Assembly (NCBI GenBank): GCA_016927065.1
Contig: JAFGNJ010000022.1
Span: 1-64,000 of the forward strand
Source of the DNA: Deltaproteobacteria bacterium
Lineage (GTDB): Bacteria; Desulfobacterota; B13-G15; RBG-16-54-18
Direction: 5' to 3'
DNA: 64,000 nucleotides
Positions 1 to 64,000 of the stretch are shown here, piece by piece. A model generated the notes under the pieces. The model made no database searches and was not told the origin of the DNA. It was given only the letters and a program-made list of their open reading frames with translations. Within the stretch, counting starts at the first letter, position 1, and every line of letters begins with the position of its first letter. A program made the position numbers and the translations under genes.

Positions 1-72
1 CCTTGTTATTCTTTTTATGACGTCGTCCTGTGTTTGCACCTGTTTGTTGTAATAAGGCGGCGCGAACGCCGA

Positions 73-138
73 GCATGAGGGGCTGGGGAAAGAGGCGCAA
101 CCGAAGAGCGCGCCGCTTTTCCCAGTCCCTCTCAATGC
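73..138. repeat. long imperfect inverted repeat (hairpin)
   Basis: The arms GCATGAGGGGCTGGGGAAA and, on the other strand, GCATTGAGAGGGACTGGG pair with few mismatches. An inner GGCGC/GCGCC stem closes the loop. The hairpin overlaps the stop codon of the neighbouring minus-strand gene. A second small hairpin with CGGCG arms lies at about 59-72. It could be a terminator, although no clear T-run follows, or a REP-like element. Confidence 0.4.
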
Positions 139-575
139 TTTTGTTCGGGATTTTGTTTTGATAGTTCGCCCAGTTCGATAGTTGGCTTAAGCGTAATGAT
201 TTCTCGAATAAACATCAAAGAGAAATATCCGGCCATAATTTCAAGAAGCATATTGCCTCTATGTAAAACTATTACAACAGCCACAAGCAGCAAATTCCCA
301 GCCCAAAGAAAAGGGATATATCTTTTGCCCCATTTGGTTTCCTTTAATTTTTTTCTAACATCAAGCATGCTTGAGGCGTCTAAAAGCTTTTCTTTTGATT
401 CAGCGAAAGCATAATATTGCATTGTGCCACCAATAGCACCCAGTAGCGCACCTATGGCAATAATTATTAAGGAGTGAGGTGCAGACAGATAAGCAAATAT
501 GCCCGCAAGGGCTCCCCAAAGGAAAATCATTACAGTATTTGTAGATGTTTTAAGTGTTGAATGAATTTCAGCCAT
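132..575 (-). CDS. small polytopic membrane protein, unknown function
   Basis: This 147-residue protein has four hydrophobic segments, at roughly residues 14-31, 34-52, 88-106 and 110-128. A charged cytosolic-looking loop (about 58-85) separates the two pairs, and the tail is polar. I do not recognise a family and see no catalytic motif. It stands alone downstream of the two-component regulator gene, about 200 bases away and on the same strand, and its stop codon lies inside an imperfect hairpin. Membrane location is inferred from hydrophobicity only. Confidence 0.6.
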   Translation of the reverse strand: MAEIHSTLKTSTNTVMIFLWGALAGIFAYLSAPHSLIIIAIGALLGAIGGTMQYYAFAESKEKLLDASSMLDVRKKLKETKWGKRYIPFLWAGNLLLVAVVIVLHRGNMLLEIMAGYFSLMFIREIITLKPTIELGELSKQNPEQKH

Positions 576-781
576 ATTTATATCCCGAACATTTATTTTT
601 AAGCTTATTCTACTCTTGGTAAGAGTTTAAACAGAATATGGGTGCGTGTCAATGATCTTGTGTTGATAAAGTATCACACTATGGTTATTCATTCAGTATA
701 ACACCATACAATTTATTATTATGTGGAATCGGTTGATTTTTTGATCTTGTTATACTTAATACGTCCACACCGTTGTCTCGG

Positions 782-2089
782 TTATGACTTATACTGAATC
801 CCCAGCTCCCTGATCTTATCACGCAACGTTGTGCGCGGGATCTGGAGGGCCTTTGCGGTGCGGGCAACGTTCCCTTGGAAGCGGGTCAAGGCGGCTCTTA
901 TGTGTTCCTTTTCTATCTCTTCTAAGGGAAGAATTTCTTTCAACGGCGGGGTATTATCCAGTGGGAGGTGCTGCCTCCCAAGCACCTCTCCATCGCACAT
1001 AATCACTCCCCTTTCTATCATGTTCTTAAGCTCTCGCACATTGCCCGGCCAATGATAGTGGAGAAAGGCATCTCGAACCTCTGGTGAAAGCTCTTTGATC
1101 GTTCTCCTCATACTTTGGGAAAACTCCTGGAGAAAATAATCACCTAAAATCTTTATGTCCTCCACCCTCTCGCGTAAAGGCGGTATGGCAATGAGAAATG
1201 TGGAAAGGCGAAAATAGAGGTCCTGCCGTAACCGCCCCTGCGTGAGCATGACTTCAGGTTCGCTATTGGTCGCTGCGATGATCCTCACATCAACCTTGAG
1301 GTTTTGCCCCTCCCCAAGGGCCCGAACCTCCCCCCGTTCTAAGACCCGCAGCAATTTCGGCTGAAGGTCCAGCGGCAGGTCGCCGACCTCATCAAAAAAC
1401 AGAGTGCCCCCATCGGCCCATTGGGCAAGCCCTTTTTTGCTCTTGACGGCGCCGGTGAATGACCCGGCTTTAAAACCGAATAACTCACCCTCGAACAGAT
1501 CACGTGGAATAGCGCTGCAGTTTATATCAACAAAGTTGCCCTTACGACCCGATGCCTTATGGATTAACCGCGCCACTACCTCTTTCCCAACCCCTGTCTC
1601 GCCCACGATGAGTACCGGGGTGTTGTGGGGGGAAACCTTATCAATCAATTTCCTAATTTCTTCTATGGGTTTTGATTGACCGATGAGGACAAATTCTTCT
1701 TTAGCCTCTAAAAAAGAAACTTTATCTTGGAGGGAAAGCATTGCCTCCGCCCGCGTCAACGTGAGGACAAGCTCTTCGAGGTCCACGGGTTTGGTGATAT
1801 AGTCATAGGCCCCGGAACGGATAGCCTCAACAGCTGTTGAGGCGTCATCCCGACCGGTCAATACAATAATAGGCGCAGGGGCTGATAGTTCCCTCAACTT
1901 TGGAATTAGCTTAATTCCATCGACATCGGGAAGCCCCAAATCTAAGAGGATACACCCATACCCCTTTTGCGCCTCATCTACCCCTTTCCCCCCTTCATTG
2001 ACTACAGTCAGGGTATGCCCCCTGTCCGTTACGTACTCGGCGACTGAGAAGGCGAAGGCCTCATCATCCTCTATCAACAGCAGATCCAT
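782..2089 (-). CDS. NtrC-family sigma-54-dependent response regulator
   Basis: This 435-residue protein has three domains in the usual order. The receiver carries the acidic pair D8/D9, phospho-acceptor D50, T78 and K100. The AAA+ domain has Walker A GETGVGKE, the sigma-54 contact loop as GSFTGA (canonical GAFTGA), and Walker B GGTLFFDE. A C-terminal Fis-type helix-turn-helix follows (GNVARTAKAL... TTLRDKI). It should activate sigma-54 promoters when phosphorylated by the kinase encoded immediately upstream. I placed the start at the ATG before DLLLIEDD, 4 nt after the kinase stop; an in-frame ATG at 2104 would overlap it. It is the last gene of the envelope operon, so its targets may be envelope genes, which is inference. 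Confidence 0.93.
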   Translation of the reverse strand: MDLLLIEDDEAFAFSVAEYVTDRGHTLTVVNEGGKGVDEAQKGYGCILLDLGLPDVDGIKLIPKLRELSAPAPIIVLTGRDDASTAVEAIRSGAYDYITKPVDLEELVLTLTRAEAMLSLQDKVSFLEAKEEFVLIGQSKPIEEIRKLIDKVSPHNTPVLIVGETGVGKEVVARLIHKASGRKGNFVDINCSAIPRDLFEGELFGFKAGSFTGAVKSKKGLAQWADGGTLFFDEVGDLPLDLQPKLLRVLERGEVRALGEGQNLKVDVRIIAATNSEPEVMLTQGRLRQDLYFRLSTFLIAIPPLRERVEDIKILGDYFLQEFSQSMRRTIKELSPEVRDAFLHYHWPGNVRELKNMIERGVIMCDGEVLGRQHLPLDNTPPLKEILPLEEIEKEHIRAALTRFQGNVARTAKALQIPRTTLRDKIRELGIQYKS

Positions 2090-2093
2090 ATCC

Positions 2094-2954
2094 CTATACC
2101 TCATCAATCCGTAAGAGCGGAAGGGATATCTTGACACGTGTACCACGCCCACTTGGCCCTTGAGCGAATTCCAACGAACCGCTACACCCTTTTGTAAGGG
2201 TCTCTACCACAAACACCCCTAAACCCATGCCATAGGGCTTGGTGGTAATAAAAGGTTTTTTGCCGAGAGAAGACAGGACATCTTTAGGAATGCCTTTACC
2301 GTTGTCTATTACCTCAATTATGACCGTATGATTACGTAAGGACAAAAGAACCTTTATCTCGCCCCCGGTGCTGTCGATCAAGGCCTCCTGAGCGTTTTTG
2401 ATCAGATTTGAAAGTATTTGATGAAAACTATCGGGATTCCCCCTAAAAATTATATCCTTTTTCTCAAGCTCTAAGTGAATATTAATATCTTTCTGCCGCA
2501 GTTCTTCACGATACAGGTCTACAACCTCGTGGGCCACTTCAGAGAGGTTAAAATTGACCATAAACCGAATGACTGGTCGTGAAATGTATTTAACCGACGA
2601 CAGCAAAGAATTGAGACGGTCAATCTCAGTGATGATCCTCCCCGTATAGGCCTCGATTTTATCCTTATGCACATTATTAGATTTAAATTTAGCTTCCAGC
2701 GATTGGGCTAAAGCCCTGATAGCCCCTAAGGGATTTTTAAATTCATGAATGAAAACTGAAAAAAACTTGATAAGTTCGTCTTCAGGAGGAAAGACCTTGA
2801 TAAGATACGTCGTTGTCCCCTCCTTGTCTCGCAAGGGTATCTTCTCAAATCGGTAGTGTCCAGGTGATTTGGATTCAAAGGCATCCTTCAGGATGTCGTC
2901 GGTATAGATTAGCTCTCCATCTTCGTCAACAATCATGATATACGGTCCGCTCAT
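2094..2954 (-). CDS. soluble PAS-type sensor histidine kinase (NtrB-like)
   Basis: This 286-residue protein has no membrane segment. An N-terminal PAS-like stretch (about 1-60, IMIVDEDGELIY) precedes the dimerisation/phospho-acceptor helix with HEFKNP at about residue 70. The HATPase domain follows, with the N box NLIKNAQEAL, G1 box DNGKGIP and G2 box GMGLGV. It should autophosphorylate and pass phosphate to D50 of the response regulator encoded 4 nt downstream. It sits 82 nt after lpxK on the same strand. The absence of transmembrane helices implies a cytosolic signal; the ligand is unknown. Confidence 0.92.
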   Translation of the reverse strand: MSGPYIMIVDEDGELIYTDDILKDAFESKSPGHYRFEKIPLRDKEGTTTYLIKVFPPEDELIKFFSVFIHEFKNPLGAIRALAQSLEAKFKSNNVHKDKIEAYTGRIITEIDRLNSLLSSVKYISRPVIRFMVNFNLSEVAHEVVDLYREELRQKDINIHLELEKKDIIFRGNPDSFHQILSNLIKNAQEALIDSTGGEIKVLLSLRNHTVIIEVIDNGKGIPKDVLSSLGKKPFITTKPYGMGLGVFVVETLTKGCSGSLEFAQGPSGRGTRVKISLPLLRIDEV

Positions 2955-3036
2955 CCTTTACCTCATCCATCACGCAGTGTACGATATTAGTCTGAAGAGT
3001 TCAACTCTGTTATTTCACGAAAAAGCAAAGAAATAG

Positions 3037-4134
3037 TTAAGACGCAAGAGAGGAAAACACCGTGTGATAAAAAGCTTCTTCTAAGATCTCCTGTTTGATG
3101 TCGAGGATATACAGGCGCATATCATTCAACGGAAAGCCTTGTAGCTTAACAAAATCTTTCTCCGTCGTAACAAAGAAGTCTACCGTGGTACTGTATTTCT
3201 GCATCATCATAATATCCGAGGAATCATAGGTATAATGGTCGGGAAAATGGATTTCGTGCACGACATCCGCTCCTAATTCCTTCAAGAGATATATAAAGTA
3301 CTCCGGATCAGCAATCCCCGAAAAGGCAAACACCTTTTTCTCCCGAATAATGTGGGGAGGGAATCGCTTTCCAGTGGCAGCCTCACGGAAAAAGTTCGGT
3401 GCATATCTGCTGTGATAGAGCGGAATGGACGGGGCATAACAGCGAAACAACTCTTCTATCTCTTTGAGGGGGATTGAAGGTTCTGCCTTGGTAAGAATAA
3501 GGGCAGAGGCGCGGTGCAATCCCCCCAACGGCTCTCTGAGGGGACCCCGGGGGAAGAGGTACCCGTTACCAAAAGCGTTTTTCGCATCTATGAGAACAAT
3601 ATCCACATCTCGTTTAAGCATGAGATGTTGAAATCCATCATCGAGTATCAACACATCGAGCGCAAATCGCTCATGGGCATACACCCCCATCGCATATCTC
3701 TTCTTGCCAACGAGCACGGGTATGCCCGATAACATCGTAGCCAACATAAAAGGCTCATCCCCTGCCTCAGTAGAGGTCAGGAATATCCGCTTGCCGTCTG
3801 TCACAATCCCGCCTTTTTTTTCCCTTGCCCCCTTATATCCTCTGCTCAATATTCCTACTCTCATCCCCCGCTTGTGCAGTTGCTGGGCAAGGGCGGCCAC
3901 CAAGGGGGTCTTGCCCGTCCCTCCCAGTGTTATGTTTCCCACACTGACGACCTTACAGGGGAGTTCCCGTGTCGTAAAAAAGCCCCTCTGATAGAGCACC
4001 GACCTCACCCTCATAACCACACCGTATACTGAGGAGCAGACAAGAAGAGGGAAGAGGATGACCTTTCTCCACCATCCAGCATCCTTCCGGAAGAGATAAT
4101 TTAGCCAACTCCTTTTCCGTAGTCCTCTCTTCAC
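3037..4134 (-). CDS. lpxK: tetraacyldisaccharide 4'-kinase
   Basis: LpxK phosphorylates the 4' position of the tetraacyldisaccharide 1-phosphate to make lipid IVA at the inner face of the cytoplasmic membrane. The 365-residue length is normal. The Walker A region reads VGNITLGGTGKTP (about residues 65-77), and VLILDDGFQH and VLIDA follow as in the family. A short hydrophobic N-terminal stretch gives membrane association. Its ATG overlaps the waaA stop by 4 nt, so the two are translationally coupled. The start at 4134 is supported by that overlap. Confidence 0.96.
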   Translation of the reverse strand: MKRGLRKRSWLNYLFRKDAGWWRKVILFPLLVCSSVYGVVMRVRSVLYQRGFFTTRELPCKVVSVGNITLGGTGKTPLVAALAQQLHKRGMRVGILSRGYKGAREKKGGIVTDGKRIFLTSTEAGDEPFMLATMLSGIPVLVGKKRYAMGVYAHERFALDVLILDDGFQHLMLKRDVDIVLIDAKNAFGNGYLFPRGPLREPLGGLHRASALILTKAEPSIPLKEIEELFRCYAPSIPLYHSRYAPNFFREAATGKRFPPHIIREKKVFAFSGIADPEYFIYLLKELGADVVHEIHFPDHYTYDSSDIMMMQKYSTTVDFFVTTEKDFVKLQGFPLNDMRLYILDIKQEILEEAFYHTVFSSLAS

Positions 4135-5417
4135 CCTTGATATATTCCCTCCATTATCTTCATCGTCCTTTCCAACGCCCCTTGCTGTTCTTGGAGAAAG
4201 GCACGTCCTTTCTTTCCCATCTGCGCCCTGAGGGAGAAATCGACAATAAGTTTCTTGAATGCTCCCTTCAACTCATCAGGCGTCTTCACTTGCATCCCTG
4301 CCCCGTACTCAACCACAAGTTGTGCAACATCTCTGATAGTTTCCACATGGGGACCAAAAATCACCCCCTTGCCCTGAGCCAAGACCTCCAAGATGTTGTG
4401 CCCCCCTACCCTGCCGAAGCTCCCCCCCACAAATATGGCCGTTCCTAGACCGTAGAGAGCCGTTAGTTCTCCTATGGTGTCCAACAAAATGACCTCTTCT
4501 GGTCGGCGTTCCTCCCGTATCATCGTCCTCTTTATCCACCGAACGCCCTGTGATCTCAAGATCTTCTCCACCCTGGGGATCCGCTGGAGATGTCGGGGGG
4601 CGAGGACTAAAAGGAGCCGAGGGAAATCGGCCTGCAATTCCTTAAATATCTGCAGAACCATTCCTTCCTCCCCTTCGTGCGTACTGCCAGCGATCACGAC
4701 AGGGGCATTGAGCGGGAGCCTTAACTCCTGCTTTAATCGCTTCTTCTCAACCTCGGCCAGCGTAGACAGATGGTGAAACTTAATATCACCGGTCACGTGA
4801 ATAGACTGCGGTATTGCCCCCAGATTCACCATACGCTCCTTATCGATGGTGGACTTAAGGCACAGGGCATCGAAATTTTTCAAGACACCTCTAAAAAAGA
4901 GACGCAGGGGGTGGTAAAAACGGTAGGAACCTCGCGAGATCCTCCCGTTAAAGAGAACAATGGGTATACCTTTTTGCTTTACCCCTCTCAGCAAGTTGGG
5001 CCATAGCTCTGTTTCCGTCACCAACAAAAAAGATGGTCTGATGCGTTTCACCGCCCTTCTTACTATCCACGGTATATCGAAAGGGGCCAAGAGGGCCGCA
5101 TCAACCACATCATCCTGTGCAGCACGTGCCCTCCCTTGGGGGGTTGTCGCAGTGATCACAAAACGGTGGCTGGAATAGACCTCTTTCATCTCCCGCATAA
5201 GAGTCAATGCGACCATAACTTCTCCCACCGAGGCCGCATGGAACCAGATGGTCCGCCCTTGCCTTCCCTTTTGTAAAAGATTTTGAGGATATATCCCCCA
5301 GCGCTCTTTATGGGGTGAATCTTTTGAAAAAAGAATCTTCAGGAATGAAACAGGAATGATGAAGAGGGAAAGAACAACAAAAACAATCGTATAAAAGAGG
5401 TGGCCTAATGCGCTCAA
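4131..5417 (-). CDS. waaA: 3-deoxy-D-manno-octulosonic acid transferase (Kdo transferase)
   Basis: This 428-residue GT30 glycosyltransferase adds Kdo to lipid IVA. It starts with a membrane anchor (about residues 8-30), followed by the N-terminal Rossmann half (WFHAASVGEV, TELWPN) and the C-terminal half (IAGSTHEGEE, LAPRHLQR, and a GGSFGRVGGHN donor-site loop). The gene lies 22 nt after the DUF374 acyltransferase and overlaps lpxK by 4 nt. Whether it adds one or two Kdo residues cannot be told from sequence. No Kdo synthesis genes (kdsA/B/C/D) are present in the window. Confidence 0.95.
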   Translation of the reverse strand: MSALGHLFYTIVFVVLSLFIIPVSFLKILFSKDSPHKERWGIYPQNLLQKGRQGRTIWFHAASVGEVMVALTLMREMKEVYSSHRFVITATTPQGRARAAQDDVVDAALLAPFDIPWIVRRAVKRIRPSFLLVTETELWPNLLRGVKQKGIPIVLFNGRISRGSYRFYHPLRLFFRGVLKNFDALCLKSTIDKERMVNLGAIPQSIHVTGDIKFHHLSTLAEVEKKRLKQELRLPLNAPVVIAGSTHEGEEGMVLQIFKELQADFPRLLLVLAPRHLQRIPRVEKILRSQGVRWIKRTMIREERRPEEVILLDTIGELTALYGLGTAIFVGGSFGRVGGHNILEVLAQGKGVIFGPHVETIRDVAQLVVEYGAGMQVKTPDELKGAFKKLIVDFSLRAQMGKKGRAFLQEQQGALERTMKIMEGIYQG

Positions 5418-5439
5418 TCGTGCTCTCCCGTGACGAAGC

Positions 5440-6104
5440 TTATCTCCACTTCCGATAGTGGCGATCGGCCAACTCCGTAATCTCTAACAAAATCTTTTCT
5501 AGAAGCGCGGCCTTCGCCTCCATTTCTTTCTTGCCTGCTGTGGGACCGACCCAGATGGGATCACCCCAGATAAAAACCCCGTGGGAAAAGGGCAAAGGAA
5601 TCAGAAACTGATCCCACGTAGCTAATACCTTGCGAAGAGAAGCGCTGAAAGTGAAAGAGAATATCGGGCGGTCGCTCATCCGCGCCAATTGAATTATTCC
5701 CGACTGAACCTTGTGACGCGGCCCTCGTGGACCATCCGGGGCAATGGCCACATCATATCCCTCCAGCAAGGCCCGAGCCAGCCCCTTGATCCCCGCAATT
5801 CCCCCTCTCGTGCTCGAACCCCGAACCGTCTCCAGGCCAAAGTGACGGACTGTTCTGGTGATCAGTTCTCCATCTCGGTGACGGCTGGTGAGGATTTTTA
5901 ATCCCCCCCCTCCATACACCAAGGGCGTCATCAAAAGCCTCCCGTGCCAAAAGGCACCGATGACATTTTCACCCGCTCCCAAAATCCCCTCACCCCCTCA
6001 CCATTCACTTCCTCAATCCGCATGGTTATCTGGAGGAACTTAATAAGAAAAAAGGCCGCGCTGGGCCCCACTCGCAACATTACTTTTTGCCACAACTTCC
6101 GCAT
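5440..6104 (-). pseudogene. DUF374 lysophospholipid/lipid A acyltransferase-like gene, split by a one-base frameshift
   Basis: The C-terminal 180 residues (5982 to 5440) are a clear DUF374 protein, with AFWHGRLLM (an HX-type acyltransferase motif), SRHRDGELI, RGSSTRGG and APDGPRGPRH. That frame has a stop just upstream and only a TTG as start. The missing N-terminus (MRKLWQKV ... GFWER) is in another frame from an ATG at 6104, 7 nt after msbA. One extra G in the GGG run at 5972-5974 would join them as ...GFWERGENVIGAFWHG. It is therefore a sequencing or assembly indel, or a real recent mutation. DUF374 genes commonly accompany lpx genes and probably acylate a lipid A intermediate. Confidence 0.8.
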
Positions 6105-6110
6105 TTCCCT

Positions 6111-7865
6111 CTACGCCACCTCCTGTAATGGCCGATCTTCATCTCGGAACTGAAGTTCGTAAAGCTTTTTGTATTCGCCGCCAATGTCCATGAGTTCTTT
6201 ATGATTCCCCTCCTCAACAATCAGTCCATCAGATAGAACGAGGATCCTATCGACATTCCTCACCGTTGAGAGGCGGTGGGCAATGACTAAGACGGTCCTC
6301 TTTTCCATCAGTCGGTCCAAAGCCGCCTGCACCTCACGCTCCGACTCCGTATCCAGCGAAGAGGTGGCTTCATCCAAAATGAGAATAGGGGCATTCTTCA
6401 ACAGGGCCCTGGCGATGGAAATCCTCTGCCGCTGTCCACCGGAGAGTATGACCCCCTGTTCACCGATGACCGTATCATATTTCTGGGGGAGCTTCTGGAT
6501 AAAATCGTGGGCATCAGCCATCTTGGCCGCTTTGATCACCTCTTCTTCAAGGAGGTCCGGTCTGCCGTAGGCGATATTGTTTCGTACGCTATCATTAAAC
6601 AAAAGGGTCTGCTGGCTCACTACGCCGATCTGATCCCGCAGAGATTTCAAAGTCGCTTGGCGAATCTCCATCCCATCGATCATGATCTTACCCTTGGTCA
6701 CGTCATAGAACCTGGGGAGGAGGTTTACCAAGGTGGTCTTCCCTGCCCCACTGGAGCCAACCAGGGCTACCTTCTCCCCGCGCTTGACGGTAAAGGAGAT
6801 ACCTTTGAGTACCATCTCATCTGCATAGCGGAAGAAAACATTCCGATATTCGATCTCCCGAGAAAAAGGAGGAAGGACTTGGGCATCAGGGGTATCGGTT
6901 ACCTCTGGTTTGAGATCTAAGATGTCAAAGACCCGGCGGGCAGCCACAATCCCCTCCTGGATGAGGAGGTTAACCTTACTCAGACCCCTCATAGGATCGT
7001 AGAGGAGGGCCATGGCGGTCATGAAGGAGAAAAACTCCCCTACGGTCATGGCCCCAATAATGACCCTCGATCCGCCGATCCAGATAAAGGCGCCTATTCC
7101 AATGTATGCCAACCATTCCATGATGGGGTTGGAGAGGGCCCGTATCGTTACCCGTTTCATGAGATACTTAAAGTATTGCTCATTGGCATCATGAAAACGT
7201 CTATTCTCATAAGCCTCCATGTTAAAGGCCTTGACAATCCGGTGGCCGAAGATCGTCTCCTGGAGAAACGTACTGATGTAGGCCACGGTCTGCAAAGTCC
7301 GCTTGCTGATCTTGCGCAGTCTTCTGCTGAAGTGAACAAAAGGATAGACCGCAAGAGGAAAAACCAAAATGGCCACAAGGGCAAGCAACCAATCTCGATA
7401 AAAGACGACACCTATTAAGCCTACGGCGGTAAAGACGTCTTTGATAATCCCCGTCACCGCATTAGAGACAGCTCCCTGTATGGAGTTCACATCGTTGGTG
7501 ATGCGAGCCATCAACACACCCGTTGGGGTCTTATCAAAAAAGGATAGTGAGAGGGTTTGTAGGTGATTATAAAGCCGCTCCCGTAAGTTCGCCACCACCC
7601 GCTGTCCCACGTAATTCATCAGATATCCTTCTCCGAAGGTGAAAAAACCCTTAACTATACCCAGGCCCATAACTACCAGCGGAATAACAGTCAACAAAAA
7701 CCTATCTTTATTAATAAAGATATCATCCAACACATTTTTGGTGAGGAGGGCGAAGGCGGCGGTAATCGCCGACACCACAAGCATACATATCATGGCCAAC
7801 AGGAGCCTGGTCCAATAGGGTCGCAAGAACTGCAGGGTACGGAGATAGATATCCTTGCCGTTCAT
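6111..7865 (-). CDS. msbA: lipid A export ATP-binding/permease protein MsbA
   Basis: This 584-residue half-transporter flips core-lipid A across the inner membrane. Residues 1-320 form the six-helix ABC exporter membrane domain. The nucleotide-binding domain follows, with Walker A GSSGAGKTT, Q-loop VSQQ, signature LSGGQRQR, Walker B ILILDEATS and an AHRLST switch. Length and order are those of MsbA homodimers. The start overlaps the lpxB stop by 4 nt, and the position inside the lipid A operon supports MsbA over a drug exporter. Confidence 0.94.
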   Translation of the reverse strand: MNGKDIYLRTLQFLRPYWTRLLLAMICMLVVSAITAAFALLTKNVLDDIFINKDRFLLTVIPLVVMGLGIVKGFFTFGEGYLMNYVGQRVVANLRERLYNHLQTLSLSFFDKTPTGVLMARITNDVNSIQGAVSNAVTGIIKDVFTAVGLIGVVFYRDWLLALVAILVFPLAVYPFVHFSRRLRKISKRTLQTVAYISTFLQETIFGHRIVKAFNMEAYENRRFHDANEQYFKYLMKRVTIRALSNPIMEWLAYIGIGAFIWIGGSRVIIGAMTVGEFFSFMTAMALLYDPMRGLSKVNLLIQEGIVAARRVFDILDLKPEVTDTPDAQVLPPFSREIEYRNVFFRYADEMVLKGISFTVKRGEKVALVGSSGAGKTTLVNLLPRFYDVTKGKIMIDGMEIRQATLKSLRDQIGVVSQQTLLFNDSVRNNIAYGRPDLLEEEVIKAAKMADAHDFIQKLPQKYDTVIGEQGVILSGGQRQRISIARALLKNAPILILDEATSSLDTESEREVQAALDRLMEKRTVLVIAHRLSTVRNVDRILVLSDGLIVEEGNHKELMDIGGEYKKLYELQFRDEDRPLQEVA

Positions 7866-9010
7866 AGTGTTCCCATCATCCGCAGGGCAATCCGGGCGAC
7901 TCGCTGAGAGGCCCCTGTGCCACCCAGCTTCTCTGTGACGCGTTTGAACTCATTTTCGATCTTCTGTCTTTTAGCCCTGTCTCGCAGGATCAGCCTCGCC
8001 TCGTGAGCGATCCGCTTCGGGGTCACCTCATCCTGAATCAGTTCGGGCACTACCTTTCTTCCAACAACAATATTTGCCAGGCCGATGCATTTGACCTTTA
8101 CCAACATCCGGCCAACAATATAAGAGAGGGGGCTTAACCGATAGATGATGATCATAGGGACTCCCGCAATGGCCCCTTCGAGGGTGGCGGTACCCGAAAC
8201 CACCAATAAAAGATCAGCAGCCTTCATCACCTCAAAAGTTCTTCCCTCGATGATATCGAGAGGTAGTGGATTCTTCGCAGTAAGCTCTTGGGCTACTTCT
8301 CTCTTGATAGTGGGAGCGAGGGGGATCATGAAGCGTGCCGCAGGAAAATCATCTCTGAGGATTTCCGCGGCACCTAAAAGGGACGGCAAGAGAACCTTCA
8401 CCTCCCGTCCCCTGCTCCCAGGCAAGAGCCCGATGTGGAGTTCATCGGTAGCAACCCCCAACCGCCTGCGCGCCTCCTCACGGGTAAGCTTTTTATCAAG
8501 AATATCGAGGAGTGGATGACCTACGAATTCCACATCCACATTCTCTTTTTGATAGAGAGCGGTTTCAAAAGGTAAGATAACCGCCATCTTCGTCACCCGC
8601 TTGGCTATCTTTTTAATACGACCAGACCGCCACGCCCAGACCTGAGGGCTAACATAGTAGAGGACAGGCACGGCATTATCCTTGAATACCTTGGCCAATC
8701 GCAGGTTGAACCCAGGGTAATCGATTAAGACAGCCAGGTGGGGTTTATGATCCTTGATAAAGCGCTTCATCTGCTTCCAGGCCCGCCAGATGTGACCTAT
8801 TTTTTCTAAAACTTCGGTTAACCCCACCACAGCGAGATCGGAAGATGAACAGAGAAGCTTTACGCCACTCCTCTCCATCTCGCTCCCCCCGATGCCATAA
8901 AATTCCACGTGCGGTGATACTGATGCCATCGCCTCAACTAATTTCGCGCCATAGAGATCACCCGAGGACTCTCCCGCTACAATCACTACCTTTTTCTTGG
9001 AGCCCTTCAA
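7862..9010 (-). CDS. lpxB: lipid-A-disaccharide synthase
   Basis: This 382-residue GT19 enzyme condenses UDP-2,3-diacylglucosamine with lipid X to form the beta-1,6 disaccharide. The N-terminus VVIVAGESSGDLYGAKL, YVSPQVWAWR, PFE, FVGHPL and the C-terminal LLVVSGTATLEGA are diagnostic. It is coupled by 4-nt overlaps both to the preceding Gfo/Idh gene and to msbA. Lipid X production (LpxH, LpxI or LpxG) is not encoded in this operon. Confidence 0.96.
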   Translation of the reverse strand: MKGSKKKVVIVAGESSGDLYGAKLVEAMASVSPHVEFYGIGGSEMERSGVKLLCSSSDLAVVGLTEVLEKIGHIWRAWKQMKRFIKDHKPHLAVLIDYPGFNLRLAKVFKDNAVPVLYYVSPQVWAWRSGRIKKIAKRVTKMAVILPFETALYQKENVDVEFVGHPLLDILDKKLTREEARRRLGVATDELHIGLLPGSRGREVKVLLPSLLGAAEILRDDFPAARFMIPLAPTIKREVAQELTAKNPLPLDIIEGRTFEVMKAADLLLVVSGTATLEGAIAGVPMIIIYRLSPLSYIVGRMLVKVKCIGLANIVVGRKVVPELIQDEVTPKRIAHEARLILRDRAKRQKIENEFKRVTEKLGGTGASQRVARIALRMMGTL

Positions 9011-9951
9011 CTCCTGTCCTTCAAGGCATTATCTATGACTGCGGCAATCTGTAGGGCGACCTCTAAGGCCCGTTGACCATCTTCACCGGTGACGACGGGA
9101 GGGGTCCGCTCACGGACGCTCTGCAAAAATGCCGTTAACTGAACCTCTAAAGAATCTCTCTCGTGCACAATCTCATCCGTCTGTACCCCATCTTTTCCAC
9201 CCTCACCTCTTCGAGTAATTATCAAACTCTGCTTGATGTAATCGACTGAAAGGTAAGAATCTTTTTGAAGGATAACCATCTTGCGCACCCTCTCGGGGGC
9301 GATCCTACTGGCAGAAATGTAGGCCACACAGCCCCCCTTAAAGAGGACTCGAGCATGGGCTACATCAATTTGTGGGGAACAAAAAGGGGTCCCCACAGCC
9401 TCCACTCCCTCAATCTCAGGTCCTAGGATATTAAGGATGATATCGATATCGTGGATCATCAGGTCTAAGATAACATCAACATCGGTCCCCCTACCGGAAA
9501 AGGGGGAAAGCCGATAAGACTCTATCAATAAGGGGGCTTTTAAGACTCCATTCATGGACGCCAAGGCACCGTTAAACCGCTCTAAGTGTCCAATCTGAAA
9601 TATTAATCCCTTTTCCTTAGCTAAGACATTGAGTTCTTGCGCCTCCTGGACTGTAGAGGTTATGGGTTTCTCCAGCAGGACATCTATGCCTCCCAGAAAA
9701 AAGTCTTTGGCTATTTGATAATGAGAACAAGTTGGAACAGCGATACTTACCGCATCAACCTGACCTAACAAATCACGGTGAGAGTACAGGGGCCGACACC
9801 CGGTGTGTACGGCCACCTCTTGACAACGCCCTTTATCTATGTCAACCACAGCAACAAGTTCCGCCTCTGGCATTCGGGCGTACTTCTCTGCATGGATCTT
9901 ACCCAGATACCCAACACCAACCACACCGACCTTAATAGTATCACTGCCCAC
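9007..9951 (-). CDS. Gfo/Idh/MocA-family NAD-dependent oxidoreductase (possibly GnnA-like)
   Basis: This 314-residue protein has an N-terminal Rossmann fold (VGVVGVGYLGKIHAEKY) and the family motif LEKPIT at about residue 93. The C-terminal alpha/beta domain carries an HDIDIIL segment with the usual catalytic His region. It lies between lpxA and lpxB with a 2-nt gap and a 4-nt overlap. In Acidithiobacillus ferrooxidans a Gfo/Idh protein at this place (GnnA) oxidises the 3-OH of UDP-GlcNAc so that the GnnB aminotransferase can make the 3-amino sugar used for amide-linked lipid A. No gnnB is present here, so the assignment is an inference from position. Confidence 0.85.
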   Translation of the reverse strand: MGSDTIKVGVVGVGYLGKIHAEKYARMPEAELVAVVDIDKGRCQEVAVHTGCRPLYSHRDLLGQVDAVSIAVPTCSHYQIAKDFFLGGIDVLLEKPITSTVQEAQELNVLAKEKGLIFQIGHLERFNGALASMNGVLKAPLLIESYRLSPFSGRGTDVDVILDLMIHDIDIILNILGPEIEGVEAVGTPFCSPQIDVAHARVLFKGGCVAYISASRIAPERVRKMVILQKDSYLSVDYIKQSLIITRRGEGGKDGVQTDEIVHERDSLEVQLTAFLQSVRERTPPVVTGEDGQRALEVALQIAAVIDNALKDRS

Positions 9952-9953
9952 GG

Positions 9954-10730
9954 CTACCTTCTCGTGACACCTCGCTTCGATCCTTTAATAAAATCCACCA
10001 TATGCTTTACCTCCGGCAAGGCATAGGCTGGGTCGTCATGCACTTTCTGGATAGCTTCCTCCATGGTGAGTTGGGATCGAAAGAGCAGCTTATAGGCCTT
10101 CCGTAACCCCTTGATGACCTCTGCAGGGACGTTGCTTCTCTGCAAATTGACGACATTAATCCCATAGAACTTGACCTTCATCCCCGAGGCCGTTATATAC
10201 GGAGGAATATCTCGTGTGAGGGCTGTTGCCCCCCCTATAAAGGCATAGGTTCCGATCCGTACATACTGATGGATAGCCACTATACCCCCGATAATGGCGT
10301 GATCCCCAATCTCAACGTGTCCACCCAAGGCAGCGTAACTGGCCATGACGACGTGATTCCCTAAAATACAATCATGGGCGACATGGGCATAGGCCATAAT
10401 GAAATTCTCATCGCCCAATACGGTCTTTCCATTGCCGAAGGGGGTACCACGGTGGATGGTTACGAACTCCCTGATTATGTTGTTATTCCCTATGATGACA
10501 GAGGTCTCCTCCCCTTTATATTGCATGTGCTGAGGAGGGGGACCTAACGAGGCGTACTGGTAGATCTGACATCCTGTGCCGATCACCGTCCATTTATCGA
10601 TGACGCAATGTGATCCAATGCTCGTCCCTTTTCCGATTTTTACCTTTTCTCCTATAATGGAGTACGGTCCTATCTCAACATCATCGGCAAGTTCAGCTGT
10701 CGGGTGTACGATCGCTGTCTCGTGAATCAT
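9954..10730 (-). CDS. lpxA: acyl-ACP--UDP-N-acetylglucosamine O-acyltransferase
   Basis: LpxA attaches the first 3-hydroxyacyl chain to UDP-GlcNAc, or to a 3-amino analogue. The 258-residue protein starts with MIHETAIVHPTAEL and continues through left-handed beta-helix hexapeptide repeats (VEIGPYS, VKIGKGTSIGSH). The catalytic His lies in AYAHVAHDC at about residue 123. The alpha-helical C-terminus contains LRKAYKLLFR. It overlaps fabZ by 4 nt. The substrate (O- or N-acylation) would depend on whether the adjacent Gfo/Idh enzyme supplies an amino sugar. Confidence 0.96.
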   Translation of the reverse strand: MIHETAIVHPTAELADDVEIGPYSIIGEKVKIGKGTSIGSHCVIDKWTVIGTGCQIYQYASLGPPPQHMQYKGEETSVIIGNNNIIREFVTIHRGTPFGNGKTVLGDENFIMAYAHVAHDCILGNHVVMASYAALGGHVEIGDHAIIGGIVAIHQYVRIGTYAFIGGATALTRDIPPYITASGMKVKFYGINVVNLQRSNVPAEVIKGLRKAYKLLFRSQLTMEEAIQKVHDDPAYALPEVKHMVDFIKGSKRGVTRR

Positions 10731-11179
10731 TTAAAACCAACCTCCTTGTCCATAATAGTGGCCATGATCTCCGCCTCCACAGCAACCTGATCCTCAACCA
10801 AGGCCTTACCCTGAAATGCCCAGATCATTCCTCGATGTTTCACCACATCGAGCTCTAGACGAAGCTGATCCCCGGGAACGACCGGTCTGCGAAACTTCAC
10901 TCGATTGATAGACATAAGATAGACCCCCTTCCCCTCCGCCTCTTTCCCTATGGCCCGGAACGCCAGTACACCAGCGGTCTGTCCCAAGGCCTCAATAATC
11001 AGGACACCGGGCATCACCGGTTCGCCGGGGAAGTGTCCCTGGAAAAAGGGTTCATTGAACGTAACGTTTTTGATCCCCACGATCCTCTTGCCTTCTTCTA
11101 ATTCTACGATGCGGTCGACAAATAGAAAGGGATATCGATGGGGTAAGACATCCATGATCCCTTGCACGTCAATCATCAC
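10727..11179 (-). CDS. fabZ: 3-hydroxyacyl-[acyl-carrier-protein] dehydratase
   Basis: FabZ dehydrates 3-hydroxyacyl-ACP and so competes with LpxA and LpxD for the same substrate pool. The 150-residue hot-dog protein has the HRYPFLFVDR motif and the catalytic GHFPGEPVMPGV segment (His and, further on, the EALGQ Glu). The start has two consecutive ATG codons; the first is 10 nt after lpxD. Its place between lpxD and lpxA is the classical arrangement. Confidence 0.96.
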   Translation of the reverse strand: MMIDVQGIMDVLPHRYPFLFVDRIVELEEGKRIVGIKNVTFNEPFFQGHFPGEPVMPGVLIIEALGQTAGVLAFRAIGKEAEGKGVYLMSINRVKFRRPVVPGDQLRLELDVVKHRGMIWAFQGKALVEDQVAVEAEIMATIMDKEVGFK

Positions 11180-11189
11180 GCCCTCCTCG

Positions 11190-12224
11190 CTATTTTTTTT
11201 GTGATCCTTTCTCTAATGCCTCCACCCGTTTAAGCAAAAAGTCCAATTCCTTTTTAAGTTCTGGTAGTTTGGACCATACTGAAGCCACTCGCAAAAACTG
11301 TCGGTGAGGCAGGTGGGGGCTCCCCAAAACAATCTGGTTAGCGGGGACGTCCTTCGTTATACCGGATTGGGCACCCACCATAACATTATCACCTATCTGA
11401 ATATGATCGACTAGCCCTACCTGCCCCGCCAAGGTAACATTCTTCCCCACCGTTGTGCTCCCTGAAATCCCCACCTGGGCCACGATGATGCTGTGCTCAC
11501 CTACCTGCACATTGTGAGCGACTTGAACGAGATTATCTATCTTAACACCCTTCTTTATCAGTGTCTTACCGAAGGTGGCTCGATCAATGCAGCAGTTTGC
11601 ACCGATCTCCACATCATCTTCGATTTCGACAATACCTACCTGGGGAATCCTTACATTCGTCTCACCATCTTTCACAAAACCGAAGCCATCGGCCCCAATG
11701 ACAGCACCCGCATGGACGATAACACGCCTCCCCAGAACGCAACGGCGATAAATGGTCACATTAGGATAAATAACGGTGTCGTCACCGATAACGGCCTGGG
11801 GGCCGATAGAGGAGCCGGAATAAATGGTGACCCGCGAGCCGATCTGTGCCTCATCCCCAATGGAGACAAAGGGGGAAATGGCAGCGTCTTTGCTCACCTT
11901 CGCCGAGGGGCTGATCCATGCCTGGTCAGAACTCCCCCCTCTGACGGATGATCCCTGGGTAAAGAAGGCAAGGATCTTGGCCATAGCCAAGAGGGGATTG
12001 GAAGCTATAAGCAGAGGGATTTCTGTATCCGGTATCTCCTCTGCAACTATAGCTGCAGAGGCCTTCGTCTTCTTGAGCAGAGGGGTATATTTCTCGTTGC
12101 GAACAAAGGTAATATCACCTTTGTTCGCAACTTCTATACCGGCCAGCCCCGATATTAACACCGAACCATCCCCGCTCACCCTTCCACCAACATCGCGGGC
12201 AAGGCTTTCGAGGCTCCGTTCCAT
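11190..12224 (-). CDS. lpxD: UDP-3-O-(3-hydroxyacyl)glucosamine N-acyltransferase
   Basis: This 344-residue enzyme adds the N-linked hydroxyacyl chain. The N-terminal uridine-binding domain (about 1-100) has ITFVRNEKY, a long hexapeptide beta-helix follows, and the catalytic His is in [11 protein letters not shown] at about residue 240. The C-terminal helix ([20 protein letters not shown]) should form the trimer coiled coil. It begins 5 nt after ompH and ends 10 nt before fabZ. Confidence 0.96.
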
Positions 12225-12229
12225 TGGCC

Positions 12230-12748
12230 TTAATCCTTGGCGGCATCAAAGGCCTTGATCAGCTGATCGGTAATATCAATCTCCTTGGGGGCATAACCTA
12301 CTATACGTACCTCCAAGATCAAGGTATATTTTTGCTCTTCACCAAATTTTTGGACCACTTTGCCGAGGCTCAACATGAATCTAGTATAAATATCTTTATC
12401 CAACTGTTGGAGTTCATTATTGGAATCCTGCGCAAAGCGTTGTAGTTCCGTATACTTCTGTTGATACTCCTTTTGTTTTTCCATCTTGGCCTCAGCGCTG
12501 AGCATGGAGGCCTTCTTCTCCAGCGATTCTTGCAATGCCTTTAATTCTGCTTCCTTTTTTTCACCAATCTTCTCCAACTCAGCTTTCCTCTTTGCAAAAG
12601 CTTTAAGCTCTTCTTGCCCTCGTTTAGATCCGTTAAAGACCCTTTCGTAACTAAAATAGCCGATTTTGGGCGTTTCGGCATACGCAAGGGGGGAAGCCAT
12701 CAACAGTCCCAAAAAAACAAACAATGCACAAACCTTTTTCATCAACAA
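12230..12748 (-). CDS. skp: periplasmic chaperone OmpH/Skp
   Basis: This 172-residue protein has a Sec signal peptide ([24 protein letters not shown]) and a long charged helical region (about 45-120) rich in K, E and Q that would form the Skp tentacles, followed by a beta-strand core segment. Skp trimers hold unfolded outer-membrane proteins for the BAM complex, which fits its position directly after bamA with a 27-nt gap. Confidence 0.92.
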
Positions 12749-12775
12749 ACTCCTTTCTCTTTATTCTCTTTGATG

Positions 12776-15073
12776 TTAAAACATTGCGCCCATGGAGAAA
12801 TCCCACACATTGGTTTTTTCTCCACGATGCGATATGGGCATAAGATTGTACCCCCAATCGATGCGGATGGGGCCGAAGGGTGAATACCAACGAAAACCCA
12901 CCCCGACAGCGTTCCTCAAGGGAGTAATATTATCCCAGTCATCAAACCCTTTTCCAATGTCATAAAAGACGGCTACCTTCAACCCAATGGTCTTGCTCAA
13001 TGGATATGTAAGCTCAGTGGTAAAAGCCACCATATTGAGGGCCCCGATGGGCTCGAGTTTGCTGTCCAGAGGTCCGGCCATCCCATATTCAAACCCCCTC
13101 AGAGTCTTGGCCCCACCACCCACAAAGAACTTCGAAGGCAACGGTACTTCCGAGTTGTTATATCCTCGGATAATACCGATGTTTCCCCGGAGGTTTACAA
13201 CCAGGTCACCGATGATGGAATGATACCAACTCGCTCCCCCAGCGGCAGTATAAAAATAATTGTCTCCTCCCAAACCGGCAACAGTACCAGCGACCCATAT
13301 TGTTGATCCCTTTGTCGGATTGTATACGTTGTTAATGGTATCTCTCGTGACGGTTACGGTGACCTTGCTGGTAGTGGTCCATCCACGCAACTTCTCCTTA
13401 TAAATGTAGTCGTTAGGACCATAGCTATAATCGATATCGTATATCCTCACCCGTTCAAACAAATAATCAAGGTCCGTCCGGATGGTATCGGTGATTTCCA
13501 TGCCAAAATTTATGGTCCCTCCTATTACATCGGCATCGTACGTATTGTACTCATAGGTCCTATTATAGGCGCTCAATCCAACAGACAGCGGTGTATCTAA
13601 AAAGCGCGGGTCGGTAAAACCGACTTCATAAGTCATCACCTCTTCCCCCAGTTCCCCCTTGAGGTATGCCTTATATCCACGACCGAATAAATTCCCGTGG
13701 GAAACACCAACAGCTCCCACTACTCCATACTCATTGCTGTATCCTGCGCCGAACTCCAGCCTCCCCATCTGTTGTTCCTCGACCCGAATGTCCAGGTCGA
13801 TAAGCTCCTTCTTTTCTGTGGGGCTGGGAGCAAAATCCACCTCCTTAAAATATTGTGTCCTCGCAACCCGCTGGCGACTCTTGCGTATCCGGGTAGAACT
13901 ATAGCGATCACCTTCACCTATCTTTAACTCCCGCCTGATCACCTTATCTCTGGTCATGGTGTTTCCAGCGATTTCTATACGGTTTATAAAAACCTCAATC
14001 CCCTTTTCAATCTTAAAGTTCAGATGCACCAGCCTGTTCTCTGAGTCAAGCATGGTCATAGGGGATACGTCAACATAGGCGTATCCCTGATCGGCATATT
14101 GGTCGCTCAGCCAGAGGAGGTCTTTCTGTACAAGGGAAGCATTATAGACCTTTTCTACCCGACTCTTGACTCCCTTTAAGAGATCCTCTTTGGTGGTCAA
14201 GATATCTCCCGTGATATCGAGGCTCCCCAATCTATATTGCTCCCCCTCTTCGATCCTGATGGTAATCTGAATGGATTTCTTATTTTCACTAAGAGTGATT
14301 TCCGGGTCGTCCACCTTCACCGTCACATAGCCGTAGTTGTAATAAAGGCTCCTGATGCGACTAACGTCTACTTCTAAGACATCAGTCTCCAACCTGCCCG
14401 ATTTGGTAAGCCACCAGGTCCACCCCTTTTCTTTGGTCTGCATAACGCTTTTGAGCTTTCTCGCCCCGAGGACCGTATTGCCTATGAAAATTATTTTGGT
14501 GAGGTACCCCTTTACCCCTTCGACGATGTCAAAGTACACCACCGCTCTATTTCCCTTTTCAACTTCCACCCAATGATTCACTTCACTGCCAAAATAACGC
14601 TTCGAGGTATAGAGTTTTTTAATCTGCGTCACACTGGACTGCACCTTGTCCATCTCCAGGACAGTATCCCTCTTGACCTCTATAACATCTTCAATCTCCT
14701 CCTGGTCCAGCTTGACATTGCCGGAGATAACGATATTCACCACGAAGGGCTTCTCGATCACGGCAAAGGTAAGTATTATCTCTCCCTCCGTCTCAGATAC
14801 ATCAACCTGTACGTCTCGAAAGTAGCCCAGGCGATAGACAGCCTTGACATCCTCACGAACCCTTTCTTGGGAAAAATCCTCCCCCGCTTTACTCCCTATC
14901 TCTTTGAGGATCACTTCCTTATCTACCCGTTCATTACCGAAGACTATGATCTCTTTAATAACCCCTTCCTGGGCAAACCCTGAACAAACAGACGTTGCAA
15001 GGAAAATGGCTAAAAAAAGCCCTACTATGCTCAACACTCTCACGTGACGCGCCCCCTTTGGTTTTAAATGCAC
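12776..15073 (-). CDS. bamA: outer membrane protein assembly factor BamA
   Basis: This 765-residue Omp85 protein inserts beta-barrel proteins into the outer membrane. A signal peptide ends near SVCSGFA. Five POTRA domains (about 35-430) follow, with repeated GNxxxxxxxIxRE-type segments such as AGNTMTRDKVIRREL. The C-terminal 16-stranded barrel contains the lid-lock motif RGF (LRGFEYG) and WYSPFGPIRIDWG, and ends in aromatic Phe (VWDFSMGAMF), a typical beta-signal. It sits 40 nt after lolD, in the conserved bamA-skp-lpxD-fabZ-lpxA order. Confidence 0.96.
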   Translation of the reverse strand: MHLKPKGARHVRVLSIVGLFLAIFLATSVCSGFAQEGVIKEIIVFGNERVDKEVILKEIGSKAGEDFSQERVREDVKAVYRLGYFRDVQVDVSETEGEIILTFAVIEKPFVVNIVISGNVKLDQEEIEDVIEVKRDTVLEMDKVQSSVTQIKKLYTSKRYFGSEVNHWVEVEKGNRAVVYFDIVEGVKGYLTKIIFIGNTVLGARKLKSVMQTKEKGWTWWLTKSGRLETDVLEVDVSRIRSLYYNYGYVTVKVDDPEITLSENKKSIQITIRIEEGEQYRLGSLDITGDILTTKEDLLKGVKSRVEKVYNASLVQKDLLWLSDQYADQGYAYVDVSPMTMLDSENRLVHLNFKIEKGIEVFINRIEIAGNTMTRDKVIRRELKIGEGDRYSSTRIRKSRQRVARTQYFKEVDFAPSPTEKKELIDLDIRVEEQQMGRLEFGAGYSNEYGVVGAVGVSHGNLFGRGYKAYLKGELGEEVMTYEVGFTDPRFLDTPLSVGLSAYNRTYEYNTYDADVIGGTINFGMEITDTIRTDLDYLFERVRIYDIDYSYGPNDYIYKEKLRGWTTTSKVTVTVTRDTINNVYNPTKGSTIWVAGTVAGLGGDNYFYTAAGGASWYHSIIGDLVVNLRGNIGIIRGYNNSEVPLPSKFFVGGGAKTLRGFEYGMAGPLDSKLEPIGALNMVAFTTELTYPLSKTIGLKVAVFYDIGKGFDDWDNITPLRNAVGVGFRWYSPFGPIRIDWGYNLMPISHRGEKTNVWDFSMGAMF

Positions 15074-15113
15074 CCTTCTTATAGCAGATATTCTCCCGTT
15101 TGTAAACTACTTT

Positions 15114-15809
15114 TCAAGCCATCCTGCCGTCTACCAGGGAGATCCGTCGAGGGAAGCGCCGTGCTAAGGCCTCATTGTGGGTAACGACGATCAGGGTAAT
15201 TTCCTTCTCCTGGTTGAGGGAAAAAATAAGCTGGATAACCCGTTCCCCGGTCTCGGTATCCAAATTACCGGTCGGCTCATCGGCCAACAGAAGGGTGGGA
15301 TGTAAAACCAGGGCCCTCGCAACAGCCACCCTCTGCTGCTCACCCCCGGAGAGTTCCCCGGGTTTATGCCTCATACGGTCCTTGAGGCCCACCTCCGTCA
15401 AGACCTCCTCTGCTTGGACTCGGGCCTTCTTTTTATCCACCCCCTGTATCAGGGCCGGCATCATGGTGTTCTCCAAGGCGTTGAACTCGGGCAAGAGATG
15501 GTGAAACTGAAAAACAAAGCCTATTTCACGATTCCTCAATGCGGCCACCATCCTATCCGGGCGAGAAAAGACATCCTCCCCCTGGTATAAAACCTCGCCC
15601 TGGGACGGCCTGTCCAAAGTGCCGAGGATATGAAGCAGGGTTGTCTTCCCCGCCCCCGAGGCCCCTACAATCGCTATCCGTTCCCCCCTCTGCACGGTAA
15701 GGTCAATCCCCGTGAGGGCATGGATTTTTAACCCCCCCTTTTTTGTAAACATCTTCTGGAGCCCGGACACCTGAATGAGAGGAGCAACGTGACGGCGCTT
15801 TAAACCCAC
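15114..15809 (-). CDS. lolD: lipoprotein-releasing system ATP-binding protein LolD
   Basis: This 231-residue ABC ATPase has Walker [11 protein letters not shown]-loop [16 protein letters not shown], signature [15 protein letters not shown] and Walker [13 protein letters not shown]. The long [10 protein letters not shown] segment after the Q-loop is typical of LolD/MacB-type ATPases. It pairs with the LolC/E permease encoded two genes upstream to extract lipoproteins from the inner membrane. The start at 15809 overlaps the upstream gene by 10 nt. An unrelated cyclic-nucleotide-binding gene separates it from its permease. Confidence 0.94.
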
Positions 15810-16996
15810 TCCTTTTCCTCCTCCCGCGAAACAAGTACCCTCTCGTGTGCCTCTTCCAGTCTTTCTCGACTATATTTTTTTAGCTGCTCCTTAATCTGAG
15901 CATAAGCTCCTAATATCTTCTCCACGTCTTCCTTGGTGGCCATAAGAAGCTCCGTACGGGTCACCGTCCTCACCGAGGCGCTATGATTCCTACCAAGCAG
16001 GAGCGATATTTCACCGAAGATATCCCCGGCGGCAAGATGGCCTACGATAATCTCCGTTCCTTCTTTTTCAACAAAGACTTCCGCCCTCCCCGACTTAATG
16101 AGGTAGAGAAAGCGCGGGAGACTCCCCTCCCGTATTACTACCGTATTCGGATCCATCAACTGACCGGAAAACCGCTCCACAAGGCGTCTCCTATCCTGTG
16201 GACTCAGGACGTTAAACGGAGGAGACAGCGCAAGGATGGTATCAACCACCCTCTTTTTATAGAGGGTCAAGAGGACATCGGCGATATTGGGATAGACCTT
16301 TTGAACTTCGTCAAAATCCTCCCGCGTTATCTCCAAGAGGGTACAATCCGTGAGCGCCTTGGCAGAGGCGCTCCGTCTCTGACGGGAGAAAAAACTGAAT
16401 TCCCCGAAGATATCCCCACCTTCAAGAACATTGAGAAGAACTTCTTTCTTCTCTTTTATAGTATATTTGTATATTCCTATCTTTCCTTGACTGATGACGA
16501 AAATAGAATCTCCCTTCTCCCCCTCCTTACATATCAGGCTCCCGGTGTTGACCTGAACGGATTTAATCCGCGCCAATACCTGCTCGAACTCTTCCTCCGA
16601 AAAATCGGCAAACAAAAGCGGTGCACTCGTCTCGTGCACCCCGTTCCGAACAAGCAGGTTTTCCCTTTGAGAAGAAAGGTCCTTGAGAACTTGGATGGTT
16701 TCCTCATCCTCCGGGTCGAGCTTGAGGATGAGCTTGCCGAGGGCGATAGCCTGAATAAAAAGCCCCTTTTTGACGTATTCAGACAGGACATATTTATATC
16801 GGACAAGGGATTCAGGTTCTCGTCCCACTTTTCGCAGCATATCCCCGATGTGGACCTGAACCTCAAGATCCTCCGGGTTAATCTCCGCCAGGCGCTTGAA
16901 CTCCACCAGGGCTTTCGCAAGTTCACCACGCTCTCTATACCGTTGGGCCCGTTCGCTGAGGGCCTTTTCTTCATCAGATTTTTCAATCATGGTCAC
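15800..16996 (-). CDS. TPR and double cyclic-nucleotide-binding-domain protein
   Basis: This 398-residue soluble protein has TPR-like helices at residues 10-105 ([20 protein letters not shown]). Two CRP-type cNMP domains follow, at about 130-245 and 260-375. The first has a near-canonical phosphate-binding cassette, [15 protein letters not shown], with an Arg at the phosphate-contact site. The second reads [15 protein letters not shown] and has His there, so it may not bind a nucleotide. No DNA-binding or catalytic domain is visible. It lies between lolC/E and lolD with 4- and 10-nt overlaps, so it is co-translated with the Lol transporter. A regulatory or scaffolding role in lipoprotein release is a guess. 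Confidence 0.88.
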
Positions 16997-18249
16997 TCGT
17001 AACGCAGGGCCTCTGCAGGGTCAAGCCTCGATGCCTTCCAGGCCGGATAAATGGTCGCCAGCAGGCTGATCACCATGGCAATACAGATCACGATAAGGAC
17101 ATCCACAGGGTCCACCCGGGAGGGAAGTTGGCTTAGCAAATAGACATCTCCCGGCATTGCTTTAAATCCAAGCAACCGCTCCAAAAAGTCGACGATCGCC
17201 TGCATGTTGTGGGCGATAAGAAGCCCAAAGATAACACCCAAGGTAGTTCCCACCAGGCCGACGATGAAGCCCTCAAAGACAAAAATCTTCATGATACTGC
17301 TGCGTCTCGCCCCCATGGACTTGAGAATGGCGATATCCCTGTTTTTCTCCATCACCACCATGATGAGGGTACTGACGATGTTGAAGGCCGCCACCCCGAC
17401 AATTAGAGACAAGAGAATGAACATCATCAATCTTTCCGAATTAAGAGCGGAAAAAAAATTTTTATTCATCTCTATCCAATCTTGGGTGAAGTAAGCGGGT
17501 CCCAATTTCCCCTTGATCCGCTCTGCGATGACGCCCGCCTGGTAAATATCCTTCACCTTGATCGCAATGGTCGTGGCCACATCCCCTTTCCTCAGGAACT
17601 CCTGCGCACTGGGGAGAGAAATATAGGCCATTTTGTAATCATACTCGAACATCCCGAACTCAAAGATCCCCGTGACCTGAAACCGCTTCACCCGCGGCGT
17701 CATCCCCACAGGGCCCATATCACCCAGCGGGGATATAACGGTCACCGTATCATCGAGGAAGAGGCCCAAACTCTTGGCAAGCTCCTTTCCCACGATGATG
17801 CCGGGGAATTTTCCCGGTGCATCCCGGTTCAGACTGTTGATGTCCCCCTCCGTGACGCTCTGCTTCAACGTGGACACCCTGCTCTCGGAGAAGGGGTCGA
17901 TCCCCCGTACAAATGCCCCCGCTACCCCCCCTCGGCTGGACAACATGACCTCAGCCGCCATTAAGGGGGCACCAGCGAGGACACCTGGGACCCGTTCAAC
18001 CTGCGTGATGACCTCACGATAATCCTTAATATCATCTCCATATTTAGAAAGAAAAACATGGGCACGAGCCCCCAAAATCTTTTCCCTAATCTCGTACCTA
18101 AATCCGTCCATTACTGACAGGACAACAATCAAGGCCATCACCCCCAACATGATCCCAATGATGGACAACAAGGTGATAATGGAAATAAAGGTCTGTTTCC
18201 TTTTGGCCTTGAGGTAGCGCAGGCCGATGAAGACTTCGTACGGGGGCAT
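16993..18249 (-). CDS. lipoprotein-releasing ABC transporter permease LolC/LolE
   Basis: This 418-residue protein begins with FIGLRYLKAKRKQTFISIIT and has a first membrane helix at about 22-45. A large periplasmic domain (about 50-265) follows, and then three C-terminal helices of the FtsX/MacB permease type (VGVAAFNIVSTLIMVVMEK). It ends with [16 protein letters not shown], the classical C-terminal coupling motif. Only one such permease is present, so the transporter is probably an LolF-type homodimer rather than LolC plus LolE. It shares one nucleotide with lysS (TAATG). Confidence 0.93.
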   Translation of the reverse strand: MPPYEVFIGLRYLKAKRKQTFISIITLLSIIGIMLGVMALIVVLSVMDGFRYEIREKILGARAHVFLSKYGDDIKDYREVITQVERVPGVLAGAPLMAAEVMLSSRGGVAGAFVRGIDPFSESRVSTLKQSVTEGDINSLNRDAPGKFPGIIVGKELAKSLGLFLDDTVTVISPLGDMGPVGMTPRVKRFQVTGIFEFGMFEYDYKMAYISLPSAQEFLRKGDVATTIAIKVKDIYQAGVIAERIKGKLGPAYFTQDWIEMNKNFFSALNSERLMMFILLSLIVGVAAFNIVSTLIMVVMEKNRDIAILKSMGARRSSIMKIFVFEGFIVGLVGTTLGVIFGLLIAHNMQAIVDFLERLLGFKAMPGDVYLLSQLPSRVDPVDVLIVICIAMVISLLATIYPAWKASRLDPAEALRYE

Positions 18250-19727
18250 TAAGACTTCTCCCTCATCTGGGGAAAGAAGATGACGTCCCTGATGGAAGGG
18301 GAGTCGGTCATGATCATCACCAGCCTGTCTATCCCAATCCCCTCACCCGCGGTAGGGGGCATACCATATTCCAGGGCATTAAGAAAGTCCTCATCGATGA
18401 ACGCGACCTCTTCTTCCTCCCCCCCTTTTTTGGCGGCTTGTTCCCGAAACCGTCTTCCTTGATCTTCAGGGTCGTTGAGCTCGGAAAACCCATTAGCTAT
18501 CTCCCTCCCCATGATGAAGAGCTCAAACCGCTCCGTGACCTTCGGATCATCCCCCTTTCTGCGGGCCAGAGGGGAGACCTCCACCGGGTATTCGGTGACA
18601 AAGGTGGGTTGGATGAGCTTGGGCTCTACGGCCTCTTCAAAGACCTTGACCAAGAGTTCTCCATGGCTCTCGTCCCCCAGCAGGTCCAGACCCAATTTCC
18701 GCACCAGACGGGAAGCGGCTGTCTTATCGGAGAGGACCGTTCCATCCACCCCCCCAAACTGTACCAGGGCCTCTTTGAGGGTGACGCGCGGCCAGGGCGG
18801 GGTCAGGTCCAATTCGACCCCTTGGTAGGTGATTGTATGAGAGCCTAAGATACCCTCGGCAACCGCACCGATCATCTCTTCGGTCAAGGCCATCAGGTCC
18901 TCATAGGTGCTATAGCTCTGGTAGAACTCCAGCATGGTGAACTCGGGGTTGTGCTGGGAGGAGACCCCTTCGTTGCGAAAATTTCTGTTTAGTTCAAAGA
19001 CCCGCTCCAGCCCGCCGACCACCAATCGTTTGAGGTATAGCTCAGGCGCTACGCGCAGATAGAGGTCCCGATTGAGGGTGTTGTGATGGGTCTTAAAGGG
19101 GCGCGCCGTCGCCCCCCCCGGGATATGCTGCATCATAGGGGTCTCGACCTCCAGAAAGTCACGCTGGAGGAGAAATGTCTTCATCGCCTGGATGATCTCA
19201 TTCCTTTTATAAAAGATCTCTTTAACCTGAGCGTTCACGATGAGGTCCAGATACCGCTGTCGGTATCTCGTCTCCACGTCGGTCAGGCCATGCCATTTTT
19301 CAGGAAGGGGACGGTAGGACTTAGCCAATAACTGCATGAATGAAGCCTCGATAGTCAACTCCCCCGTCTTGGTTCGAAAGAGTCTCCCCCTCACCCCCAA
19401 GAAATCACCCACGTCGAGCCGCTTGGTAAGTTCGAAGGACTCCTCACCCAACAGGTCTTTACGCAGATATACCTGTAGCCGCCCCTTTCTGTCCTGCAGG
19501 TGGGCAAAGGCGGCGCGGCCGAAATTCCTCATAGCCATAATGCGTCCGGCGCAGCTGAAGACCGTATCAAGATCCTGGAGGGCCTCCGCAGCCCAATCGC
19601 CATACTGCTCGATAATTTCCAGGGAAGTATGTTCCGCCCTGAAGTCGTTGGGGAAGAGTTCAACCCCGCTGTCTCGCAAGGCCCTGATCTTTTCCCGCCG
19701 CTGTCCTAGGAGTTCACTCTCCTCCAT
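18249..19727 (-). CDS. lysS: lysyl-tRNA synthetase, class II
   Basis: This 492-residue enzyme charges tRNA-Lys. The N-terminal OB-fold anticodon-binding domain spans about 55-150 (AGRIMAMRNFGRAAFAHLQD). The class II core follows, with motif 1 around FLEVETPMMQ, motif 2 FRNEGVSSQHNPEFTMLE, and motif 3 near the C-terminus (GEGIGIDRLVMI). It is the first gene of the long envelope operon, so the operon promoter probably lies between 19728 and about 20040. Confidence 0.97.
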   Translation of the reverse strand: MEESELLGQRREKIRALRDSGVELFPNDFRAEHTSLEIIEQYGDWAAEALQDLDTVFSCAGRIMAMRNFGRAAFAHLQDRKGRLQVYLRKDLLGEESFELTKRLDVGDFLGVRGRLFRTKTGELTIEASFMQLLAKSYRPLPEKWHGLTDVETRYRQRYLDLIVNAQVKEIFYKRNEIIQAMKTFLLQRDFLEVETPMMQHIPGGATARPFKTHHNTLNRDLYLRVAPELYLKRLVVGGLERVFELNRNFRNEGVSSQHNPEFTMLEFYQSYSTYEDLMALTEEMIGAVAEGILGSHTITYQGVELDLTPPWPRVTLKEALVQFGGVDGTVLSDKTAASRLVRKLGLDLLGDESHGELLVKVFEEAVEPKLIQPTFVTEYPVEVSPLARRKGDDPKVTERFELFIMGREIANGFSELNDPEDQGRRFREQAAKKGGEEEEVAFIDEDFLNALEYGMPPTAGEGIGIDRLVMIMTDSPSIRDVIFFPQMREKS

Positions 19728-19920
19728 CTCCGCCTCGAAAACAAAAATAGTATTAAGTATATCAAGCTATCGTATTTAAAAAAGGAGGTCAATGGCAAAT
19801 TATAGTAGCTTCTCGGACTCTCTACGGAAGAAGCTAACAATGTAGAAGGTCACTCCCCAGATAGCCTCAGACTTCGAACTCAAGAGCCGGGTTGCTTTCA
19901 TTATTGATATTTTGTCAAAC

Positions 19921-19946
19921 AGCCCTGCTGCTTAGGCAGCAGGGCT
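19921..19946. terminator. perfect 11-bp hairpin
   Basis: The arms AGCCCTGCTGC and GCAGCAGGGCT are separated by TTAG. Reading the minus strand, GTTTGAC follows, which is only a weak T-tract, so termination efficiency is uncertain. It lies between the enoyl-CoA hydratase and lysS genes. Confidence 0.4.
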
Positions 19947-20043
19947 GCGCAAAGGGAACTTCATCATGAACTGTGTTGATAATTAAGGGGCTAAATAATC
20001 AGGTTATTTGTGGTATGCGGATAACCCCGGGCCTCAAACAGTT

Positions 20044-20069
20044 AGGGGCTGGGTTTCATCCCAGCCCCT
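20044..20069 (-). terminator. hairpin downstream of enoyl-CoA hydratase
   Basis: The arms AGGGGCTGGG and CCCAGCCCCT are separated by six bases, 8 nt beyond the stop codon of the minus-strand hydratase gene. The following T-tract is weak (AACTGTTTGA). Confidence 0.5.
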
Positions 20070-20076
20070 GATCTAT

Positions 20077-20859
20077 CTACTCCCCTTTGAACTGTGGTTT
20101 GCGCTTTTCAAGAAATGCACCCATTCCTTCCTTTTGATCGTGCGTGGCAAAAGAATTGCCCCAGGCGGTCATCTCAATGACTTCCCCCTCTTCTGCGCCC
20201 ATATCGTACCCGGCATTCACTGCATCCTTAGCCATGCTCACAGCCATTGGCCCATTCTGGGCTATGGTGCGGGCGACCTGAGTAACCTCCTCCATAAGTT
20301 TGTCAGCGGGAAAGACCTTATTGGCGATCCCCTGATTATAGGCCTCCTGGGCATCGATCATCTTCCCCGTATAAATCAACTCTTTTGCCCGACCCTTGCC
20401 GATCAGGCGGGGAAGCCGTTGGGTGCCGCCAAAGCCGGGAAAAATGCCAAGGGTCACTTCGGGGACCCCTAACTTGGCCGTCTCTGAGACATAGATGAAA
20501 TCGCACGACAGGGCGATCTCCAATCCTCCGCCAAGGGCATAGCCGTTCACCGCAGCAATAACGGGCTTGGTGAAATTCTCGATCATCCCCAAGGTCTCAT
20601 GCCCTAAGCGAGAAAAGGCGAGTGCCTCTGTAGGGTTCATATCCTTCATCTCTGCTATGTCGGCGCCGGCCACAAAGGCCTTGCCACCCTCCCCGGTGAG
20701 GACAATGATCTGGGCATCCTTCTTCCCCTGTAACTCCTTTAGGGCCTGCTGAAGCTCTAAGAGGGTCTCCCGGTTGAGGGCATTCAGGGCCTTAGGGCGG
20801 TTGATCTTTACAAAGGCAATACCGTCCGCAACCTCAACAAGCAGGTTTTTGTAGCTCAT
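20077..20859 (-). CDS. enoyl-CoA hydratase/isomerase (crotonase family)
   Basis: This 260-residue crotonase-fold protein probably hydrates short 2-enoyl-CoA. The oxyanion-hole motifs are AGADIAEM (about 65) and [12 protein letters not shown] (about 108). The two catalytic Glu positions are visible in GGGLEIAL and in [18 protein letters not shown] chose the ATG at 20859 because TTAGGAGG lies 7 nt upstream and [10 protein letters not shown] matches the family start; an upstream extension overlaps the thiolase gene. It is 11 nt from the thiolase, forming a two-gene beta-oxidation or butyrate-type operon. Confidence 0.93.
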
Positions 20860-20870
20860 CGTACTTCCTC

Positions 20871-22160
20871 CTAACCTTCTACGACCATGGCCATACCTTG
20901 ACCACCGCCGATACACATGGTGCACAGACCATACCGAGCACCTCGGCGACGCATCTCATTGATGAGGGTCACCGTAACCCGCGCACCGGTGCAGCCGATG
21001 GGATGACCCAGGGAGATACCGCTGCCGTGGATATTGGTACGTTCCATATCGAACCCTAGTTCCCGGATACAGGCGATTGCCTGGGAGGCAAATGCCTCGT
21101 TGAGCTCTACGACATCGATATCCTTGATCTGCAAACCCGTGGCCTTGAGGACCTTCTTGACCGCCGGTATAGGCCCCAGTCCCATATAGGCAGGGTCTAT
21201 CGCGCCGGAGGCAAAGGCCTTGATAGTGACCAGGGGCTTCAGGCCCAATTCCTGGGCCTTTTCTTTTGTCATTAAAACCACCGCTGCCGCCGCGTCATTG
21301 ATCCCCGAGGCGTTCCCTGCGGTAACGGTACCATCCTTTTTAAAGACAGCCGGGAGTTTGGCCATCTTCTCAAGGCTGGTATCCATGGGGCGTTCATCGG
21401 TATCAAAGATGATAGGGTCCCCTTTGCGCTGGGGGATCTGGACCGGTATAATCTCCTCCTTGAAGATACCATCGGTGATGGCCTTGCGCGCCCGCTGATG
21501 GCTCATGAGGCCAAGCTCATCCTGTTCCTCTCTCGAAATGCCGTATAGCTTTGCGATATTTTCTGCCGTATTCCCCATGTGATACCCATAGAATATCTCC
21601 CAGAGTCCATCATAGACCATCAGGTCAATAAGCTCTCCCTTGGATGAGACATCCATTCGGTACCCCCACCGCGCCTTGGGAAGGATATAAGGGGCAAAGC
21701 TCATATTCTCCATACCCCCCGCAACGACGACATCGGCCTCTTCCAGCGCAATCTCTTGGGCACCGAGGGTCAATGCCTTTAATCCCGAAGCGCAGATTTT
21801 GTTCACGGTAAAGGCAGGGGTCTCCTTGGGTATACCCGCAGAGATGGTCGCCTGCCGGGCGGTATTCTGCCCCTGCCCCCCCTGCAGGACATTCCCCATG
21901 ATCACCTCATCCACCTGAACGGGCTTCAAAGACTGATCCCAATCGCCGTGCTTCTTCTCCAGCTCAATCAACCCCTTACCCTTGAGGGCTTCCGGCCCCA
22001 CTTCCGTCAGTGCAGGACCCGTCTCAGGACGCAAGCCCGCCCGCTTCAGGGCCTCTCTGATCACCAAGGCCCCCAATTGCACCACCGGCGTAGCCTTCAG
22101 GCTGCCACCGAAATTACCAATAGGGGTCCTGACACCGCTGACAATAACCACTTCTCGCAT
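20871..22160 (-). CDS. acetyl-CoA acetyltransferase (thiolase)
   Basis: This 429-residue thiolase has the acyl-accepting Cys in NKICASGLKAL (about residue 123), VVELNEAFASQA, the His motif GHPIGCTGAR, and the general-base Cys in LCTMCIGGGQG near the end. It condenses or cleaves acetoacetyl-CoA or longer 3-ketoacyl-CoA. Compared with typical 390-residue thiolases it carries an insert of about 35 residues (about 48-85, ETGPALTEVGPEALKGKG) before QVDEVIMGNV. It is transcribed ahead of the enoyl-CoA hydratase. Confidence 0.95.
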   Translation of the reverse strand: MREVVIVSGVRTPIGNFGGSLKATPVVQLGALVIREALKRAGLRPETGPALTEVGPEALKGKGLIELEKKHGDWDQSLKPVQVDEVIMGNVLQGGQGQNTARQATISAGIPKETPAFTVNKICASGLKALTLGAQEIALEEADVVVAGGMENMSFAPYILPKARWGYRMDVSSKGELIDLMVYDGLWEIFYGYHMGNTAENIAKLYGISREEQDELGLMSHQRARKAITDGIFKEEIIPVQIPQRKGDPIIFDTDERPMDTSLEKMAKLPAVFKKDGTVTAGNASGINDAAAAVVLMTKEKAQELGLKPLVTIKAFASGAIDPAYMGLGPIPAVKKVLKATGLQIKDIDVVELNEAFASQAIACIRELGFDMERTNIHGSGISLGHPIGCTGARVTVTLINEMRRRGARYGLCTMCIGGGQGMAMVVEG

Positions 22161-22297
22161 TGCTCCGTGCTCCTTTCCTTAAATACTATGCTGAGATACT
22201 ACATCACAGGTTAGTTAAAAATTTCACAACACTATACATAAACATAAAGAAACACCTTGTCAACAGGTTTCTGTTCTTAAATGTTATACTCCCCTGC

Positions 22298-22325
22298 TTG
22301 ACTTTTTCAGCGTGTATGATATATC
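22298..22325 (+). promoter_or_regulatory. sigma-70-type promoter for the 22399 gene
   Basis: TTGACT and TATATC are spaced 16 bp apart, about 75 bp upstream of a start codon that is preceded by AAAGGAGGGG. The match is by eye. Confidence 0.45.
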
Positions 22326-22398
22326 TGTAGGCATTCTGATAGTCTTTTGTTCAGTGTTAACGTAATATCCGAGTTAACTTAACAAAAGGAGGGGTAAG

Positions 22399-22638
22399 AT
22401 GGATAAACATTTTTCCTGGTTAAACAAGTTATTTTTGCTTGCAGCCTTAGTCGGTTTCATCGTGGCGATCATCGACAAGATCGTCGGGTTAGGGTTAGGA
22501 GCCTCTTGGGGCTTGTACCCCCTGGGTTATCTGCGGTTCACCTGGACCTGTCTCTCCTTCGTCGCTGCCATCAGTCTCTATCAGATGGCAGGGGCAAAGG
22601 CGCCAAAAAAGGCAGCAGCAAAGAAGAGAAAGAGATAG
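22399..22638 (+). CDS. small two-helix membrane protein with basic tail
   Basis: This 79-residue protein has hydrophobic segments at about 10-31 and 41-64 and ends in a strongly basic tail (AKAPKKAAAKKRKR). An ideal ribosome-binding site (AAAGGAGGGG) precedes the ATG, and a strong intrinsic terminator follows. With the upstream promoter it is therefore a free-standing, probably well-expressed transcription unit. I do not recognise a family. Confidence 0.75.
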   Translation: MDKHFSWLNKLFLLAALVGFIVAIIDKIVGLGLGASWGLYPLGYLRFTWTCLSFVAAISLYQMAGAKAPKKAAAKKRKR

Positions 22639-22658
22639 CCGGCAGGTTATGGTTACAC

Positions 22659-22693
22659 CAAAAAAGACGGGCGCCGTGCCCGTCTTTTTTTAT
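22659..22693 (+). terminator. rho-independent terminator
   Basis: The arms AAAAAGACGGGC and GCCCGTCTTTTT enclose a short loop and run directly into a T-tract. It ends the transcript of the small membrane protein. Confidence 0.85.
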
Positions 22694-22765
22694 GCATGCT
22701 TGTTGCATTTTAAGAGGATGATAAGTAAAGTATCACAACAACACAACACGTATTAAGGAGACGAC

Positions 22766-23296
22766 ATGGCTCATCGGAATATGCAGAAGAGAACGCACCA
22801 CCAGCGGGACGATCTTATCGGAGAGCATAAAATGAGCGATGCCGGACAGGCCGTGTTCGCCTGTCTGTTTGTGGCAATATGGATCATTGACACATTTTTT
22901 TTAAAGTACACGACCTTTCCCACCCAGTACGTCCCCCTTGTTGTCAGAATACCATGCGGAGTCGTTCTGTTGGTTCTCTCAGGCTACCTCGCGAGCACGG
23001 GCCTTGCTATCGTGTTCGGCGAGGAAAGAGAGAACCCTGCTGTGATCAGGAAAGGTGTATTCAGTGTCATGCGTCATCCAATTTACCTGAGCGAGGTCCT
23101 GTTGTATCTCGGCCTCCTGATGCTGAGCATATCACTGGCCGCAGCTGTGGTGTGGGTCGGTGCAATCGTGTTCTTGTATTACATCTCGCGCTATGAAGAA
23201 AAGCTACTCCTTGAGCACTTTGGCAAGGAATATGCGAAGTACATGCGGGAAGTACCGATGTGGATCCCGCGACTCCGTAAGAATAAAACGGGCTAG
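22766..23296 (+). CDS. isoprenylcysteine carboxyl methyltransferase-family membrane protein
   Basis: This 176-residue protein has four to five membrane segments and the ICMT/PEMT signature near its end. That signature includes [19 protein letters not shown], whose RHP and Y residues contact S-adenosylmethionine, and [21 protein letters not shown]. Members methylate isoprenyl-cysteine or lipid substrates; the bacterial substrate is unknown. The start ATG has TAAGGAG 7 nt upstream. Its stop codon lies inside the hairpin that ends the converging tRNA-Ala transcript. Confidence 0.85.
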
Positions 23297-23312
23297 CCAT
23301 CTCGGCTAGCCC
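23290..23312 (-). terminator. tRNA-Ala terminator hairpin
   Basis: GGGCTAGCC and GGCTAGCCC are separated by five bases. Reading the minus strand, GTTTTATT follows. The same self-complementary core, GGCTAGCC, forms the terminator after tRNA-Leu. Confidence 0.65.
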
Positions 23313-23324
23313 TGTAGTTGTCTT

Positions 23325-23400
<76 letters not shown>

Positions 23401-23610
23401 ATTAAGTATAATAAATTATAAAGCCCTCTTCCTCCTGTGTCAATACCACCAGCTCCGAGACGTTCCCCAACAATATTCCTTTAAGATATAGTCATGTAAT
23501 GTCAATTAGTTACACTCTCAACAACCTTGAACTCAGTGGCAAATGTTGCAAGCTATCAAAATTATTTGGCCCAGGCCAACCTGCTCTTCGGTCGCGCTAT
23601 TTCTCAAGCC

Positions 23611-24474
23611 TCACATGGCCAGCTTGACCCAAATTGGATAATGATCACTACCTTCTGCCGCCTTCAGCGTTCCCCACTCACTGAGTATAAATCCTCTCGT
23701 ATAGATGTGGTCAGTAGTCGCGGTCATGAAGAATTTACTCGCTGTCGGCGCGTTCTGACCCTGCGGTCTCACCAAATCAAACGCCGCCATCTGCTCATCA
23801 AGTTGTTGGATTTCTTTCGCCCCGACTGTATTGAAATCACCACCCACAATGACATATTCGGCACCTTCAGTCACATCGTTCAATACGGCAACCCATTGTT
23901 CTTGACGTTTTTGCCAGGTGGTCAGGCTTGTCTTCCCATGAACACTGTAGACTAACACTGGCTCACCATCAATCTCCACAACGGCTTTCGTGGCCGTCCT
24001 TTGAATGCCAATCCGGACATCATGATGTGGAAGGATCAACTTGCTTGCTTTGGTGATTGGCCACCTCGATAGGATGGCATTCCCAAAATTACGTCCACTC
24101 CGCGGGTGTACACCCGCCGGGAAGTAAATGTAATTGTAGCCACGTTCTCGCGCAATTCTTTCCGTGCCGATCTCATCCATCTCCTGCAACAGGACGATAT
24201 CAGCATCTTTCAAGGCCTCGCTGCCACTGAGGTCTTGCATGGCATCCTCGATCTTCTTGCCGTGGAAAATATTGTACGATGCCACAATTATTTCTCCGTC
24301 ATGCTCAGCACCCTGAGAGTAGTGACCTTCGAACCGGGGTGCTTCAGGATCCTGATAGTTATACCGTCGGCTGCTCTGCACCACATAGAGCAGTGCCAGG
24401 ACACAAATCAAGATCATCAAGATCACCAACCATTTGCGAATATTCCGTTTGACCATAGACTGACCGCTATTCAT
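23611..24474 (-). CDS. endonuclease/exonuclease/phosphatase-fold protein, membrane-anchored
   Basis: This 287-residue protein starts with a signal anchor (about 12-32). An EEP-fold catalytic domain follows, with VASYNIFHG, LLQEMDEIG (metal-binding Glu), VYSVHGK, VGGDFNTV (Asp/Asn) and the C-terminal SDHYPIWV (catalytic Asp-His). Such proteins hydrolyse phosphodiesters such as DNA or sphingomyelin-like lipids. The anchor implies action outside the cytoplasm. It stands in the accessory segment on the minus strand with no partner gene. The substrate cannot be inferred. Confidence 0.85.
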   Translation of the reverse strand: MNSGQSMVKRNIRKWLVILMILICVLALLYVVQSSRRYNYQDPEAPRFEGHYSQGAEHDGEIIVASYNIFHGKKIEDAMQDLSGSEALKDADIVLLQEMDEIGTERIARERGYNYIYFPAGVHPRSGRNFGNAILSRWPITKASKLILPHHDVRIGIQRTATKAVVEIDGEPVLVYSVHGKTSLTTWQKRQEQWVAVLNDVTEGAEYVIVGGDFNTVGAKEIQQLDEQMAAFDLVRPQGQNAPTASKFFMTATTDHIYTRGFILSEWGTLKAAEGSDHYPIWVKLAM

Positions 24475-24600
24475 TCAAAAAAAGAATATGAACTCTTTAA
24501 ACAACGACAATTATGCGCCTATTCATTCCAGATGCGAGCGGTTATCAGGCTGTAGCCAATGTTAGCGGTTTTAATTTTTAAATATCGCATTTAGTAGTAT

Positions 24601-25335
24601 TTAATTACCCTGAACCCAACTTCGCCATTCTTCGTCCAAGAGCTTAAGAGATTTTCCATAGGTTTTGCTATAATCCCCGGTTTCATAGCAATTTTTAAAT
24701 TTTGCCAATCCATATTTTTCAATGAGGAACCCCACAAATGAACCGCTCACAATATAAACACTTTCATCTATTAAGTAAGTCCCTTTGCGGGTAGGTTGTG
24801 CGAGTTGTGCATTGTCAAGATCCTCAAGACTGCTGAATCTAGGAACTATATCCCGTGCTAGTATATTAAGATCTTTGCCAAAATTAGGAATTGCCGGATT
24901 GCCTCCTAATTTTGCCTGAAGATAAACCGCTATCCCTTCCGCTAAAAAACGATTACTGTTAGGCGCGTATATGTGGACGATCTCGTGCAAAAGAGCCCCA
25001 TCATTATTTTTCACACGGCGAAGTGGCATTTCCATAAACCCTCGATTGCCATGAAAGCTCATAAGTAATGCTCTCGATACCCGGTAAGAGCTGTCCACAT
25101 GAATACGTATTGGTTCTTTCCATGTCGGACCCCAGAAGGCCTCTACTTTAGCCCGTTCACTCGCAGCATATTGACAATATGCTTCCGCCTCCTGCATGCT
25201 CAGTTCTTTAGAAATGATCTGGATATTATCACAATGCGAATTTATTTCAGAAGCTGAGGCGCATTGGATAATCGAGAACAAAAACATGTTCGCTATAATT
25301 AAATAAAAAGGGGACTTCTTTTGGAAAATCATCAT
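24601..25335 (-). CDS. secreted gluzincin-like metallopeptidase
   Basis: This 244-residue protein has an N-terminal signal peptide (about 8-28) and the zinc motif HEIVH at about residue 140 (LLHEIVHIYAP). A downstream AEGIAVYL supplies the third zinc ligand Glu, the HEXXH...E arrangement of peptidase MA-like gluzincins. The rest of the protein is not recognised. Codon use is AT-rich compared with the operons on either side, which suggests acquired DNA. No inhibitor or secretion genes are adjacent. Confidence 0.75.
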   Translation of the reverse strand: MMIFQKKSPFYLIIANMFLFSIIQCASASEINSHCDNIQIISKELSMQEAEAYCQYAASERAKVEAFWGPTWKEPIRIHVDSSYRVSRALLMSFHGNRGFMEMPLRRVKNNDGALLHEIVHIYAPNSNRFLAEGIAVYLQAKLGGNPAIPNFGKDLNILARDIVPRFSSLEDLDNAQLAQPTRKGTYLIDESVYIVSGSFVGFLIEKYGLAKFKNCYETGDYSKTYGKSLKLLDEEWRSWVQGN

Positions 25336-25388
25336 AGTTCTTCATGTGTATCAATGTAATTATTCTTAAACAACATCAAGAATTCTTC

Positions 25389-25455
25389 GCTGCCCGCTAA
25401 CGCTCCCGCTCACTGGCCACGAGGTACGAGCGGTCCTCTGTGAAGCAGCATGTTA
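25389..25455 (-). other. attC-like recombination site (tentative)
   Basis: Read on the minus strand, the site begins TATAACATGCTGC at the stop codon of the isochorismatase-like gene and ends GAGCGGGAGCGTTAGC. The AAC...GTT ends, an inner CCGCTC/GAGCGG stem and the overlap with a stop codon resemble integron attC sites, including the VCR-type TATAAC...GCGTTA ends. The R boxes deviate from consensus and no integrase is present in the window. Confidence 0.35.
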
Positions 25456-26118
25456 TAAATATTGTGCCAACAATTTTTCCGTCGTTGTTATTGTTGCCCC
25501 TATCTCTTTGAATTCTCTGATTTTCTTCATTAAGCGGGCATCATCTTTAGTTGCGATAGCATCGTTAATGACTGTTGCTTTATACCCCCTGTTTAAAGCA
25601 GCTTTAAGAGTTCTATCAACACAAGCTCTCGCATCTACTCCGGTAAAAATGATATGATTAACTTTTTTACTGCATAGAAATTTCTCGAATTCCTTATTTG
25701 AAAATGCATCCATTACATTTTTTACGAAAAAATTATCACTTACAACTTTAATTCTTGGATCTAGTTTTGAACCCGTGCTTCCTTTTCTCAATGCCCCTCT
25801 TGTGATAAAGTTAATAATAAAATTTGGTTGAAATTCATGCCTAATGTATATAACGATTATATTATGCTATTTTGCGCTCTCTATAATACTATTTACATTT
25901 CTTATTGCTTCATCTGTCTGTTTTAGGTTTATTATCGCTTTACCTTTTTTATCCGTGAGATCCTTTTGGAGGTCAATTACAAGTAATGCTTTTTGAGAAA
26001 CATCATATTTTGAAATTTGTGTTCCTTTAATAACCGATGAAAAACTCTTGAATTGAAAAAATAAGAATAGCCCACTAAGAATTATTACAATTAGCAGTAA
26101 AGACAGAACAACCTTCAT
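25453..26118 (-). pseudogene. membrane-anchored isochorismatase-family hydrolase with an in-frame TAG
   Basis: Reading from the ATG at 26118 gives a signal anchor (about 3-22) and an isochorismatase N-terminus (ALLVIDLQKDL, containing the catalytic Asp). A TAG at 25867-25869 (codon 84) interrupts the frame. The same frame continues without a shift through HNIIVIYIRHEF and GVDARACVDRTL, where the nucleophile Cys lies, to 25453, for 221 codons in total. A single base change of AAG to TAG explains it, since Lys is usual at this place. It is thus probably a recent nonsense mutant, a read-through case or a base-call error. Confidence 0.75.
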
Positions 26119-26368
26119 TATTCACCTCCGAAAATTATATTTATAACATAGAGTAGACTGACCAGTATAAAACGCCGCTTAAACCTCGTCTATCGGCCCC
26201 TGATTCAGCACATGGGTGCAAACTAGTTAAAAATAGGCTAACACTTCTATGATGATTGTCAAGAGCCCAACATGACGAGAGCTCTGAAAATGTTCTGAGA
26301 AGACAATCTGCCCAAGCAGTACTTTTCCATTGACACGCCATGAGGGAATCCCTATAGTTTTATACACT

Positions 26369-26456
26369 GCCGGAGTGGCGGAACCGGGAGACGCAGGGGA
26401 CTCAAAATCCCCCGGGCCTTGCGCCTGTGAGGGTTCGAATCCCTCCTCCGGCACCA
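26369..26456 (+). tRNA. tRNA-Leu (anticodon CAA)
   Basis: This 88-nt class II tRNA has acceptor stem GCCGGAG/CTCCGGC, anticodon arm GGGGA-CTCAAAA-TCCCC giving CAA, a long variable arm, T arm GAGGGTTCGAATCCCTC, and an encoded CCA. It decodes UUG. Confidence 0.97.
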
Positions 26457-26464
26457 GAGATTAC

Positions 26465-26496
26465 AAGGGGCTAGCCAATCTCGGCTAGCCCCTTTT
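26465..26496 (+). terminator. rho-independent terminator after tRNA-Leu
   Basis: The arms AAGGGGCTAGCC and GGCTAGCCCCTT enclose six bases and end in TTTT, 8 nt beyond the tRNA. Confidence 0.8.
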
Positions 26497-26549
26497 GCTT
26501 GAAAATTCACGGGCTACGCCCGTAGCGGAAAGTTTAATTAACGCTGAGT

Positions 26550-27974
26550 CTATCGAAGTGCACCCCTATTTACGTTAAACTCCTGCCAATTGCTCCATGG
26601 GGCACCAGGGGCATCGAGTTTGGCACGAACCCGCCATTGGCCCGTCTCACCGGTCGAAAATTCAACGGCTGAAGTACCCCTGAGACTTCTCAGTTTGATC
26701 GATTTTACGTCCGCCTTCTTATACGCTGACCTGGTACTCGTGCGGTGCTCAAACTCAAATACGACATCATAGCCGGGCTCGTGTTTGGCCTCCACCTTGA
26801 TCCTAACAGGCGCCGCGGAAACCGTAAAGGCCATATTATGATCAGGTGACAGGATTTCAGGAGCGGTCAACTTCTTCTGTGTGACTGCAACAGGCTTTTT
26901 TGCTTTTTCTGCTTTGCTCAATGCCTTTTCTTGTTTGAGGGCGAAGTTCAGAAACTTATCATAGACATACTGATTATTTTTCGTCGCATCTTTAACCATC
27001 GACTTTGCGGCAGAGTAGGGCATTGTTGGCTCGCCGATCCAGAACTGGCGCCAGGAAGTCCAGGTGGTCTCTCCCGCACCACGGACACTCACCTGATAGA
27101 GCGTGGGCTCGCTTGAGGTAAAAAGGGGACTGATAGGTATTGTGAAGGGAAAGTAGTTCCATGACATCATATTGGGTCCTGCAAAAGACTGCCACAATTT
27201 GCCGGTTCCAGGCACCTTGATATCGCCGACCCACCCGCCCGTGTCTTCCATCCGGTTCCATTTCATCTCGATGACCTGGGGAGGCGTTGTGAGATTGGTT
27301 TGTAGAGCGAGCTGAAAGGAAGTAGCAGTGTCCGGGATTACCTCATACGGGGCTGGGCTCACAATCGTCAGCTTATCCGTGCCTGTGTCCGGTGCATAGG
27401 GATTCCAGTCGGAAAGTTCGGGCTCGCTTAACATATTTTCTTCCCACGCGACAAGCAGTGGCCGCATTTGGTCGGGCATAAAAAACGAAGACAGGGGGTA
27501 TTGGTATTGTGTAATGATACCTGGTTGGGTTATACCTTTTTTAATCTCGGTCACTTGACAACCCTGCGCTCCGTACCTCTTGCCATGTACCCAGGGATTG
27601 TGCGAGCATTGGAGTACCACGTTTGTGTACTTCTTATCCTCTGGCAGGGAATAAACTGATGCCTCGGATTGTAGTATAGTGGCGTATACGCGCTCCTTCG
27701 CTATGCCGGTGTTGTAGTCGTATTCGCCAAAGGCGGTGACGACGAAAGCCGCTTCGGGCCAATTGGGCATATTGCTGTGATAATAGATAACAGTCCCAGC
27801 TAAATGGATGTTGAAGACAGGATGCCCACCTGCGGACTTTAAGTTGATGTTCGTTACCGCAAAATTCAATTCCGGCGCAGTCCCTGAGGAATCCAGTGTT
27901 ACTCCTACTGCGGTCCCTGAGAGCACACAACATAACATTAAACCAAAAACCATCATAACAATAAATCGCTTCAT
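26550..27974 (-). CDS. secreted protein of unknown function
   Basis: This 474-residue protein has a clear signal peptide (MKRFIVMMVFGLMLCCVLSG...). Two beta-rich segments (about 205-320 and 375-470) look like fibronectin/Ig-type folds, as suggested by repeated W/Y spacing such as GETTWTSWRQFW and APWSNWQEF. A lysine-rich linker (about 350-368) lies between them. I do not recognise a named family. Its ATG overlaps the lnt stop by 4 nt, so it is co-expressed with apolipoprotein N-acyltransferase. No lipobox is visible, so it is probably periplasmic or exported. Confidence 0.75.
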   Translation of the reverse strand: MKRFIVMMVFGLMLCCVLSGTAVGVTLDSSGTAPELNFAVTNINLKSAGGHPVFNIHLAGTVIYYHSNMPNWPEAAFVVTAFGEYDYNTGIAKERVYATILQSEASVYSLPEDKKYTNVVLQCSHNPWVHGKRYGAQGCQVTEIKKGITQPGIITQYQYPLSSFFMPDQMRPLLVAWEENMLSEPELSDWNPYAPDTGTDKLTIVSPAPYEVIPDTATSFQLALQTNLTTPPQVIEMKWNRMEDTGGWVGDIKVPGTGKLWQSFAGPNMMSWNYFPFTIPISPLFTSSEPTLYQVSVRGAGETTWTSWRQFWIGEPTMPYSAAKSMVKDATKNNQYVYDKFLNFALKQEKALSKAEKAKKPVAVTQKKLTAPEILSPDHNMAFTVSAAPVRIKVEAKHEPGYDVVFEFEHRTSTRSAYKKADVKSIKLRSLRGTSAVEFSTGETGQWRVRAKLDAPGAPWSNWQEFNVNRGALR

Positions 27975-29632
27975 ATTCTCCCCTCCTTTTTAAGGTTTAT
28001 ACCTCTCAAACAACACATCAACGATTTTACTGAACTTCCCTTAAAGATCACCCTGACAATAATAAAAGCTGCCAGGATCGAAAAAGACATAAATACAAAG
28101 ACCTCACCGTGTGCGGTATAAAACGTCGCTCTGTACGCTACAGGCACCTCGGCCATTGCCACCCCTGCGGTAAAGAGCTGCGGAATACTATCACAAATGC
28201 GGCCAAAAGCGTCAATGATTTGTGATGGACCGGTATTGGATGCTATCACTACGGGGACACGGTTCTCGACGGCGCGCAGTACAGAAGCCAAGTTGTGCTG
28301 ACGAGCGGCGGCCGTGCGCCCGAACCAGTTGTCATTGACAAGCTGTACAATTACCTGCGTGTCTTTCCTTGCCAGCAAACGCACATAATCGGTAAAAAGG
28401 TTCTCCCAGCAGATAATAGGGCTCGCCCGTACACCTCCGGCCAGCGCATAATGTTTGTAACCATCACCCGGTAAAACATTGGATGACTCGGGCACAAACC
28501 AGGAGGGCCACGGTATGAAAGAATCCAGGGGCATATATTCACCAAAGGGGACAAGTATTCGCTTGCGGTAGGGTGCAGCCACAAGAGACTCTTCGGGAGT
28601 AATAAAATATGCGGAGTTATATTGGTATTGTTCCAGCGACAAGATATTGTACTGACTATCCGACTTTCTGGAGAATTTTATACTCTCAGAGGCTCCGGTG
28701 AGGATCGGAGCATTGATGCTCTGAGAGATCGCCTTTACTTGCGCAAACAGTTGAGCGTCTTTGCCCAGATCACGAACAGCGGTTTCCGGCCATACAACAA
28801 GTTCCGGCTCAGAGGCCGCCGCAGTGAGCGTGAGGCGTTTTAGACGATCGAAAGAAGCTGTCATGCCGTCGGGTGTTTCCCTCTCGCTGCGAAGAATGCT
28901 CGGCTGAACCACAGCTACCTTTAATTGTTCACTATGGCTAGTATCAGAAAGTATAATAAACCCCCATCCATGTATCACGGCAATGATAAGCGCAGCCGCA
29001 GCCACCCCCTGCCATTTTTTCTGAATAACGGCGACTGCAAGCGCAGCGCTCGCCATCACAACCAAAAACGTAACACCGTACTCCCCGGTGAAGGCTGCAA
29101 TCTGAAGCACGGCGAGGTTGCTGTGCTGACTGTGCGCGAGCAGAACCCAAGGGAAGGCCATAAACCCTGCGTGTGTTTTTACATAATCAAGTGCTACCCA
29201 GAGGGACGGTGCCAGGATAATCAAGGCAATCCCGTTTAGCCGTAACAGAGGAAAGGCTAAGCACCAGAGGGCCGGGAATAGTCCGAAATAAACTGCGATG
29301 GGCAGGGCATGGTAGATGTGAAAAGCAGAAACCCCAAAGAGCCAACCGCAAATACCCCATAATGTCACCATGCCGCTCAAAAGCCCCAACAAAAAGGCGC
29401 TAAGCGGCCGTTGATTATGGCACGCAAGGATGAGAGGCACCAATGCGATCCACGCAAGCCACCCCTGATCGGGATTTGGAAAGGAGAACACCAATAAAAA
29501 AGATGTCAATAGGGCGAGCGTTATGCTGCCTGCAATTTTTAAGAGACTAGGTATGCGGCCTTCTTGTGTGTACTTGGCTATCACGCTGGTATGTCTCCGT
29601 CTCCTTAGATTATGCCACTTCCAAACGTGCAA
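27971..29632 (-). CDS. lnt: apolipoprotein N-acyltransferase
   Basis: Lnt completes lipoprotein maturation by N-acylating the diacylglyceryl Cys in the inner membrane. The 553-residue protein has about six N-terminal helices (about 30-225) and then a nitrilase-fold domain. The catalytic residues are the Glu in VVWPETAV, the Lys in APYRKRILVPFGEYMP and the Cys in SPIICWENLF. An extra 25 residues precede the first helix, so the true start may be internal. It links to the lolC/E and lolD functions encoded elsewhere in the window. Confidence 0.9.
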   Translation of the reverse strand: MHVWKWHNLRRRRHTSVIAKYTQEGRIPSLLKIAGSITLALLTSFLLVFSFPNPDQGWLAWIALVPLILACHNQRPLSAFLLGLLSGMVTLWGICGWLFGVSAFHIYHALPIAVYFGLFPALWCLAFPLLRLNGIALIILAPSLWVALDYVKTHAGFMAFPWVLLAHSQHSNLAVLQIAAFTGEYGVTFLVVMASAALAVAVIQKKWQGVAAAALIIAVIHGWGFIILSDTSHSEQLKVAVVQPSILRSERETPDGMTASFDRLKRLTLTAAASEPELVVWPETAVRDLGKDAQLFAQVKAISQSINAPILTGASESIKFSRKSDSQYNILSLEQYQYNSAYFITPEESLVAAPYRKRILVPFGEYMPLDSFIPWPSWFVPESSNVLPGDGYKHYALAGGVRASPIICWENLFTDYVRLLARKDTQVIVQLVNDNWFGRTAAARQHNLASVLRAVENRVPVVIASNTGPSQIIDAFGRICDSIPQLFTAGVAMAEVPVAYRATFYTAHGEVFVFMSFSILAAFIIVRVIFKGSSVKSLMCCLRGINLKKEGRI

Positions 29633-30214
29633 AAGCGCGGTTCATCTATCCGACACCATAGGTTATTAACAGTAAGTGCCCTATTTCTAAAAAAGGTTCA
29701 TTCAATGAAGAAGACGATACCGTATTGAGCCGAATTGCCGCCTTCCCATAGACCAGATAGGATGTAAAGCTGGAAATTATGGGAACAGAATGGTTAATAT
29801 GTTACATTCAATGAACAAGTGCAATACTAAAAATCCTCACTAACCAACTACTTTTCAATATCCTGAATCATAGAAAAACCTTGCAAAATTAATAACTTAT
29901 TGTCTGCATTAGTTTTGGGAGCTGGCTACCCGTTCGGGTCACGAGGTTTATATGCTACAGGAATACGCCTGACGTCTGTGGAATAGCCTCCTAACTGACT
30001 ATAGCGACTCGTACGCAAGCTGTTCACAAACCGTGGCACGTCTCTCACCGGCCTTCTGTCGTTACCGCTAAATACAGAGAATCCCAAATATCCCCTCGAC
30101 AGCAAAAAAAATCCTTGACATGTAGCGCCTACACGGCTAATAATTTAATAGGAGATTATCTACCGAGTGATCGGTAATCTTTGTTACACAAAAGATATAA
30201 AAGCGAGGACTCAT
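29633..30214. other. 582-bp intergenic region, possibly with a structured RNA
   Basis: No gene is evident. The part 29920-30060 is richer in GC than its surroundings and contains short self-complementary elements (ACCC-GTTC-GGGT at about 29930, CAGGaatacgCCTG at about 29960). An RNA gene is possible but I cannot assign a family. The right end holds the tetR promoter and operator. Confidence 0.3.
30161..30176. promoter_or_regulatory. TetR-type operator palindrome upstream of tetR
   Basis: TACCGAGTGATCGGTA is a 16-bp palindrome (TACCGA-N4-TCGGTA) about 40 bp before the regulator start. A related palindrome lies between the regulator and acyl-CoA dehydrogenase genes. Confidence 0.6.
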
Positions 30215-30796
30215 ATGTCAAAGAAAGAGACAATCATAAAAGCTGCCACCGAGCTGTTTGCAACCAATGGCTTCGAAAGGACCTCTGTTCGGAAGATTGC
30301 TGAGGAGGTCAATCTCAGTGTACCCGGGATGTTTCACTATTTTCCTTCTAAGGAGGATATCCTTAATGAGATCATGATCGGATTTATGGATGAAGGGTAT
30401 GCGAGGCTTGAAGAGATCTATAACAGCGATCTCGGCCCTGTCGAAAAATTAGAGGAGGTCTGTAAATGTTACGTTGAATACTATGCAGGGCATAAAGATC
30501 AGTTAACCATTTTAGTGTCGGAGGCAAAATCCCTCTCATCGGACCACCAACAAATCTTTATTAAAAAACAACGAATCTACGTAGAGGCCTTAAAAAGACT
30601 TTTTAGCGACCTGGCCAAAGATGGTCTGTTAAAAACCATAGACCCCTCAGTCCTTGCCTTCATCTTCTTCGGCATGGTCCACTGGACGTATAACTGGTAT
30701 AACCCCCGAGGGAAAATAGGGCCGGAGGTATTGGGGGCGATATTCAGCGAGGTCTTTCCCCGAGGAGTACTCAAGGACCATAAGGAAATCAAGTAA
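30215..30796 (+). CDS. TetR/AcrR-family transcriptional regulator (fatty-acid regulator-like)
   Basis: This 193-residue protein has an N-terminal TetR helix-turn-helix (about 8-55: AATELFATNGFERTSVRKIAEEV ... MFHYFPSKEDIL) and an all-helical ligand domain. I chose the ATG at 30215, which has GCGAGG upstream, over an upstream in-frame start that falls in the operator. It sits just before the acyl-CoA dehydrogenase/Etf/Hdr operon and has palindromes on both sides, so it probably represses itself and that operon until an acyl-CoA binds, as FadR-type TetR proteins do. The ligand is inferred. Confidence 0.88.
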   Translation: MSKKETIIKAATELFATNGFERTSVRKIAEEVNLSVPGMFHYFPSKEDILNEIMIGFMDEGYARLEEIYNSDLGPVEKLEEVCKCYVEYYAGHKDQLTILVSEAKSLSSDHQQIFIKKQRIYVEALKRLFSDLAKDGLLKTIDPSVLAFIFFGMVHWTYNWYNPRGKIGPEVLGAIFSEVFPRGVLKDHKEIK

Positions 30797-30819
30797 AATA
30801 GTCAAATGTAGTGTACATA

Positions 30820-30831
30820 ACCGAGGTCGGT
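30820..30831. promoter_or_regulatory. TetR-type operator upstream of acyl-CoA dehydrogenase operon
   Basis: ACCGAGGTCGGT is a perfect palindrome 62 bp before the dehydrogenase start codon. It has the same half-sites as the site at 30161-30176 but a 2-nt rather than 4-nt spacer. Confidence 0.55.
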
Positions 30832-30893
30832 AAAAAACCTAATAAAAAATCATGATTGTGCAATGAACTTTTCAAAAAAAGAGGAGGCAAAGA

Positions 30894-32039
30894 ATGGCTG
30901 ATTTTACATCGGAACAAAAAGACATAAAAAAGGCGGCGAGAGAATTCGCCGAGGGTGTCTTTAGGGAAGTAGCACGAGAACTGGACGAGAAGGAGGAATT
31001 CGATGATCGCATTTGGAAGAAAGCAGCGGAATTGGGTTTCCTCGGAGTATTTATTGAAGAAAAATACGGAGGTGCAGGCTACGGCTATGTAGAACAATGT
31101 CTGATCATGGAAGAGTTTGCCCGCGTGGATTTAGGGATCGCCCATGCGCTCGACTCAGTCTTCTTCGGTTCACAGATCATTCAGGTGATCGGCACCGAAG
31201 AACAGAAGCAAGAGTATCTTCCTGGTGTGTGCTCGGGGAAGACAAGGATGGGCATGGCAATCACAGAACCAGATGCGGGAAGCGATGTGGCATCCATCAC
31301 CACGACAGCAGTAAAAGAAGGTAACGAATATGTGATCACGGGAAACAAAATGTTTATTACCAATGCCACCGTTGCCGATTTTCTCGTTGTCTTATGCGTC
31401 ACCAATCCCAATGCTTCGAAAAAACACGAGCGACTGAGTACTATCATGGTCGAGACAAACAGACCTGGTTACGAAGCAAATAAATTGAAGGGAAAGCTTT
31501 CGTTACGCTGTTCCAATACCGGCGAGGTAACCCTTAACAATGTGAGAGTCCCAAAGAAAAATCTCCTCGGCGAGGAAGGCAAAGGTTTTTATAACATCAT
31601 GGAATTTTTCAACCGTTCTCGTATACAGGTTGCCGCTTTCGGGGTTGGAACCGCCCAGGGGGCCTTAGACAAATCAATCGCGCATGTCCGACAAAGACAA
31701 CAGTTCGGACAGCCGCTTGCGGCGTTCCAAATCATCCAGGCCAAGATTGCTGATATGGCGACGCTCGCCGAGGCGGCGCGTTCGTTGCTTTATCGCGCAG
31801 CGTCAAAGATAGACGACGGCGATGTCGACCCCGCCCTCATCTCCATGGCAAAGTGGTACTGCGGTGAAGTGGCCGTAAAGGTTGCCGATGAGGCGATCCA
31901 AATCCACGGTGGATACGGAATCCTACAGGAATATGATGTGGAGCACTACTGGCGGGATGCCAAGGTTATCGAGATCTTTGAGGGTACAAAGGAAATCGAG
32001 AAAATTCTGATCGCCAGAAAAATATTAGGAAGGTATTAA
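30894..32039 (+). CDS. acyl-CoA dehydrogenase
   Basis: This 381-residue flavoprotein oxidises an acyl-CoA to the 2-enoyl-CoA and passes electrons to Etf. The FAD/substrate signatures are GMAITEPDAGSD and FNRSRIQVAAFGVGTAQGA. The quinonoid-region sequence QIHGGYG and the C-terminal IFEGTKEIEKI are as in the family; the Glu of FEGT is the usual catalytic base in many members. A strong ribosome-binding site (AGAGGAGG) precedes the ATG. It is the first gene of an operon that continues 3 nt later with an Fe-S oxidoreductase. Chain-length specificity is unknown. Confidence 0.95.
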   Translation: MADFTSEQKDIKKAAREFAEGVFREVARELDEKEEFDDRIWKKAAELGFLGVFIEEKYGGAGYGYVEQCLIMEEFARVDLGIAHALDSVFFGSQIIQVIGTEEQKQEYLPGVCSGKTRMGMAITEPDAGSDVASITTTAVKEGNEYVITGNKMFITNATVADFLVVLCVTNPNASKKHERLSTIMVETNRPGYEANKLKGKLSLRCSNTGEVTLNNVRVPKKNLLGEEGKGFYNIMEFFNRSRIQVAAFGVGTAQGALDKSIAHVRQRQQFGQPLAAFQIIQAKIADMATLAEAARSLLYRAASKIDDGDVDPALISMAKWYCGEVAVKVADEAIQIHGGYGILQEYDVEHYWRDAKVIEIFEGTKEIEKILIARKILGRY

Positions 32040-32042
32040 TCG

Positions 32043-33173
32043 ATGGACTTCTTGGAAAAACATGAACTGTACGCATGTCTCCAGTGCGGCAAGTGCACGG
32101 GTGGTTGCCCCGTTTCCCTCAGGGCGCCCCTCAATATCCGCTCTCTCATGCGCGAAGTCCTGATGGGGGGGTCGCCGGAGGTGGCGCTTGATTGTCCGGG
32201 GCTGTGGGATTGTACGACATGCGCGATCTGTACCCTTCGGTGTCCCCGAGGACTGAAACCCTCGGAGGTCATCGTGGGCCTCAGGGCAGAGCTTGTCGAG
32301 GGGGGGAGGGTTCCCAAGACAATTATCGATGCCCTCGAAGGTACCTTTAAGCACGGGAATCCATGGGGACGGGCGAGACAGAAAAGGATCGAATGGAAGG
32401 GGGACACGGCGGTCAAGACTCTCTCCGACGAAGGGGAGGCTGAATGGCTCTATTTCATAGGATGTGCCCCTTCCTATGATCCCAGACTCCAGAGAATCCC
32501 CCGCATCCTTTGCCGCATCCTCGAGACAGCGGGCATAGACTTCGGCAGCCTGGGGACGAAGGAAAGCTGCTGCGGCAATGAGATCAGGCGGATGGGAGAA
32601 ACAGGACTCTTTGAGGAATTGAGGGAGGAAAACACCAAGAATTTTAACGCGTCGGGGGTCAAGGCCATCCTCACCACGTCTCCACACTGTTTCAATACCT
32701 TCTCAACCGAGTATGACCTCGATGGATTCAAGGTCCTTCACTATACGCAACTCCTTGCCGATTTAATCAAAGAAGGGGAAATAACGTTTTCCAAGGAGGT
32801 GAACAAGAAGGTCGTCTATCACGATCCCTGCTTCCTGGGAAAACAGCATGAGATCTTCGATCCGCCCCGGGAGATACTGAAGGCGATCCCCGGCCTTGAA
32901 CTCCTTGAGTTTGACAGGTGCAGGGAACGCAGCCTCTGCTGCGAGGGGGGTGGAGGAAGGATGTGGGCCGAGGGAGCGGGTGAGGGAGAGCGGAACAGCG
33001 AGGTCAGGGTGAAGGATGCGCATGCCATGGGCGCTGAGATCATTGCCACGGCCTGTCCGTTTTGTCTGTTGACCCTGGAGGATGGCGCAAAGACAACAGG
33101 TTTGGAAGAAGAAATGCCCATACGGGAGATCTTGGAACTCGTTGCCGAAGCCATGGGTTTCGACGACGTTTAA
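32043..33173 (+). CDS. HdrD/GlcF-like (Fe-S)-binding oxidoreductase with two CCG domains
   Basis: This 376-residue soluble protein has two N-terminal [4Fe-4S] motifs, CLQCGKCTGGCP and CTTCAICTLRCP. Two cysteine-rich CCG domains follow (about 145-190 with KESCCGNE, and 260-345 with CCEGGGGRMW and TACPFC). CCG domains bind the noncubane Fe-S cluster at which disulfides are reduced in HdrB/HdrD, or otherwise serve quinone-linked electron transfer. Similar proteins accompany EtfAB in fatty-acid- and aromatic-degrading anaerobes. It has no membrane helix, so it is probably a cytosolic electron carrier from Etf to the Hdr modules. Confidence 0.88.
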   Translation: MDFLEKHELYACLQCGKCTGGCPVSLRAPLNIRSLMREVLMGGSPEVALDCPGLWDCTTCAICTLRCPRGLKPSEVIVGLRAELVEGGRVPKTIIDALEGTFKHGNPWGRARQKRIEWKGDTAVKTLSDEGEAEWLYFIGCAPSYDPRLQRIPRILCRILETAGIDFGSLGTKESCCGNEIRRMGETGLFEELREENTKNFNASGVKAILTTSPHCFNTFSTEYDLDGFKVLHYTQLLADLIKEGEITFSKEVNKKVVYHDPCFLGKQHEIFDPPREILKAIPGLELLEFDRCRERSLCCEGGGGRMWAEGAGEGERNSEVRVKDAHAMGAEIIATACPFCLLTLEDGAKTTGLEEEMPIREILELVAEAMGFDDV

Positions 33174-33202
33174 GATATCAAAATATCAAGGGAGGTAAAA
33201 CA

Positions 33203-33991
33203 ATGGATATCATTGTCTGCATCAAGAGGGTACCGGAGGTGGCGGAGATCGACCTGCAGGTGGATCAGACGGGTAAAAGTATTAAAGAGGAAGGGTTGGT
33301 CTTTGGTGTAAATGATTGGGACAACTATGCAGTTGAAGAAGCGGTGAGGATAAAAGAGAAACATGGCGGCAAGGTCACCGCCATCACGGTGGGTTCCGCG
33401 GAGAGTGAAGAAGTGATCCGGCGGGCGCTTGCCTTGGGGGCCGATGAGGCCGTCATGGTCACGGACCCACAGGCAGATGGATCGGATGCCTATGCCATAG
33501 CAAAGGTCCTCGCCGCCGCTATCAAGGAAATCCCCTATGACATCATCCTCACGGGCGTGCTGGCGGATGATGACGGCTGCGCCCAGGTGGGGGTGACATT
33601 GGCCGAACTGCTCGGCATCCCCCACGCCACCCTGGTAACGGCCATTGAAATTGAGGAAAAACAGGTGAAGATCAAGAGAGAGCTTGAAGGGGGAATGGAG
33701 GAAGAATTGGTCGTCGCAACTCCTGCCCTCTTTACCATCCAGAGCGGGATCAATGAGCCGAGATACGTCTCCATCATGGGTATCAGGAAGGTTGCCAAAA
33801 AAGAGGTGGCGACACGCGATCTCGGCACCCTCGGTCTTTCACCAAACCAGGTAGGCCCAGCGGGGTCTTTCACCACCGTAGAACGGATCTTTCCGCCGCC
33901 GGTGGGTGAGGGGGCACAGATACTTGAGGGAAGCTCGGATGAAGTGGCGACCAAGGTCATGGACGTCTTCCAGAAAGGGGGTGTGATCTAA
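33203..33991 (+). CDS. etfB: electron transfer flavoprotein beta subunit
   Basis: This 262-residue protein starts MDIIVCIKRVPEV, with GGAGG 9 nt upstream; a longer reading frame runs back into the preceding gene and is not used. EtfB motifs include NDWDNYAVEEAVR, ALALGADEAVMV and the DDDGCAQVG segment. It binds the AMP or bifurcating FAD and contacts acyl-CoA dehydrogenase. It shares one base with etfA (TAATG). Whether it bifurcates cannot be decided by eye. Confidence 0.94.
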   Translation: MDIIVCIKRVPEVAEIDLQVDQTGKSIKEEGLVFGVNDWDNYAVEEAVRIKEKHGGKVTAITVGSAESEEVIRRALALGADEAVMVTDPQADGSDAYAIAKVLAAAIKEIPYDIILTGVLADDDGCAQVGVTLAELLGIPHATLVTAIEIEEKQVKIKRELEGGMEEELVVATPALFTIQSGINEPRYVSIMGIRKVAKKEVATRDLGTLGLSPNQVGPAGSFTTVERIFPPPVGEGAQILEGSSDEVATKVMDVFQKGGVI

Positions 33992-34971
33992 TGGCAGAGA
34001 TCCTTGTCTTGACGGAACATCGTCAAGGAGAGATGCAAGAGATTAGTTTAGAAATGCTCGCAAAGGGACAGCAACTGGCGGAACAGACAAAAAAAGAACT
34101 GACGGCGGTCCTCTTGGGCAAAGGGGTTGCTTCTATGGCGGATGAGGTCAAGCGCTATTGCCATCACATCCTTGTGATGGAAGACGACCTCCTCGCTAAT
34201 TTTAACTCAGAGCCGTATCAGGATGTCCTCAGCTTCTTAATCAAGGAAAGAAAGCCGTCCCTCGTACTCATGGGACATACCGCCTTCGGGATGGACCTTG
34301 CCCCCCCGTTGGCAACAGCAGCAGGAATCCCCCTTGCGACCGATTGTTACGAGATAGAAGTAAAAGGGGATGCGGTAATCCCCTACCGGCAGATGTATGG
34401 CGGCAAGATGTGCGCAGAGGTTCATTTTAAGGAGGCCCCCTGTCACATGATCACGGTCCGCGCCGGCTCTTTCCCCGCGGAGGGTCTAAAAGAGATCAAC
34501 GGCGCCGTCGAACAAGTGTCCTTTCAGTTTGACAAAGACTACGCGTACAAAAAATTCCTCCAATACGTTGAAGCAGCGGTAGGAGACGTGGATATCACCC
34601 AGGCCGATGTCCTCGTCGCCGTGGGGCGGGGGATCGGAGATTCGGAGAACCTCCCCATGGTAGAGGAGTTGGCGAAGTTGCTCGGCGGGGTGGTCGCCTG
34701 TTCACGTCCGGTGGCGGATAAACATTGGCTCCCCAAGGAGCGACAAGTGGGTACTTCTGGAAAGACCGTGAAACCGAAGCTCTACATTGCGTTCGGTATC
34801 AGCGGGGCCTTTCAGCATCTTGCCGGGATGAAAAACGCGGCTACCATCATTGCCGTCAATAAAGATCCTAAGGCCCCCATATTCAGTGTCGCCCACTATG
34901 GGATCGTCGATGACCTGATGAAGGTGGTGCCAAGCCTTGTGGCAAAGGTTCGTGAGCGAAAAGGAGCGTAG
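33991..34971 (+). CDS. etfA: electron transfer flavoprotein alpha subunit
   Basis: This 326-residue protein has the N-terminal alpha/beta domain. Its C-terminal FAD-binding domain contains VAVGRGIG, a CSRPVADKHWLP-type segment, QVGTSGKTVKPKLYIAFGISGAFQH and the NKDPKAPIF region. It has no N-terminal ferredoxin extension, unlike some clostridial EtfA. It is directly followed, without a gap, by the first hdrA, which suggests the Etf heterodimer docks on the HdrA assembly. Confidence 0.95.
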   Translation: MAEILVLTEHRQGEMQEISLEMLAKGQQLAEQTKKELTAVLLGKGVASMADEVKRYCHHILVMEDDLLANFNSEPYQDVLSFLIKERKPSLVLMGHTAFGMDLAPPLATAAGIPLATDCYEIEVKGDAVIPYRQMYGGKMCAEVHFKEAPCHMITVRAGSFPAEGLKEINGAVEQVSFQFDKDYAYKKFLQYVEAAVGDVDITQADVLVAVGRGIGDSENLPMVEELAKLLGGVVACSRPVADKHWLPKERQVGTSGKTVKPKLYIAFGISGAFQHLAGMKNAATIIAVNKDPKAPIFSVAHYGIVDDLMKVVPSLVAKVRERKGA

Positions 34972-37671
34972 GTGGCAGCAGTTCCGACAGTATTGGTAAT
35001 TGGTGGCGGTATCACCGGCATGCAGACTTCCCTCGCCGTGGGCGATGCCGGGTATAAAGTCTACCTGGTGGAGCGGTACCCCTGGATCGGGGGGCATATG
35101 TCTCATTTTGACAAGACCTTCCCCACCAATGACTGTGCCATGTGCACCATATCCCCCAAACTGACAGAGGTAGGGCAACACCCGAACATAGAATTGCTCA
35201 CCGGGACAGAAGTAACGTCGGTAGAAGGCGAAGCGGGGCACTTCCGGGTGCGGGTGCGCACCACCCCACGGTACATAGACATCAGCAAGTGTAATGCCTG
35301 TGATGAGTGTATCAAGGCATGTCCCGTCAGCATCCCCTGTGAGTTCAATGAGGGGCTCATGGGTCGCAAGGCCACATACAAGGCCTATCCCCAGGCGATC
35401 CCCAATGCGATGGCCATAACCAAGCTGGATCATGCGCCCTGCAGGCTGTCATGTCCGGCAGGGGTCAACGCCCACGGCTATGTCGCCCTTGCCTCCATAG
35501 GTAAATTCAAGGAGGCCCTGGACCTGATCAGAGAGAGGAATCCGCTCCCCTCGGTCTGCGGAAGGATCTGCTACCACCCCTGTGAGCAGGCGTGCAACAG
35601 GGGGGAGATCGACGAGCCTGTGGCCATCAATCCCATCAAGAGATTTCTCACCGACTATGCCCGGACACACCCTTCGGAGGACAAAGCGGAGAAGCCGGTC
35701 ATCGATCCTGAAAAGCCGAAGGTGGCCATTGTGGGGGCAGGACCGACCGGCCTGACCGCGGCCAGGGACCTCGCGCTCATGGGGTACCCGGTTACCATCT
35801 TTGAGGCCCTCCCCGTTGCCGGGGGTATGCTCTACACCGGGGTGCCCGCCTATCGCTTGCCGAAAGATGTCCTGGATTACGATGTCCAGGAGATATTGAA
35901 ACTGGGTGCAGAGCTCAAGACCAATGTGAGGATCGGCACGGACCTGACCATCGACGACCTACGTAAGGACGGCTATAAAGCGATCTTCGTGGCCGTGGGA
36001 TTGCACAAGAGCCGAGGCCTCGACATCGAGGGTAAAGACTTGGAGGAAGTCATGGGCGGGATCGAATTCCTCCGCAAGGCAAACCTCGGTGAAAAAGTAC
36101 AACTTCCCTCCCGAGTTGCGGTAGTCGGAGGCGGCAATACCGCCATCGACGCCGCGCGAACGGCTACACGCACAGGGACCAAGGAGGTCCTCCTGATCTA
36201 TAGGCGCAGCAGGGCGGAGATGCCCGCCGGAGCAGAGGAGGTGAAACAGGCGGAGGAGGAAGGGGTACAGATGAACTTCCTCGTAGATCCCGTTAAGGTC
36301 ATAGGGGAAGGGGGCAAGGTTAAGGCCGTTGAATGCAGGAAGATGGAGCTGGGGGAACCTGATGAATCGGGGCGGAGGAGGCCCGTGCCCATCGAGGGCT
36401 CGGAATTTCAAATAGAGGTTGGATCGGTAATCCTGGCCATTGGGCAGGCGCCCGACCTCGATTGGGCGCCGAAAGTAGGTCTGGAACTAACCAAACAGGA
36501 CACCGTGAAGGCGGATCCCGTAACCCTGGCGACAGGGGCGGAGGGTATCTTCGCCGGCGGAGATGTGGTGTTAGGCCCCCGTTACGCCATCGAGGCCATA
36601 AACCAGGGACGAGAGGGGGCCATCTCCATCGATCGATACCTCCGTGGCGAAGACCTCGGGGCGGGGCGAGAACCGCGGGAGAGGAAAGAAGTCCCCGTCC
36701 CCGATCGGCCCGTTGAGGTGCAGACGCGTGCCAAGACCCCGCACATCCCGGTAGAGGAGCGGAAGGGAGACAAGGAAGTCGAGCAGACGCTCACCGAAGA
36801 AGAGGTGATTGCGGAGGCCAAACGGTGCCTGAACTGCGCCATCTGTTCCGAGTGCCTGCAGTGCGTGGCGGCCTGTGAGCAGCAGGCCATCGATCATACG
36901 ATGATCCCCCAAGAGCGGGAGCTTGAGGTGGGCGCCATCATCGTAGCTGTCGGATACGAGCTCTTCGACCCTACGCAGAAACCGGAATACGGCTATGGGA
37001 AATATAAGAACGTTATCAACAGCTTGGAGATGGAGCGCCTCTTTTCCCCTTCGGGACCGACGGAGGGAGAAATTATCGTACATGGAAAGGTCCCCAAGAG
37101 CATAGCCTTCATCCAGTGTGTGGGCTCACGGGATCAGACAGTCGGCAACCCATACTGCTCGCGGGTCTGCTGCATGTACACGGCAAAACACGCCTATGGC
37201 GTCGTCGATCGGATACCGGAGGGCGTGAAGGCGACCGTCTATTTCATGGACGTTCGCGCCTATGGGAAGGGGTATGAGGAATTCCACGAGCGTGTTCAGC
37301 GCAGTGGAGTCATTTACCGTCGTGGACTGCCCTCAGAGATCTTTAGCCGTAATGGAGATGGGGCCCTGGTGATACGGGGTGAGGATACCCTGCTCGGGAA
37401 GCCCTACGAGGAGGAAGTGGATGTCGTGGTCTTGGCGTGCGGCCTGCGGCCTGCTCGCGGCATGAAGGAGGTCGCCGATCTCCTCGACCTTGAATTAGAT
37501 GAGAACGGTTTTTTGAAGGAACTGAATCCCAGCGACCCCGTCGTAACGTCACGACCGGGGGTCTTCCTCGCCGGCTGCTGTCAGGCGCCGAAGGATATCA
37601 CCGATTCGGTTGCGGAGGCAAACGGGGCTGCGGCAAAGGCCTTGGCAATCATATCAAGGGTGCATGAATGA
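34972..37671 (+). CDS. HdrA-type flavoprotein with inserted GltD/NfnB-like NAD(P)H module
   Basis: This 899-residue protein starts with GTG immediately after etfA. Residues 1-125 are an HdrA N-terminus: FAD motif GGGITG, the Cys segment NDCAMCTISPK and the cluster motif CNACDECIKACP. Residues about 155-570 are a glutamate-synthase-small-subunit-like unit, with CRLSCP and VCGRICYHPCEQACNRG for [4Fe-4S] clusters, the FAD motif GAGPTG at 255, the pyridine-nucleotide motif GGGNT at 386, and GIFAGGD. A third Cys group follows (CLNCAICSECLQCVAAC, 619-635), and then the HdrA C-terminal half (CVGSRD, YCSRVCCMY). It should take electrons from NAD(P)H or give them to NAD(P)+ inside the Hdr assembly. 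Confidence 0.9.
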   Translation: MAAVPTVLVIGGGITGMQTSLAVGDAGYKVYLVERYPWIGGHMSHFDKTFPTNDCAMCTISPKLTEVGQHPNIELLTGTEVTSVEGEAGHFRVRVRTTPRYIDISKCNACDECIKACPVSIPCEFNEGLMGRKATYKAYPQAIPNAMAITKLDHAPCRLSCPAGVNAHGYVALASIGKFKEALDLIRERNPLPSVCGRICYHPCEQACNRGEIDEPVAINPIKRFLTDYARTHPSEDKAEKPVIDPEKPKVAIVGAGPTGLTAARDLALMGYPVTIFEALPVAGGMLYTGVPAYRLPKDVLDYDVQEILKLGAELKTNVRIGTDLTIDDLRKDGYKAIFVAVGLHKSRGLDIEGKDLEEVMGGIEFLRKANLGEKVQLPSRVAVVGGGNTAIDAARTATRTGTKEVLLIYRRSRAEMPAGAEEVKQAEEEGVQMNFLVDPVKVIGEGGKVKAVECRKMELGEPDESGRRRPVPIEGSEFQIEVGSVILAIGQAPDLDWAPKVGLELTKQDTVKADPVTLATGAEGIFAGGDVVLGPRYAIEAINQGREGAISIDRYLRGEDLGAGREPRERKEVPVPDRPVEVQTRAKTPHIPVEERKGDKEVEQTLTEEEVIAEAKRCLNCAICSECLQCVAACEQQAIDHTMIPQERELEVGAIIVAVGYELFDPTQKPEYGYGKYKNVINSLEMERLFSPSGPTEGEIIVHGKVPKSIAFIQCVGSRDQTVGNPYCSRVCCMYTAKHAYGVVDRIPEGVKATVYFMDVRAYGKGYEEFHERVQRSGVIYRRGLPSEIFSRNGDGALVIRGEDTLLGKPYEEEVDVVVLACGLRPARGMKEVADLLDLELDENGFLKELNPSDPVVTSRPGVFLAGCCQAPKDITDSVAEANGAAAKALAIISRVHE

Positions 37672-39359
37672 GCAAAAAACACAAAGTAGGGGTCTTTATC
37701 TGTCACTGCGGAAAAAACATCGGGGGCTATATCAATATTGCCCAGCTCGTGGAGATGGTCAAGACGATTCCCGATGTGGTCATCTCGACGGATCAAAAAT
37801 ACATGTGCTCGGACCAGGGGCAGGCGGAGATTAAAAAGGCCTTGCAGGAAGGACTCATCGACAGGGTAGTTGTTGCCTCCTGCTCGCCAACCATGCACGA
37901 GAAGACCTTCAGAAAATGCGTCTCTGAAGAGGACTTCAACCCGTATCTCTATCAGCAAGTGGACATCAGGGAGAACTGCTCATGGGTCACCAAGGATATA
38001 CAAGAAGCGACCTACAAGGCCTATGAGTTGATCAAAGCGGGGGTCTCCAGGGTCAAGACGCTCGAGCCCTTGTGGTCCACGGAATATCCGGTAACCCCTA
38101 CCACCTTAGTGATCGGAGGGGGCATTGCCGGGATAATCGCCGCCACCGATATCCTGGAGGCCGGCTTCAAGGTTGTCTTGGTGGAGCGGGAGGATCAGCT
38201 CGGGGGATGGGCACGGCGGATCGGAAAGGGATTTCCCCACTTGACCCCCATCAAAGACTTTCTGAAGGAAAAAATCGAGGTCTTACAATCTCACTCGGGG
38301 CTCAAGACATATCTCTCGAGTGAGGTAGTAGGCCTCGAGGGCTTTCCCGGCAACTTTAAGGCGACCATCAAGCAAGCCGATGATACGACTGTTGAAGAGG
38401 AGATCGGGAGCATCATCGTGGCAACCGGCTTCAAGCCCTTCGACGCACGAAGAAAACCAGAGTTTGCCTACGGGGAGAGCACACAGGTTATAACGACGGT
38501 GGAGATGGAGGAGTTGCTCGAGAAAGGTGAGCTTTCCACCAACGGACAGCCCAAAGAGGTGGCCTTTATCCAGTGCGTCGGATCCAGGGATAAGAGTATC
38601 GGCAATGAATACTGCTCCCGTACGTGTTGTATGGTGGTGGCGAAGCAGGCACTGTTGCTCAAGGAGCTCATCCCCGATGCACGGGTATCCGTCTTCTACA
38701 TGGACGTCCGGGCCTTCGGCAAGGGGTATGAGGAGTTTTTTGAAAAGGCGCAGCGTAGCGGCGTCATTTACATTCGAGGGAACCCATCGGAGGTGTACAA
38801 AAGCGGCGACAAGATGCTCATACGCTATGAGGATACCCTCTTGGGAAGACCGCAGGAATTGGCGGCGGATTTAGTGGTCTTGTCAGTGGGCATGGAACCG
38901 GCGGAGGGGGCAGCGGAGTTGATCAATACCCTCCGCGCCACCGCCGACAAAGACGGCTTTTTTCTGGAGGCCCACCCCAAACTCGGACCGCTGGATACCT
39001 TTTCCGACGGGCTCTTTATCGCTGGATGTTGCCAGGGGCCGAAAGACCTCCCTGATACCGTCGCCCAAGCGCACGGTGCTGCGGCTCGGGCCACCGTCTA
39101 CTTCCATCAGGATAAGGTGATCAAGGAACCGGTGGTGGCCACTATAGACGCAGACGTCTGTTCTGGATGCGGACTGTGTGAGAGCATCTGTTCATTTGAT
39201 GCCCTGCACTTAGATGAAAAGAAAAAGCGGATGACCGTCCAAGAGGCGGTCTGTAAGGGGTGCGGCGCGTGTGCAGCGACCTGTCCTTCGGGGGCGATTA
39301 GTCTCAAGCATTTCCGTCCTTCACAAGTGTTGGCGTGGGTGGAAGGATTTCTCTCATAG
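37668..39359 (+). CDS. hdrA: HdrA-type FAD/Fe-S subunit
   Basis: This 563-residue HdrA has the N-terminal domain GVFICHCGKNIGG, then VVASCSPTMHEKTF. The FAD Rossmann motif GGGIAG (about 148) and ATGFKPFDA follow, then CVGSRDKSIGNEYCSRTCCM and FIAGCCQGPKD. Two C-terminal ferredoxin motifs, CSGCGLCESIC and CKGCGACAATC, end the protein. In methanogens HdrA carries the bifurcating FAD and contacts MvhD and HdrBC. It overlaps the preceding gene by 4 nt. It has the most canonical full-length HdrA layout of the cluster. Confidence 0.92.
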   Translation: MSKKHKVGVFICHCGKNIGGYINIAQLVEMVKTIPDVVISTDQKYMCSDQGQAEIKKALQEGLIDRVVVASCSPTMHEKTFRKCVSEEDFNPYLYQQVDIRENCSWVTKDIQEATYKAYELIKAGVSRVKTLEPLWSTEYPVTPTTLVIGGGIAGIIAATDILEAGFKVVLVEREDQLGGWARRIGKGFPHLTPIKDFLKEKIEVLQSHSGLKTYLSSEVVGLEGFPGNFKATIKQADDTTVEEEIGSIIVATGFKPFDARRKPEFAYGESTQVITTVEMEELLEKGELSTNGQPKEVAFIQCVGSRDKSIGNEYCSRTCCMVVAKQALLLKELIPDARVSVFYMDVRAFGKGYEEFFEKAQRSGVIYIRGNPSEVYKSGDKMLIRYEDTLLGRPQELAADLVVLSVGMEPAEGAAELINTLRATADKDGFFLEAHPKLGPLDTFSDGLFIAGCCQGPKDLPDTVAQAHGAAARATVYFHQDKVIKEPVVATIDADVCSGCGLCESICSFDALHLDEKKKRMTVQEAVCKGCGACAATCPSGAISLKHFRPSQVLAWVEGFLS

Positions 39360-39369
39360 GGGTTGAAGA

Positions 39370-42348
39370 ATGGCTCAGGCTAAGGAAAAGGGTGTATTAG
39401 TCATCGGTTCTGGAGTCGGCGGTCTCAAGGCCGCATTGGAGGTGGCCGCGCGAGGGACACAGGTCTACCTGGTGGATAGAAGCCCATTTTTGGGGGGGGA
39501 GATCGTACAGCTGGAGCGGCAATTCCCCACCAATCGCTGTTGTCTCTGTCAGATGCTGCCGACCACGAACAGGACGGAAGAAGGGGAGTATTGCATGCGG
39601 AGGGATTTTTATCATCCCTTGATCGAGCTCATACCGCAGGCGGAAATCGTAAAATTTTCAGGCAAAGAGGGGGACTTCAAGGTGACCCTGCGCAAGCGGG
39701 CACGCGGCGTGGTGGAAGATCTCTGTACCGCATGCCAGCGGTGTCTTGAGGTGTGCCCTGAAGAGGTGATTGATGAGTTCAACCTTTTTGCCACGAGAAA
39801 GGCCATCTCATTGCGCGGTCCCATGCCGGTGCCGCCGATCCCTGCTATCGACTGGGAGGCATGCACCCGCTGCGGCAAATGTGTAGAGGTCTGCCCCACG
39901 GATGCCATTGACCTGAAGATGGCGGATGAGGAACGGCAGCTTCAGGTCAGTTCCGTCATCCTCGCCCCGGGGTTTGATGAGTTCGACCCGCAGGCCCTCA
40001 CCCAATACGGATATGGGCGCTGGAAGAATGTGGTCACCAGTATAGAATGGGAGCGGATAGTGAGCCCGATCGGCCCCCTTCCTGAGCGGATAAGGCGCCC
40101 CTCCGACGGCAAGGCGATAAAGAAGGTGGCCTTTGTGCTCTGCGTCGGCTCCCGGGAGCGTCGGTGGGATTTTTGCTCGGCGGCCTGTTGCATGTATTCC
40201 GTCAAGGAGGCCCTCTTGGCCAAGGAGTTGCAGAAGGACCTGGAGGTAACCATCTTCTACATGGATCTCAGGGGGTTCGGCAAGGGGTATGAGCGCTACA
40301 TAGAACAGGCGCGGGCACAGGGCGTGCGATTTGTGCGTGGCAGGACCCCCCGCATACAGGAAGATCCAAAAACGAAAAACCTTATTGTGAGCACGATGCC
40401 GAAAGATGAGGTGGTCAAAGAGGAGTTTGATCTTTGCGTCCTCGGCATCGGGCAGAGGCCACCCCGGGGGAGCGCGGAGCTTGCGAAGACCGTCGGAGCC
40501 GAGCTCAACGAATGGGGTTTCTGTAAGACGGTGGACCCCGCAGGGATCGAGACCACACAACCAGGGGTCTATGTATGTGGGTCCTTTTCTGAGCCCAAGG
40601 ACATCCCCGACACCGTCACCCAGGCAACGGCCTGCGCCCTGCAGGTGCTCGAAAGCACGCCGGAAAAGGCCGCCAAACCCCCGAAAGAAACTGAGCCGAC
40701 ACCTGAGCCGACACCTGAGCCGACATCTGAAGAGGAAACAAAGATCGGCGTGGTGCTCTGTCAATGTAAGGGAGAGGTCTCAAAGGGTTTAGACCTGAAG
40801 CAATTGCAGGAGGCCGTCGGTAAACGCCCCTCCGTCAGCGCCGTCATGGAGGTCGATGCCCTGTGTGTCAAAGACGCGGCGAAGGGGCTGTTGGGCGAGA
40901 TACGAAAGGGGGGCATCAATCGTCTCGTGGTTGGTGCGTGTTCCCCCTATTTGTTCCGCAGGCGCTTCTTGGAGGGGATGGGGGACATGGATCCTTGGCT
41001 CATCGAGTGGGTCAACCTCAGGGAAGGGGCGATACAGGCCCACGACCAGGATGGGGCCCAGGAAAAGGCCGAGGCAATGCTCCTTATGGCGATCGAACGG
41101 CTCAGGAGGAAGGAAGCCCGCACACCGAGCGCCTCAGCCGTGAAAAAGAGCGCCCTGGTGGTCGGAGCGGGGCTCGTCGGCCTTGCGACGGCATCGGCCC
41201 TGGCAGGCAGGGGTGTGGAGGTCCATCTCGTAGAACGAGAAGCGGAGCTGGGTGGTATGCTCAAGGGGAGGCCGGACAAGGCCGAGCTCCTTGAGAAATA
41301 TATAAAGGAAATTGAGAAGAATTCCCTCGTGCAGGTCTATCGCAAGAGCACCGTGACCGCATTCAGGGGGCAGGCAGGTGACTTTTGGGCCGTGATCAAG
41401 GCAGAGGATGCTGAGCAGGAGGTCGGCGTCGGCGCCGTGGTCCTGGCCACCGGTGCCGAGGAGTATCAGCCGACGGAATTCCTCTATGGCAAAAACAAAC
41501 GGGTTGTTACCCAGCGGGAATTAGAGAGCGGCCTTGCCTCAGGAGATATTAAACCGCAGGCAATCAGTTCGGCCGTCATGATCCAATGCGTCGGATCGAG
41601 GGATAAGGAACACCCCTGGTGCAACCGGTACTGCTGCGCCGAGGCCTTGGAAAACGCCCTCCTGCTCAAGGAGAAAAATCCTGAATTGAAGATTTTCGTC
41701 CTTTTCAAGGATATGATGACCTACGGGTTCAAAGAAAGCCTCTACAGTCGAGCGAGGGAGGCCGGGGTGGTCTTTATCAGGTACCAGGACATAAAGGAGA
41801 TAAAGGTCCAAGGGACCGATCGATTAAAGGTGGCCTCTCCGGAGGGACAGCTCGATTGTGATCTCCTCGTGTTGAGTACGGGCGAGGTCCCCAACAGAGA
41901 CAACGCGGCCCTTGCCCGGCTCTTTGATGTGGAACGTACTGAAGACGGTTTCTTCAAAGAGGCGGAGGTAAAATTCAGGCCCGTGGACGCCTTGCGTGAG
42001 GGGATCTATATCTGCGGCGGGGCCCACTCCCCCCGAACGTGGCAGGAGGTAGTCCAGCAAGGGGAGGCGGCTGCCCAACGGGCCCTGGTCCTCCTGGAGC
42101 AGGAGCGGGTCATGGCCTCGAGCATCGTATCCGCGGTGAATGAGCGACGGTGTTCCGGCTGTGCCTTGTGCGTGGAGGCCTGTCCCTATGGGGCGCGGGC
42201 CTTTGACGAGGAACGGCTGGTGGCGGTGGTAAAAGAGGCCCTGTGCCAGGGATGTGGGGTATGCTCGAGTATCTGTCCGAACGGCGCCGCCTTTATGCAA
42301 GGATTTAGTGAAGGCCAAATCATGGCCATGATTGAGCAAGTGGTGTAA
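39370..42348 (+). CDS. tandem HdrA-HdrA fusion protein
   Basis: This 992-residue protein holds two HdrA modules. Module 1 (about 1-435) has FAD motif GSGVGG, the Cys segment NRCCLCQMLP, two ferredoxin motifs (CTACQRCLEVCP, CTRCGKCVEVCP) and CVGSRERRWDFCSAACCMY. A proline linker at about 440-457 (TPEPTPEPT) joins it to module 2. Module 2 has the HdrA N-terminus VVLCQCKGEVSKG, FAD motif GAGLVG (about 595), CVGSRDKEHPWCNRYCC and the C-terminal motifs CSGCALCVEAC and CQGCGVCSSIC. HdrA normally works as a dimer, so the fusion may fix a heterodimer with two different flavin environments. Confidence 0.9.
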   Translation: MAQAKEKGVLVIGSGVGGLKAALEVAARGTQVYLVDRSPFLGGEIVQLERQFPTNRCCLCQMLPTTNRTEEGEYCMRRDFYHPLIELIPQAEIVKFSGKEGDFKVTLRKRARGVVEDLCTACQRCLEVCPEEVIDEFNLFATRKAISLRGPMPVPPIPAIDWEACTRCGKCVEVCPTDAIDLKMADEERQLQVSSVILAPGFDEFDPQALTQYGYGRWKNVVTSIEWERIVSPIGPLPERIRRPSDGKAIKKVAFVLCVGSRERRWDFCSAACCMYSVKEALLAKELQKDLEVTIFYMDLRGFGKGYERYIEQARAQGVRFVRGRTPRIQEDPKTKNLIVSTMPKDEVVKEEFDLCVLGIGQRPPRGSAELAKTVGAELNEWGFCKTVDPAGIETTQPGVYVCGSFSEPKDIPDTVTQATACALQVLESTPEKAAKPPKETEPTPEPTPEPTSEEETKIGVVLCQCKGEVSKGLDLKQLQEAVGKRPSVSAVMEVDALCVKDAAKGLLGEIRKGGINRLVVGACSPYLFRRRFLEGMGDMDPWLIEWVNLREGAIQAHDQDGAQEKAEAMLLMAIERLRRKEARTPSASAVKKSALVVGAGLVGLATASALAGRGVEVHLVEREAELGGMLKGRPDKAELLEKYIKEIEKNSLVQVYRKSTVTAFRGQAGDFWAVIKAEDAEQEVGVGAVVLATGAEEYQPTEFLYGKNKRVVTQRELESGLASGDIKPQAISSAVMIQCVGSRDKEHPWCNRYCCAEALENALLLKEKNPELKIFVLFKDMMTYGFKESLYSRAREAGVVFIRYQDIKEIKVQGTDRLKVASPEGQLDCDLLVLSTGEVPNRDNAALARLFDVERTEDGFFKEAEVKFRPVDALREGIYICGGAHSPRTWQEVVQQGEAAAQRALVLLEQERVMASSIVSAVNERRCSGCALCVEACPYGARAFDEERLVAVVKEALCQGCGVCSSICPNGAAFMQGFSEGQIMAMIEQVV
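40691..40728 (+). repeat. three tandem 12-bp repeats encoding a Pro-Thr-Glu linker
   Basis: CTGAGCCGACAC occurs three times in a row, the last copy with one change. The repeats encode the EPTP linker between the two HdrA modules. Copy number may vary between strains. Confidence 0.85.
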
Positions 42349-42359
42349 GGAGGAAGAGG

Positions 42360-42839
42360 ATGGCCGAGAAGAAGGATCAAGACACGAAGAAAAAAGAAGA
42401 GACGAAAAAAGACAAGCCGGATAAGGATGTTACCAGGATCGTGGGGCTTTTCTGCCATTGGTGCACATCCACGGCCGCTGACCTCGCCGGGACCACCCGA
42501 AAGGCGTATCCTGCGTCGGTCAGACCCATTCGGGTGATGTGCTCAGGCACGGTGGATCCGGTCTATATCTTGGACGCACTGGTAAAGGGTGCGGATGCGG
42601 TATGGGTAGGCGGGTGAGACCTCGGTGAATGCCACTATGTTAGTGGCAACTATAAGGCGCGGAGACGTGTGGGGATCATTAAGACGATCTTGGATGTCCT
42701 CGGCCTGGATTCCGACAGGGTCTATCTCACCTGGATCAGTGCGAGTGAAGGACCGCAATTTGCGGAATGGGCGAAGCGGATCGAAGAAGACATAAAGAAA
42801 AAAGGGAAAAATCCGCTCGGTGGTTTATTAACGACGTGA
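42360..42839 (+). CDS. mvhD: MvhD/FlpD-like [2Fe-2S] subunit, selenoprotein (UGA decoded as selenocysteine)
   Basis: The frame opens with a good ribosome-binding site (AAGGAGG) and reaches TGA at 42615-42617 (codon 86). Translation continues in the same frame as DLGECHYVSGNYKARRR to TGA at 42837, giving 159 residues. MvhD proteins have five conserved Cys; here they are C32, C35, C61, Sec86 and C91, so Sec replaces the Cys of the GCHxGDCHY-type motif. A hairpin starting 12 nt after the UGA fits a bacterial SECIS. MvhD passes electrons to HdrA. The lysine-rich N-terminal 22 residues are unusual. Without the Sec reading the protein would lack its most conserved motif. Confidence 0.93.
42630..42648 (+). 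promoter_or_regulatory. SECIS-like hairpin for selenocysteine insertion
   Basis: TGCCACTA-TGT-TAGTGGCA is a perfect 8-bp stem with a small loop containing G, beginning 12 nt and looping 20 nt after the UGA at 42615. Bacterial SECIS elements are short stem-loops at this distance inside the reading frame. Confidence 0.8.
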
Positions 42840-42849
42840 GGGAGAAACG

Positions 42850-43983
42850 ATGGCTCGAGGCGTTTTTAGGGAATATAAAGGTAAAGGGTTAGAGGAAGGA
42901 TTACAGGAACTCTGGCGGGAATTGCTGGAGCGCGATGTCGTCCAGGCCATCCTCCTTCCTATGGAGGTGGAAGGCGGGCTTGTCGCCCCGGGGCTCTTGA
43001 CAGACGCGGCGAGGATAGGGGAGTCACGGGTTGTGAGCCCCTATATGCCGGTGAACACCGCACGGGTGCTTCAGATGATGACCAAGACCATGCCGCCGTC
43101 TGAAAAGGTGGCGGTCGTACTGTGTCCCTGTGAAGCGCGGGCCCTGGTGGAACTGGTAAAATTAAAACAGATCTCACAAGAAAACCTCATCGTGATCGCG
43201 TTCGATTGCCCCGGCACCTATGCCGTGGATGACTATAAAAAACTGCTTGAAGGAAAGGAAGATCCGGGCGAGCTGCTCGTGGAAAAGGTGAACAAGGGAG
43301 GCGAAGACGCTCAGCTACGGGAGGCGTGTCGGACCTGCCCGTATCCCTCCGCCCCCTGGGCCGACATCAGGATAGGCTTCCTCGGTCTTGATTACAAGAA
43401 GCGGTTTTTGCTCGAGGCATTGACGGAAAAGGGCGAGGAACTCATTACAGGGCTTGGAATGGAGATTGCCGACGTCCCCCTCAAGGAGCGCGAGGCCTTG
43501 CTCGACAAGCTCGTGGCACAGCGGAAAAAAGCCCAGGAGCAGCTCCTGAAAGAACAACAGGAACAGCTGAAGGGGCCTGATAAGCTCCTCGCCGCCCTGT
43601 CTTCCTGTATCAGGTGTCACAATTGCATGACCGTATGCCCAGTGTGTTACTGCAAGGAGTGCTTCTTCAAATCACCCACCTTCGAGATGGAGGCGGACCG
43701 CTATTTGGGGTTGGCACACAAGAGGGGCGCGACGCGGATGCCCTCCGACATGCTCCTCTTTCATTTGACCCGCATGGCACACATGGCCCACGCCTGTGTG
43801 CAGTGCGGGATGTGTGAGGAGGCTTGTCCCATGGGTGTGCCGGTCTTCCGGCTCTTTAAGGCCACGAGCGCGAAGGTACAGGACCTCTTCAATTATGAGC
43901 CGGGAAAAGACATCGAGGAAGAGATTCCCATTTCCGCGTTCCGTGAAGAAGAGCTCGACAAGATCCAGGAGCCCAAGATATGA
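42850..43983 (+). CDS. FrhB/FdhB-like (F420 hydrogenase/formate dehydrogenase beta) flavin Fe-S subunit
   Basis: This 377-residue protein has the FrhB-family core with VVLCPCEARALVELVKLKQ (about 88-106), CPGTYAVDDY and ACRTCPYPSAPWADI. A Glu/Gln-rich coiled stretch (about 215-245) follows. Two [4Fe-4S] motifs, CIRCHNCMTVCPVCYCKEC and CVQCGMCEEACP, are near the end. Family members bind FAD and transfer electrons between Fe-S clusters and F420, NAD(P) or other carriers; in bacteria they often accompany HdrA-MvhD with formate dehydrogenase. No catalytic hydrogenase or formate dehydrogenase subunit is in the window. It overlaps hdrC by 4 nt. Confidence 0.88.
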   Translation: MARGVFREYKGKGLEEGLQELWRELLERDVVQAILLPMEVEGGLVAPGLLTDAARIGESRVVSPYMPVNTARVLQMMTKTMPPSEKVAVVLCPCEARALVELVKLKQISQENLIVIAFDCPGTYAVDDYKKLLEGKEDPGELLVEKVNKGGEDAQLREACRTCPYPSAPWADIRIGFLGLDYKKRFLLEALTEKGEELITGLGMEIADVPLKEREALLDKLVAQRKKAQEQLLKEQQEQLKGPDKLLAALSSCIRCHNCMTVCPVCYCKECFFKSPTFEMEADRYLGLAHKRGATRMPSDMLLFHLTRMAHMAHACVQCGMCEEACPMGVPVFRLFKATSAKVQDLFNYEPGKDIEEEIPISAFREEELDKIQEPKI

Positions 43984-44522
43984 AGAAAAAGGACTCTGAT
44001 TTTATGCGTAGGGTAGCGGAGGAGGTTCCCGAGGTCAATCGGTGCTATCAGTGTCTCACCTGCACCCTGGGGTGTCCGCTTGTATTCGCCATGGACCTCA
44101 AGCCTCACGAGATTCTCAAATATGTTCAGCTGGGCGATAAAGAAAAGGTATTGAAGGCATCGACGTGCTGGATATGTGCCTCCTGTGAGACGTGTGCGAC
44201 CCGCTGTCCCAATGAGATACCGATCGTAAAACTCATGGACCTCTTGCGGCAGGAGGCGGTGGCGGAGGGAGTGGTGACGGAGCAGGGGCCCAAGGTCAAC
44301 GACGCATTTCTTGCGGCGATACGGAACCTGGGAAGGGTGCACGAGCTCTCGCTGATCATTGATCTGAAGCGAAGGACCGGTGGGCTCTTTAAAATAGATC
44401 CGGATGAAATCCGTCTGGGCATCGGGATGTTTCGCCACGGTAAGCTGAAGCTCCTCCCGATTAAGATAAAGGAAACAAAAACCATAAAGAACCTCTTTTC
44501 CCGATTGGAGAAGCAGAAGTGA
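43980..44522 (+). CDS. hdrC: heterodisulfide reductase subunit C-like
   Basis: This 180-residue protein has the two HdrC cluster motifs, CYQCLTCTLGCP (about 22-33) and CWICASCETCATRCP (about 62-76). A helical C-terminus with FKIDPDEIRLG follows. HdrC wires HdrA to HdrB. It overlaps both the FrhB-like gene and hdrB by 4 nt. Confidence 0.93.
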   Translation: MKKKDSDFMRRVAEEVPEVNRCYQCLTCTLGCPLVFAMDLKPHEILKYVQLGDKEKVLKASTCWICASCETCATRCPNEIPIVKLMDLLRQEAVAEGVVTEQGPKVNDAFLAAIRNLGRVHELSLIIDLKRRTGGLFKIDPDEIRLGIGMFRHGKLKLLPIKIKETKTIKNLFSRLEKQK

Positions 44523-45373
44523 AGATAGGATATTTCCCCGGTTGCTCCTTAGAGTCTACGGCTGTAGAGTACGACCGGTCTGTGCGGGCTGTCGCCGCCA
44601 AGGTTGGTGTGGAGCTGATTGAACTCCCTGACTGGAACTGCTGCGGTGCGTCTTCAGCCCACGCGGTGGATCCCGTATTAGCAGTCGCCCTTCCGGCGCG
44701 CGACCTGATGATCGCCGAAGCAATGGGGTTGGACATCGCCGTGCCCTGTGCCGCCTGTTTCCTCCGTCTTATGGAAGCACAGAAGCATCTGAAGGAAGAT
44801 CCCTCCTTGAAGAAAGAAATAGAAGAAACCTTGGGAAAAAAGTACAAGGGTACTGCTAAAGTATATCATCCCCTGACCGTCTTCTCACAACCGGCGGTAA
44901 AGAAAAAGATCAAAGGTGCGGTGGTCAACAAATTGAAGGAATTAAAGGTCGTCTGCTATTACGGTTGTTATCTGGTGAGGCCGCCTGAGACGACGCACTT
45001 TGATGACCCGGAAAACCCCGTGGTCATGGATGAACTCATGGCTCTGACCGGGGCGGAGGTCCTCGATTGGGCGTGGAAGGTGGACTGCTGCGGTGCGGGG
45101 CATACCCTGCTGCGTCCCGAGTGGGTCGAGCGCCTGGTCGGTGAGATCGTGGAGGGCGCGCGCAAGGCCGGCGCCCAGGGGATCGTCGCTGCGTGTCCTC
45201 TGTGTCAAGCTAATCTGGAGACACGCCAGAAGGGCAAGAATATGATGCCTATCTTTTATTTCACCGAACTCCTCGGCCTCGCCATGGGCCTGAAAAAGGA
45301 GGCAGAGGGGTGGTGGAAGAAACATTTGATATCACCGCGAATAATATACAATCAGGCACGCGAACCCAGGTAA
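44519..45373 (+). CDS. hdrB: heterodisulfide reductase subunit B-like
   Basis: This 284-residue protein has two CCG domains. The first contains YFPGCSLES, NCCGASSAHAV and VPCAAC. The second contains CYYGCYLVRP, VDCCGAGHTLL and AACPLCQANLETR. These bind the two noncubane [4Fe-4S] clusters that split a disulfide, or pass electrons to another acceptor, in HdrB. The start is GTG, overlapping hdrC by GTGA. It is the last gene of the Etf/Hdr operon. The natural disulfide in bacteria is unknown; DsrC has been proposed for sulfate reducers. Confidence 0.93.
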   Translation: MKIGYFPGCSLESTAVEYDRSVRAVAAKVGVELIELPDWNCCGASSAHAVDPVLAVALPARDLMIAEAMGLDIAVPCAACFLRLMEAQKHLKEDPSLKKEIEETLGKKYKGTAKVYHPLTVFSQPAVKKKIKGAVVNKLKELKVVCYYGCYLVRPPETTHFDDPENPVVMDELMALTGAEVLDWAWKVDCCGAGHTLLRPEWVERLVGEIVEGARKAGAQGIVAACPLCQANLETRQKGKNMMPIFYFTELLGLAMGLKKEAEGWWKKHLISPRIIYNQAREPR

Positions 45374-45429
45374 CCCCTTGCAATAAGAGGTCTTGCAAAA
45401 AAATGGAAAAATGCCTATATTTTAAGCAG

Positions 45430-45435
45430 TATAAT
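45430..45435 (+). promoter_or_regulatory. possible -10 element of the moa operon
   Basis: TATAAT lies about 40 bp before the structured leader. No good -35 hexamer is visible at the usual distance, so this is weak. Confidence 0.3.
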
Positions 45436-45473
45436 GATATTATGTACATAAGCGTGTACGCATAAAGAATGGA

Positions 45474-45612
45474 TCTTCCGAGCCTACTTCCTAAGTCCGC
45501 TGAGGATAAGGAGGGTGGCCGATACGGTGTGGTGGGAAACGACCACGCCCCCCGTGCTTGGAAAGGAGGTCCACCAGGAGGCATTAAGGGCCGATGGCCG
45601 GCACGGGGTCAT
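45474..45612 (+). ncRNA. probable molybdenum-cofactor (Moco) riboswitch leader
   Basis: The leader of moaA is GC-rich, highly structured and non-coding. Visible helices are GGTGTGGT/ACCACGCC around a GGGAAACG loop (45525-45548) and CCCCGTGC (45550-45557) with GCACGGGG (45601-45608). Its segments CCGAGCC, GGGAAAC and GGAAAGGAGGTCCACCAGG match what I remember of the Moco RNA motif, which is found upstream of moa operons. It probably represses translation or transcription when Moco is plentiful. Confidence 0.7.
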
Positions 45613-45635
45613 GGGCCTTTACTATTATAAAAACC

Positions 45636-46625
45636 ATGAAGCTGCTGCTCGACAATTACGATCGAACGATCAACTACCTGCGGTTATCCATCACCGACCG
45701 GTGCAATCTGCGCTGCCGCTACTGTATGCCTGAAGAGGGGGTGGAGTTGATCGAGCACGGAGATCTTCTCACCTATGAGGAGATCGTCAAAACAATCGAG
45801 GTCTTCGCCCGCAACGGCATCTCCAAGGTCCGCCTAACCGGCGGGGAGCCCCTGGTGAGAAGGAGTGTGGTAGACCTCATCAAGGCTATTGCTCGGATCG
45901 AGGGGGTCCGTGACCTAAGCCTCACCACCAACGGTGTCCTCTTAAAGGAATACGCCGAGGATTTAGTCGAGGCGGGGCTTCACCGCATCAATATCAGCCT
46001 CGATACGCTGCGCTCTGATCGGTTCGTCTACATCACCAGGAGGGATAAGTTTAAAGAAGTCTGGGCGGGGATCGAAGCCGCCTTAAAACAAAAGCTCTCC
46101 CCCATTAAGATCAACGTGGTGATTATCAAGGGCTTCAACGACGACGAGGTAAAAGACTTCGCCCGCTTGAGCTTAACGTATCCACTCCACGTCCGCTTCA
46201 TCGAATTCATGCCCGTAGGTGAAAAAAACGACTGGAATGCAGAGGAGATGATCCCATCATCCCAGATCATTGAAGAAATCACCGAGCTTGGAGAGCTGAT
46301 CCCAAAAAGCCCTCAGGAGAGCGACGGTCCGGCTACGAGGTATTACATAGAAGGAGGAAAAGGGGAGATCGGATTCATCTCACCCATCAGCAGCCACTTT
46401 TGTGCGCGGTGTAACCGCCTCCGGCTCACCCCAGAGGGACAGATCCGGCCTTGTCTCTTCTCCGATAAGGAGATCGACCTCAAGACCACCTTGAGATCGT
46501 CCGGAAACGAAAAGGACATTGAGGAGGTCCTCCACCAAGCACTGAAGGCAAAACCACAGAGGCATCAAATTGGAGATATTCGCTTTAAAAAGTGCCAGCG
46601 GGGAATGCACGCCATAGGAGGATAG
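45636..46625 (+). CDS. moaA: GTP 3',8-cyclase MoaA
   Basis: This 329-residue radical-SAM enzyme makes the first intermediate of molybdopterin synthesis. The N-terminal cluster motif is CNLRCRYC. The C-terminal [4Fe-4S] Cys are in FCARCNRLRL and IRPCLF, and the protein ends in Gly-Gly (AIGG) as required for activity. I chose the ATG at 45636 (MKLLLDNYDRTI); an upstream in-frame start would lie inside the riboswitch. There is no strong ribosome-binding site, consistent with translation control by the leader. Confidence 0.95.
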   Translation: MKLLLDNYDRTINYLRLSITDRCNLRCRYCMPEEGVELIEHGDLLTYEEIVKTIEVFARNGISKVRLTGGEPLVRRSVVDLIKAIARIEGVRDLSLTTNGVLLKEYAEDLVEAGLHRINISLDTLRSDRFVYITRRDKFKEVWAGIEAALKQKLSPIKINVVIIKGFNDDEVKDFARLSLTYPLHVRFIEFMPVGEKNDWNAEEMIPSSQIIEEITELGELIPKSPQESDGPATRYYIEGGKGEIGFISPISSHFCARCNRLRLTPEGQIRPCLFSDKEIDLKTTLRSSGNEKDIEEVLHQALKAKPQRHQIGDIRFKKCQRGMHAIGG

Positions 46626-46628
46626 AAG

Positions 46629-47108
46629 ATGAAGGAGTTTACCCACCTTGACGAGAAGGGGAGAGCACGGATGGTCGATGTCACCGAAAAAGATATCACA
46701 CTAAGACAGGCCGTGGCCCAGGGAACGGTCGTCATGCAACCCGAGACCTTTCAGAAGATCGTGACGGGAGGGATGAAAAAAGGGGATGTCCTGGGAGTGG
46801 CTAAGGTGGCGGGGATCATGGGGGCCAAGCAGACGGCAGAACTCATCCCTATGTGCCATCCGCTCAACATTACGAATGTTGAGATCACCTTCAATCCGGT
46901 GGAGGAGAAACACTGCATAGAGATCGAGGCGCAGGTCAAGGTGGAGGGAAAAACAGGGGTCGAGATGGAGGCCTTGACGGCAGTGGCCGTAGCCGCCCTC
47001 ACTATCTACGACATGTGCAAGGCCGTGGACCGCGAGATCGTGATCACCGACATCCGCCTCGTGGAGAAGAAGGGGGGAAAGAGCGGGCACTTCGTGCGGG
47101 GAGGATAA
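46629..47108 (+). CDS. moaC: cyclic pyranopterin monophosphate synthase MoaC
   Basis: MoaC converts the MoaA product to cPMP. The 159-residue length is normal. Motifs include [31 protein letters not shown], the [20 protein letters not shown] segment and the C-terminal VEKKGGKSG with catalytic Lys. It starts 3 nt after moaA. Confidence 0.97.
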
Positions 47109-47109
47109 G

Positions 47110-47538
47110 ATGCAGGGTAAAGTAATTGCCGTCAATCAGGCCGAGGTCAGGGGAATACCCAAAAGAAATGTGAAGGAGGGATATCTCCGAGAGGGGTGGG
47201 GATTGGAAGGGGATGCGCACGCAGGCCAATGGGACAGACAGATCAGCGTCTTCCCCCTGGAGGCCATGGCCCTCGTGCCCCCCGATATCATGCCCACCAT
47301 CGCCGAAGATGACTACTCGGAGAACATCACCATCGAGGGGATACCGTTGGAGGAGCTTGTGATCGGGCGCAGATTGAAAATCGGCGAGGCCAAGGTACTA
47401 ATATGTCACATCGGCAAAGAGAAGCCAAAACCAGAGGGTCGCCCCTACATCGTCAGCCGCGAGGGGCGCTTCGGCACGGTGACTAAAAGCGGCAGGGTAA
47501 AGGTGGAGGATCAAGTGGTCCTCCTCGAGGAGGCGTAA
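47110..47538 (+). CDS. MOSC-domain protein
   Basis: This 142-residue single-domain MOSC protein has GWGLEGDAHAGQWDRQISVF and YSENITIEGI, and a Cys at CHIGKE as in sulfur-carrying MOSC domains. MOSC domains handle sulfuration or transfer of molybdenum cofactor. Its place between moaC and moeA, with 1-nt gap and overlap, supports a role in cofactor maturation, for example for a formate dehydrogenase. Confidence 0.9.
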   Translation: MQGKVIAVNQAEVRGIPKRNVKEGYLREGWGLEGDAHAGQWDRQISVFPLEAMALVPPDIMPTIAEDDYSENITIEGIPLEELVIGRRLKIGEAKVLICHIGKEKPKPEGRPYIVSREGRFGTVTKSGRVKVEDQVVLLEEA

Positions 47539-48767
47539 TGGACTTTTTCCGGGTCCAGACCACGCAACAGGTCAAGGAGATCATCAAGAGCACAAAACCC
47601 CTCGATGAAGAGGATGTTGCATTGGAGGATGCCGCGGGGAGGATTTTAGCCGAAGAATGTATTGTCCAGGATGCCTTCCCCCCTTTTGACCGTTCCGCTA
47701 TGGACGGGTATGCCGTGCAGGCCCAGGATACCTTCGGGGCCTCGGAATCAAACCCCACGCCCCTAGAGGTATTAGGGGAGGTCAGGATGGGGGAACGTCC
47801 TTCTTCCTCCATACAACCCGGCGGGGCGATAAAGATCGCCACCGGAGGGATGCTCCCCGAAGGTGCCGATGCCGTGGTCATGGTGGAACACACCCAGGTT
47901 ATGGACGAGCACACCATTCAAGTCTTGCGGGGCGTGGCCCCTGGGGAGAACGTGATCCACCGTGGTGAGGACCTCAAAGAAGGAGAAAAGATCCTAGAGA
48001 AAGGCCATCTCTTGCGTCCCCAGGACCTTGGGGCCTTGGCCGCCCTCGGCAAAGTGAGGGTGCGGGTATATCGCCGGCCGCAGGTAGGGATTATTTCATC
48101 AGGGGACGAGATAGTCCCCCTCGAGGCCATCCCGAAAGATGGGGAGATCAGGGACACTAATCGCTACACCCTCTGGGCCTTGATCAAGGAGGCAGGGGGT
48201 ATACCCTTTCACCTCGGCATTGCCAGTGATGATTTAGAGGACTTACAGGGAAGGATCGCAGAAGGACTCTCCCAGGGGGATGTGGTCTTGATCTCCGGTG
48301 GAAGCTCAATAGGGACCAGGGACTTTACCGTCGAGGTTATCGAATCTCTGCCAGGGGCCCAAATCCTCCTGCACGGGGTGGCGGTGAGTCCTGGCAAACC
48401 GACCATCCTCGCAAAGACCGGAGAAAAGATGATCTGGGGCCTGCCCGGACACCCGGTATCGGCCATGGTGATCTTCATGATCTTGGTGGCCCCGGCGCTC
48501 TGGCGCATGGGGGGGAGGAAGAATTGGGAGACGCCGCGCCCCTGGGCACTCAAGGCCCAAACCTCCCGCAACATCCCCTCGGCCCAGGGGAGGGAGGACT
48601 ACGTGAGGGTCAAACTCCGGGAGCAGGACGGCATGCTCATCGCCACACCCATCTTCGGAAAATCAGGCTCCATCTCCACCATGGTGAAAGGGGACGGCCT
48701 GCTCAGAATAGCGATGGAGTCCGAGGGGGTCCAGGAAGGTGAAGAAGTAGAGGTCTGGCCGTTTTGA
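47538..48767 (+). CDS. moeA: molybdopterin molybdenumtransferase MoeA
   Basis: MoeA inserts molybdate into adenylylated molybdopterin. The 409-residue protein has PPFDRSAMDGYAVQ, GATGGMLPEGADAVV-type sequence (KIATGGMLPEGAD), the MogA-like domain with ISSGDEIV and SGGSSIGTRDF, and GLPGHPVSAMV. It shares one base with the MOSC gene (TAATG) and ends the operon. Neither mogA/moaB nor moaD/E are in the window. Confidence 0.95.
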   Translation: MDFFRVQTTQQVKEIIKSTKPLDEEDVALEDAAGRILAEECIVQDAFPPFDRSAMDGYAVQAQDTFGASESNPTPLEVLGEVRMGERPSSSIQPGGAIKIATGGMLPEGADAVVMVEHTQVMDEHTIQVLRGVAPGENVIHRGEDLKEGEKILEKGHLLRPQDLGALAALGKVRVRVYRRPQVGIISSGDEIVPLEAIPKDGEIRDTNRYTLWALIKEAGGIPFHLGIASDDLEDLQGRIAEGLSQGDVVLISGGSSIGTRDFTVEVIESLPGAQILLHGVAVSPGKPTILAKTGEKMIWGLPGHPVSAMVIFMILVAPALWRMGGRKNWETPRPWALKAQTSRNIPSAQGREDYVRVKLREQDGMLIATPIFGKSGSISTMVKGDGLLRIAMESEGVQEGEEVEVWPF

Positions 48768-49112
48768 AAACTAAAAGGGTTCGATCCCGATCCTTAATTC
48801 AGATTTTATGGACTGCGGGATCCCGCAAAGCGGGAGGATTCAATCCCGCCCTGCTATATAAATTTACGAAAACGGGATGTGTCGCCTGCGACACCCCATC
48901 TATAAGAATATCCGAATGTGTCGCTTTTTCCGCATCGAGATCCCGCAATCCTTATCTCTATATTGAAGAGCGGGAGTAACATCCTGCTTTCCATAGACTT
49001 ATAAATTTAGGGGCAGGAGTAGGGGGCCGCTGGCGGCAGGATTCAGGGGTTCAAGAAGACAATTAAAAAGGGCGGGGAAGCCCCCGCCCTGAGAAGTCAC
49101 CGCCCTGATACT
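48768..49112. other. 345-bp intergenic region with nested inverted repeats
   Basis: No gene is supported. GCGGGAT (48815-48821) and ATCCCGC (48843-48849) enclose a second hairpin CCCGC-AAA-GCGGG (48822-48834). Related GCGGGA and TCCCGC words recur to about 48975. It may be a repeat remnant or the moeA transcript end. The converging gene on the right has its own terminator at 49065-49090. Confidence 0.4.
49065..49090 (-). terminator. rho-independent terminator
   Basis: The arms AGGGCGGGG and CCCCGCCCT, read on the minus strand, are followed by TTTTTAATT. It ends the small secreted-protein transcript. Confidence 0.8.
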
Positions 49113-49502
49113 TTAGAGATCAAACAGGACTGAAACCCCGTTGCCGGTTGACCACTCGACGCGGGTCTTGCCCATCTTCAAGAGATTAAGGACGTTATCG
49201 TCAGGATCTCTCCTCTCTCCATCGTCATCCAGATAGTAGTAATCGGTAAAAGTGCCGGCGGTATTCAACTGATCCAGGCTATTATCTTCCCCGTCATTCA
49301 CACCAGTATAGGTGAACAGGTAGTCATCGTAGAACCTGATTCCTTCTCCTCGAGCGATTTTTGAGGGATGGGAGAGGAGGTCAGATTCATCGTGGAGCAG
49401 ACCATACGGGTCATCCACCTTTCTCTGCCCGGCCTGCGAGACCCCTGCAAGGGCGATGATCAGCAGGGGAGCAAGGACCGCAACTATGATACGTTTTTTC
49501 AT
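49113..49502 (-). CDS. small secreted protein, unknown function
   Basis: This 129-residue protein has a signal peptide (MKKRIIVAVLAPLLIIALAG, cleavage near SQA). A mature part rich in Asp, Tyr and Gly follows (FYDDYLFTYTG, YYYLDDDGERRD). I chose the ATG at 49502 because GAGGAGGG lies 5 nt upstream. It has its own intrinsic terminator. The family is not recognised. Confidence 0.75.
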   Translation of the reverse strand: MKKRIIVAVLAPLLIIALAGVSQAGQRKVDDPYGLLHDESDLLSHPSKIARGEGIRFYDDYLFTYTGVNDGEDNSLDQLNTAGTFTDYYYLDDDGERRDPDDNVLNLLKMGKTRVEWSTGNGVSVLFDL

Positions 49503-49607
49503 AACCACCCTCCTCAAAATTTTTTATCCATGATTCTGCACTATCTTTACCATCTCCATCATCCCGCATGCGGCGCCACAAACCACATCCATAAAGGAGC
49601 AATTCTA

Positions 49608-49808
49608 ATGCCAAAAAGGCAGAATAAACCTCTTGTTAACTTATTGATATTAATAAATAAAAAAATCAAGGGCGTCATTGCACATTCCCTGGTGCGGACA
49701 ATCCAACAAAATGAGGAGGCGAATGTGACAATAATTGTCACTACAACAAAGCCTTGGTACAAAGTGGGAGTTTTAAATGAACAAAATCGGATCGTGCGTA
49801 ATGCCTAG
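49608..49808 (+). CDS. small 66-residue protein, unknown function
   Basis: The frame starts at an ATG with AAAGGAG 8 nt upstream and encodes a basic, probably globular protein with a strand-rich second half (ANVTIIVTTTKPWYKVGVL). The preceding sequence in the same frame overlaps the secreted-protein gene and is not used. A purely structural guess is a small beta-alpha fold. No homologue is recognised, and its reality rests on the ribosome-binding site. Confidence 0.5.
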   Translation: MPKRQNKPLVNLLILINKKIKGVIAHSLVRTIQQNEEANVTIIVTTTKPWYKVGVLNEQNRIVRNA

Positions 49809-49822
49809 AGGGGAAGGGCAAT

Positions 49823-49846
49823 AAAAAAGGCGGGTCTCCCCCGCCC
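49823..49846 (-). terminator. rho-independent terminator of the miaA-hfq operon
   Basis: Read on the minus strand, GGGCGGG and CCCGCC arms are followed by TTTTTTATT, 49 nt beyond the last gene. Confidence 0.8.
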
Positions 49847-49895
49847 GTGCGACCAGGTGTAAGGACAGAGCAGATGGGTGTTCCTTACCTACCTG

Positions 49896-50534
49896 TCAGA
49901 CCCAAAACCCTATCATCATAATCCCCCCCGCCACCAGGGGGATAGTAAGATTGTCGTCCAAACCCGTGGGGATGAGCTCAACCAGGGTGGCACCCAGCAC
50001 CGCTAATACCCCCCACAAGAGGTGATCGTGCATTGCCGATTGCCCCCACAGGGGTTTATCTTGCAGGGCGAGAACCACTACGGCGATGCCGCTCACAAAA
50101 AAGGCGATGCTTCCTTCCAGAGTCTTTGCAAAGATCCGAATCCTCCCCCACCCGGTCCCCACAATGGCCGCCACGGCATCGCAAATAATGAGAATGTAGA
50201 GGCTGGCGATGGTCACCGGCTTGGGGAAAATGATGATGGCCAAGAGCGCCCCGAAGATGAAATATGAGGACCCGATGAGGCCATGCTTCTCATGCTCCCG
50301 CAGAAAGTGAGAGGTGATGACCCGGTCGAAGAGGTTTCTGAATCCCTCGTGAAAGTGTCTAAAAATATCGCAGAAGACATAGATCGCACAGATGGGAAGC
50401 ATGATCGTAAAGGCTGTCTCCTTAGAGACGAAGCGATAGGCAATGGGGATGATAATGGGCCAGGTATGCATCATCTTTCTGCGGATCTCCAGCCAGGGCA
50501 CCTTGTTTTGATTCATAATCCTATTCTTACTCAT
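49896..50534 (-). CDS. SEC59/DGK1/VTE5-family membrane kinase
   Basis: This 212-residue protein has about six helices and the family's signature segments: EIRRKMMHTW near the start (basic/His), ICDAVAAIVGTGWGR in the middle (DxxAxxxG-type nucleotide-binding motif), KTLEGSIAFF and the C-terminal DDNLTIPL. Relatives use CTP to phosphorylate dolichol, diacylglycerol or phytol in the membrane. The bacterial substrate is unknown; a polyprenol or diacylglycerol would fit. It follows rluB closely at the end of the miaA-hfq-scpB-rluB operon. Confidence 0.8.
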   Translation of the reverse strand: MSKNRIMNQNKVPWLEIRRKMMHTWPIIIPIAYRFVSKETAFTIMLPICAIYVFCDIFRHFHEGFRNLFDRVITSHFLREHEKHGLIGSSYFIFGALLAIIIFPKPVTIASLYILIICDAVAAIVGTGWGRIRIFAKTLEGSIAFFVSGIAVVVLALQDKPLWGQSAMHDHLLWGVLAVLGATLVELIPTGLDDNLTIPLVAGGIMMIGFWV

Positions 50535-51250
50535 ACAAAACCTCTCAAGTGGTCTATCTCTTCCGAAGAGAGTGGCCGGTAATCCCCGGGCCGCAGCCCC
50601 TCCAGGGTGAGTGAGGCAAAGCTGATTCGCTGGAGCCTGAGCACAGGGTGTCTGATCGCCTCAAACGTCCTCTTGATCACCCGATTCCTCCCCTCGTGCA
50701 GGGTAACCTTTAACCACGAGTTCTTGCTCAGCTTCTTGACCGGCGTGACCTTCACTGACGGGCTCATCCCATCTTCGAGCATAACCCCTTGCGTGAGCCG
50801 TTCCATCTCCCCAGGGGTCACTACCCCCTTTACCTTTACCAGGTACGTCCTGGGGACCCGGTAGCGGGGATGTGCCAGCCGCATGGCCATCTCTCCGTCA
50901 TTGGTGAGCAACAAAAGCCCCTCGGCGTCATAATCGAGCCTCCCCACGGGAAATACCGCGGCCTTTATCCGCGGGATAAGATCCTTTATCGTAGGCCTCC
51001 CCTCCGGGTCTTTCAAAGACGTGATAACCCCCGGGGGTTTATAGAGGAGATAATAGACCTTGGAAGAGGGTCGAGGAATCATCTTGCCCCCCACCCGGAT
51101 TTTGTCCCTCGCGGGATCGGCCTTAACCCCCATCTCCCTGATAACCTTGCCGTTGACGCTGACCTTCCCCGCCAGGATCAGCGCCTCCCCTCCCCTTCTG
51201 GAGGCGACCCCCGCCTCGGCAAGGATCTTATGCAGCCGCATCAATACCAT
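50531..51250 (-). CDS. rluB: 23S rRNA pseudouridine synthase, RluB/RsuA family
   Basis: This 239-residue protein has an N-terminal S4 RNA-binding domain (RLHKILAEAGVASRRGGEAL). The catalytic segment is VGRLDYDAEGLLLLTNDG, whose Asp is the nucleophile, and the C-terminal motif is LHEGRNRVIKRTFEAI. The ATG at 51250 and another 9 nt on (51241, MRLHKIL) are both plausible starts. The scpB-rluB pairing is common in bacteria. Confidence 0.92.
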   Translation of the reverse strand: MVLMRLHKILAEAGVASRRGGEALILAGKVSVNGKVIREMGVKADPARDKIRVGGKMIPRPSSKVYYLLYKPPGVITSLKDPEGRPTIKDLIPRIKAAVFPVGRLDYDAEGLLLLTNDGEMAMRLAHPRYRVPRTYLVKVKGVVTPGEMERLTQGVMLEDGMSPSVKVTPVKKLSKNSWLKVTLHEGRNRVIKRTFEAIRHPVLRLQRISFASLTLEGLRPGDYRPLSSEEIDHLRGFV

Positions 51251-51252
51251 CC

Positions 51253-51855
51253 CTATTCCTCTTCCCGCTCTTCCTCTTCATCCACTTCTTCTGATATCTC
51301 TTCTGCCTGGGTTGCCGGCATCTCCTCCTCCTTCAGGGCGTCCAGCTCCTGGAGCGTGGGCAGCCCACCCAAGTCGCGCAGCCCGAATACCTCCAAAAAA
51401 CGCCTGCTGGTCCCGTATACCAGCGGTCTGCCGGCAACCTCTTTCCGGCCAAGGATCTTGATGAGCCCCTTCTCCAACAGGGAGTTTAATACCCACCCCG
51501 AATCTACCCCCCTAATGTGCTCGACTTCTGCCCGGACCAGGGGCTGACGATAGGCGACAATGGCCAAGGTCTCGAAGGCGGATTTACTGAGCCTGGCCGG
51601 TTTTACCTTGCGCAAGTTCCTGATCCAGGGGGCGTACTCCACCCGCGTGCGCAGCTGGTACCCCTCCCCTACCTCCGCCAGGTAAAAACTCCTCCCCATC
51701 TCCTCGTATTCGGCCACAAGCTCGGCAAGGGCCTCCCTGATCAGCTTCTTTTCCGCCTCATCCCCCAGGATCCGCCCGATATCAGCCACAGTGAGGGGAT
51801 GTTGATGAACAAATAGGAGGGACTCAATAATCCCCTTGACCTCCCCCTTCTGCAC
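51253..51855 (-). CDS. scpB: segregation and condensation protein B
   Basis: This 200-residue ScpB has two winged-helix domains (IIESLLFVHQHPLTVADIGRIL and SAFETLAIVAYRQPLVRAEVEHIRGVDSGWVLNSLL). They bind kleisin ScpA and stabilise the SMC complex. The acidic C-terminal tail (EVDEEEEREEE) is typical. No scpA is adjacent; here it sits between hfq and rluB. Confidence 0.94.
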   Translation of the reverse strand: MQKGEVKGIIESLLFVHQHPLTVADIGRILGDEAEKKLIREALAELVAEYEEMGRSFYLAEVGEGYQLRTRVEYAPWIRNLRKVKPARLSKSAFETLAIVAYRQPLVRAEVEHIRGVDSGWVLNSLLEKGLIKILGRKEVAGRPLVYGTSRRFLEVFGLRDLGGLPTLQELDALKEEEMPATQAEEISEEVDEEEEREEE

Positions 51856-51856
51856 G

Positions 51857-52066
51857 CTATTCCTCCCTCTCCATCGGGATGATGGCGGCGACGGCGTGTT
51901 TGTAGATCAGCTGATCCCCTTCCCCCTTCAGTTGGATGCAGAAGTTGTCGAACCCGGCGATGGTCCCGTACAGCTTCTCACCCGAAAGCAGACTCACCGT
52001 CAGCCACGCCTTTTCTCTGCGCATCCTGTTCAAAAACTGATCCTGGACATTCACGGGCCCTGTCAT
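51857..52066 (-). CDS. hfq: RNA chaperone Hfq
   Basis: This 69-residue Sm-like protein has QDQFLNRMRREKAWLTVSLL (N-terminal helix and Sm1, Q and F proximal-face contacts) and the Sm2 motif YKHAVAAIIP. It ends soon after Sm2, so it lacks a long disordered C-terminal tail. It lies 15 nt after miaA, the classical miaA-hfq pair. Confidence 0.95.
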   Translation of the reverse strand: MTGPVNVQDQFLNRMRREKAWLTVSLLSGEKLYGTIAGFDNFCIQLKGEGDQLIYKHAVAAIIPMEREE

Positions 52067-52081
52067 GCTAGCACCTGACCG

Positions 52082-53065
52082 CTAATTGCGCCAAAACCCC
52101 TCGATCATCTCTTTCACAACAGACCGATCCCTGGGGTACTCGATCCAGTGGATCTCGGGATCGGCCTTAAACCAGGTGATCTGCCTGCGGGCGTATCTTC
52201 TGGTATCCCGCTTAATTAATCTGATTGCCTCAGGGAGGTCGTACTCTCCGTTGAGATGGGCCGCCATCTGCTTGTATCCCAAAGACTGCATCGCCTTGAG
52301 TGACGGAGCATACCCCATTTCCAAGAGCCGCCCCACCTCCTCTTTCAGTCCCTGCTGAATCATCTCGTCGACCCGCTCATCAATACGCCGGTACAGCTCC
52401 TCTCGCTCCATCCCCAACCCTATCTTGAGTGTTTCATAGGGTCCTTCCTTGAAGCGATGTCTCCCCCGCAGGGCCGAGATGGGTTGTCCTGTCCTCTCGT
52501 AGGCCTCCAGGGCCCTGATGACGCGGTAGGTATCATGGGGGTGCAGGCGAGCGGCGGTAGACGGGTCCACCTCCACCAGGCGCTGATAGAGCCGTTCCCT
52601 TCCGCCTGCTTGTGCCTCGTCTTGCAAGCGCTTTTGGATAACCGGGTCCGCCTCCCCGCCCCTGATCAGGCCCGAGGTCAGGGCCTTGATGTAGAGCCCC
52701 GTGCCGCCCACTACCATGGCCCGCTTCCCCCGCGCCTCTATATCGGCGATTGCTCGCTGGGCCTCTTCTCGATAGTGGGCCGCGCTGAACTCCTCATCAG
52801 GGTAGAAGATATCTATAAGATGATGCCGCACTACATTCCTTTCTTCACGCGTGGGCTTTGCCGTGCCGATATCCAGGTAGCGATAGACCTGCATCGAGTC
52901 GGCGTTGATGATCTCGGCCTTGAAAAACCTCGCCAGCTCCAGCCCCACGGTGCTCTTGCCGCTGGCAGTCGGGCCGACTATCACCACGATCTTGGGCCTT
53001 TTCACCGCCCAAAGTCTAAACCACCGATTGATTTTGTTCAAGGGAAAATATGCGGCAGAGTACAT
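52082..53065 (-). CDS. miaA: tRNA dimethylallyltransferase MiaA
   Basis: MiaA isopentenylates A37 of tRNAs reading UNN codons. The protein has P-loop GPTASGKS, NADSMQVY, the DIGTAKPT and RRHHLID-type segment (VVRHHLIDI), VGGTGLYIKAL and the C-terminal RYARRQITWFK. As drawn it has 327 residues. A GTG at 53005 (KRPKIVVIVG) would remove a 20-residue N-terminal extension and fits the family better, but its ribosome-binding site is weak. Confidence 0.94.
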   Translation of the reverse strand: MYSAAYFPLNKINRWFRLWAVKRPKIVVIVGPTASGKSTVGLELARFFKAEIINADSMQVYRYLDIGTAKPTREERNVVRHHLIDIFYPDEEFSAAHYREEAQRAIADIEARGKRAMVVGGTGLYIKALTSGLIRGGEADPVIQKRLQDEAQAGGRERLYQRLVEVDPSTAARLHPHDTYRVIRALEAYERTGQPISALRGRHRFKEGPYETLKIGLGMEREELYRRIDERVDEMIQQGLKEEVGRLLEMGYAPSLKAMQSLGYKQMAAHLNGEYDLPEAIRLIKRDTRRYARRQITWFKADPEIHWIEYPRDRSVVKEMIEGFWRN

Positions 53066-53125
53066 GATTTACTTATAGGCCGGTTCGTGCTATGGTGTGA
53101 CGCAAAGGGGGAAGAGGAGAGAGCG

Positions 53126-53584
53126 GTGAAATTTCTCAATGTTCAGCAAACGCGGGCCGGGAAGCCCTTAGATGTTTTTCAGATAGACCCCCTGATCAAA
53201 CAGCTCTGTGAGCAATACCGGCTTTTACTGTGCTATGTCTTCGGTTCTTACGCCTCAGACAATGCTTCAACGCTGAGCGATCTGGATATCGCAGTCCTTG
53301 CGGAACACGAACTGACACTGAAAGAGTTGCTTGACCTCACAGAAGGATTCCAGGAAATCTTTGAGGAAGAAGCAATTGATCTCGTAGATCTGAGAAAGGT
53401 CCCCCTTACCCTCATCCACCGGGTCTTGCGGGACGGGAAATGTCTCTTTGCCAGGGACCTTGGCACGAAGATCGAACATGAGATGAGATGGGAAACACTC
53501 TACTTCGACGCCGAGCCCTTGCGCAAAGAATCCTTTGAGGCCCTCACGGAGAGGCTCGACAATGGCACCTTCGGGCATCGATAA
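53126..53584 (+). CDS. mntA: MntA-type nucleotidyltransferase antitoxin
   Basis: This 152-residue minimal nucleotidyltransferase has the exact motif GSX10DXD (GSYASDNASTLSDLD, about 40-54). MntA-type enzymes add AMP residues to the partner HEPN toxin and silence it. I chose the GTG at 53126 because GAAGAGGAG lies 7 nt upstream; the longer open frame upstream overlaps miaA and is a shadow. It overlaps hepT by 23 nt. The pair is divergent from miaA. Confidence 0.88.
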   Translation: MKFLNVQQTRAGKPLDVFQIDPLIKQLCEQYRLLLCYVFGSYASDNASTLSDLDIAVLAEHELTLKELLDLTEGFQEIFEEEAIDLVDLRKVPLTLIHRVLRDGKCLFARDLGTKIEHEMRWETLYFDAEPLRKESFEALTERLDNGTFGHR

Positions 53585-53999
53585 AGAAAAATTTCTTATC
53601 CAAGCCGAGAGGCTCGAACAAAACTATGCCCTGCTCCTCGATGTGAAGGCGCAGGTAGGAGATGCTTCCAACGACGCCATCCCTCTGGTGGCTGCTGAAA
53701 GGCTTTTACAGATATTGATAGAGGAATGCCTGAATATCGGTAATCATATTATTTCCGGCCTTAACCTTGAAAGGGCAGATACCTACAAAGAAATATTCGT
53801 CAGGCTTCAACAAAAGGGGGTCATCTCCAAGGAGATCGGCAAAGAACTTATTTCCTTCGCTTCCTTTAGAAACAGGCTCGTACATCTCTACTGGCGAGTG
53901 GAGCGGGATGAAATGTTATCCAAACTGGACGACATTGAAGTTGTCAAGCAGTTCGCTGAAGGCGTCTATAACTATCTCAAAAGCAACAAGTTGTTATAG
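53562..53999 (+). CDS. hepT: HepT-family HEPN ribonuclease toxin
   Basis: This 145-residue all-helical HEPN protein has the catalytic motif RX4HXY as RNRLVHLY at about residue 107, followed by W as usual. HepT toxins cleave RNA or tRNA and are neutralised by MntA adenylylation of the Tyr in this motif. The ATG start lies within the end of mntA, giving tight coupling of toxin to antitoxin. Confidence 0.9.
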   Translation: MAPSGIDKEKFLIQAERLEQNYALLLDVKAQVGDASNDAIPLVAAERLLQILIEECLNIGNHIISGLNLERADTYKEIFVRLQQKGVISKEIGKELISFASFRNRLVHLYWRVERDEMLSKLDDIEVVKQFAEGVYNYLKSNKLL

Positions 54000-54086
54000 C
54001 TCACTATACCATTAACACTTGTACTAGTCCTACCGGACACTTACCAGAGAATAGGATGTACTTCGCATAAATGGAGATAGCGTGCA

Positions 54087-54437
54087 GTGATAGAATTCAT
54101 CGTCGCAAAATTCGATGCGATAACGAAGCAGGCTGTGGACCAGTATGCTGTTAATCCTGTGATCTTCCTGGTCATTTTCCTTGGGTGCGCGCCGTTTTTC
54201 TATTACTCCCTCTTTCGCATGATGCGGGCCCTTGCCAAGAAACGCGGAAAAGAAGTATGGGTCTGGAGCACGGTATTCCTCTGCGCGACCGCAGCGCCCT
54301 TTATCTACGTGCTCTTCTTCGGCAGAAACCTGCCGTGGTGGGTATACGGCATCATCGCCCTGCTCATAGGCCAGGGTATCTTTTCCCTGATACGGAAACT
54401 GAGAAGTTCAAAGAAGGCCACCCCATCGACACACTGA
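54087..54437 (+). CDS. small membrane protein with three helices, unknown function
   Basis: This 116-residue protein starts with GTG. It has hydrophobic segments at about 22-43, 60-78 and 81-100, with basic loops (RMMRALAKKRGKEVW) and a basic tail (KLRSSKKATPSTH). No family is recognised. It is the first single-gene unit of the plus-strand accessory array. Confidence 0.65.
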   Translation: MIEFIVAKFDAITKQAVDQYAVNPVIFLVIFLGCAPFFYYSLFRMMRALAKKRGKEVWVWSTVFLCATAAPFIYVLFFGRNLPWWVYGIIALLIGQGIFSLIRKLRSSKKATPSTH

Positions 54438-54553
54438 GTGCCCCTGTAAGATAAACTGTCCCGCCCGTGGCGGGATGCCCTAATATAGACAGCTTAAGGT
54501 GGGGCACTTTTACTTTTCTTTTGTATTGTGGTAAGGTGCGGCCAGTAACGTCA

Positions 54554-54624
54554 AGGCCTGAGGGGGTCAAGAGGCATGACGAAAAGGGGTGTAAACGAAA
54601 ACCAAATTCAATAATCCAAGGGGC
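54554..54624 (+). repeat. 72-bp direct repeat, copy 1
   Basis: This copy matches the one at 56700-56773 with only a few differences, and shares the block GAGGCATGACGAAAAGGGGT and the words GTAAACGAAAACC and AATCCAAGGGGCT. Its end forms an intrinsic terminator. The two copies flank the DUF2157/DUF4824 gene pair. Confidence 0.85.
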
Positions 54625-54642
54625 TTTTTTTGCCCTTTTTTT
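54618..54642 (+). terminator. rho-independent terminator
   Basis: AAGGGGC-T7-GCCCTT is followed by a T-tract at the end of repeat copy 1. Confidence 0.7.
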
Positions 54643-54658
54643 GTTTGAATAAATAGGG

Positions 54659-54709
54659 TTGTCAATGACGTATATATTATGGGAATCATATATTGAGCAG
54701 TATAAAACC
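54659..54709 (+). repeat. upstream repeat family (divergent copy)
   Basis: The TTGTCA...TATTATGGG...CAGTATAAAACC pattern resembles the better-conserved copies at 58822, 59408 and 59973, each just before a gene. It ends 9 bp before the DUF2157 start. Confidence 0.45.
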
Positions 54710-54717
54710 TAAACCTT

Positions 54718-55833
54718 ATGTCGACAAAGGGAACAATGAAGAATCCGGGGAAAAAACAAACAAGTCCGACGTCAAAGACCGATGCTCAACACCGGGCTGA
54801 TCAGATCAGGTATTTCCAGGATGAATTAGAACTGATCGAGCATGAAAGTATTGTATCGCTTACTAAAAAGCAGCGCTCTGCGATCGCCGCGTACCATGAA
54901 AAACTTCTTTCGCACCTGTCAGACCTTTTCGATATAGATATAAGTAAGCGTGAGAAACAGCTGAGCCTCGGCATGAAAATCGCGTCCTTCCTGGGGGCAC
55001 TCGGGTTGGCTGCCAGCGTCTTCTTCCTTTTTTACCAATTCTGGGGAAGGTTCTCGACAGACGTTCAGGTGTTGATATTAAGTGCCTCACCCATCATGGC
55101 CCTGGCCGTCACGATGGTTGCCGCCCGACGTGAGCGCACAGGGTATTTCTCAAAACTCTTCGGGATGGTCGCTTTTGCCTGTTTTGTCCTCAATCTTTCC
55201 ATGTTTTGGCAGATCTTCAACATCATTCCGTCATACACGGCCTTCCTGGCATGGGGGGCCTTTGCCTTGATACTGGCCTATGCTTCCAACACACGATTAC
55301 TCTTGGCAGCCGGCATTATCTGCCTCGCCCTCTTTTTATCGGCTCAGGCTGGAACCTGGACAGGCGTTTACTGGATTCATTTTGGGGAGCGTCCGGAGAA
55401 TTTCCTTCTGCCGGCCGCACTGATTTTCTTCCTGCCGTATTGTATTCCCCACAGAAAATTCACGGGCTTCGAGGTAATATACAGGGTCTTTGGAATGCTC
55501 TTCTTTTTCATTCCCGTGCTCATTTTGGCCAATTGGGGACGCATCAGTTACATCCAAATAAACAATAGTACGATTGAGGTACTGTACCAAATCGCAGGGT
55601 TTCTTTTCAGCGCGTCGGCAATCTGGCTCGGTATTCGAAAAAACTGGCCCGACGTCATTAACACCGGCAACGTATTCTTTGTGCTATTTCTCTATACGAA
55701 GTTTTTTGACTGGTGGTGGGACTGGATGCCCAAATACCTCTTTTTCCTGGTCATCGGACTTACCGCAATACTTGCCCTGTTCATATTAAAACGGCTTCGT
55801 AAAACAGGGATAGATAACGGGGAGGAGGGATAA
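54718..55833 (+). CDS. DUF2157 multi-pass membrane protein
   Basis: This 371-residue protein has a soluble helical N-terminus of about 85 residues (FQDELELIEHESIVSLTKKQRSAI), as in DUF2157 proteins. About ten membrane segments (85-355) follow, and the tail is basic. DUF2157 proteins are of unknown function and often sit next to a secreted or anchored partner, here the DUF4824-like gene 2 nt downstream. The pair is bracketed by a 72-bp direct repeat and so may have arrived as one unit. Confidence 0.75.
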   Translation: MSTKGTMKNPGKKQTSPTSKTDAQHRADQIRYFQDELELIEHESIVSLTKKQRSAIAAYHEKLLSHLSDLFDIDISKREKQLSLGMKIASFLGALGLAASVFFLFYQFWGRFSTDVQVLILSASPIMALAVTMVAARRERTGYFSKLFGMVAFACFVLNLSMFWQIFNIIPSYTAFLAWGAFALILAYASNTRLLLAAGIICLALFLSAQAGTWTGVYWIHFGERPENFLLPAALIFFLPYCIPHRKFTGFEVIYRVFGMLFFFIPVLILANWGRISYIQINNSTIEVLYQIAGFLFSASAIWLGIRKNWPDVINTGNVFFVLFLYTKFFDWWWDWMPKYLFFLVIGLTAILALFILKRLRKTGIDNGEEG

Positions 55834-55835
55834 AC

Positions 55836-56708
55836 ATGCAACCTATTTTTTCTCCGAGCCGGTTATTTGGTGTGGGATTTGTCCTGCTTCTGGCCGTCAA
55901 CGTCTTTGTACTCCTCGGTGTCTCAGCGAATCGCTCGGAAAAGCCTGAGACCCTGATAGAACTGACGGAACGGGAGCTCTCGCTCCCCTATAAGTGGAAT
56001 GACGAAAACAGCGGCCTGGCCCTTAAACTTGATTGGAGAATTATAAGTGATAATAAAAATGATACGTACCGCTTTTACGGTCATTGGGGGGTTCCAATCT
56101 GGTTCAATGCACGGAAATTAATTGAATTGGGATTTACGATTGATGAAACCACGTGCTCTTACAAGTATTCAAATCGAGAAAAGGAGCCGCTTCCAAAAAA
56201 CGCCTTCATTGTGTTTGAGTATGACGGTAAGGCCTACCAGGAAGCCTTGAGGGGAGCCGAAGAGTATCTCAACAAGACTGCGGCCGAACTCAAGGCACAC
56301 ACAACAGATAAAGATACCCAGGACCGTTTTGAAGAAGCGAGACGGCGCTTGGAACGAGAACGCGTAACGGAATCCCGCCTCTTTGCGATTGATGCTGGGC
56401 TTGATCCAGGCACGTTAAGGGAACAGTATAGTAACAGATCCAAATTTATCATAATGCCGGGCGTCGTGGAATTAACATGCCGCTCTTATAACAAAAAAAG
56501 AGAAGTGGCTGGACGTATTTCAGATATTCGGGTTGATAAAATAAATGTGCCGCTTAAGCACCGGAAGCTGTTCGATGCAATAGTGGCTCAAGATAAATTC
56601 GGCAACCGTAAACAACAAGGTCCCCGTTACAAAGTTGAAGTGGCTTACGGCAGCCGCTTTGAGCCCTGGATTCGAGCTGTGAAAGAGATCGGGGTCAGCA
56701 GGCCTTGA
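55836..56708 (+). CDS. DUF4824-like membrane-anchored protein
   Basis: This 290-residue protein has an N-terminal anchor (about 10-30) and then the family-like segment LTERELSLPYKW and ENSGLALKLDWR. A charged helical stretch is at about 125-180, and a strand-rich C-terminus follows. I recognise DUF4824 by this opening pattern, with moderate certainty. Together with the DUF2157 protein it probably forms a membrane complex of unknown role. The last codons, AGG CCT TGA, lie in the direct repeat, so the C-terminus ends in RP. Confidence 0.65.
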   Translation: MQPIFSPSRLFGVGFVLLLAVNVFVLLGVSANRSEKPETLIELTERELSLPYKWNDENSGLALKLDWRIISDNKNDTYRFYGHWGVPIWFNARKLIELGFTIDETTCSYKYSNREKEPLPKNAFIVFEYDGKAYQEALRGAEEYLNKTAAELKAHTTDKDTQDRFEEARRRLERERVTESRLFAIDAGLDPGTLREQYSNRSKFIIMPGVVELTCRSYNKKREVAGRISDIRVDKINVPLKHRKLFDAIVAQDKFGNRKQQGPRYKVEVAYGSRFEPWIRAVKEIGVSRP

Positions 56709-56773
56709 GGGGGGTTAAGAGGCATGACGAAAAGGGGTGTAAACGAAAACCAAATGCAACAATCCAAGGGGCT
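56700..56773 (+). repeat. 72-bp direct repeat, copy 2
   Basis: This is the second copy of the repeat at 54554-54624. It supplies the stop codon of the DUF4824-like gene and ends in a terminator hairpin. Confidence 0.85.
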
Positions 56774-56792
56774 CCTTTGCCCCCTTCTTTTT
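56766..56792 (+). terminator. rho-independent terminator
   Basis: AAGGGGC-6-GCCCCCTT is followed by CTTTTT, at the end of repeat copy 2. Confidence 0.65.
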
Positions 56793-56860
56793 AATGGCCC
56801 TTGCGCCCCCCTCTTTTTGGTGGCCCCTGTGCCATTCTTTTTAGTGGCCCCTGTGCCATT
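56787..56860 (+). repeat. tandem repeat of about 24 bp, three units
   Basis: Units begin at 56787, 56813 and 56837. Units 2 and 3 differ by one base (CTTTTTGGTGGCCCCTGTGC versus CTTTTTAGTGGCCCCTGTGC), and unit 1 is diverged and 2 bp longer. A partial fourth copy follows. Confidence 0.8.
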
Positions 56861-56947
56861 TTTTGTTTGGTGGATATAAGACAGTAGAGAAATGGAAAGG
56901 TTAAAGTAAAGCTGAACCTTGCCCCCACAAGTAAGTAGACTAATCCC

Positions 56948-57733
56948 ATGGCTGTTTTTATTAGTCACATAACGGAAGAAGCCACAGTTGCCAAAACCCT
57001 GAAAGATTGGATTGAAAGTACATTTTTAGGGAAAGTAAAAGTCTTTGTTAGTAGCGACAGTGATGATATTCCAGCCGGTGACCAATGGTTTGATGATGTT
57101 GACAAAGCCTTGGACGAATCACAAGTTATGATTATTTTATGCAGTCCGGTCTCTATCACCAGGCCCTGGATAAATTTCGAAGCTGGCTACGCTTGGATAA
57201 AACACATACCTATTATCCCTGTATGCCATTCCGGTCAAGATAAAGGTAGCCTCCCTGTACCCTTATCAAGATTTCAGGGCCTAAACATTGACGAAGACGC
57301 CCAAATACTGTTTAAGGCCATAAACAAGCATCTAGAATTAGGTATAACTAAGTTTCCACGTATCGACAATGAGGCCTTCACGAAAGAAATATCTGATGCT
57401 TTGTTAAAAATTGCTCCTGCTCAAGCTGAACTGGTTCCAGCGAAAAAAGTTAGTGATAAGGAACAATTTGAAGAGATTGAAATAAATATCCTTAAAGCCT
57501 TAATTCCTGCAGACAAGGAAACTGAAGAGTATGAACCTTTCGGAAGTATGCCTGGCTTCAACGCAGATTACTTAGCAAATGTCCTTAATATGCATGTGAC
57601 CAGGGTGAAATATTACTTAGACAAGTTAGAACAAAATGAGTTTGTAAATGCACACTATAGTATGATGGAATCTACAACATATACATTAAGTAATAAAGGA
57701 CGGGGGTTTCTAGTAGAGAATGCTTTAATTTGA
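56948..57733 (+). CDS. TIR-domain protein with C-terminal winged-helix domain
   Basis: Residues 1-130 of this 261-residue protein form a TIR domain (FISHITEEATVAKTL, VFVSSDSDDIPAGDQWFD). The NADase-type Glu is in RPWINFEAGYAW (E78). A linker rich in Lys/Glu leads to a winged helix at about 175-260 (NADYLANVLNMHVTRVKYYLDKLEQNEFV). Bacterial TIR proteins act in phage defence, either degrading NAD+ or signalling. TIR fused to a DNA-binding-type domain is less usual, and the second domain could sense or regulate instead. Codon use is AT-rich compared with the core operons. Confidence 0.8.
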   Translation: MAVFISHITEEATVAKTLKDWIESTFLGKVKVFVSSDSDDIPAGDQWFDDVDKALDESQVMIILCSPVSITRPWINFEAGYAWIKHIPIIPVCHSGQDKGSLPVPLSRFQGLNIDEDAQILFKAINKHLELGITKFPRIDNEAFTKEISDALLKIAPAQAELVPAKKVSDKEQFEEIEINILKALIPADKETEEYEPFGSMPGFNADYLANVLNMHVTRVKYYLDKLEQNEFVNAHYSMMESTTYTLSNKGRGFLVENALI

Positions 57734-57787
57734 ACAAGCTAAAATATATATGGGTTTGAAAGCGGCAATGTTACCTGGTTAGGTAAA

Positions 57788-57817
57788 GATCGAGGTCAGG
57801 CCTTGATTGAGGATAAG
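57788..57817 (+). repeat. downstream repeat family, copy at 57788
   Basis: GATCGAGGTCAGGCCTTGAT then TGAGGATAAG. Same family as the copies at 59372, 59934, 60462 and 61406. Confidence 0.7.
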
Positions 57818-57881
57818 GTGAGTACGATACAAAAAATTTTATCTATAGGCATTATAAGGTTGTAAGATAAGAATATTACTA

Positions 57882-58589
57882 ATGGCAAAAATAAAACAGG
57901 ATAGTTTCAAAGAATTTGACGAAGTTCTTGATAATTTAAAGGACGCCTCTCCGAAATCAAAGGACTATTATAAATTTATTATTGGCCTTGCAACGGGAAC
58001 TTTAATTTTCAGTGTGACTTTTTTAAAAGAGTTTCACATTTTTCCTGAGTATAAACTCATTCTAATTATTGGGTGGCTTTGCCTTCTTGTTTCAATCATT
58101 GCAGGTGTTTTAGTCTTACCCAAGCTAGATCATTTGCACGCTAGAGTCCAAAGCCTTAAGGGGCTATTGAAGTCTTCAGAAGAAATTGGTGTAATTGTAA
58201 AAAAAGAATTACAACAACATTATATAAAGACTTGGATCAAAAGTTTTATAGATCCTGTTTTTAAAGATGATAAAAACAGGAAGGAGGAGCTTTATAAGAC
58301 CTTGGATAAACTTTCTACCAAGAGATTGAAGAAATTTTTAAAAAGCTTAGGACTAGCGGGAGTAAAAGACTCCACAGCTATTCATTTCATTGGAGATTTT
58401 TTTAAGGAAATGTTTAAATTCCTCTCTCTGATAAAAATGGTAGAGCGAGAAAAAAACCCAATTTTTGTCTTCAAAAGTGTAAGACAAAACATTCTGCAAA
58501 TGTTTTGGTTTGACAGGGTAATGAAATACACGTTCTTTGTTGGAATTATCGCTATTAGCTTTTTTTCAATAATTAACTTTCTGCGATGA
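57882..58589 (+). CDS. membrane protein, unknown function
   Basis: This 235-residue protein has two helices near the N-terminus (about 28-48 and 54-76), a long charged cytosolic helical region (77-205) and a C-terminal helix (about 212-232). No family is recognised. The region is AT-rich. It follows the TIR gene by 148 bp with a repeat copy between, so co-transcription as a defence pair is possible but not supported by spacing. Confidence 0.6.
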   Translation: MAKIKQDSFKEFDEVLDNLKDASPKSKDYYKFIIGLATGTLIFSVTFLKEFHIFPEYKLILIIGWLCLLVSIIAGVLVLPKLDHLHARVQSLKGLLKSSEEIGVIVKKELQQHYIKTWIKSFIDPVFKDDKNRKEELYKTLDKLSTKRLKKFLKSLGLAGVKDSTAIHFIGDFFKEMFKFLSLIKMVEREKNPIFVFKSVRQNILQMFWFDRVMKYTFFVGIIAISFFSIINFLR

Positions 58590-58603
58590 AATCTGAGCAG
58601 TTT

Positions 58604-58823
58604 AGGGAACAAACAAGGGGACGTTGTTGAAAACTTACACTTTTCATGAATCTGAGGTAAAGGGGGTAGTGCAATACCGCGGCAGGCTCGATTATGGAAA
58701 ACGAGGGGGACGTTGTTGAAAGCTTACACTTTAGAATCTACAATTTGCCGAAATTTGATAATAGTATCTATGGCTAAGGCTGGAAAGGTGAACGTTTTCA
58801 ACAACGTCCCCTTTCTTGTTCGA
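58604..58823. mobile_element. MITE-like element with inverted repeats
   Basis: Left end GAACAAACAAGGGGACGTTG continues as TTGAAAACTTACAC (to 58644). The right end at 58785-58822 is the inverted complement, GGGGACGTTGTTGAAAACGT preceded by GAACAAG. A further direct copy of the left end lies inside at 58706-58732. There is no coding capacity, so it would need a transposase in trans. Confidence 0.6.
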
Positions 58824-58863
58824 TGTCGCATACATTATAGGTAATATAGGGATCGCTATAACC
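58822..58863 (+). repeat. upstream repeat family, copy at 58822
   Basis: TGTCGCATACATTATAGG, then AATATAGGGATCGCTATAA, lies 20 bp before the next gene start and abuts the MITE-like element. Confidence 0.6.
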
Positions 58864-58882
58864 CTAATTATAACTAAAAAAT

Positions 58883-59353
58883 ATGAATAGAAAAATAAAA
58901 TTTTTGGGGTGGCTTCTAATAGCATATGCTATTTTTCCAATTCTCTTGAATATTGCTAGGGAGATTTTAATTCCCTCACCGCCTCAAGGAACATCAATAC
59001 CTCTTATGCATCCAGCAATACTAAGACATTTCTCAATTCCAGAAATCCTAGGCTTATTATACACAATTAGTATAATAATAAATGGTCTTCTTAATCTTGG
59101 AGTCTTAATCGGTGGTATAGCATTATTAAAATTAAAAAAATGGAGTAGAAAATTAATTTTGATAATATTTTCTACAGAAGTTCTATTACAAATTGCATGG
59201 TTATCCGTATCCCTATATTATCCATACTTTAGAAAAATTATGTTTTTACATAAACTGGGTGTTGTTATTATGAGCTTTTATTTTATTTTTGCTATTTTAA
59301 TGCTTTATACATTTTCTAAAAATGACCTCATAATAGCCAAGCAATCCAGATGA
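58883..59353 (+). CDS. four-helix membrane protein, unknown function
   Basis: This 156-residue protein has hydrophobic segments at about 8-27, 50-75, 88-108 and 118-142, with basic loops. It is strongly AT-rich. No family is recognised. It is a single-gene unit, preceded by an upstream-family repeat and followed by a downstream-family repeat. Confidence 0.6.
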   Translation: MNRKIKFLGWLLIAYAIFPILLNIAREILIPSPPQGTSIPLMHPAILRHFSIPEILGLLYTISIIINGLLNLGVLIGGIALLKLKKWSRKLILIIFSTEVLLQIAWLSVSLYYPYFRKIMFLHKLGVVIMSFYFIFAILMLYTFSKNDLIIAKQSR

Positions 59354-59371
59354 ACATCTCGGCACAAAAAA

Positions 59372-59400
59372 GATCGAGGTCTGGCCTTGACCGAGGACAA
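59372..59400 (+). repeat. downstream repeat family, copy at 59372
   Basis: GATCGAGGTCTGGCCTTGAC then CGAGGACAA. With the following upstream-family copy it forms an inverted repeat GACAATT/AATTGTC across the gene junction. Confidence 0.7.
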
Positions 59401-59407
59401 TTAGTAA

Positions 59408-59453
59408 AATTGTCGCATACATTATGTGGATTTTATTTGGATCGGTATAAACC
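59408..59453 (+). repeat. upstream repeat family, copy at 59408
   Basis: AATTGTCGCATACATTATGT then GGATTTTATTTGGATCGGTA. The TTGTCG and TTTATT words are 16 bp apart and could act as a promoter. Confidence 0.65.
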
Positions 59454-59478
59454 CTGCTAGAGGACAAAGACAAAAATT

Positions 59479-59925
59479 ATGAACTATATTTATTACTTCT
59501 TGCATTACTTTATGAACCAATATTTTTGGGTTTCTTACAGCATATGGGTGTTAATATTTATTATGTGGATAATCTATTTGATCAAACAAATATCAAGGAG
59601 TCATTTTCCGAAATTCATTGCATTTAATTTCGTTCCCTTTTTGACATTCCTTTTTTTTACTTATGTATTCATAATAAACAATGGTTCAAATGTCGCACAG
59701 TTTGTTGTTGGCAATGATACCGCTAAAAAAATGTGGGTATTATGGCTTCATCTTTTTGAACCGCTCTATTTTGTGAATGTAGCAAGTGGTGCAGGTATAA
59801 TAATCGCACTATTTTTCCCGCCGTATCCACCACAGCAATGGGCACTCTTCATCCTAAAAATATTGATCCTTTTAACAATAACAATAAGTTTCTGTTTTTT
59901 GATGGTATTTGCTCCAACTGCATAA
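59479..59925 (+). CDS. four-helix membrane protein, unknown function
   Basis: This 148-residue protein has hydrophobic segments at about 15-35, 48-68, 92-115 and 122-145, with few charged residues. It is AT-rich. No family is recognised. It is a single-gene unit between repeat copies. Confidence 0.55.
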   Translation: MNYIYYFLHYFMNQYFWVSYSIWVLIFIMWIIYLIKQISRSHFPKFIAFNFVPFLTFLFFTYVFIINNGSNVAQFVVGNDTAKKMWVLWLHLFEPLYFVNVASGAGIIIALFFPPYPPQQWALFILKILILLTITISFCFLMVFAPTA

Positions 59926-59933
59926 AAAGAAAA

Positions 59934-59957
59934 GAATCGGAGGCCTTGTGAGGACAA
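59934..59957 (+). repeat. downstream repeat family, copy at 59934 (shortened)
   Basis: GAATCGGAGGCCTTGTGAGG then ACAA. The central TCAGGCCTTGAC is partly deleted compared with other copies. Confidence 0.55.
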
Positions 59958-59972
59958 TGTATTTTAAAGGTA

Positions 59973-60020
59973 AAATTGTCGCATACATTATGGGGGTTAT
60001 ATTTGAATCAGCATAAAAGC
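59973..60020 (+). repeat. upstream repeat family, copy at 59973
   Basis: AAATTGTCGCATACATTATG then GGGGTTATATTTGAATCAGC and ATAAAAGC. It ends 15 bp before the next start codon. TTGTCG-16-TATATT could be a promoter. Confidence 0.65.
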
Positions 60021-60034
60021 TGGAGGAGTACAAA

Positions 60035-60481
60035 ATGAGCAACGATGAGGTCGCACAACAAAGCAAACAAACAAAAAGAAAACGAACAATCTTCATTGGC
60101 GTTGCACTCGCCATCTTGGTCGTCGGAGGGGGAGTATTTGCGGTTGTCATGGGGTTCAGGGCCGTGATGCGATCCGGCATCACTCAAGGACCGGATGCAA
60201 TGTTTGGTGACCAACATCTCAAGACATCCGTTGCTCTTATAGAGCTCCATAAGGTAAGATATGGGAAGTATCCTTCGTCACTAAAGGACTTGAAGTTCAT
60301 AGGACAATGGGACCAGATTCATATTCATAATGTTCGATACTATCCCAGCGATGATCGCATGTCGTACTACATTGAGGTTACTAGAGGCTGGGTGGGCAAG
60401 CCTGCGCTTGAGATGCCGGACGAGTTCTGGAAAGGCACTGGATACAACAAAAATCTAAAAAGATCAGGGGGCAGGCCTTGA
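60035..60481 (+). CDS. single-pass membrane protein, pseudopilin-like C-terminus
   Basis: This 148-residue protein has a lysine-rich cytosolic start, one helix at about 20-42, and an extracytoplasmic domain. The segment ALIELHKVRYGKYPSSLKDL resembles the region after the helix in type II secretion pseudopilins, but no prepilin peptidase site is visible. The last codons fall in a repeat copy, so the protein ends GGRP. No secretion genes are adjacent. Confidence 0.55.
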   Translation: MSNDEVAQQSKQTKRKRTIFIGVALAILVVGGGVFAVVMGFRAVMRSGITQGPDAMFGDQHLKTSVALIELHKVRYGKYPSSLKDLKFIGQWDQIHIHNVRYYPSDDRMSYYIEVTRGWVGKPALEMPDEFWKGTGYNKNLKRSGGRP

Positions 60482-60492
60482 CTGAGGACAAT
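60462..60492 (+). repeat. downstream repeat family, copy at 60462
   Basis: GATCAGGGGGCAGGCCTTGA then CTGAGGACAA. It supplies the stop codon TGA of the preceding gene. Confidence 0.7.
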
Positions 60493-60552
60493 TTAATTGA
60501 AGTGGAAAAGAAGAGGACGTAGTTAAAACTATCAAACAACTTGGAGCATGAA

Positions 60553-61071
60553 ATGAAAAAGAATACTCTGAGCAAGCTGTTTTGGGTGTTTTGGTGTTCC
60601 ACAACGATATTGACCGGCATCCTGGCCGGGTTTTTGGTTTCACATGCCATCATGCTGGGGCGGTTCTTCCAGTGGTTTCTGGAATCAGGCAATGAAAATT
60701 TACTGCACCAGACATATACCGTCTTCCGTGCAGCCAGCAGTCCGCACATCGCGTACAATATCCCCCTGTCTCTGGCCTTTGTCATTGGCATTATTTGGAC
60801 CGTGCTGGCCTTTATTGTAAAGAGGGACAGAATCATTGCTGTGACTGCGGGGTTATCAACGGTATGGGTGAGCGCGATCTTTTTTGGCACCAACTTTGGC
60901 GAAGCGGAAGAGGCGGTGATGACCGCCACGGCGGATGCCAGGCTGACACAGCTCTACACCGCGCTCAACCTGCCGATCCACACGCTCTTCGCCGCCATGT
61001 ATGTGGTCAGCTTATTCCTCCTGCTCCTTGTCCCCCTTAAAGGCCAATGGCCCAAAGCCCGGAAGAGATAG
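60553..61071 (+). CDS. four-helix membrane protein, unknown function
   Basis: This 172-residue protein starts at the ATG with TTGGAG 7 nt upstream. Hydrophobic segments lie at about 8-30, 64-84, 92-112 and 138-160, with a basic end (KGQWPKARKR). No family is recognised. GC content is nearer to the core genome than that of the flanking genes. Confidence 0.6.
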   Translation: MKKNTLSKLFWVFWCSTTILTGILAGFLVSHAIMLGRFFQWFLESGNENLLHQTYTVFRAASSPHIAYNIPLSLAFVIGIIWTVLAFIVKRDRIIAVTAGLSTVWVSAIFFGTNFGEAEEAVMTATADARLTQLYTALNLPIHTLFAAMYVVSLFLLLLVPLKGQWPKARKR

Positions 61072-61189
61072 ACCGGTCTGTGAGAGAAATTTAGAAAAGA
61101 AGAGTTCAGACTTTTATGCTTCATAATGCCCACAAAGCACTAAACTGCTATTACTGCCATTCCCGGCGTTGATAAAAAGGAAGCGTAGT

Positions 61190-61393
61190 ATGTTGGGCAG
61201 ACTCTTGCCACTTTTTGTTGGATTGATCTTAATTTTTGGAGGGATATACACCTTTTTCTTCAGAACATTTGATAGCTGGAAATATGGCCTAGTAGATATG
61301 GGGCCATTTCATTCAGTAATAGGGGTGATATTTGTGATGATAGGACTATTTTTGAGTTATACAACAGTAAGAAACATGATTAAACGTAAGTAA
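61190..61393 (+). CDS. small two-helix membrane protein
   Basis: This 67-residue protein starts at an ATG with AAGGAAG 7 nt upstream. Its helices lie at about 3-22 and 40-58, and it ends with a basic tail (NMIKRK). No family is recognised. Confidence 0.6.
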   Translation: MLGRLLPLFVGLILIFGGIYTFFFRTFDSWKYGLVDMGPFHSVIGVIFVMIGLFLSYTTVRNMIKRK

Positions 61394-61405
61394 AACAGCA
61401 GTAGA

Positions 61406-61434
61406 GATCGGGATCAGGCCTTGACTGAGGACAA
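61406..61434 (+). repeat. downstream repeat family, copy at 61406
   Basis: GATCGGGATCAGGCCTTGAC then TGAGGACAA. It is the best consensus copy, 12 bp after the small membrane-protein gene. Confidence 0.7.
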
Positions 61435-61472
61435 GTTACTTCAAAAATAAAAATGCTCAGGAAGGATACGTG

Positions 61473-62474
61473 ATGGAAAATGTAATCGCAAAGGTATTCA
61501 AAATTGTATGCACCTCCGCACTCATCTCTGCGGTGGTTTATTTCGGTATTGTTGCTGTTTTCATGCTGACGGGCAAATACGAAAAACCCGATCCAGCGCA
61601 CCGTGGCCCGGCCTTCGATGAGTTGTATATCGATTACTCAAGCCTCCCTGCATTAAAAAACTTCACAGTCAGAGACGGCACACAGTTGGCGTACCGCCAC
61701 TATCCGGCAGAATCCGATAAGATTGTCATCCTGTTACACGGCGCGGGCGGGCACAACCGGTACTTTCTACCGTTGGCCGAGTTCATAAGCTCGGAAGGTT
61801 TGGCCCAGGTATACACCCCGGATTTGCGGGGACATGGGCTCACACCGAAAAGACGAGGGGATGTGGACTACATCGGCCAATTTGAAGATGATCTGGCTGA
61901 TCTTATCGCTCTGATCCAGAAGGATAATCCAAAGTCAATGCTGATTATGGGCGGGCATTCATCCGGTGGCGGGCTCGCCGTACGCTTTGCCGGAAGCCAA
62001 TACGGGCATCAAGCCGATGCCTACCTGCTTATGTCTCCCTACCTGAAATATAACGCGCCAACGACGCGGCCTAACTCTGGTGGATTCGCGATGCCGAACA
62101 CCGGCCGCATCGCTGGGCTTGTCATGCTCAATAATATAGGGATTCGTTGGCTTAATGATCTGACGGTCATAAAGTTTAACATGCCGGAAAGGACTCGTGA
62201 CGGGACCGAAACCCTATCGTATTCTTATCGTCTTATGACGGCGTACGCCCCTCATAACTATACAAAAGATCTCAGTGCCATCACCCAACCCCTGCTTGTT
62301 GTTGTTGGAACACAAGACGAAAGCATGGTCTGCGATCAATATGAACCCGTTATTTCGCAATACACACAAGTTCAAGTGAAGCAATTGGAGGGTGTTTCAC
62401 ACATGGGCGTGGTTGTTTGCCCTGAAGTCCGACCCGTTATTAAGGAATGGCTGGAAGGTCTCGGCGAACCATAG
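61473..62474 (+). CDS. alpha/beta hydrolase (monoacylglycerol lipase-like), membrane-anchored
   Basis: This 333-residue protein has an N-terminal anchor (about 13-33) and a hydrolase_4-type alpha/beta domain. The oxyanion region is LLHGAGGH, the nucleophile elbow is GGHSSGGG, the acid is the Asp of VVGTQDES and the catalytic His is in GVSHMG. It probably cleaves a lipid ester on the outer side of the membrane. The ATG at 61473 directly follows a GTG, with AAGGA upstream. The enzyme has no operon partner. Confidence 0.82.
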   Translation: MENVIAKVFKIVCTSALISAVVYFGIVAVFMLTGKYEKPDPAHRGPAFDELYIDYSSLPALKNFTVRDGTQLAYRHYPAESDKIVILLHGAGGHNRYFLPLAEFISSEGLAQVYTPDLRGHGLTPKRRGDVDYIGQFEDDLADLIALIQKDNPKSMLIMGGHSSGGGLAVRFAGSQYGHQADAYLLMSPYLKYNAPTTRPNSGGFAMPNTGRIAGLVMLNNIGIRWLNDLTVIKFNMPERTRDGTETLSYSYRLMTAYAPHNYTKDLSAITQPLLVVVGTQDESMVCDQYEPVISQYTQVQVKQLEGVSHMGVVVCPEVRPVIKEWLEGLGEP

Positions 62475-62496
62475 AAAAAAATGGGAATCGAAATAT

Positions 62497-63015
62497 TTGT
62501 TAAACAAGTATACAATAAAGACAATACCAATATTTTTTCTGGCACTATTGACATTTCTAACGGGAATTAATGCATGTGGCAATCATGGGGGAGAAAATAA
62601 GGTGACGCACACGACGATAAAAGAAATAACCTATCATTTCGGGGATGCTTCAGTCCCTCCGAATTATCACAGGAGCTATACGGTGACGATTACTGCCGAT
62701 AGCGTTAAAATTGTCGTAGATTCGTATGGAGATATCTTAGTTGAGGAGGAATATGAAATTACATCAAAACAATTTGATGATATGCAAAGGTCTCTGGAAA
62801 GATATAACATTAGAAATTGTACATTGGGTGATAACGAAGGGTGTACGGGGGGAACGAGCGAAAGTATTTCATACGTGAACGATAACAATGAAATATTTTC
62901 CGGAACAGTGTATCATTGTGGCGGAGAAGACACGGGAAACCTGTGCGGTGATATTGGAAGTTTTGCAGATGATGTCAAAAAGTTGGTGCCAAACCTGGAG
63001 AAACTACTTTTATAA
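62497..63015 (+). CDS. putative lipoprotein, unknown function
   Basis: From a TTG at 62497 the protein has a signal peptide (TIPIFFLALLTFLTGINAC) with a lipobox-like INAC. The mature part of about 145 residues has paired Cys (CTLGDNEGC, CGGEDTGNLC) that may form disulfides. A longer frame overlaps the hydrolase gene in another frame and is unlikely to be coding. The start codon is uncertain because no ATG fits the signal peptide. No family is recognised. Confidence 0.55.
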   Translation: MLNKYTIKTIPIFFLALLTFLTGINACGNHGGENKVTHTTIKEITYHFGDASVPPNYHRSYTVTITADSVKIVVDSYGDILVEEEYEITSKQFDDMQRSLERYNIRNCTLGDNEGCTGGTSESISYVNDNNEIFSGTVYHCGGEDTGNLCGDIGSFADDVKKLVPNLEKLLL

Positions 63016-63056
63016 ATGTTCGTTGATAAATATAATAAATACAACAGGAGGCAAAA

Positions 63057-63419
63057 ATGAGCGAAGACGTGATGGCAGCCATCGATGTAATGGCGTATGG
63101 CTATGAAGTGACAGTCTTGATTAACGGGATCGACATCGGAGTAAAGGGCGGCAAGTCAGAATCAAAAAGGCTCTTTGGCGCGAACCACTCCATGGTATCT
63201 GAACTCCCCGAGGAACTGAAGAATCTCGCGTGTTTGAAGTCCGGGGAAAATGAACTGAAAATCACGTACAAGCGCCTCAAGGAGGTAGATTCCACTGGAC
63301 TGACCGTTGAGGTCAAATCAGAGGAGCAATTTGCGAACAATGAACATGCGTTTTTTCATAGAGAAGACCCAAATGAGGATTATGACTTAAAAAACATAAC
63401 AGGGAAGTTTACGGTCTAA
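63057..63419 (+). CDS. small soluble protein, unknown function
   Basis: This 120-residue protein has ACAGGAGG 5 nt upstream of its ATG. It is beta-rich and polar (GYEVTVLINGIDIGVKGG, NELKITYKRL), with no signal peptide or membrane segment. No family is recognised; the pattern suggests a small beta-sandwich. Confidence 0.65.
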   Translation: MSEDVMAAIDVMAYGYEVTVLINGIDIGVKGGKSESKRLFGANHSMVSELPEELKNLACLKSGENELKITYKRLKEVDSTGLTVEVKSEEQFANNEHAFFHREDPNEDYDLKNITGKFTV

Positions 63420-63520
63420 TATGGCGGGTGTTCAGCTCAAGATCAGAAGGGAACCCTAGTGTAGTCTATTATGAATTGTATCGATAATTCCAATATGTTA
63501 CCTGCATTAAAAAACCGCAT

Positions 63521-64000
63521 ATGGATAGGAAGCGTATAATTTCAGGAGTTATAGTTGGTGCCATACTTTTCGGTATTGGATTCTTTTTTTTAAAGCCGGC
63601 GGGTTTCAATAATAGAGGCAAACTTAACCATTTGAAATCCAGAGACCAAAAACCTCTGATCCTAACCGCCAACGATGGAACACAGAAAGAAAAGCATAAA
63701 ATCAAAGAGTATGCCTCGATGATGGGAGACAAGCAAGAAGCTAAGGAAATTGGACGAGATGGTAACTTTATCGCCTATGACAACGGGGTGGTGTATGATA
63801 CCAGGACCGGCCTTGAATGGTTTGTGGGCCTTGATAAAAATACAAATTGGAAAACCGCCAAATCCTGGGTTGAAAATCTTGATGCGGCAGGCAGTGATTG
63901 GCGCATGCCCTCTACGGAGGAGTTACGAACCCTTTTTAAAAAAGGCGCTGGCGAGAATAATATGAGCCCTCTTTTAAAAAGCAGGGGGTGGTTTGTCTGG
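63521..64000 (+). CDS. DUF1566 (Lcl-domain) protein, cut off by the window end
   Basis: The open frame runs from an ATG at 63521 to the last base, giving 160 codons without a stop. It has a signal anchor at about 7-26, a charged linker, and a DUF1566 start (VYDTRTGLEWF ... WKTAKSWVENL, DWRMPSTEELRTLF). The spaced W, R, P and E residues are the domain's hallmark. DUF1566 domains are found on secreted proteins, sometimes in phage-like surface structures. No clear ribosome-binding site precedes the ATG. Confidence 0.75.
   Translation, partial: MDRKRIISGVIVGAILFGIGFFFLKPAGFNNRGKLNHLKSRDQKPLILTANDGTQKEKHKIKEYASMMGDKQEAKEIGRDGNFIAYDNGVVYDTRTGLEWFVGLDKNTNWKTAKSWVENLDAAGSDWRMPSTEELRTLFKKGAGENNMSPLLKSRGWFVW

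Follow-up and report, generated by a model that had tools for sequence, protein, structure and literature searches.

The question raised by this locus is whether an mvhD gene that is interrupted by an in-frame stop codon gives rise to a complete electron-transfer protein. Judged from its sequence, the gene is very probably read through with selenocysteine. In the window, i.e., the whole analysed stretch of 64,000 nucleotides, the reading frame from 42360 to 42839 carries a TGA at codon 86, followed by 73 open codons (87-159) up to the next TGA at 42837-42839. An earlier, sequence-only reading had placed the stop at 42615 at the site of a conserved Cys, had counted the 73 further codons and had described a perfect 8-bp hairpin starting 12 nt past the UGA. 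These observations were borne out, and the hairpin is formed by 42630-42637 pairing with 42641-42648. The following features were assigned:

42360..42839, + strand: mvhD (flpD family), 159 aa read through the UGA, predicted Sec at 86
42615..42617, + strand: predicted selenocysteine codon 86, an in-frame UGA in the family's invariant Cys86 column
42630..42648, + strand: predicted bacterial SECIS, stem 42630-42637/42641-42648 (UGCCACUA/UAGUGGCA), loop UGU at 42638-42640

In the read-through product, the FlpD family (PF02662) spans the UGA as a single domain (E 1e-45, 155 bits, residues 27-147), matching positions 1-121 of the 123 positions of the Pfam profile. Solved MvhD chains were aligned to it over nearly the full length (phmmer E about 1e-37; 2.6e-37 to PDB 5odc), and the cysteines coincide across the match, which covers residues 26-146/154. 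Positions 32, 35, 61, 86, and 91 are occupied by Cys in all 12 other aligned homologues, and the window gene contains four Cys plus UGA86, situated in the product in the local context GG-U-DLGECHY. Homologues were compared in two sets, with 108 in the first and 32 further ones in the second (140 together). Column 86 is also UGA in 30/108 and 12/32 of them, respectively, but due to the deliberate picking of UGA-bearing homologues these fractions do not represent natural frequencies. Homologues ending at the UGA had been named beforehand as an outcome that would speak against read-through; instead, the homologues carry Cys or UGA at this position, followed by the GDCHY motif. The cluster-ligating cysteines of MvhD were sought in open-access papers and were not found there; Sec86 is presumably located at or near the [2Fe-2S] cluster. 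The proposal of the sequence-only reading that the [2Fe-2S] transfer itself uses selenium goes further than these data.

According to the proposed mechanism, SelB together with Sec-tRNA-Sec would bind the hairpin directly 3' of the UGA, and the SelB-borne selenocysteine would enter at residue 86, so that the full 159-aa MvhD is made. The bSECIS model (PMC13188914) describes a loop of 3-9 nt, a stem of 4-16 bp, a G within the first two loop positions, a UGA-to-loop distance of 16-37 nt, and an MFE of at most -7.5. The window hairpin falls within this model with its loop UGU (G second), 8 bp, and a UGA-to-loop distance of 20 nt, and its energy is -18.1 kcal/mol when 56 nt are folded and -10.9 when the fold is confined to 29 nt with the hairpin. 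Relative to dinucleotide shuffles, the fold z of this stretch is about -2; among synonymous recodings, 1.5% give a stem of at least 8 bp (P about 0.015) and 3.8% an equally low MFE. Taken alone, the window hairpin is only mildly unusual and suggestive only. It is the comparison of homologues that carries the case beyond chance.

For this comparison, a contiguous stem of at least 7 bp at the site was scored as a simple rule. In the first set, such a stem was observed at site 86 for 26/30 U86 genes, 2/36 U35 genes, and 0/42 Cys/Cys genes, and synonymous shuffles expect 3.8 among the U86 genes. In the second set, it occurs in 9/12 genes with UGA86 versus 0/20 without (p 8e-6). Exceptions are given by four of the 30 UGA86 homologues of the first set and three of the 12 of the second, which have no contiguous stem of this length. 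Considering phylogenetically independent pairs that differ in UGA86, the hairpin goes with UGA86 in approximately 9 of 11 and shows the opposite pattern in none (sign test, median p 0.004). Furthermore, the Tyr/Phe and Gly codons facing each other in the stem covary in U86 genes (TAC with GGT in 17, TTC with GGA in 7), whereas all kinds of Gly codons are mixed at this position in Cys genes. Where the Tyr/Phe codon is TAT, the stem is mostly situated 3-4 nt further upstream, as is also the case for the window gene. It is this comparison that renders the hairpin convincing.

The MFE z-score of the whole region was dropped as a discriminator, since it performed poorly and at codon 35 did not separate U35 genes from the others; the local-stem count was used in its place. 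The latter gives a clear separation at site 86 and a weaker excess at site 35 (28/36 versus 11.4 expected), where the controls are above expectation as well.

The sequence-only reading had also predicted that the organism possesses selenocysteine machinery, and indeed tRNA-Sec, selA, selB, and selD are all present in the same assembly (G000; 2.48 Mb, 31 contigs, 94% complete). The tRNA-Sec scores 76.8 bits, above the Rfam cut-off, and has the anticodon TCA; the profile matches reach 625 bits for selA, 373 bits for selB, and 386 bits for selD. Recoding, cis element, and trans machinery of mvhD are strongly supported by computation. The sulfate-reducer setting proposed in the earlier reading found no support in this genome, as a search of the 94% complete assembly for dsrA with TIGR02064 gave no match.

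Further in-frame TGA codons were observed in the same genome. The selD gene itself (L015, G000:C14:15630-16556) contains one in the N-terminal motif GAG-U-ASKLGPG with a strong hairpin just downstream, and its product is a probable selenoprotein. A second mvhD (L010:1483-1944, G000:C13:10252-10638) has an in-frame TGA at residue 35 (CCEH-U-AYS), adjoins HdrA- and apparent MetV/MetF-like genes and is truncated under table 11. One in-frame TGA each is also present in two PF00384 molybdopterin oxidoreductase genes (G000:C21:45116-46390 and G000:C2:13364-14818), which may encode selenocysteine formate dehydrogenases or related enzymes.

An error in sequencing or assembly, or a recent nonsense mutation, could have placed a TGA in an ordinary Cys86 MvhD, since TGC and TGT are one base away from TGA. 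The closest relative, located in genome G005 (81% identical over 145 residues, tree support 100/100), indeed carries Cys86 encoded by TGC, and its operon corresponds to the window operon gene for gene. We nevertheless regard this explanation as very improbable, because the window gene has an intact stem-loop that is absent from the Cys homologues, and because related genes in another family (six genomes: L019, L020, L124-L127) have UGA at codon 86 with nearly the same hairpin. Moreover, the rest of the operon is intact and the genome contains the full Sec machinery. In the stem, G005 is distinguished from the window by a single base, so that C-A takes the place of the C-G pair 42635-42643, and the fold energy is -18.1 kcal/mol in the window versus -10.2 kcal/mol in G005. 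Loss of the Sec trait was ruled out as the cause of Cys86 in G005, since selA and selB are still there; the Sec/Cys exchange is thus confined to a single gene. Homologues with UGA35, UGA86, or Cys, as well as this Sec/Cys sister pair within the same operon, represent natural pairs for testing the gain provided by selenium at an Fe-S site.

True termination at the UGA, leaving an 85-aa protein and a decaying remnant, is even less probable. As foreseen by the sequence-only reading, automated annotation would truncate the gene, with a table 11 ORF of 85 aa only, and competition between Sec insertion and termination is always present. However, the second half is conserved, as seen from the identity to G005, the invariant Cys91 and the GECHY motif are kept, and no further stop interrupts the frame before the usual C terminus. 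Automatic annotation would report an 85-aa fragment, and half of the electron-transfer subunit of a putative energy-conserving complex would be lost. Other decoding of UGA, be it near-cognate suppression or reassignment to Trp or Cys, is hardly credible: no points specifically favouring it were found, UGA is an ordinary stop elsewhere (e.g., the terminal codon of mvhD at 42837), most window genes are normal under table 11, and in-frame UGA coincides with positions where known selenoprotein families have Cys or Sec (the second MvhD at 35, SelD).

Almost certainly, the gene encodes a selenoprotein MvhD with hairpin-directed Sec insertion at 86, which would serve as connector of an Hdr-type bifurcating or confurcating complex. 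Apart from a TetR-like gene listed ahead of the acyl-CoA dehydrogenase, the following same-strand genes surround mvhD:

30894..32039, + strand: acyl-CoA dehydrogenase-like, upstream (sequence inspection)
32043..33173, + strand: HdrD-like (HdrC+HdrB type) Fe-S protein (sequence inspection)
33203..33991, + strand: EtfB (sequence inspection)
33991..34971, + strand: EtfA (PF01012, PF00766)
34972..37671, + strand: HdrA-like flavoprotein 1 with an inserted Fer4_20/Pyr_redox_2 module (GltD/NfnB-like, HdrL-like)
37668..39359, + strand: HdrA-like flavoprotein 2
39370..42348, + strand: HdrA-like flavoprotein 3 (double, 992 aa)
42850..43983, + strand: FrhB/FdhB-like Fe-S protein (PF04432 E 2.4e-9 plus Fer4)
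43980..44522, + strand: HdrC-like (Fer4 dicluster families)
44519..45373, + strand: HdrB-like (PF02754 CCG)

The association of mvhD with hdrA is given by three HdrA-like genes directly upstream, with HdrC and HdrB downstream, and the core order HdrA-MvhD-FdhB-HdrC-HdrB is common to the window, G005, Chloroflexota, and a planctomycete. In solved Hdr complexes, MvhD has the donor module on one side of its [2Fe-2S] cluster and the bifurcating HdrA FAD on the other, and electron transfer to or from this FAD is known for homologues (PMC12350162, PMC6019823). Sec-containing MvhD would act as one-electron connector, and expected [2Fe-2S] carrier, of an Hdr-type flavin-based bifurcating or confurcating complex. 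Its partners would be the three HdrA-like proteins, the FrhB/FdhB-like protein, HdrC, and HdrB, preceded by EtfBA, the HdrD-like protein, and the acyl-CoA dehydrogenase. The gene content of the operon is suggestive of an electron-bifurcating complex linked to ETF and HdrA. In the best reading, which is based on operon association, MvhD would connect an ETF-linked Hdr complex that couples acyl-CoA oxidation to low-potential carriers; both the role of MvhD in the complex and the electron donor are presumed.

The insert of HdrA-like protein 1 (approximately residues 141-625) is absent from the G005 orthologue and resembles HdrL, an Hdr/glutamate synthase fusion, of Desulfobacterium autotrophicum. 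Downstream of the operon, a Moco riboswitch (molybdenum/tungsten; RF01055, 60.6 bits) is located at 45464-45584 of the window, just upstream of a run of moaA-, moaC-, MOSC-, and moeA-like genes, which by inspection reads as molybdenum-cofactor biosynthesis.

Sec-containing MvhD/FrhD proteins have been recognised since at least 2006, when 19 bacterial genes were reported (PMC1794560), and a 2026 review (PMC13188914) includes Sec-containing MvhD. The window mvhD is a well-supported, clean new example of this documented selenoprotein family and no new kind of system. VhuD of Methanococcus as well as mvhD1, 2, 3, and 5 of Desulfobacterium autotrophicum HRM2 belong to the same PF02662 family (PMC13188914, PMC9622424, PMC2702500, PMC1794560). 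As in the window, Sec replaces a conserved Cys in these MvhD/VhuD/FrhD selenoproteins, the gene is situated beside hdrA, and in case of the bacterial copies the SECIS presumably lies within the coding region. The solved chains, namely MvhD of Methanothermococcus Mvh-Hdr (5odc) and MvhD/ElpC of Fdh-Hdr (7bkb) and Elp-Hdr (8rvu), differ in that residue 86 is Cys and in their association with methanogen hydrogenase, Fdh, or Elp, whereas EtfAB, acyl-CoA dehydrogenase, three HdrA-like proteins, and the FrhB/FdhB-like protein are found in the window. The second MvhD of the genome (G000:C13, L010/L159) is of the same family and likewise has one in-frame UGA, but combines UGA35 with Cys86, falls on a different tree branch, and occurs in an HdrCBA-MvhD-MetVF-like locus.

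With respect to the Sec position, the published motif is CxxU (first motif, equivalent to residue 35) with two Sec (PMC13188914), whereas in the window gene the replacement affects only residue 86, where the second motif has its first Cys. Several Sec residues have been noted in some archaeal proteins (PMC13188914), and vhuD of M. maripaludis contains two TGA codons (PMC9622424), in contrast to the bacterial homologues examined, none of which has UGA at both sites. Given the two-Sec archaeal proteins, the position at residue 86 may already be known. Among the 140 homologues, codon 35 is UGA in 37 genes and codon 86 in 42. Archaeal SECIS elements are mostly located in the 3' UTR. The need for a SECIS after each UGA, together with costly read-through, is a possible explanation for the restriction of UGA to one of the two sites in the bacterial homologues examined. 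More than one UGA was found in just two of the matches listed, L146 (2 TGA) and L079 (3 TGA); double Sec was rejected for both, as each has one UGA in the aligned FlpD core and the rest outside of it.

We consider it possible, if somewhat doubtful, that bacterial MvhD proteins have mutually exclusive Sec sites at 35 and 86 which are repeatedly swapped with Cys, and that the selenolate ligates or adjoins the [2Fe-2S] cluster feeding the bifurcating flavin. If the selenolate is indeed at or next to this cluster, selenium would tune the cluster potential, or its protection, in electron bifurcation. In the tree of the first 108 homologues, 13 changes are needed for UGA86 and 6 for UGA35.
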